Source of the DNA: Candidatus Parcubacteria bacterium
GTDB taxonomy: Bacteria; Patescibacteriota; Patescibacteriia; Patescibacteriales; UBA12075
NCBI GenBank assembly: GCA_023139655.1
Contig: JAGLNE010000096.1
Coordinates: 1-11,015, forward strand
Length of the DNA stretch: 11,015 nucleotides
Direction of reading: 5' to 3'
Position numbers and translations under genes: made by a program. The stretch's first letter is position 1, and the number at the start of each line of letters is the position of its first letter. Below are positions 1 to 11,015 of the stretch, piece after piece. The notes below the pieces were generated by a model, which saw nothing but the letters and a program-made list of their open reading frames with translations, was not told the origin of the DNA and did no database searches.

Positions 1-33
1 AAAAAAAATATCTAAAATTAGATAAGTTTTTTT
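1..33 (+). terminator. Possible AT-only intrinsic terminator
   Basis: An A-run (1-8) leads into an inverted repeat TATCTAA (9-15) / TTAGATA (18-24), followed by seven T (27-33). The stem has almost no GC, so it would be weak. It could be the tail of a terminator for a gene left of the window. Confidence 0.35.
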
Positions 34-44
34 GCTGTTTTGCA

Positions 45-66
45 CGGAGGTGGTTCGGATTCGAAC
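45..66 (-). other. tRNA 3'-end-like fragment (T-arm remnant)
   Basis: Read on the - strand, this stretch contains GTTCGAATCC followed by a C-rich stretch, which resembles the T-loop, the 3' T-stem strand and the start of the acceptor strand of a tRNA. No matching 5' half, anticodon arm or complementary T-stem strand is present, so it is not a tRNA gene. It could be a remnant or half of an integration site, or chance similarity. Confidence 0.25.
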
Positions 67-180
67 TTTATTGATTTTTTGTTGGTTTTATGTTAAGTTA
101 AACAATCTCGTTCATTCTAACACCATTGATTTAACAACAAATATTGTAACCTCAATAGCTACCATACAAGGAGGAAAGTT

Positions 181-585
181 ATGGTTAATAAAAGAATTGA
201 AGATTTCAGAAGATGGGCCTTGAAGGTAAAACATTTTCCTGAGACAGAAGAGGAATTTTTGGAAACATTGGGTTTTTATGCGATTATGGCTGAAAATTTT
301 GTTGCCCAAAAATTAGGATATATTAAATGGGCAGGTGTTGTTTCTTGTGATACCGAGATCGACGAAGAGGCGTTTGAAAAAGAAATTCGGGCATGCCCGA
401 TGTTTAGCATTATCAGCCTCCACCTAACTCATATATCCGAAAATCTTAAAATTGGCCCTCATCCCGAAGATGGAATAGGGGCATTCAAGGAGTGGCTTGA
501 ACGTACTGCTCAGAAATATAATTCCCAAGTAACTTATCATCCGCTCTTTGGTCTTGCAAAGAAAGACAAAAGTATTACAATTTAA
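181..585 (+). CDS. Hypothetical protein, 134 aa
   Basis: I do not recognise this family. The start is well supported: a strong Shine-Dalgarno AAGGAGG lies at 168-174, six bases before the ATG, which is rare among the genes of this window. The protein looks soluble, with no hydrophobic segment long enough to span a membrane. It begins with a charged, probably helical stretch (residues 4-35), has tryptophans near 12 and 50 and an acidic patch around 57-66, and ends in a lysine-rich tail. A hairpin terminator follows directly (600-634) and the next gene has its own promoter, so it is probably a single-gene transcript. It lies at the left of the accessory-looking segment. Function unknown. Confidence 0.75.
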   Translation: MVNKRIEDFRRWALKVKHFPETEEEFLETLGFYAIMAENFVAQKLGYIKWAGVVSCDTEIDEEAFEKEIRACPMFSIISLHLTHISENLKIGPHPEDGIGAFKEWLERTAQKYNSQVTYHPLFGLAKKDKSITI

Positions 586-599
586 AATGTTGCGTCCAG

Positions 600-634
600 C
601 CCTCGTACAGTTTTAACCGGTACGAGGGTTTTTT
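600..634 (+). terminator. Rho-independent terminator
   Basis: A 9-bp perfect stem CCCTCGTAC (600-608) / GTACGAGGG (620-628) with an 11-nt loop is followed by six T (629-634). It lies 14 nt after the stop codon of the 134-aa gene. Confidence 0.9.
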
Positions 635-670
635 AAAAATAGTCTTTAATATCTATAAATACAACATTTT

Positions 671-699
671 TTGATTTATTAATGAATATCAAGTAAAAT
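671..699 (+). promoter_or_regulatory. Promoter of the first alpha/beta hydrolase
   Basis: TTGATT (671-676) and TAAAAT (694-699) are separated by exactly 17 nt. The predicted start of transcription, near 706, leaves a leader of only about 7 nt before the ATG at 713, with no Shine-Dalgarno site. Confidence 0.55.
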
Positions 700-712
700 A
701 TAAATAGAAAAT

Positions 713-1468
713 ATGACAACAAAATTAATAAAAATTAACAACAATCGCGGCATACTGGTTGATAATAATTCGGATACAGTAGTTGTGATGCTCGGCGGCT
801 TTGAAAGGCCTACAACTACCAAAAAAAAATTCAAAGCCTTGGCCGATAAGCTTCTTCTTTCGTCATTTCGTTTTGACTATTCAGGCGTCGGGCTGTCAGA
901 TGGAGATTTTTCTGGTACTACAATTTCATCAATGAAAAATGAGCTAAAAGACATTATATCAGAACTTAAGAAGTTAAATTACAAAAAATTTATTGCTGTC
1001 GCCCATAGTCTTTCTGCATGTGTAATCGCAGATATGGAATTTGAGAAAAAAATCCTTATTGCTCCCGCGCTGAATCAAAGAGATTTGCTCCGATATTGGT
1101 TCTCGTTATCGGTTTCCAAAAAAATAAAACCCAATCAAGCAGTGAATTGGCAGAGCTATGGGGGTTATTTAAATGAAGAAGATTTTTTAAAAGATTGCAC
1201 GAGAGAAGATAAAATGACAAAGCAAAATCATATTTCATCGGCTTATTTTTTGGAAAATAAAGACAAAGATTACTCAGGGTTCATTACAAATATAGACAAT
1301 ATTTTACATATTCACGGAGATAAGGACGATAAAGTTCCGCTTGAAAGTCTGACCATAGAGTTTTCTGCTTCAATTATCGTTAAAAATGGAGATCATGATC
1401 TGGAGCGGCCCGACATGATTGATAAATGGATCGATAAGATTCTTAATTTTCTCCAAAATAATCTTTAA
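713..1468 (+). CDS. Alpha/beta hydrolase-fold protein
   Basis: A 251-aa serine hydrolase of the alpha/beta fold, cytoplasmic (no signal peptide). Visible landmarks in order: strand and oxyanion region VVMLGGFE (24-31); RFDYSGVGLSDG (53-64), typical of strand 4 and its loop; nucleophile elbow AHSLSA (97-102) with Ser99 as the likely nucleophile; HGDKDDKVP (201-209), the usual acid site (probably Asp205); and GDHDL (226-230) with His228 as the catalytic histidine. The elbow is a variant of GxSxG in which both glycines are replaced (Ala97, Ser101), which is uncommon but tolerated in the superfamily. Substrate cannot be inferred. A promoter at 671-699 suggests an almost leaderless transcript. The 24-bp repeat and a hairpin array follow the gene. 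A second, only distantly similar hydrolase lies at 2016. Confidence 0.88.
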   Translation: MTTKLIKINNNRGILVDNNSDTVVVMLGGFERPTTTKKKFKALADKLLLSSFRFDYSGVGLSDGDFSGTTISSMKNELKDIISELKKLNYKKFIAVAHSLSACVIADMEFEKKILIAPALNQRDLLRYWFSLSVSKKIKPNQAVNWQSYGGYLNEEDFLKDCTREDKMTKQNHISSAYFLENKDKDYSGFITNIDNILHIHGDKDDKVPLESLTIEFSASIIVKNGDHDLERPDMIDKWIDKILNFLQNNL

Positions 1469-1484
1469 ATATTGGCTAAAACAG

Positions 1485-1508
1485 TTCGGAAGCTGTCCGA
1501 GTATGCGA
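1485..1508 (+). repeat. 24-bp intergenic repeat, copy 1
   Basis: Identical over 24 nt to 3441-3464 and 7837-7860; it begins TTCGGAAGCTGTCCGA. The first part can form a small hairpin (TCGGA / TCCGA with a 5-nt loop). This copy runs directly into the stem-loop at 1509-1539. Confidence 0.92.
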
Positions 1509-1565
1509 GCCACGAAAAATGGCTTCGCCATCTCGTGGCACGCCACATCAAAATAATGCGTGCCA
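1509..1565 (+). other. Overlapping, mutually exclusive hairpins
   Basis: Hairpin A pairs GCCACGA (1509-1515) with TCGTGGC (1533-1539), with an inner stem ATGGC / GCCAT (1519-1531). Hairpin B pairs TGGCACGC (1536-1543) with GCGTGCCA (1558-1565). They share bases 1536-1539, so only one can form at a time. This is the geometry of an attenuator or a structured RNA, but the same DNA could also be a palindromic element. Confidence 0.6.
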
Positions 1566-1608
1566 TAATTATATAAATATGGGTTATAGAATCCATTTTT
1601 GACGTGAG

Positions 1609-1638
1609 CCACGTGATGCGCTTGCGCATTTTACGTGG
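1609..1638 (+). repeat. Compound inverted repeat with CCACG stem
   Basis: CCACGT (1609-1614) pairs with ACGTGG (1633-1638), and inside it ATGCGC (1616-1621) pairs with GCGCAT (1624-1629). The architecture and the lead-in GAGCCACG match the hairpin at 1507-1539, so the two look like members of one element family. Confidence 0.7.
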
Positions 1639-1669
1639 AAGGAACGTGAATAGTAGTCCAGTTTGCCAC

Positions 1670-1705
1670 AACACAAAAACACGTCTTTTGACGTGTTTTT
1701 GTGTT
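1670..1705 (+). terminator. Strong hairpin, probable terminator
   Basis: A 16-bp perfect stem AACACAAAAACACGTC (1670-1685) / GACGTGTTTTTGTGTT (1690-1705) with a TTTT loop. The T-rich 3' arm is typical of an intrinsic terminator and could act on both strands. It may end transcripts of the structured region before they enter the nuclease gene. Its 3' arm overlaps the putative promoter of that gene. Confidence 0.7.
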
Positions 1706-1732
1706 ATACTTGAGTAGTGTTACAATAAGGAG
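1702..1732 (+). promoter_or_regulatory. Extended -10 promoter and Shine-Dalgarno of GIY-YIG gene
   Basis: TGTTATACT (1702-1710) is an extended -10 motif (TGN plus TATACT). The predicted start near 1717 leaves a leader of about 20 nt that contains AAGGAG (1727-1732), four bases before the ATG at 1737. No good -35 box is seen. Confidence 0.45.
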
Positions 1733-1736
1733 AAAT

Positions 1737-1997
1737 ATGTTTTATGTTTACTTACTAGAATGCCAACAAGGCAAGTCGTGGTATATCGGCTATACTTCAG
1801 ACTTAAAGAGAAGGATAAATGATCATAAAAATGGTCATGGATGTCGCACTACATCCATGAAACGAAACTGGAAATTAATATATTACGAAGCATATATAAT
1901 AAAAAATGATGCAATTGGGCGAGAAAAGTTTTTAAAGAGCGGGTCTGGCAGAAGGTATCTCCACAAACAATTAAAATTTTATTTAAATAAATCATGA
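1737..1997 (+). CDS. GIY-YIG domain nuclease-like protein (UPF0213/YhbQ type)
   Basis: An 86-aa protein consisting of a single GIY-YIG domain, the usual size for stand-alone members. Motifs: FYVYLLEC (2-9), equivalent to GIY; WYIGYT (15-20), the YIG motif; the conserved arginine in DLKRRINDH (22-30); LIYYEAY (47-53); and the metal-binding glutamate in AIGREKFLKSG (59-69), Glu63. Known family members cleave or nick DNA; the biological role of the short solo forms is unclear. The start at 1737 is chosen over 1701 because AAGGAG lies four bases upstream and the domain begins at once. The upstream 250 bases are packed with hairpins and one copy of the 24-bp repeat. The stop is TGA, the only one among the complete genes here, and the next gene starts 18 bases later in the same frame, so the two are probably co-transcribed. 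Confidence 0.88.
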   Translation: MFYVYLLECQQGKSWYIGYTSDLKRRINDHKNGHGCRTTSMKRNWKLIYYEAYIIKNDAIGREKFLKSGSGRRYLHKQLKFYLNKS

Positions 1998-2015
1998 TTT
2001 AAATTTATTTATTCT

Positions 2016-2741
2016 ATGAAAATAATAAAAACTAAAAGTTTCGAATTAGCTACAATATCAAATGGTGATAAAAATTCGTCCAAATTAGCGTTGTTATTAC
2101 CAGGGCAACTTGATACCAAGGATTATGCTCACATGGTAAGCCACGTTGAATTTTTGGCCGACAAAGGTTATTTCGCCGTATCTTTTGATCCGCCCGGAAC
2201 TTGGGATAGTCCTGGTGATATTGGACTATATACAATGACTAATTATCATAAGGCCGTTGACGAATTAATAGAATTTTTTGGTAATAAGCCGACAGTGTTA
2301 ATGGGGCATAGTCGAGGTGGAAGTATGGCGATGTTGGCTGGTCCTAATAATCCAAATGTAACACATATCATAGCTGTGATGTCACATGTTGGGCCAAGTA
2401 CCTTAAGAGAGGAAGATATAACTGATGGTATAAAAATTTCATATCGAGATATGCCACCGAATGACACTAAAAACAAAAAAAGGTTTGATTTGCCGGTAAA
2501 TTATTTCGAAGACACCACTAAACATGATATTCTAGGTGGCTTAAAGAATTGCGATAAACAAAAATTATTTTTTTACAGCACCAAGGACGTATTAGTTAGC
2601 GCAGAAGGAGTCAAAAAAATCTACGAACAAGTACCAATGCCCAAGACTATTCATAAACTAGAAACAGAACACGATTATAGACTCCATAGAGATATGATTG
2701 AGGAGGTTGAGAGAGTAGCATGGGATTTTCTATCTCAATAA
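2016..2741 (+). CDS. Alpha/beta hydrolase family protein
   Basis: A 241-aa cytoplasmic alpha/beta hydrolase. Landmarks: LALLLPGQLDT (24-34), the strand-3 and oxyanion region; FDPPGTWDSPG (57-67), the strand-4 loop; the classic nucleophile elbow GHSRGG (97-102) with Ser99; YSTKDVLVS (187-195) with the likely acid Asp191; and EHDYR (218-222) with His219. The triad is complete, so it is probably an active esterase-, lipase- or peptidase-like enzyme; the substrate is unknown. No Shine-Dalgarno site precedes the ATG; the gene begins 18 bases after the GIY-YIG stop and is likely translated from the same message. It is clearly different in sequence from the hydrolase at 713 and is not a recent duplicate. 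Confidence 0.88.
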   Translation: MKIIKTKSFELATISNGDKNSSKLALLLPGQLDTKDYAHMVSHVEFLADKGYFAVSFDPPGTWDSPGDIGLYTMTNYHKAVDELIEFFGNKPTVLMGHSRGGSMAMLAGPNNPNVTHIIAVMSHVGPSTLREEDITDGIKISYRDMPPNDTKNKKRFDLPVNYFEDTTKHDILGGLKNCDKQKLFFYSTKDVLVSAEGVKKIYEQVPMPKTIHKLETEHDYRLHRDMIEEVERVAWDFLSQ

Positions 2742-2748
2742 TTTCAAC

Positions 2749-2761
2749 TACTAACTTCACA
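2749..2761 (+). repeat. 13-bp direct repeat, left copy
   Basis: TACTAACTTCACA here is identical to 3420-3432, and both copies are followed by an A-run. The pair brackets the peptidase gene at 2785-3396. Confidence 0.75.
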
Positions 2762-2769
2762 AAAAAAAG

Positions 2770-2775
2770 TATAAT
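2770..2775 (+). promoter_or_regulatory. -10 box giving a near-leaderless message
   Basis: A perfect TATAAT ends nine bases before the ATG at 2785. Transcription would start about two or three bases before the start codon. No convincing -35 box is visible and no Shine-Dalgarno site could fit. Confidence 0.5.
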
Positions 2776-2784
2776 ATTATTTTT

Positions 2785-3396
2785 ATGAAAGCATTTTTAT
2801 TATCACACAATATCGGACAAAAACACATTGACCTATTTAAAAAAATTATAGGTCAGCCAAAAGTATCAAAAGCGTTATTTATAACAACAGCAGCTGTACC
2901 TTATGGATTTGATCCAAAACCGGAATGGTTAAGTGAATCGCTTGAAAGTATGAGTCAATTTGCTGAGACTGTTGATGAAACTTCACTTGAAGCAGGCGAA
3001 TACATGCCTAACGATTTGAGCCAGTATGATTTTATTTTTGTTAGCGGTGGAAATACTTTTTACTTAGCATATCGTCTAGCAAAGATTGGATTAGATAAAA
3101 AAATAAAAGAGTATATAAATAACGAAGGAGTATTTTCAGGTAGTAGCGCTGGTTCAATAATTTTAATGGATAGCATTGAACACTTTGTTCCAGCAGACGA
3201 CCCGAGCAAAGCACCGAAAATATATTCAGGATTGGGTTTGATTGATTTTGCTGTTATCCCTCACGCTAAAAGTGAAAAGTATGGGTTAGTAATGGATAAA
3301 ATTGCTGAAAAATATAAGGCTGAAGGTATCGATGTGATTCCAATAGATGACAATCAAGTACTGGTGATTAATAACGGAAATAAAGAGATTATCTAA
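2785..3396 (+). CDS. Peptidase S51 family protein (dipeptidase E-like)
   Basis: A 203-aa member of the class I glutamine amidotransferase-like fold, peptidase family S51. Visible marks: FVSGGNTFYLAYRL (85-98), the conserved GGN-T motif of S51; the nucleophile elbow GSSAGS (119-124) with Ser121 as catalytic serine; and IPHAKSEKYG (158-167) with His160 as catalytic histidine. Length is slightly below the usual 220-230 aa of PepE but the core is intact. Known members cleave Asp-X dipeptides or act as cyanophycinase-like enzymes; the exact substrate here is unknown. It is cytoplasmic, without a signal peptide. It probably has its own promoter (TATAAT at 2770) and a leaderless start. It is flanked by a 13-bp direct repeat and followed by a copy of the 24-bp repeat and a terminator, so it looks like a self-contained unit. 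Confidence 0.88.
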   Translation: MKAFLLSHNIGQKHIDLFKKIIGQPKVSKALFITTAAVPYGFDPKPEWLSESLESMSQFAETVDETSLEAGEYMPNDLSQYDFIFVSGGNTFYLAYRLAKIGLDKKIKEYINNEGVFSGSSAGSIILMDSIEHFVPADDPSKAPKIYSGLGLIDFAVIPHAKSEKYGLVMDKIAEKYKAEGIDVIPIDDNQVLVINNGNKEII

Positions 3397-3419
3397 AAAC
3401 AAAATTGTAATTTATTTTT

Positions 3420-3432
3420 TACTAACTTCACA
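3420..3432 (+). repeat. 13-bp direct repeat, right copy
   Basis: Identical to 2749-2761 and, like it, followed by an A-run. It lies 24 nt after the stop codon of the S51 peptidase gene. Confidence 0.75.
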
Positions 3433-3440
3433 TAAAAAAA

Positions 3441-3464
3441 TTCGGAAGCTGTCCGAGTATGCGA
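3441..3464 (+). repeat. 24-bp intergenic repeat, copy 2
   Basis: Exact match to 1485-1508 and 7837-7860, same orientation. It is followed 14 nt later by a terminator hairpin of unrelated sequence. Confidence 0.92.
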
Positions 3465-3478
3465 GCACCGATTTTTTT

Positions 3479-3520
3479 AAAAAACACCACTAATTTTAGA
3501 TAGATTTAGCGGTGTTTTTT
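3479..3520 (+). terminator. Rho-independent terminator
   Basis: AAAAAACACC (3479-3488) pairs with GGTGTTTTTT (3511-3520). The stem extends inward with one mismatch (CTAA 3490-3493 / TTAG 3506-3509). The A-run before and T-run after make it potentially bidirectional. It ends the peptidase transcript. Confidence 0.85.
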
Positions 3521-3523
3521 ATT

Positions 3524-3544
3524 AGAGGAGACAGGGGTTTGAAC
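3524..3544 (-). other. tRNA 3'-end-like fragment
   Basis: On the - strand this reads GTTCAAACCCCTGTCTCCTC, the look of a T-loop, 3' T-stem strand and acceptor strand of a tRNA. The 5' T-stem strand and the rest of a tRNA are missing. Like the fragment at 45-66 it sits just after a T-run hairpin, and both are followed on + by GAACTTT. Confidence 0.3.
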
Positions 3545-3581
3545 TTTTAATACACACGTAATTTTTTATTATTAAATAATA

Positions 3582-3590
3582 TGGTATAAT
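3582..3590 (+). promoter_or_regulatory. Extended -10 promoter of response regulator
   Basis: TGGTATAAT is a perfect extended -10 motif. The predicted start near 3597 gives a leader of about 30 nt before the ATG at 3627, with no Shine-Dalgarno site and only a T-rich -35 region. Confidence 0.6.
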
Positions 3591-3626
3591 ACATAAAGAT
3601 AAATAAAAAAAATTATTAAAAATCTT

Positions 3627-4001
3627 ATGTCTAAAACATATAAAATTGTTATTTTGGAGGATGACCGCATCCTATTAAAGGCGTTGAATATTGAATTGCT
3701 CAGTAGCGGTTTTGAAGTGCTTTCAGCGACCGATGGTGAGTCCGGCTTAAAATTAATCAGCAGGGAAAAACCTGATTTAGTATTATTGGATTTGGTAATG
3801 CCTAAAATAGATGGTTTTGAAGTTTTAACCAAATTGAAAAAAAATAAAGACACCAAAAATATCCCTGTAATTATATTAAGCAATCTGGGGCAGGACGAAG
3901 AAATAAAAAAGGGGTTGAAGCTTGGTGCTTTGGATTATTATAAAAAGGCGTCCACAGACCTAAGAGAATTATCCAATAAAATTAAAGGGTCATTGCCTTA
4001 A
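3627..4001 (+). CDS. Single-domain response regulator (CheY-like receiver)
   Basis: A 124-aa receiver domain with no output domain. The acidic pocket Glu11-Asp12-Asp13, phospho-acceptor Asp55 (in LVLLDLVMP), switch Ser85 and conserved Lys107 are all in place. The proline that normally follows the lysine is replaced by alanine. It receives a phosphoryl group from a histidine kinase; with no DNA-binding domain it must act through protein contacts or as part of a relay. No kinase lies in its own transcript; the nearest, at 5718-7715 on -, already has its own regulator downstream. Two membrane proteins follow after 13 bases on the same strand and may be co-transcribed, hinting that they share a pathway. 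Confidence 0.93.
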   Translation: MSKTYKIVILEDDRILLKALNIELLSSGFEVLSATDGESGLKLISREKPDLVLLDLVMPKIDGFEVLTKLKKNKDTKNIPVIILSNLGQDEEIKKGLKLGALDYYKKASTDLRELSNKIKGSLP

Positions 4002-4014
4002 TCAAGGTATTACT

Positions 4015-4299
4015 ATGCGGACAAGATTGACTAATTTAATACTTCATACCACTTCTTTGATCAGCAGAAAGAAAAAACAGCTGTTAATTTCCCATGCTTC
4101 TGTTTCCATTGTTAATATTATTGTAATAATTGTCTTAGAAATATTTTTGGTCATTATTTCAATTCCGCTATATACAATTTATGGCAATTTACATGGAAAT
4201 AATAAAATCCGGCATTGGGCTGTCCGGATTGTTTTTTTAACGATTTTGATTATTTTTTTGATAATCGGAATGGCAAAGCTTTTGGACTTCAAACTATAA
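4015..4299 (+). CDS. Small two-helix membrane protein, 94 aa
   Basis: Unrecognised family. A basic N-terminus (RKKK at 18-21) precedes two predicted membrane helices, about 29-55 and 67-89, joined by a short loop (GNLHGNNKIRH). The first helix holds LEIFLVIISIPLY (41-53), which closely matches LELFLLIISLPVY in the first helix of the next gene product, and the second helices are also alike. It is therefore the anchor module of its neighbour without the outside domain. AAGG at 4004-4007 may serve as a weak ribosome-binding site. It starts 13 bases after the response regulator stop and probably belongs to the same operon. Confidence 0.78.
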   Translation: MRTRLTNLILHTTSLISRKKKQLLISHASVSIVNIIVIIVLEIFLVIISIPLYTIYGNLHGNNKIRHWAVRIVFLTILIIFLIIGMAKLLDFKL

Positions 4300-4339
4300 T
4301 ACATAATAATAAATAATCTCACTTAACAATATTATTACT

Positions 4340-5323
4340 ATGTGGCTGAATTTTATCTCCAGAATCTCCAGCTTAACCCACAACTTAAAAACAAAATTTA
4401 CCTATGCCGGGGTATGGAAAACAATCGGGTTGTCCGCGATAGTGATTTTATTGGAGCTTTTCCTCCTCATTATTTCTTTGCCCGTTTATATTTTTATTAC
4501 ACCGGAGAAAATCAGTAAAGACAAACAAGAAGTTGAGAGATACAGGCTAAAAAGAAAATTTTCCCTTATTGGAGTCGCGGGTTTTTTGCTGTTGGTTTTA
4601 TTAAGAATAACCCTGTTTAGCGGTTTATTTTTTTCTAGCTCAATTCAAGTCAGGGCCCTCACCCTAGATTGGGATTTTAGTAACTCTGCGGATTATGTTT
4701 ATGATTCCAACAGGATAAAACTATGGGACGGCATGGCAATTTATAACTCTCAAAAAGTCGATTCAATTAATATTGAAATGCCGATTGCCAGCCTTTATCC
4801 GGTTAACTCTTTAAAGACCTCCAATATTATTAGATGGACCGGTTTTACGGAAACTGCCAATAAAAACGGAGGTAATATTCATTATCAATTATCCGATGAC
4901 GACGGCCAAACTTGGTATTACTGGGATGGTTTTATTTGGACTGAGGCTGGCGAGCATGATTATAATGAAGCTGCGACAATAGATAGCCAGATAAAAAGTT
5001 TTTATGCCGACAATGGGCAGATTAAATTCAAGGCTTTTTTTATCAATAATTATCCCGCGCAAATTAAATTAATCGACCTGAGCTTTTCTTATGATAGTGT
5101 TCATTCGGAGGATTACGGCTTAATCCAAGGCTATTCAAAAGATAATTTGTGGCTGTACCACGATTTCGGAAACGAATATTGGATATTCGGCATCAGGGAA
5201 GCATCCTCAGCCATAGCCATAGACAGCAACGGACAATGCGTTAAATTTGAAGGCGAAGTCCGCAAATGCTCGCAAAGCGATTATGCGCTTTTAGTCAGCG
5301 TAAAAACTTTAGTTGGAAAATAG
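4340..5323 (+). CDS. Membrane-anchored protein with outside beta-rich domain
   Basis: A 327-aa protein. Two predicted membrane helices (about 30-53 and 74-101) are separated by a charged stretch rich in lysine and glutamate (55-73). From about 105 to the end follows a large domain rich in aromatic and polar residues that looks like beta structure; the stretch HYQLSDDDGQTWYYWDG (181-197) recalls sandwich repeats seen in bacterial surface proteins. Cys300 and Cys310 could form a disulfide if outside the cell. The membrane anchor is paralogous to the 94-aa gene just upstream. The 40-base gap has no clear promoter or terminator, so the three + genes (3627, 4015, 4340) may be one transcript. A role as sensor, adhesin or envelope component is possible; none can be shown from sequence alone. 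It converges with the - strand response regulator after 11 bases, with no obvious terminator between them. Confidence 0.82.
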   Translation: MWLNFISRISSLTHNLKTKFTYAGVWKTIGLSAIVILLELFLLIISLPVYIFITPEKISKDKQEVERYRLKRKFSLIGVAGFLLLVLLRITLFSGLFFSSSIQVRALTLDWDFSNSADYVYDSNRIKLWDGMAIYNSQKVDSINIEMPIASLYPVNSLKTSNIIRWTGFTETANKNGGNIHYQLSDDDGQTWYYWDGFIWTEAGEHDYNEAATIDSQIKSFYADNGQIKFKAFFINNYPAQIKLIDLSFSYDSVHSEDYGLIQGYSKDNLWLYHDFGNEYWIFGIREASSAIAIDSNGQCVKFEGEVRKCSQSDYALLVSVKTLVGK

Positions 5324-5334
5324 TGAGAGACAGG

Positions 5335-5700
5335 CTATATTAATTCTTTAACTCTATTGGTCAACATTTTCAAGCTATGATCGCTTTTGGGCAAAAAATT
5401 TTGTACATTTAAATGTGCGAGGTTGTTAATGTTAGCCGCATCACGCTTTATAGTGAGAACAATCAATGGATATTTATCTATAATTCCTTTTTCATTCATT
5501 TTTTGTAGTACCCATTCACCGGGCTTTACTGGCATGAGTAAATCCAGAATAATTAAATCTGGTTTCGTTTCGATAATCTTTTTAAATCCTTCCTCACCGT
5601 CAAAAGCCTGAACCACTAAATAGCCTTCGGTCTCCAGAGCATCTTTTATGGCTTTTTGCAGCACGTTGTCATCTTCAATGACAAGAATTTTTTTAGGCAT
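5335..5700 (-). CDS. Single-domain response regulator, partner of the upstream kinase
   Basis: A 121-aa receiver domain alone. Glu9-Asp10-Asp11 form the acidic pocket, Asp53 (in LIILDLLMP) is the phospho-acceptor, Thr83 the switch residue and Lys105 the conserved lysine. Unusual points: VKPGEW (58-63) replaces the common xxDGxE after the MP motif, and a serine replaces proline after Lys105. It starts 17 bases after the stop of the histidine kinase on the same strand, so the two form an operon and are probably a cognate pair. It lacks an output domain, so it likely works by protein contact or as an intermediate in a relay, like the regulator at 3627, with which it shares overall layout but only moderate similarity. 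Confidence 0.93.
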   Translation of the reverse strand: MPKKILVIEDDNVLQKAIKDALETEGYLVVQAFDGEEGFKKIIETKPDLIILDLLMPVKPGEWVLQKMNEKGIIDKYPLIVLTIKRDAANINNLAHLNVQNFLPKSDHSLKMLTNRVKELI

Positions 5701-5717
5701 AAATTATTTCTTAAGTA

Positions 5718-7715
5718 TTAAATATTTTTCAGGGGCAATCCAATATAAAAGATGGTGCCGCCACCCTCTTTGGATTTGAACCAGATACGTCCACCATTCG
5801 TCTCTATTATTGATTTGGCAATGGACAAGCCCAGTCCGGTACCGTAATCCGCTTGAGCTATGTTGTGGGCGCGAAAAAATTTTTCAAATATTCTTTTATG
5901 CTGAGCCTGCGGTATGCCAATGCCGTCATCCTTTATCCTGACAACAGCTTCTTTGCCCCTTTTTTTGAAACTTATCAAGACTTTTCCGTTTTCGTGGGAA
6001 TACTTAATGGAATTACTAAGGACATTGCCCAGTGATAGTTTGATTTTATCGCGGTCAATATTTAACATCAATTTGACCGGGCTTTTTTCATATTCTACAT
6101 TCACCTTTTTAACTTGAGCAAATTTTCGCTTGTCTTCTATAACTTCTTTAATAATTTTGCTCAAGTTAGTGCTTCTTTTAACAACCTTAAAATGACGGCC
6201 TGTTTCAATGTGTGATAAATTAAGTAGATCGTCTATGAGGTCTACTAACTTGTTTGTACTTTCACGAATATCATCCATATATTCTCTTTGCTTGCCGCTA
6301 AGATCTTCTTTAAGCATCAGCTCGCTCATCCACTTGATGCCTGTCATCGGGGTCTTAAGCTGATGCGAGGCGAGTGATACAAACTCAGATTTCATCCGAT
6401 TAATTTCTCGCTCGCGAGTAGCATCCCTGAACACGATTACGCAGCCGATAGTTTCACCTTGACTATTTTTTAGGGGGACGGCGCTGTCCGCCACCGGTAT
6501 CTTCTCACCTTTTTTAGATATGAGCAAAGTGTCGCTCGGCATTGATTGGGTTTCTCCGGTGGCTATGGCCTGGATGATGAAATCATTGTTTGCTATACGC
6601 GGATTGGATTCATGGACAAATCGTAAAATTTGGGAATACTTTTTATTCAGTGCTTCCTTTTCCGAATATCCGGACATTCGACTGGCAATCGGATTAATAA
6701 GCAAAATCCGCAAATCGCAATCCACTACAAAAACGCCGTCGCCAATGCTTTGGACAATTGTTTCAATTTTACTTTTTTCCCGGCTGACTTGCTCTGTCTT
6801 GGATTTAATTTCTTTAATATTCTGTTTATTTTCATAGATGCCGGAAATGGAATTGGCGATTGTTCGGAGCATAATTATTCCGGAAGCTTGCCACTTTTTT
6901 GCCTTGTCAACCCTATCAAAACCGATGAAGCCGAAAAATTTATTATTTACGATAAGCGGTAAAATGAGAATTGACTTGATGCCCCGCGGTTTTAATGCCT
7001 TTCTTATATCTATAGGCAATTTTGAGACATCTCGGGATAAAAATATACTTTTATTATGTAAATTTTTTAGAAAAAAGAAATTTTCATTAAAAGATATATT
7101 TTGCGAATTACTGATCTGTGGTTTTATGTTATCCGCACACCATTCAAAAGTATTGGTAGAGGTTTTTCCGTCAGAACTGTTTTCAAAAATGTAAGTACGG
7201 CTGGCATCAATGTGGACAGCGATTTTTTCCAATATTTGACTCATCGTTTTTTGAAAATTTTTATATCGATTAAGCTTTGTCGATATTTTAGCTAATATTA
7301 TTTGCTGGTCCAAATTTTCTTTTATCTTTTTCTCGTTTTGTTTGTGTTTGCTTATATCAATAATTACAGTCAGTAAAAATTTTTTGTTTTGGTTCTCAAG
7401 GATTTCTTCGGAAAAAATACTATCTAATATTATCCCGTTACTTGTACGTATCTTCAGCACTGCATTTTGTATATATCCTTTCTTTCGCAGAGCATCCTTT
7501 ACTTTTTTTTGTTTTTCAGGCTGGACAAACATGTTAAAATCAACGGCGGTTTTACCGATAACATCAGACATCTTATAATGCAATTTTTTTAAAAAAGCGG
7601 CATTAACTTCAATAAATTTTCCGCTTTTTAGTTCGCTAATGGCCATGGGTACAGGATTCCTTGCAAACAGCTTATTGTAAAAATTTTTTTCTTTATTTTT
7701 CGCTTGGTTCACCAT
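5718..7715 (-). CDS. Soluble PAS-GAF-PAS sensor histidine kinase
   Basis: A 665-aa kinase without membrane helices, so it senses in the cytoplasm. Domain order: PAS about 12-125; GAF about 138-297 (strands ILILPLIVNNKFFGFIGFD, 249-267); short coiled coil 298-320; PAS about 318-435, ending in VIVFRDATRERE; HisKA 441-507 with the phospho-acceptor His451 in SHQLKTP; HATPase_c about 553-662 with N-box NVLSNSIKYS (564-573), G1 box DDGIGIP (596-602) and G2 box GTGLGLSI (625-632). All motifs needed for autophosphorylation are present. The signal is not known; PAS and GAF pockets often bind small ligands, haem or flavin, but no diagnostic residue is evident. It is the first gene of an operon with the receiver at 5335. 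No Shine-Dalgarno precedes its ATG; an extended -10 lies upstream at 7759-7767. Confidence 0.95.
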   Translation of the reverse strand: MVNQAKNKEKNFYNKLFARNPVPMAISELKSGKFIEVNAAFLKKLHYKMSDVIGKTAVDFNMFVQPEKQKKVKDALRKKGYIQNAVLKIRTSNGIILDSIFSEEILENQNKKFLLTVIIDISKHKQNEKKIKENLDQQIILAKISTKLNRYKNFQKTMSQILEKIAVHIDASRTYIFENSSDGKTSTNTFEWCADNIKPQISNSQNISFNENFFFLKNLHNKSIFLSRDVSKLPIDIRKALKPRGIKSILILPLIVNNKFFGFIGFDRVDKAKKWQASGIIMLRTIANSISGIYENKQNIKEIKSKTEQVSREKSKIETIVQSIGDGVFVVDCDLRILLINPIASRMSGYSEKEALNKKYSQILRFVHESNPRIANNDFIIQAIATGETQSMPSDTLLISKKGEKIPVADSAVPLKNSQGETIGCVIVFRDATREREINRMKSEFVSLASHQLKTPMTGIKWMSELMLKEDLSGKQREYMDDIRESTNKLVDLIDDLLNLSHIETGRHFKVVKRSTNLSKIIKEVIEDKRKFAQVKKVNVEYEKSPVKLMLNIDRDKIKLSLGNVLSNSIKYSHENGKVLISFKKRGKEAVVRIKDDGIGIPQAQHKRIFEKFFRAHNIAQADYGTGLGLSIAKSIIETNGGRIWFKSKEGGGTIFYIGLPLKNI

Positions 7716-7758
7716 ATTTTATGTTTATAGAATTACATAGAAATATTATTCTCTCTTT

Positions 7759-7767
7759 ATTTTAACA
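7759..7767 (-). promoter_or_regulatory. Possible extended -10 promoter for the histidine kinase
   Basis: On the - strand this reads TGTTAAAAT, an extended -10 motif, placing the start of transcription near 7752 and a leader of roughly 37 nt. No -35 box is clear. Confidence 0.4.
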
Positions 7768-7836
7768 TTTTTTACCTTAAAATACAATTTAAGGCAGTAA
7801 TTTCAATGTTTTGATAATTAAATTTTAATAAAAAAG

Positions 7837-7860
7837 TTCGGAAGCTGTCCGAGTATGCGA
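7837..7860 (+). repeat. 24-bp intergenic repeat, copy 3
   Basis: Exact match to 1485-1508 and 3441-3464. The next bases (AAC) differ from the GC that follows the other two copies. No + strand gene lies just upstream, so the repeat is not tied to the 3' end of a gene. Confidence 0.92.
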
Positions 7861-7868
7861 ACAAACGG

Positions 7869-7898
7869 CACAAAACGCCCCAATAGGGGCGTTTTGTG
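7869..7898 (+). other. 13-bp perfect hairpin
   Basis: CACAAAACGCCCC (7869-7881) pairs with GGGGCGTTTTGTG (7886-7898) around an AATA loop. No T-run follows on either strand, so it is a strong structure but a poor intrinsic terminator. Confidence 0.75.
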
Positions 7899-7966
7899 GT
7901 GCTTAATTCTGTGCGACCCCTGCCTGCAACACAAGCTTGCGAGCAAACCCAGGCGGGAGCAAATTT

Positions 7967-7995
7967 TTGACACTTTAAAATATTTCTTCTATAGT
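7967..7995 (+). promoter_or_regulatory. Near-consensus sigma-70 promoter
   Basis: TTGACA (7967-7972) and TATAGT (7990-7995) are separated by 17 nt. It is the best -35/-10 pair in the window and drives the 40-aa basic protein with a leader of about 30 nt. Overlapping TATAAT boxes at 7999-8009 may add start sites. Confidence 0.7.
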
Positions 7996-8032
7996 AACTA
8001 TAATATAATAAACTATTAAATTAAAAATTAAT

Positions 8033-8155
8033 ATGGCAAAAAGAAGTACTGGGGTGGGGAAAAAGAGAAAAACACACTCCCACAAAACCGCCAAGCGGCT
8101 TGAGATCAAGCGGCTTATGCTAGAGGAAAAGGCTAAGAAAAAAAAGCGTAAATAA
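8033..8155 (+). CDS. Very basic 40-aa protein
   Basis: A short open frame with ATG at 8033 and TAA at 8153-8155. Eighteen of 40 residues are Lys or Arg, with only three Glu, and it ends in KAKKKKRK. The N-terminus MAKRSTGVGKKRK is typical of a nucleic-acid-binding tail, and residues 20-35 could form one amphipathic helix. A near-consensus promoter precedes it and a terminator follows within 20 bases, so it is a well-bounded single-gene unit and probably well expressed. Small proteins of this kind are ribosomal, RNA-binding or chromosome-associated; I do not recognise the family. No Shine-Dalgarno site is seen. Confidence 0.75.
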   Translation: MAKRSTGVGKKRKTHSHKTAKRLEIKRLMLEEKAKKKKRK

Positions 8156-8173
8156 AATTTATAGCAATTTTTA

Positions 8174-8203
8174 AAAACAATCCCGAGTATTCGGGATTGT
8201 TTT
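8174..8203 (+). terminator. Rho-independent terminator
   Basis: AAAACAATCCCGA (8174-8186) pairs with TCGGGATTGTTTT (8191-8203) around a GTAT loop. The T-rich end and A-rich start allow action on both strands. It ends the 40-aa gene. Confidence 0.85.
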
Positions 8204-8215
8204 GTTTGAGAAATT

Positions 8216-8244
8216 TTGCGGTATTAGGATATTTTTAGTATAAT
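8216..8244 (+). promoter_or_regulatory. Promoter of the single-pass membrane protein gene
   Basis: TTGCGG (8216-8221) and TATAAT (8239-8244) with a 17-nt spacer. The predicted leader is about 47 nt and lacks a Shine-Dalgarno site before the ATG at 8298. Confidence 0.6.
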
Positions 8245-8297
8245 TATTGTAGTATTGTTTTACTTTAACAACTTATTAACTTATAAAATTTAATTTT

Positions 8298-8720
8298 ATG
8301 ACAGAAGAAAAAAAACCAAGGGCTTTTTTAAAATATTTTTTAATAATTTTTCTTACCTTTCTCTTGTCCTCAATTATTACTCTGGGCGGATTGGCTCTCT
8401 ATGTATATACGCAAAATCCGTTCAATATCCAGGCCTGCCTGATCTCCAGCTTCCTTAACGCGTCATCAATCATGGATAGCCAATCAAGCGCCGGCGCCGG
8501 GACAAGCGCGCCGACCCAATTTGACCATCCTTTTTTGTCGTCGGACCAAGAAGCTATGCTTGAAAACGCCGGCATTGACGTAAGTGCGCTACCAACCACT
8601 CTTTCACCGGAAATGAAAGCCTGCGGCATTGAGGCTCTGGGCCAAGACCGGATCAATGAGATCATAAACGGCGCCACCCCCGGCCCCTTAGATTTGCTTC
8701 GGGTCAAATCGTGTTTGTAG
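8298..8720 (+). CDS. Single-pass membrane protein, 140 aa
   Basis: Unrecognised by name. A charged N-terminus (TEEKKPR) is followed by one hydrophobic helix (about 12-37), which could be an uncleaved anchor. A low-complexity linker rich in Ser, Ala and Gly (60-73) leads to a small helical C-terminal domain (about 76-140) containing DHPFLSSDQEAMLENAGID (76-94), SPEMKACGIEALGQDRINEI (103-122) and the ending LRVKSCL. Cys109 and Cys139 may pair outside the cell. By memory, similar short anchored proteins with this kind of tail are common in candidate-phyla genomes, but the role is unknown. It has its own promoter and a shared terminator with the convergent gene at 8792. Confidence 0.8.
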   Translation: MTEEKKPRAFLKYFLIIFLTFLLSSIITLGGLALYVYTQNPFNIQACLISSFLNASSIMDSQSSAGAGTSAPTQFDHPFLSSDQEAMLENAGIDVSALPTTLSPEMKACGIEALGQDRINEIINGATPGPLDLLRVKSCL

Positions 8721-8740
8721 ATTTCGTAGATATAAAAAAT

Positions 8741-8770
8741 AAAAAGCTCCGTGTTTATACGGAGCTTTTT
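8741..8770. terminator. Bidirectional terminator between convergent genes
   Basis: AAAAAGCTCCGT (8741-8752) pairs with ACGGAGCTTTTT (8759-8770) around a GTTTAT loop, with a T-run on either strand. It serves the gene at 8298 (+) and the gene at 8792-9451 (-). Confidence 0.92.
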
Positions 8771-8791
8771 TGTATTCTTGAATTTAATAAT

Positions 8792-9451
8792 TTAGTCAAT
8801 AATTTTTCTTTTGTGGGTTATTAAGTAATAAACATACACAATAATAACCGTAGTTAACGCGCCCAGTATATTCAGGGTTATGTCATTGGCGGTATCTGTC
8901 CCCGGGCCCAAACGATTGGTATGGAAAAAAACATCTTCCAGATATTCCTCTACTTCATAAAGCGCCCCCAAACTAATAGTTGAAGTAGTGGCAAGAAATA
9001 AGGCCAGCTTTAATCTGCCTTCTTTTAAAAGTAAACTATATTTAAATTTATCGATCCAAAAAGCATTGATCACGGCAAACAAGGTAAAGGCCATAATAAC
9101 GCTTACCGAGTAATGGACAACCTGATCCCACCAGGATATATTCCCGTAAAGATGAAAAAAATCACCGGCCGCATCCAGGCTCAGAGCGGTTGTTACTATT
9201 ATCCAGATTGACCAATGAAGATAATGGCCCTTTTTCTGCCGATATTTATAGGCTGTGATCTCCAGGAGTGTTAGAATAAATATGGAGGTAATTACCAGGC
9301 CCAGCCAGGTAAATTGGGTATTGAATTGTAAAATACGCAAAAAATTTAATATTTCAAAAATAATTAAGCCGACAAATAAAAGACGGGCGAAATTAATCAC
9401 AATCAATGTTTCCCTCTCTCTTTTGTCTTTATAGCTGTGAAAAATTTTCAT
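8792..9451 (-). CDS. DUF2238 (YjdF-like) membrane protein
   Basis: A 219-aa integral membrane protein with about six helices (near 16-41, 48-68, 80-98, 110-133, 147-165, 191-212). It carries the pattern of acidic and histidine residues typical of DUF2238 / E. coli YjdF: LDAAGDFFHLYG (92-103), WWDQVVHYSVS (107-117), LGALYEVEEYLED (161-173) and GTDTANDITLNILGA (184-198). The conserved Asp, Glu and His inside or near the membrane suggest a metal site or a catalytic function, but no activity has been established for the family to my knowledge. The length is typical. It is transcribed away from cysQ, from a -10 box placed so that the message starts at or next to the ATG. Confidence 0.85.
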   Translation of the reverse strand: MKIFHSYKDKRERETLIVINFARLLFVGLIIFEILNFLRILQFNTQFTWLGLVITSIFILTLLEITAYKYRQKKGHYLHWSIWIIVTTALSLDAAGDFFHLYGNISWWDQVVHYSVSVIMAFTLFAVINAFWIDKFKYSLLLKEGRLKLALFLATTSTISLGALYEVEEYLEDVFFHTNRLGPGTDTANDITLNILGALTTVIIVYVYYLITHKRKIID

Positions 9452-9457
9452 ATAGTT

Positions 9458-9466
9458 ATTTTACCA
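9458..9466 (-). promoter_or_regulatory. Extended -10 placing the start at the ATG (- strand)
   Basis: On the - strand this reads TGGTAAAAT and ends six bases before the ATG of the DUF2238 gene, so transcription would begin at about the A of the ATG. A TTGACA lies further upstream (9475-9480) but with a spacer of only 11 nt. Confidence 0.5.
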
Positions 9467-9508
9467 TTTTCCAGTGTCAATTTCAATATTATAAATCTAT
9501 ATTTTTTG

Positions 9509-9517
9509 TGATATAAT
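9509..9517 (+). promoter_or_regulatory. Extended -10 placing the start at the ATG (cysQ)
   Basis: TGATATAAT is a perfect extended -10. It ends seven bases before the ATG at 9525, so the transcript should begin at the start codon itself. It is back-to-back with the promoter of the - strand DUF2238 gene, about 45 bases away. Confidence 0.6.
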
Positions 9518-9524
9518 GTTAATA

Positions 9525-10343
9525 ATGATCAAAGACATTGATAAAATTCTTGAACAAGTATTGAATATTATTACAAAAGCCGGGCAAACCGTGCTTTCTT
9601 ATTATGGCCAGAATTTAAATATCAAAGATAAAGGAAACGACTCGCCAGTAACTGTGGCAGATTTGGAGTCAAATAAGGTCTTAGTAAGCGGACTAAGAGA
9701 ATTTGGCTGGCCGATTCTTTCCGAAGAAGGCGTTGATGACAAAAAGCGCTTTGGCGCTGAGCTGGTTTGGATAATAGACCCGCTTGACGGGACCAAGGAT
9801 TTTATCCAGGAAACCGGGGAATTCACGATTATGATCGGCCTGGTAGAAAAACAAGCAAATAATACCTATCGCCCCATCCTGGGGGTTATTTATAGACCGA
9901 CAGCAAAAACGATATATTATGCGATCAAGGGCGGTGGGGTCTGGGCCAAACAGGGCGAGCATAAGCCGCGATTACTTAAGGTCGCACCAGTAAGCAAATG
10001 GCAAGATATTATTATGCTTACCAGCCGCAACCATACGACTGACCTGGAAAAAAGGCTGGCAAAAAAGCTAGGTATACCCAAGATTTTAACTTACGGCTCT
10101 TCCCTTAAGGCCTGCTTAATTGCTGACAAAAAAGGCCATATTAATTTAAACACCACACCCAAAACCTTTGAGTGGGATGTCTGTGCCTCGGACATTATTG
10201 TTCACGAGGCTGGTGGTAAATTTACTGATTCAAAAGGAAAATTATTTAACTACAATAAAAAAGACCCGCGCAATCAGCGCGGGTACGCAGCCACTAACGG
10301 TATTATTCATGATGAGATTATAGAAAACATAAAAGAATTATAA
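9525..10343 (+). CDS. cysQ: 3'(2'),5'-bisphosphate nucleotidase CysQ-like (inositol monophosphatase superfamily)
   Basis: A 272-aa Mg2+-dependent phosphatase. The metal-binding signature is complete: Asp46 in SPVTVADLESN; Glu67 in ILSEEG; Asp85 and Asp88 in WIIDPLDGTKDF (82-93); and Asp218 in the second motif WDVCASDIIVHEAGG (217-231). CysQ removes a phosphate from 3'-phosphoadenosine 5'-phosphate, the by-product of sulfate assimilation and sulfotransfer; other superfamily members act on inositol phosphate or fructose bisphosphate, so the substrate is likely but not proven. The start is set at 9525 rather than the in-frame ATG at 9516, because the latter overlaps the -10 box (TATAAT, 9512-9517). 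With this start the message is leaderless. No sulfate-assimilation genes are nearby. Confidence 0.9.
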   Translation: MIKDIDKILEQVLNIITKAGQTVLSYYGQNLNIKDKGNDSPVTVADLESNKVLVSGLREFGWPILSEEGVDDKKRFGAELVWIIDPLDGTKDFIQETGEFTIMIGLVEKQANNTYRPILGVIYRPTAKTIYYAIKGGGVWAKQGEHKPRLLKVAPVSKWQDIIMLTSRNHTTDLEKRLAKKLGIPKILTYGSSLKACLIADKKGHINLNTTPKTFEWDVCASDIIVHEAGGKFTDSKGKLFNYNKKDPRNQRGYAATNGIIHDEIIENIKEL

Positions 10344-10362
10344 AAATAATTTTTTAAAACAT

Positions 10363-10398
10363 ATTTTTTGCCACGTGGCATGCCACGTGGCAAAAAAT
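10363..10398. repeat. Perfect 36-bp palindrome
   Basis: The two 18-base halves are exact reverse complements. Each half contains the 10-base palindrome GCCACGTGGC (10370-10379 and 10382-10391), so the core is also a direct repeat. T-runs come before and A-runs after the stem on both strands, the reverse of an intrinsic terminator. The GCCACG core matches the stems at 1509-1539 and 1608-1638. Confidence 0.92.
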
Positions 10399-10419
10399 TT
10401 TCAAAATAATATTTTGGAT

Positions 10420-10458
10420 AAAAAGAGCTGGTGTGTAAATTAACACCAGCTCTTTTTT
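10420..10458. terminator. Bidirectional terminator between cysQ and rpoD
   Basis: A stem of about 14 bp, AAAAAGAGCTGGTGT (10420-10434) with ACACCAGCTCTTTTT (10443-10457), has an 8-nt loop and T-runs on both strands. Confidence 0.92.
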
Positions 10459-10476
10459 ATTTGATCTTATTTTCTA

Positions 10477-11015
10477 TTAATAGTCCCTTAATTTCTGAAT
10501 CCCCTCATGGCGCTGGATCTTTTCCAAAGCTTTGGCTTCTATCTGACGGATGCGTTCGCGGGTTACGTCAAACTCGCGGCCGACTTCTTCCAGAGTATGA
10601 GCCACGCCGTCTTCCAGGCCAAAGCGCATTTCCAGGATCTTCTGTTCCCGCGGGCTTAGCTGGGAGATAACATCCCGGACATAATCCTTAAGCAGCTGCA
10701 GCGCGGCTGAACGATCGGGCGTAACATTTTTAACATCCTGGATAAAGTCTTCCAGGGTTGAGTCTTCCTCGTTATCCCCCACTGTAGTTTCAAGTGATAT
10801 TGTATCTTGACTGATCTTCATAATATGGCGGACCTTGTCGATCTCCTCGCCCATCTCGGCGCTTATTTCCTCCGGCAAAGGCTCACGGCCCAGGTCCTGA
10901 ATAAGCTGCCGCTCGATCTGCTGGAACTTATTGATCGTTTCTACCATATGCACCGGTATGCGAATCGTCCGCGATTGATCGGCCAAAGCCCGGGTAATTG
11001 CCTGGCGAATCCACC
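10477..11015 (-). CDS. rpoD: RNA polymerase primary sigma factor RpoD/SigA, C-terminal part
   Basis: The gene is cut by the right edge; about 179 C-terminal residues are visible. They start in region 2.4 with WIRQAITRALADQSRTIR, which reads the -10 box, then HMVETINK of region 3. Region 3 continues to the DNEEDSTLEDFI stretch of the 3-4 linker, where the sigma finger lies near the active site. Region 4 contains LSPREQKILEMRFGLEDG and the helix-turn-helix LEEVGREFDVTRERIRQIE, which contacts the -35 box, and the protein ends in KLRDY close to the usual terminus. This is the essential housekeeping sigma factor. The sequence is visibly richer in GC than the left half of the window. The reading continues without interruption up to base 11015, so the true start lies outside. 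Confidence 0.96.
   Translation of the reverse strand, partial: WIRQAITRALADQSRTIRIPVHMVETINKFQQIERQLIQDLGREPLPEEISAEMGEEIDKVRHIMKISQDTISLETTVGDNEEDSTLEDFIQDVKNVTPDRSAALQLLKDYVRDVISQLSPREQKILEMRFGLEDGVAHTLEEVGREFDVTRERIRQIEAKALEKIQRHEGIQKLRDY

Follow-up and report, generated by a model that had tools for sequence, protein, structure and literature searches.

The 24-bp sequence TTCGGAAGCTGTCCGAGTATGCGA, which occurs three times in 11,015 nt of contig sequence from a Candidatus Parcubacteria bacterium (the window), is in all likelihood the phage-side (P) arm together with the GA crossover core of an att site, used by a large serine recombinase (LSR) for insertion immediately behind tRNA-Gln and tRNA-Asn genes in a set of uncultured bacteria with small genomes. 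As judged from the sequences compared below, the window is very probably a stretch of a tandem array whose inserted gene blocks share one orientation, and each copy very probably marks where one such block of accessory genes ends. The copies are identical and lie on the + strand at 1485-1508, 3441-3464 and 7837-7860. Pattern search and folding bore out the preliminary description of three same-strand intergenic repeats, each ahead of a different hairpin, and it was right in not assigning the repeat to the 3' end of a gene; copy 1 lies 16 nt past the stop of ORF 713-1468, copy 2 lies 44 nt past the stop of ORF 2785-3396, and copy 3 lies on the 5' side of a kinase gene on the minus strand that ends at 7715. 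Based on 24-mer identity and the conservation of 33 bp over 35 sites, arm plus core extend over 1478-1510, 3434-3466 and 7830-7862 (+ strand), with the core GA at 1507-1508, 3463-3464 and 7859-7860. An 80-aa minus-strand ORF (1370-1612) overlapping copy 1 and ORF 713-1468 looks spurious.

With copies 1 and 2 as bounds, the first putative inserted block (1509-3464, + strand, 1,956 bp) encodes, according to Pfam, a GIY-YIG protein, an alpha/beta hydrolase and an S51 peptidase. The second (3465-7860, + strand, 4,396 bp), bounded by copies 2 and 3, encodes a response regulator, two proteins without Pfam assignment (one scanned without a match, the other outside the scan), another response regulator and a PAS/GAF histidine kinase. 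Positions 1-1508 (+ strand), which end in copy 1, would be the 3' part of a further block with ORF 181-585 (no Pfam match) and ORF 713-1468 (a weak acyl-transferase/hydrolase match below the cut-off). Its first 86 nt (1-86, + strand) probably flanked another att site or tRNA, which would be situated some 14 nt ahead of the window; over 88 nt they are 84% identical to the sequence following a 24-mer of genome G009, aligned from about 15 nt past its core.

A search of the window's own genome (1,194,981 bases) with up to 3 mismatches returned exactly the three window copies, and none for the reversed control pattern; a single further copy with 4 differences is found on contig C144. The repeat, which the preliminary description expected to be dispersed, is thus nearly absent elsewhere in its own genome, whereas the layout of head plus flank is conserved in relatives, where the constant head, the variable hairpins and the link to mobility all recur as described. 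The exact 24-mer had no match in the viral_contigs and genome_contigs collections, and a degenerate form matched 18 genome contigs and 1 viral contig. In viral_contigs an exact pattern for a complete attP with both arms had no match, and a shorter arm pattern returned no viral record beyond the one already matched by the degenerate form. Across the relatives the head corresponds to a DNA motif of 33 bp, whose P arm reads GC-N6-GGAC outward from the core, with GAAC instead of GAGC at the core edge in 4 of the 35 sites.

The preliminary description had taken the repeat for a dispersed regulatory or mobile RNA with a constant structured head and variable hairpins. Most copies indeed precede hairpins, as z was below -2 in 26 of 38 24-mer flanks. 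Flanks behind tRNA genes, however, are at least equally well folded (46 of 59 with z < -2) and belong to the same flank families; the hairpins downstream of 24-mers are mutually unrelated in sequence and are also present behind tRNA genes. The five pairs of the TCGGA/TCCGA hairpin within the head form in 18, 6, 30, 33 and 35 of the 35 sites, respectively, and all five only in 4; the head varies at two positions, which disrupts the pairing in most sites. This hairpin is therefore not conserved; neither covariation nor a conserved or covarying helix was seen in the head, and the window gave no Rfam match at gathering scores. An RNA element is not supported by these results, and we consider it hardly credible.

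Within the window, folding of the 75 nt behind each copy (60 shuffles each) gave z values of -3.4, -4.2 and -3.2 for copies 1, 2 and 3, respectively. The hairpin behind copy 1 (1509-1539, + strand) is probably a former tRNA terminator, its flank matching those behind five tRNA-Gln/Asn-type 3' ends with 71-87% identity. The same probably holds for the hairpin behind copy 2 (3479-3520, + strand), with a flank 78% identical over 79 nt to that behind the tRNA-Asn of G006. The hairpin behind copy 3 (7866-7901, + strand) had no tRNA-flank match, and the 24-mer plus flank is 88% identical over 93 nt to the site of G001. A protein comparison of the genes downstream in the window with G001 gave no match; the shared flank is therefore a short module only, and orthology of these downstream genes was rejected.

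The connection to tRNA genes appears in the comparisons as a switch of the left neighbour at GA, as flanks common to tRNAs and 24-mers, and as adjacency of LSR genes to both. The stretch shared by locus L085 (isolate CSMAG_488) and locus L027 (G001), both on MAG contigs, is 4,540 bp long and 99.96% identical, with 2 mismatches and no gap. It begins at GA, and its left neighbour is the 24-mer in L085 and a tRNA-Asn 3' end in L027. On this sequence evidence the two loci would be a natural before/after pair of an insertion, with host and element crossing over at a short shared core as at LSR att sites. L085 does not reach the tRNA. It may also be a mis-assembly or a mis-binned contig.

Flank matches between sites and tRNA-Gln/Asn-type 3' ends numbered 42 at E<=1e-6, came from 16 of the 38 sites and fall into flank families, so that they are not independent; 32 of them start no more than 12 nt from the core, at equal offset. 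The other 22 sites, including copy 3, had no tRNA-flank match. A Gln/Asn-type tRNA 3' end was found upstream and in the same orientation in 11 of 25 site-bearing contigs, and no tRNA was seen in the remaining 14. ARAGORN calls nine of these ends (6 Gln, 3 Asn); one of the 11 is a tRNA-Asn split by a group I intron, and one is a partial end without tRNA body (G092). Between G079 and G089, the genes upstream of tRNA-Gln match, and downstream there is no match.

LSR genes adjoin these sites. A facing tRNA 3' end lies between -120 and +60 nt from the stop in 22 of 30 LSR loci, and within -171 nt in 3 more; one locus ends on a 24-mer. Among the nine loci closest to the C144 LSR, three end on tRNA-Gln, two on tRNA-Asn, one on tRNA-Ser and one on a 24-mer, one more ends on a tRNA-type 3' end uncalled by ARAGORN, and the last runs off its contig. 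The clade member ending on a 24-mer belongs to the window's own genome, in which a partial LSR of the same clade also abuts a tRNA-Asn (contig C111). LSR, Zot and Rep genes are located between tRNA-Asn and the 24-mer in G009, and the corresponding IMG/VR provirus record starts inside this tRNA-Asn and ends 69 bp beyond the 24-mer core. A resolvase domain above the Pfam cut-off was found in only 8 of the 13 site-bearing genomes, which are incomplete MAGs; Pfam detected none in G001, G023, G041 and G092, and in G089 one only below the cut-off.

We propose that the 3' end of a tRNA-Gln or tRNA-Asn gene (...CCCCGAGC or ...CCGGGAGC) is the attB with which a circular element would recombine through its attP. 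The attL product would be the intact tRNA joined to the right arm of the element, and in the attR product, at the far end, the 24-mer would be followed by the sequence formerly behind the tRNA, usually a terminator hairpin. Insertion again and again at one tRNA would then build a tandem array in one orientation. The reaction is presumably carried out by the LSR clade described above with a cut exactly at GA, and the window array would be anchored on a tRNA-Asn; the order of insertions is likewise presumed. Known LSRs reportedly refuse attL without a helper factor (excerpt of PMC3783163). As the tRNA becomes attL after one insertion, repeated insertion would need decay of the right arm or a laxer enzyme. 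The mirrored dyad motif G[AG]A[CT] (GRAY; R = A/G, Y = C/T) was found across the core in 13 of 60 tRNA flanks and in at most 1 at 17 other offsets tested, which places inverted half-sites about the central dinucleotide as in LSR att sites. In 24-mer flanks GRAY occurred at the mirrored offset in only 5 of 38, and likewise in 5 of 38 at offset 3; inserted blocks therefore mostly seem to be without a canonical right arm.

An array made by a tyrosine-recombinase system, either an integron or an Xer/tycheposon-like element, was also considered. Blocks with one or few genes are integron-like, as is the direction of the ORFs, 57 running with and 22 against the sites (simple ORF calls, at least 80 aa), and a tyrosine recombinase is present in 12 of 13 genomes. 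Yet of 28 listed recombinase matches, only those in G058 (9.7 kb away) and G089 (more than 30 kb away) share a contig with a site, and no PF00589 match that would indicate a tyrosine IntI beside an array lies within 9 kb of the listed sites in the 13 genomes. The tRNAs and one 24-mer are adjoined by LSR genes, not by tyrosine recombinases. Integron attC boxes have the form RYYYAAC ... GTTRRRY; by inspection, the head reads GTTCGGA, not GTTRRRY. We regard a tyrosine system as very unlikely.

Given LSR att sites, blocks without an LSR would be decayed elements or cassettes moved in trans. That the array consists of decayed LSR prophages only, with blocks never mobile without their own LSR, has in our view an even chance of being correct. 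In G092 and G010, remnants of the LSR C-terminal codons follow the tRNA or site, and such remnants are also found deeper within the G089 array, whose sites are partly degenerate (2, 0, 5, 3 and 4 differences, in order from the tRNA). All three 24-mers of the window are perfect, however, and a full-length LSR is missing from 23 of the 24 delimited blocks, which still start and end at the core; blocks have a median length of 2.1 kb (range 0.6-13 kb). A wider scheme, which we put forward tentatively and hold to be somewhat less probable, is an integron-like gene capture built on a serine recombinase in uncultured small-genome bacteria. In this scheme the 3' ends of tRNA-Gln/Asn would be the docks and the 24-mer the universal cassette end; phage-borne LSRs (inoviruses, tailed phages) would move LSR-less cassettes in trans, and right-arm decay would re-license the tRNA. 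Such movement, if true, would be the serine-recombinase counterpart of the integron.

Read as an att arm, the 24-mer would be a readable molecular tag of horizontally gained genes in a lineage represented here by MAGs alone; each copy would date and delimit one inserted block and predict the attP/attB pair of an LSR clade. The sites would explain contig breaks at these places, and it becomes testable how a genome of about 1 Mb acquires accessory genes, among them hydrolases, methyltransferases, radical-SAM, RtcB, Fic and restriction-modification genes.

Searches of the open-licence PMC literature brought up no paper dealing with this motif or with LSR cassette arrays anchored at tRNAs in these bacteria. 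The proposed sites resemble those of large serine integrases of the A118/Listeria type in the pseudo-palindrome about a central dinucleotide, the LSR gene beside the site and a half-site of roughly 25-29 bp. The distal GAAC of the P arm is also displaced outward by about 5 bp relative to the tRNA, as in attP versus attB (excerpt of PMC3783163); the best shift was 5 for Gln (8 of 15), whereas for Asn shifts of 4 and 5 matched equally well (9 of 15), although this is partly built in, the tRNA T-loop being fixed. The proposed sites differ from the A118 type in that tRNA 3' ends are targeted and that the P arm occurs mostly as LSR-less tandem scars. Staphylococcal and enterococcal cassette chromosomes (SCC/ECC; ccr recombinases) likewise have variable cargo that an LSR inserts at a conserved gene's 3' end, and remnant att sites (excerpt of PMC6222049), but their ccrAB-driven insertion is at rlmH instead of tRNA-Gln/Asn, the LSRs differ, and ECC elements measure at least 21 kb as compared to 0.6-13 kb. 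Additive flexible genomic islands and tycheposons likewise consist of tRNA-anchored blocks of variable size marked by direct repeats (excerpt of PMC10872708); in those systems either the tRNA end serves as the repeat or a tyrosine-type recombinase is at work, whereas here the repeat is a phage-side arm unlike the tRNA.

Inoviruses of the Candidate Phyla Radiation (CPR) share CPR hosts, serine recombinases and reported tRNA att sites, while the excerpt of PMC6813254 gives no att motif or array of LSR-less blocks. The G009 element is like them in its Zot and Rep genes. Contig C144 was rejected as a closed circle, having no terminal overlap of at least 15 nt, and so gives no evidence of a free phage genome; unlike the inoviruses, it carries DnaB-like and terminase-small-subunit genes.

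In the model favored here, the 24-mer very probably constitutes the P arm and the GA core (its last two bases) of an attachment site for a large serine recombinase (LSR), with the 3' end of tRNA-Gln or tRNA-Asn as attB. A sequence search confirmed its three exact intergenic copies in the window, all on the forward strand (positions 1485-1508, 3441-3464, and 7837-7860). In the window's own genome (1.19 Mb in 148 contigs, the window being contig C145), the dispersal suggested in the preliminary description held in part: a further copy with 4 differences lies on contig C144, but outside the window no copy within 3 mismatches was found. Dispersal among relatives was borne out, as the motif occurred within 3 mismatches in 12 of 98; a form with two free bases matched 12 of the 111 genomes of the order, in which a control pattern gave 0 matches. 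A degenerate exact pattern matched 18 contigs among genome_contigs, titled Falkowbacteria (6), Magasanikbacteria (4), Parcubacteria (5), "bacterium" (2), and Endomicrobiaceae (1). The latter, L070, carries an array of the same type anchored on tRNA-Gln and is probably mis-binned.

Across 35 aligned sites, the conserved block spans -7 to +25 (AAAAAAGTTCGGAAGCTGTCCnnGTAYGCGAGC), and conservation is low to either side of it; the core edge was GAAC in 4 sites. The downstream hairpins differ in sequence from site to site. The hairpin inside the 24-mer (TCGGA/TCCGA), noted in the preliminary description, is complete in just 4 of the 35 sites because head positions 14-15 vary freely, and with this hairpin mostly broken the 24-mer was rejected as an RNA element.

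A Gln/Asn-type tRNA 3' end was located upstream, in the same orientation, in 11 of the 25 site-bearing contigs analyzed. ARAGORN calls nine of these (6 Gln, 3 Asn); in one of the 11 a group I intron divides the tRNA-Asn, and one (genome G092) is a 3' piece only. The stretches analyzed from the remaining 14 contigs yielded no tRNA call of any type. Group I introns (RF00028, 79-110 bits) were seen in the tRNA-Asn gene region of loci L180 (G001), L185 (G076), and L187 (G058), and explain the lack of an ARAGORN call for these tRNAs. Among 38 non-redundant site flanks, 16 match flanks behind Gln/Asn-type tRNA 3' ends (42 pairs), and in 32 pairs the match begins no more than 12 nt from the core, with an equal offset in both partners. 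Over 148 nt, the L070 flank shares 97% identity with its counterpart behind the G085 tRNA-Gln. The G079 flank matches that behind the G073 tRNA-Gln (81% over 99 nt), and as some 2.5 kb ahead of the tRNA can also be aligned (71%), a 4.1-kb insert parts tRNA from flank in G079. In G058, a tRNA-Asn and a tRNA-Gln (L187 and L231), each at a contig end, are followed by an identical 95-nt flank.

Judged on sequence, the decisive pair for a crossover is L085 (isolate CSMAG_488) and contig C78 of G001, both MAG contigs, with 4,540 bp in common and 2 mismatches. Identity starts at GA; left of it stands tRNA-Asn in one contig and a 24-mer ending another block in the other, while the next 24-mer, about 4.2 kb on, is common to both. 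Because every species is represented by a single genome in the collection, the two bins nominally count as separate species, and one of the contigs may have been mis-binned; this has no bearing on the junction.

On C144, the 24-mer overlaps an LSR gene at its 3' end; the encoded protein has resolvase and recombinase domains. Six of the nine LSR loci nearest to this LSR end on tRNA-Asn, -Gln, or -Ser, and the other three on a 24-mer, a tRNA-type 3' end without an ARAGORN call, and a contig end. A facing tRNA 3' end lies -120 to +60 nt from the stop codon at 22 of 30 LSR loci, and within -171 at 3 more, making tRNA targeting a general trait of this group. Resolvase domains above cut-off were present in 8 of 13 site-bearing genomes; tyrosine recombinases were present in 12 of the 13, none near the sites.

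Read outward from GA, the P arm is GC-RTACnn-GGACAGCTTCCGAAC, and the opposite arm at LSR-linked sites GC-N6-GRAC. At the GC-N6 offset this arm motif occurs in 13 of 60 tRNA flanks (the remaining offsets of the 18 tested each give no more than 1), whereas just 5 of 38 24-mer flanks have it, as many as at offset 3. This difference fits attL and attP carrying the right arm, with most 24-mers being attR-type scars. In the own genome, the tRNA-Asn on contig C111 leads into the beginning of such a right arm and then a partial LSR. The GAAC element occupies +19 of the P arm but +14 of the tRNAs (site alignment and tRNA sequences), equal to the 5-bp shift between LSR attP and attB reported in extracts of PMC3783163.

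The 24 intervals from tRNA or 24-mer to the next 24-mer, including one block twice (L085, G001) and one G058 end with 6 differences, range in length from 0.65 to 13.4 kb, with a median of 2.1 kb. Just one of them, the G009 block, which also has Zot and Rep genes, contains a full-length LSR; an IMG/VR provirus record covers this interval, starting within tRNA-Asn and stopping 69 bp beyond the core. The window blocks (domain scan of 7 of 8 ORFs) encode a GIY-YIG protein, a hydrolase, an S51 peptidase, response regulators, and a histidine kinase; other blocks (scan of 40 of the 79 block ORFs) encode methyltransferases, radical-SAM, RtcB, Fic, and NYN proteins, a metal-type ATPase, and DNA methylases. 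Blocks lacking an LSR may have been moved in trans or may be decayed prophages, and remnants of LSR tails, seen in G092, G010, and G089, favor decay for some. Serial insertion needs explanation, since known LSRs, according to the same extracts (PMC3783163), reject attL as a substitute for attB unless a helper factor is present; we suggest that right-arm decay would let the same tRNA take further insertions.

The window contig starts about 14 nt past a point aligning to an att core (flank alignment, positions 1-86), so an assembly break at the repeated site probably explains where it begins. A 20-nt direct repeat (95%) links positions 2749-2768, standing alone ahead of the peptidase gene, with 3420-3439, which runs into the att copy whose 24-mer is at 3441-3464. 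At positions 45-70 and 3524-3545, and behind tRNA-Asn at locus L026, one flank family carries a stretch resembling an inverted tRNA 3' end piece (GGA...GGATTCGAAC).
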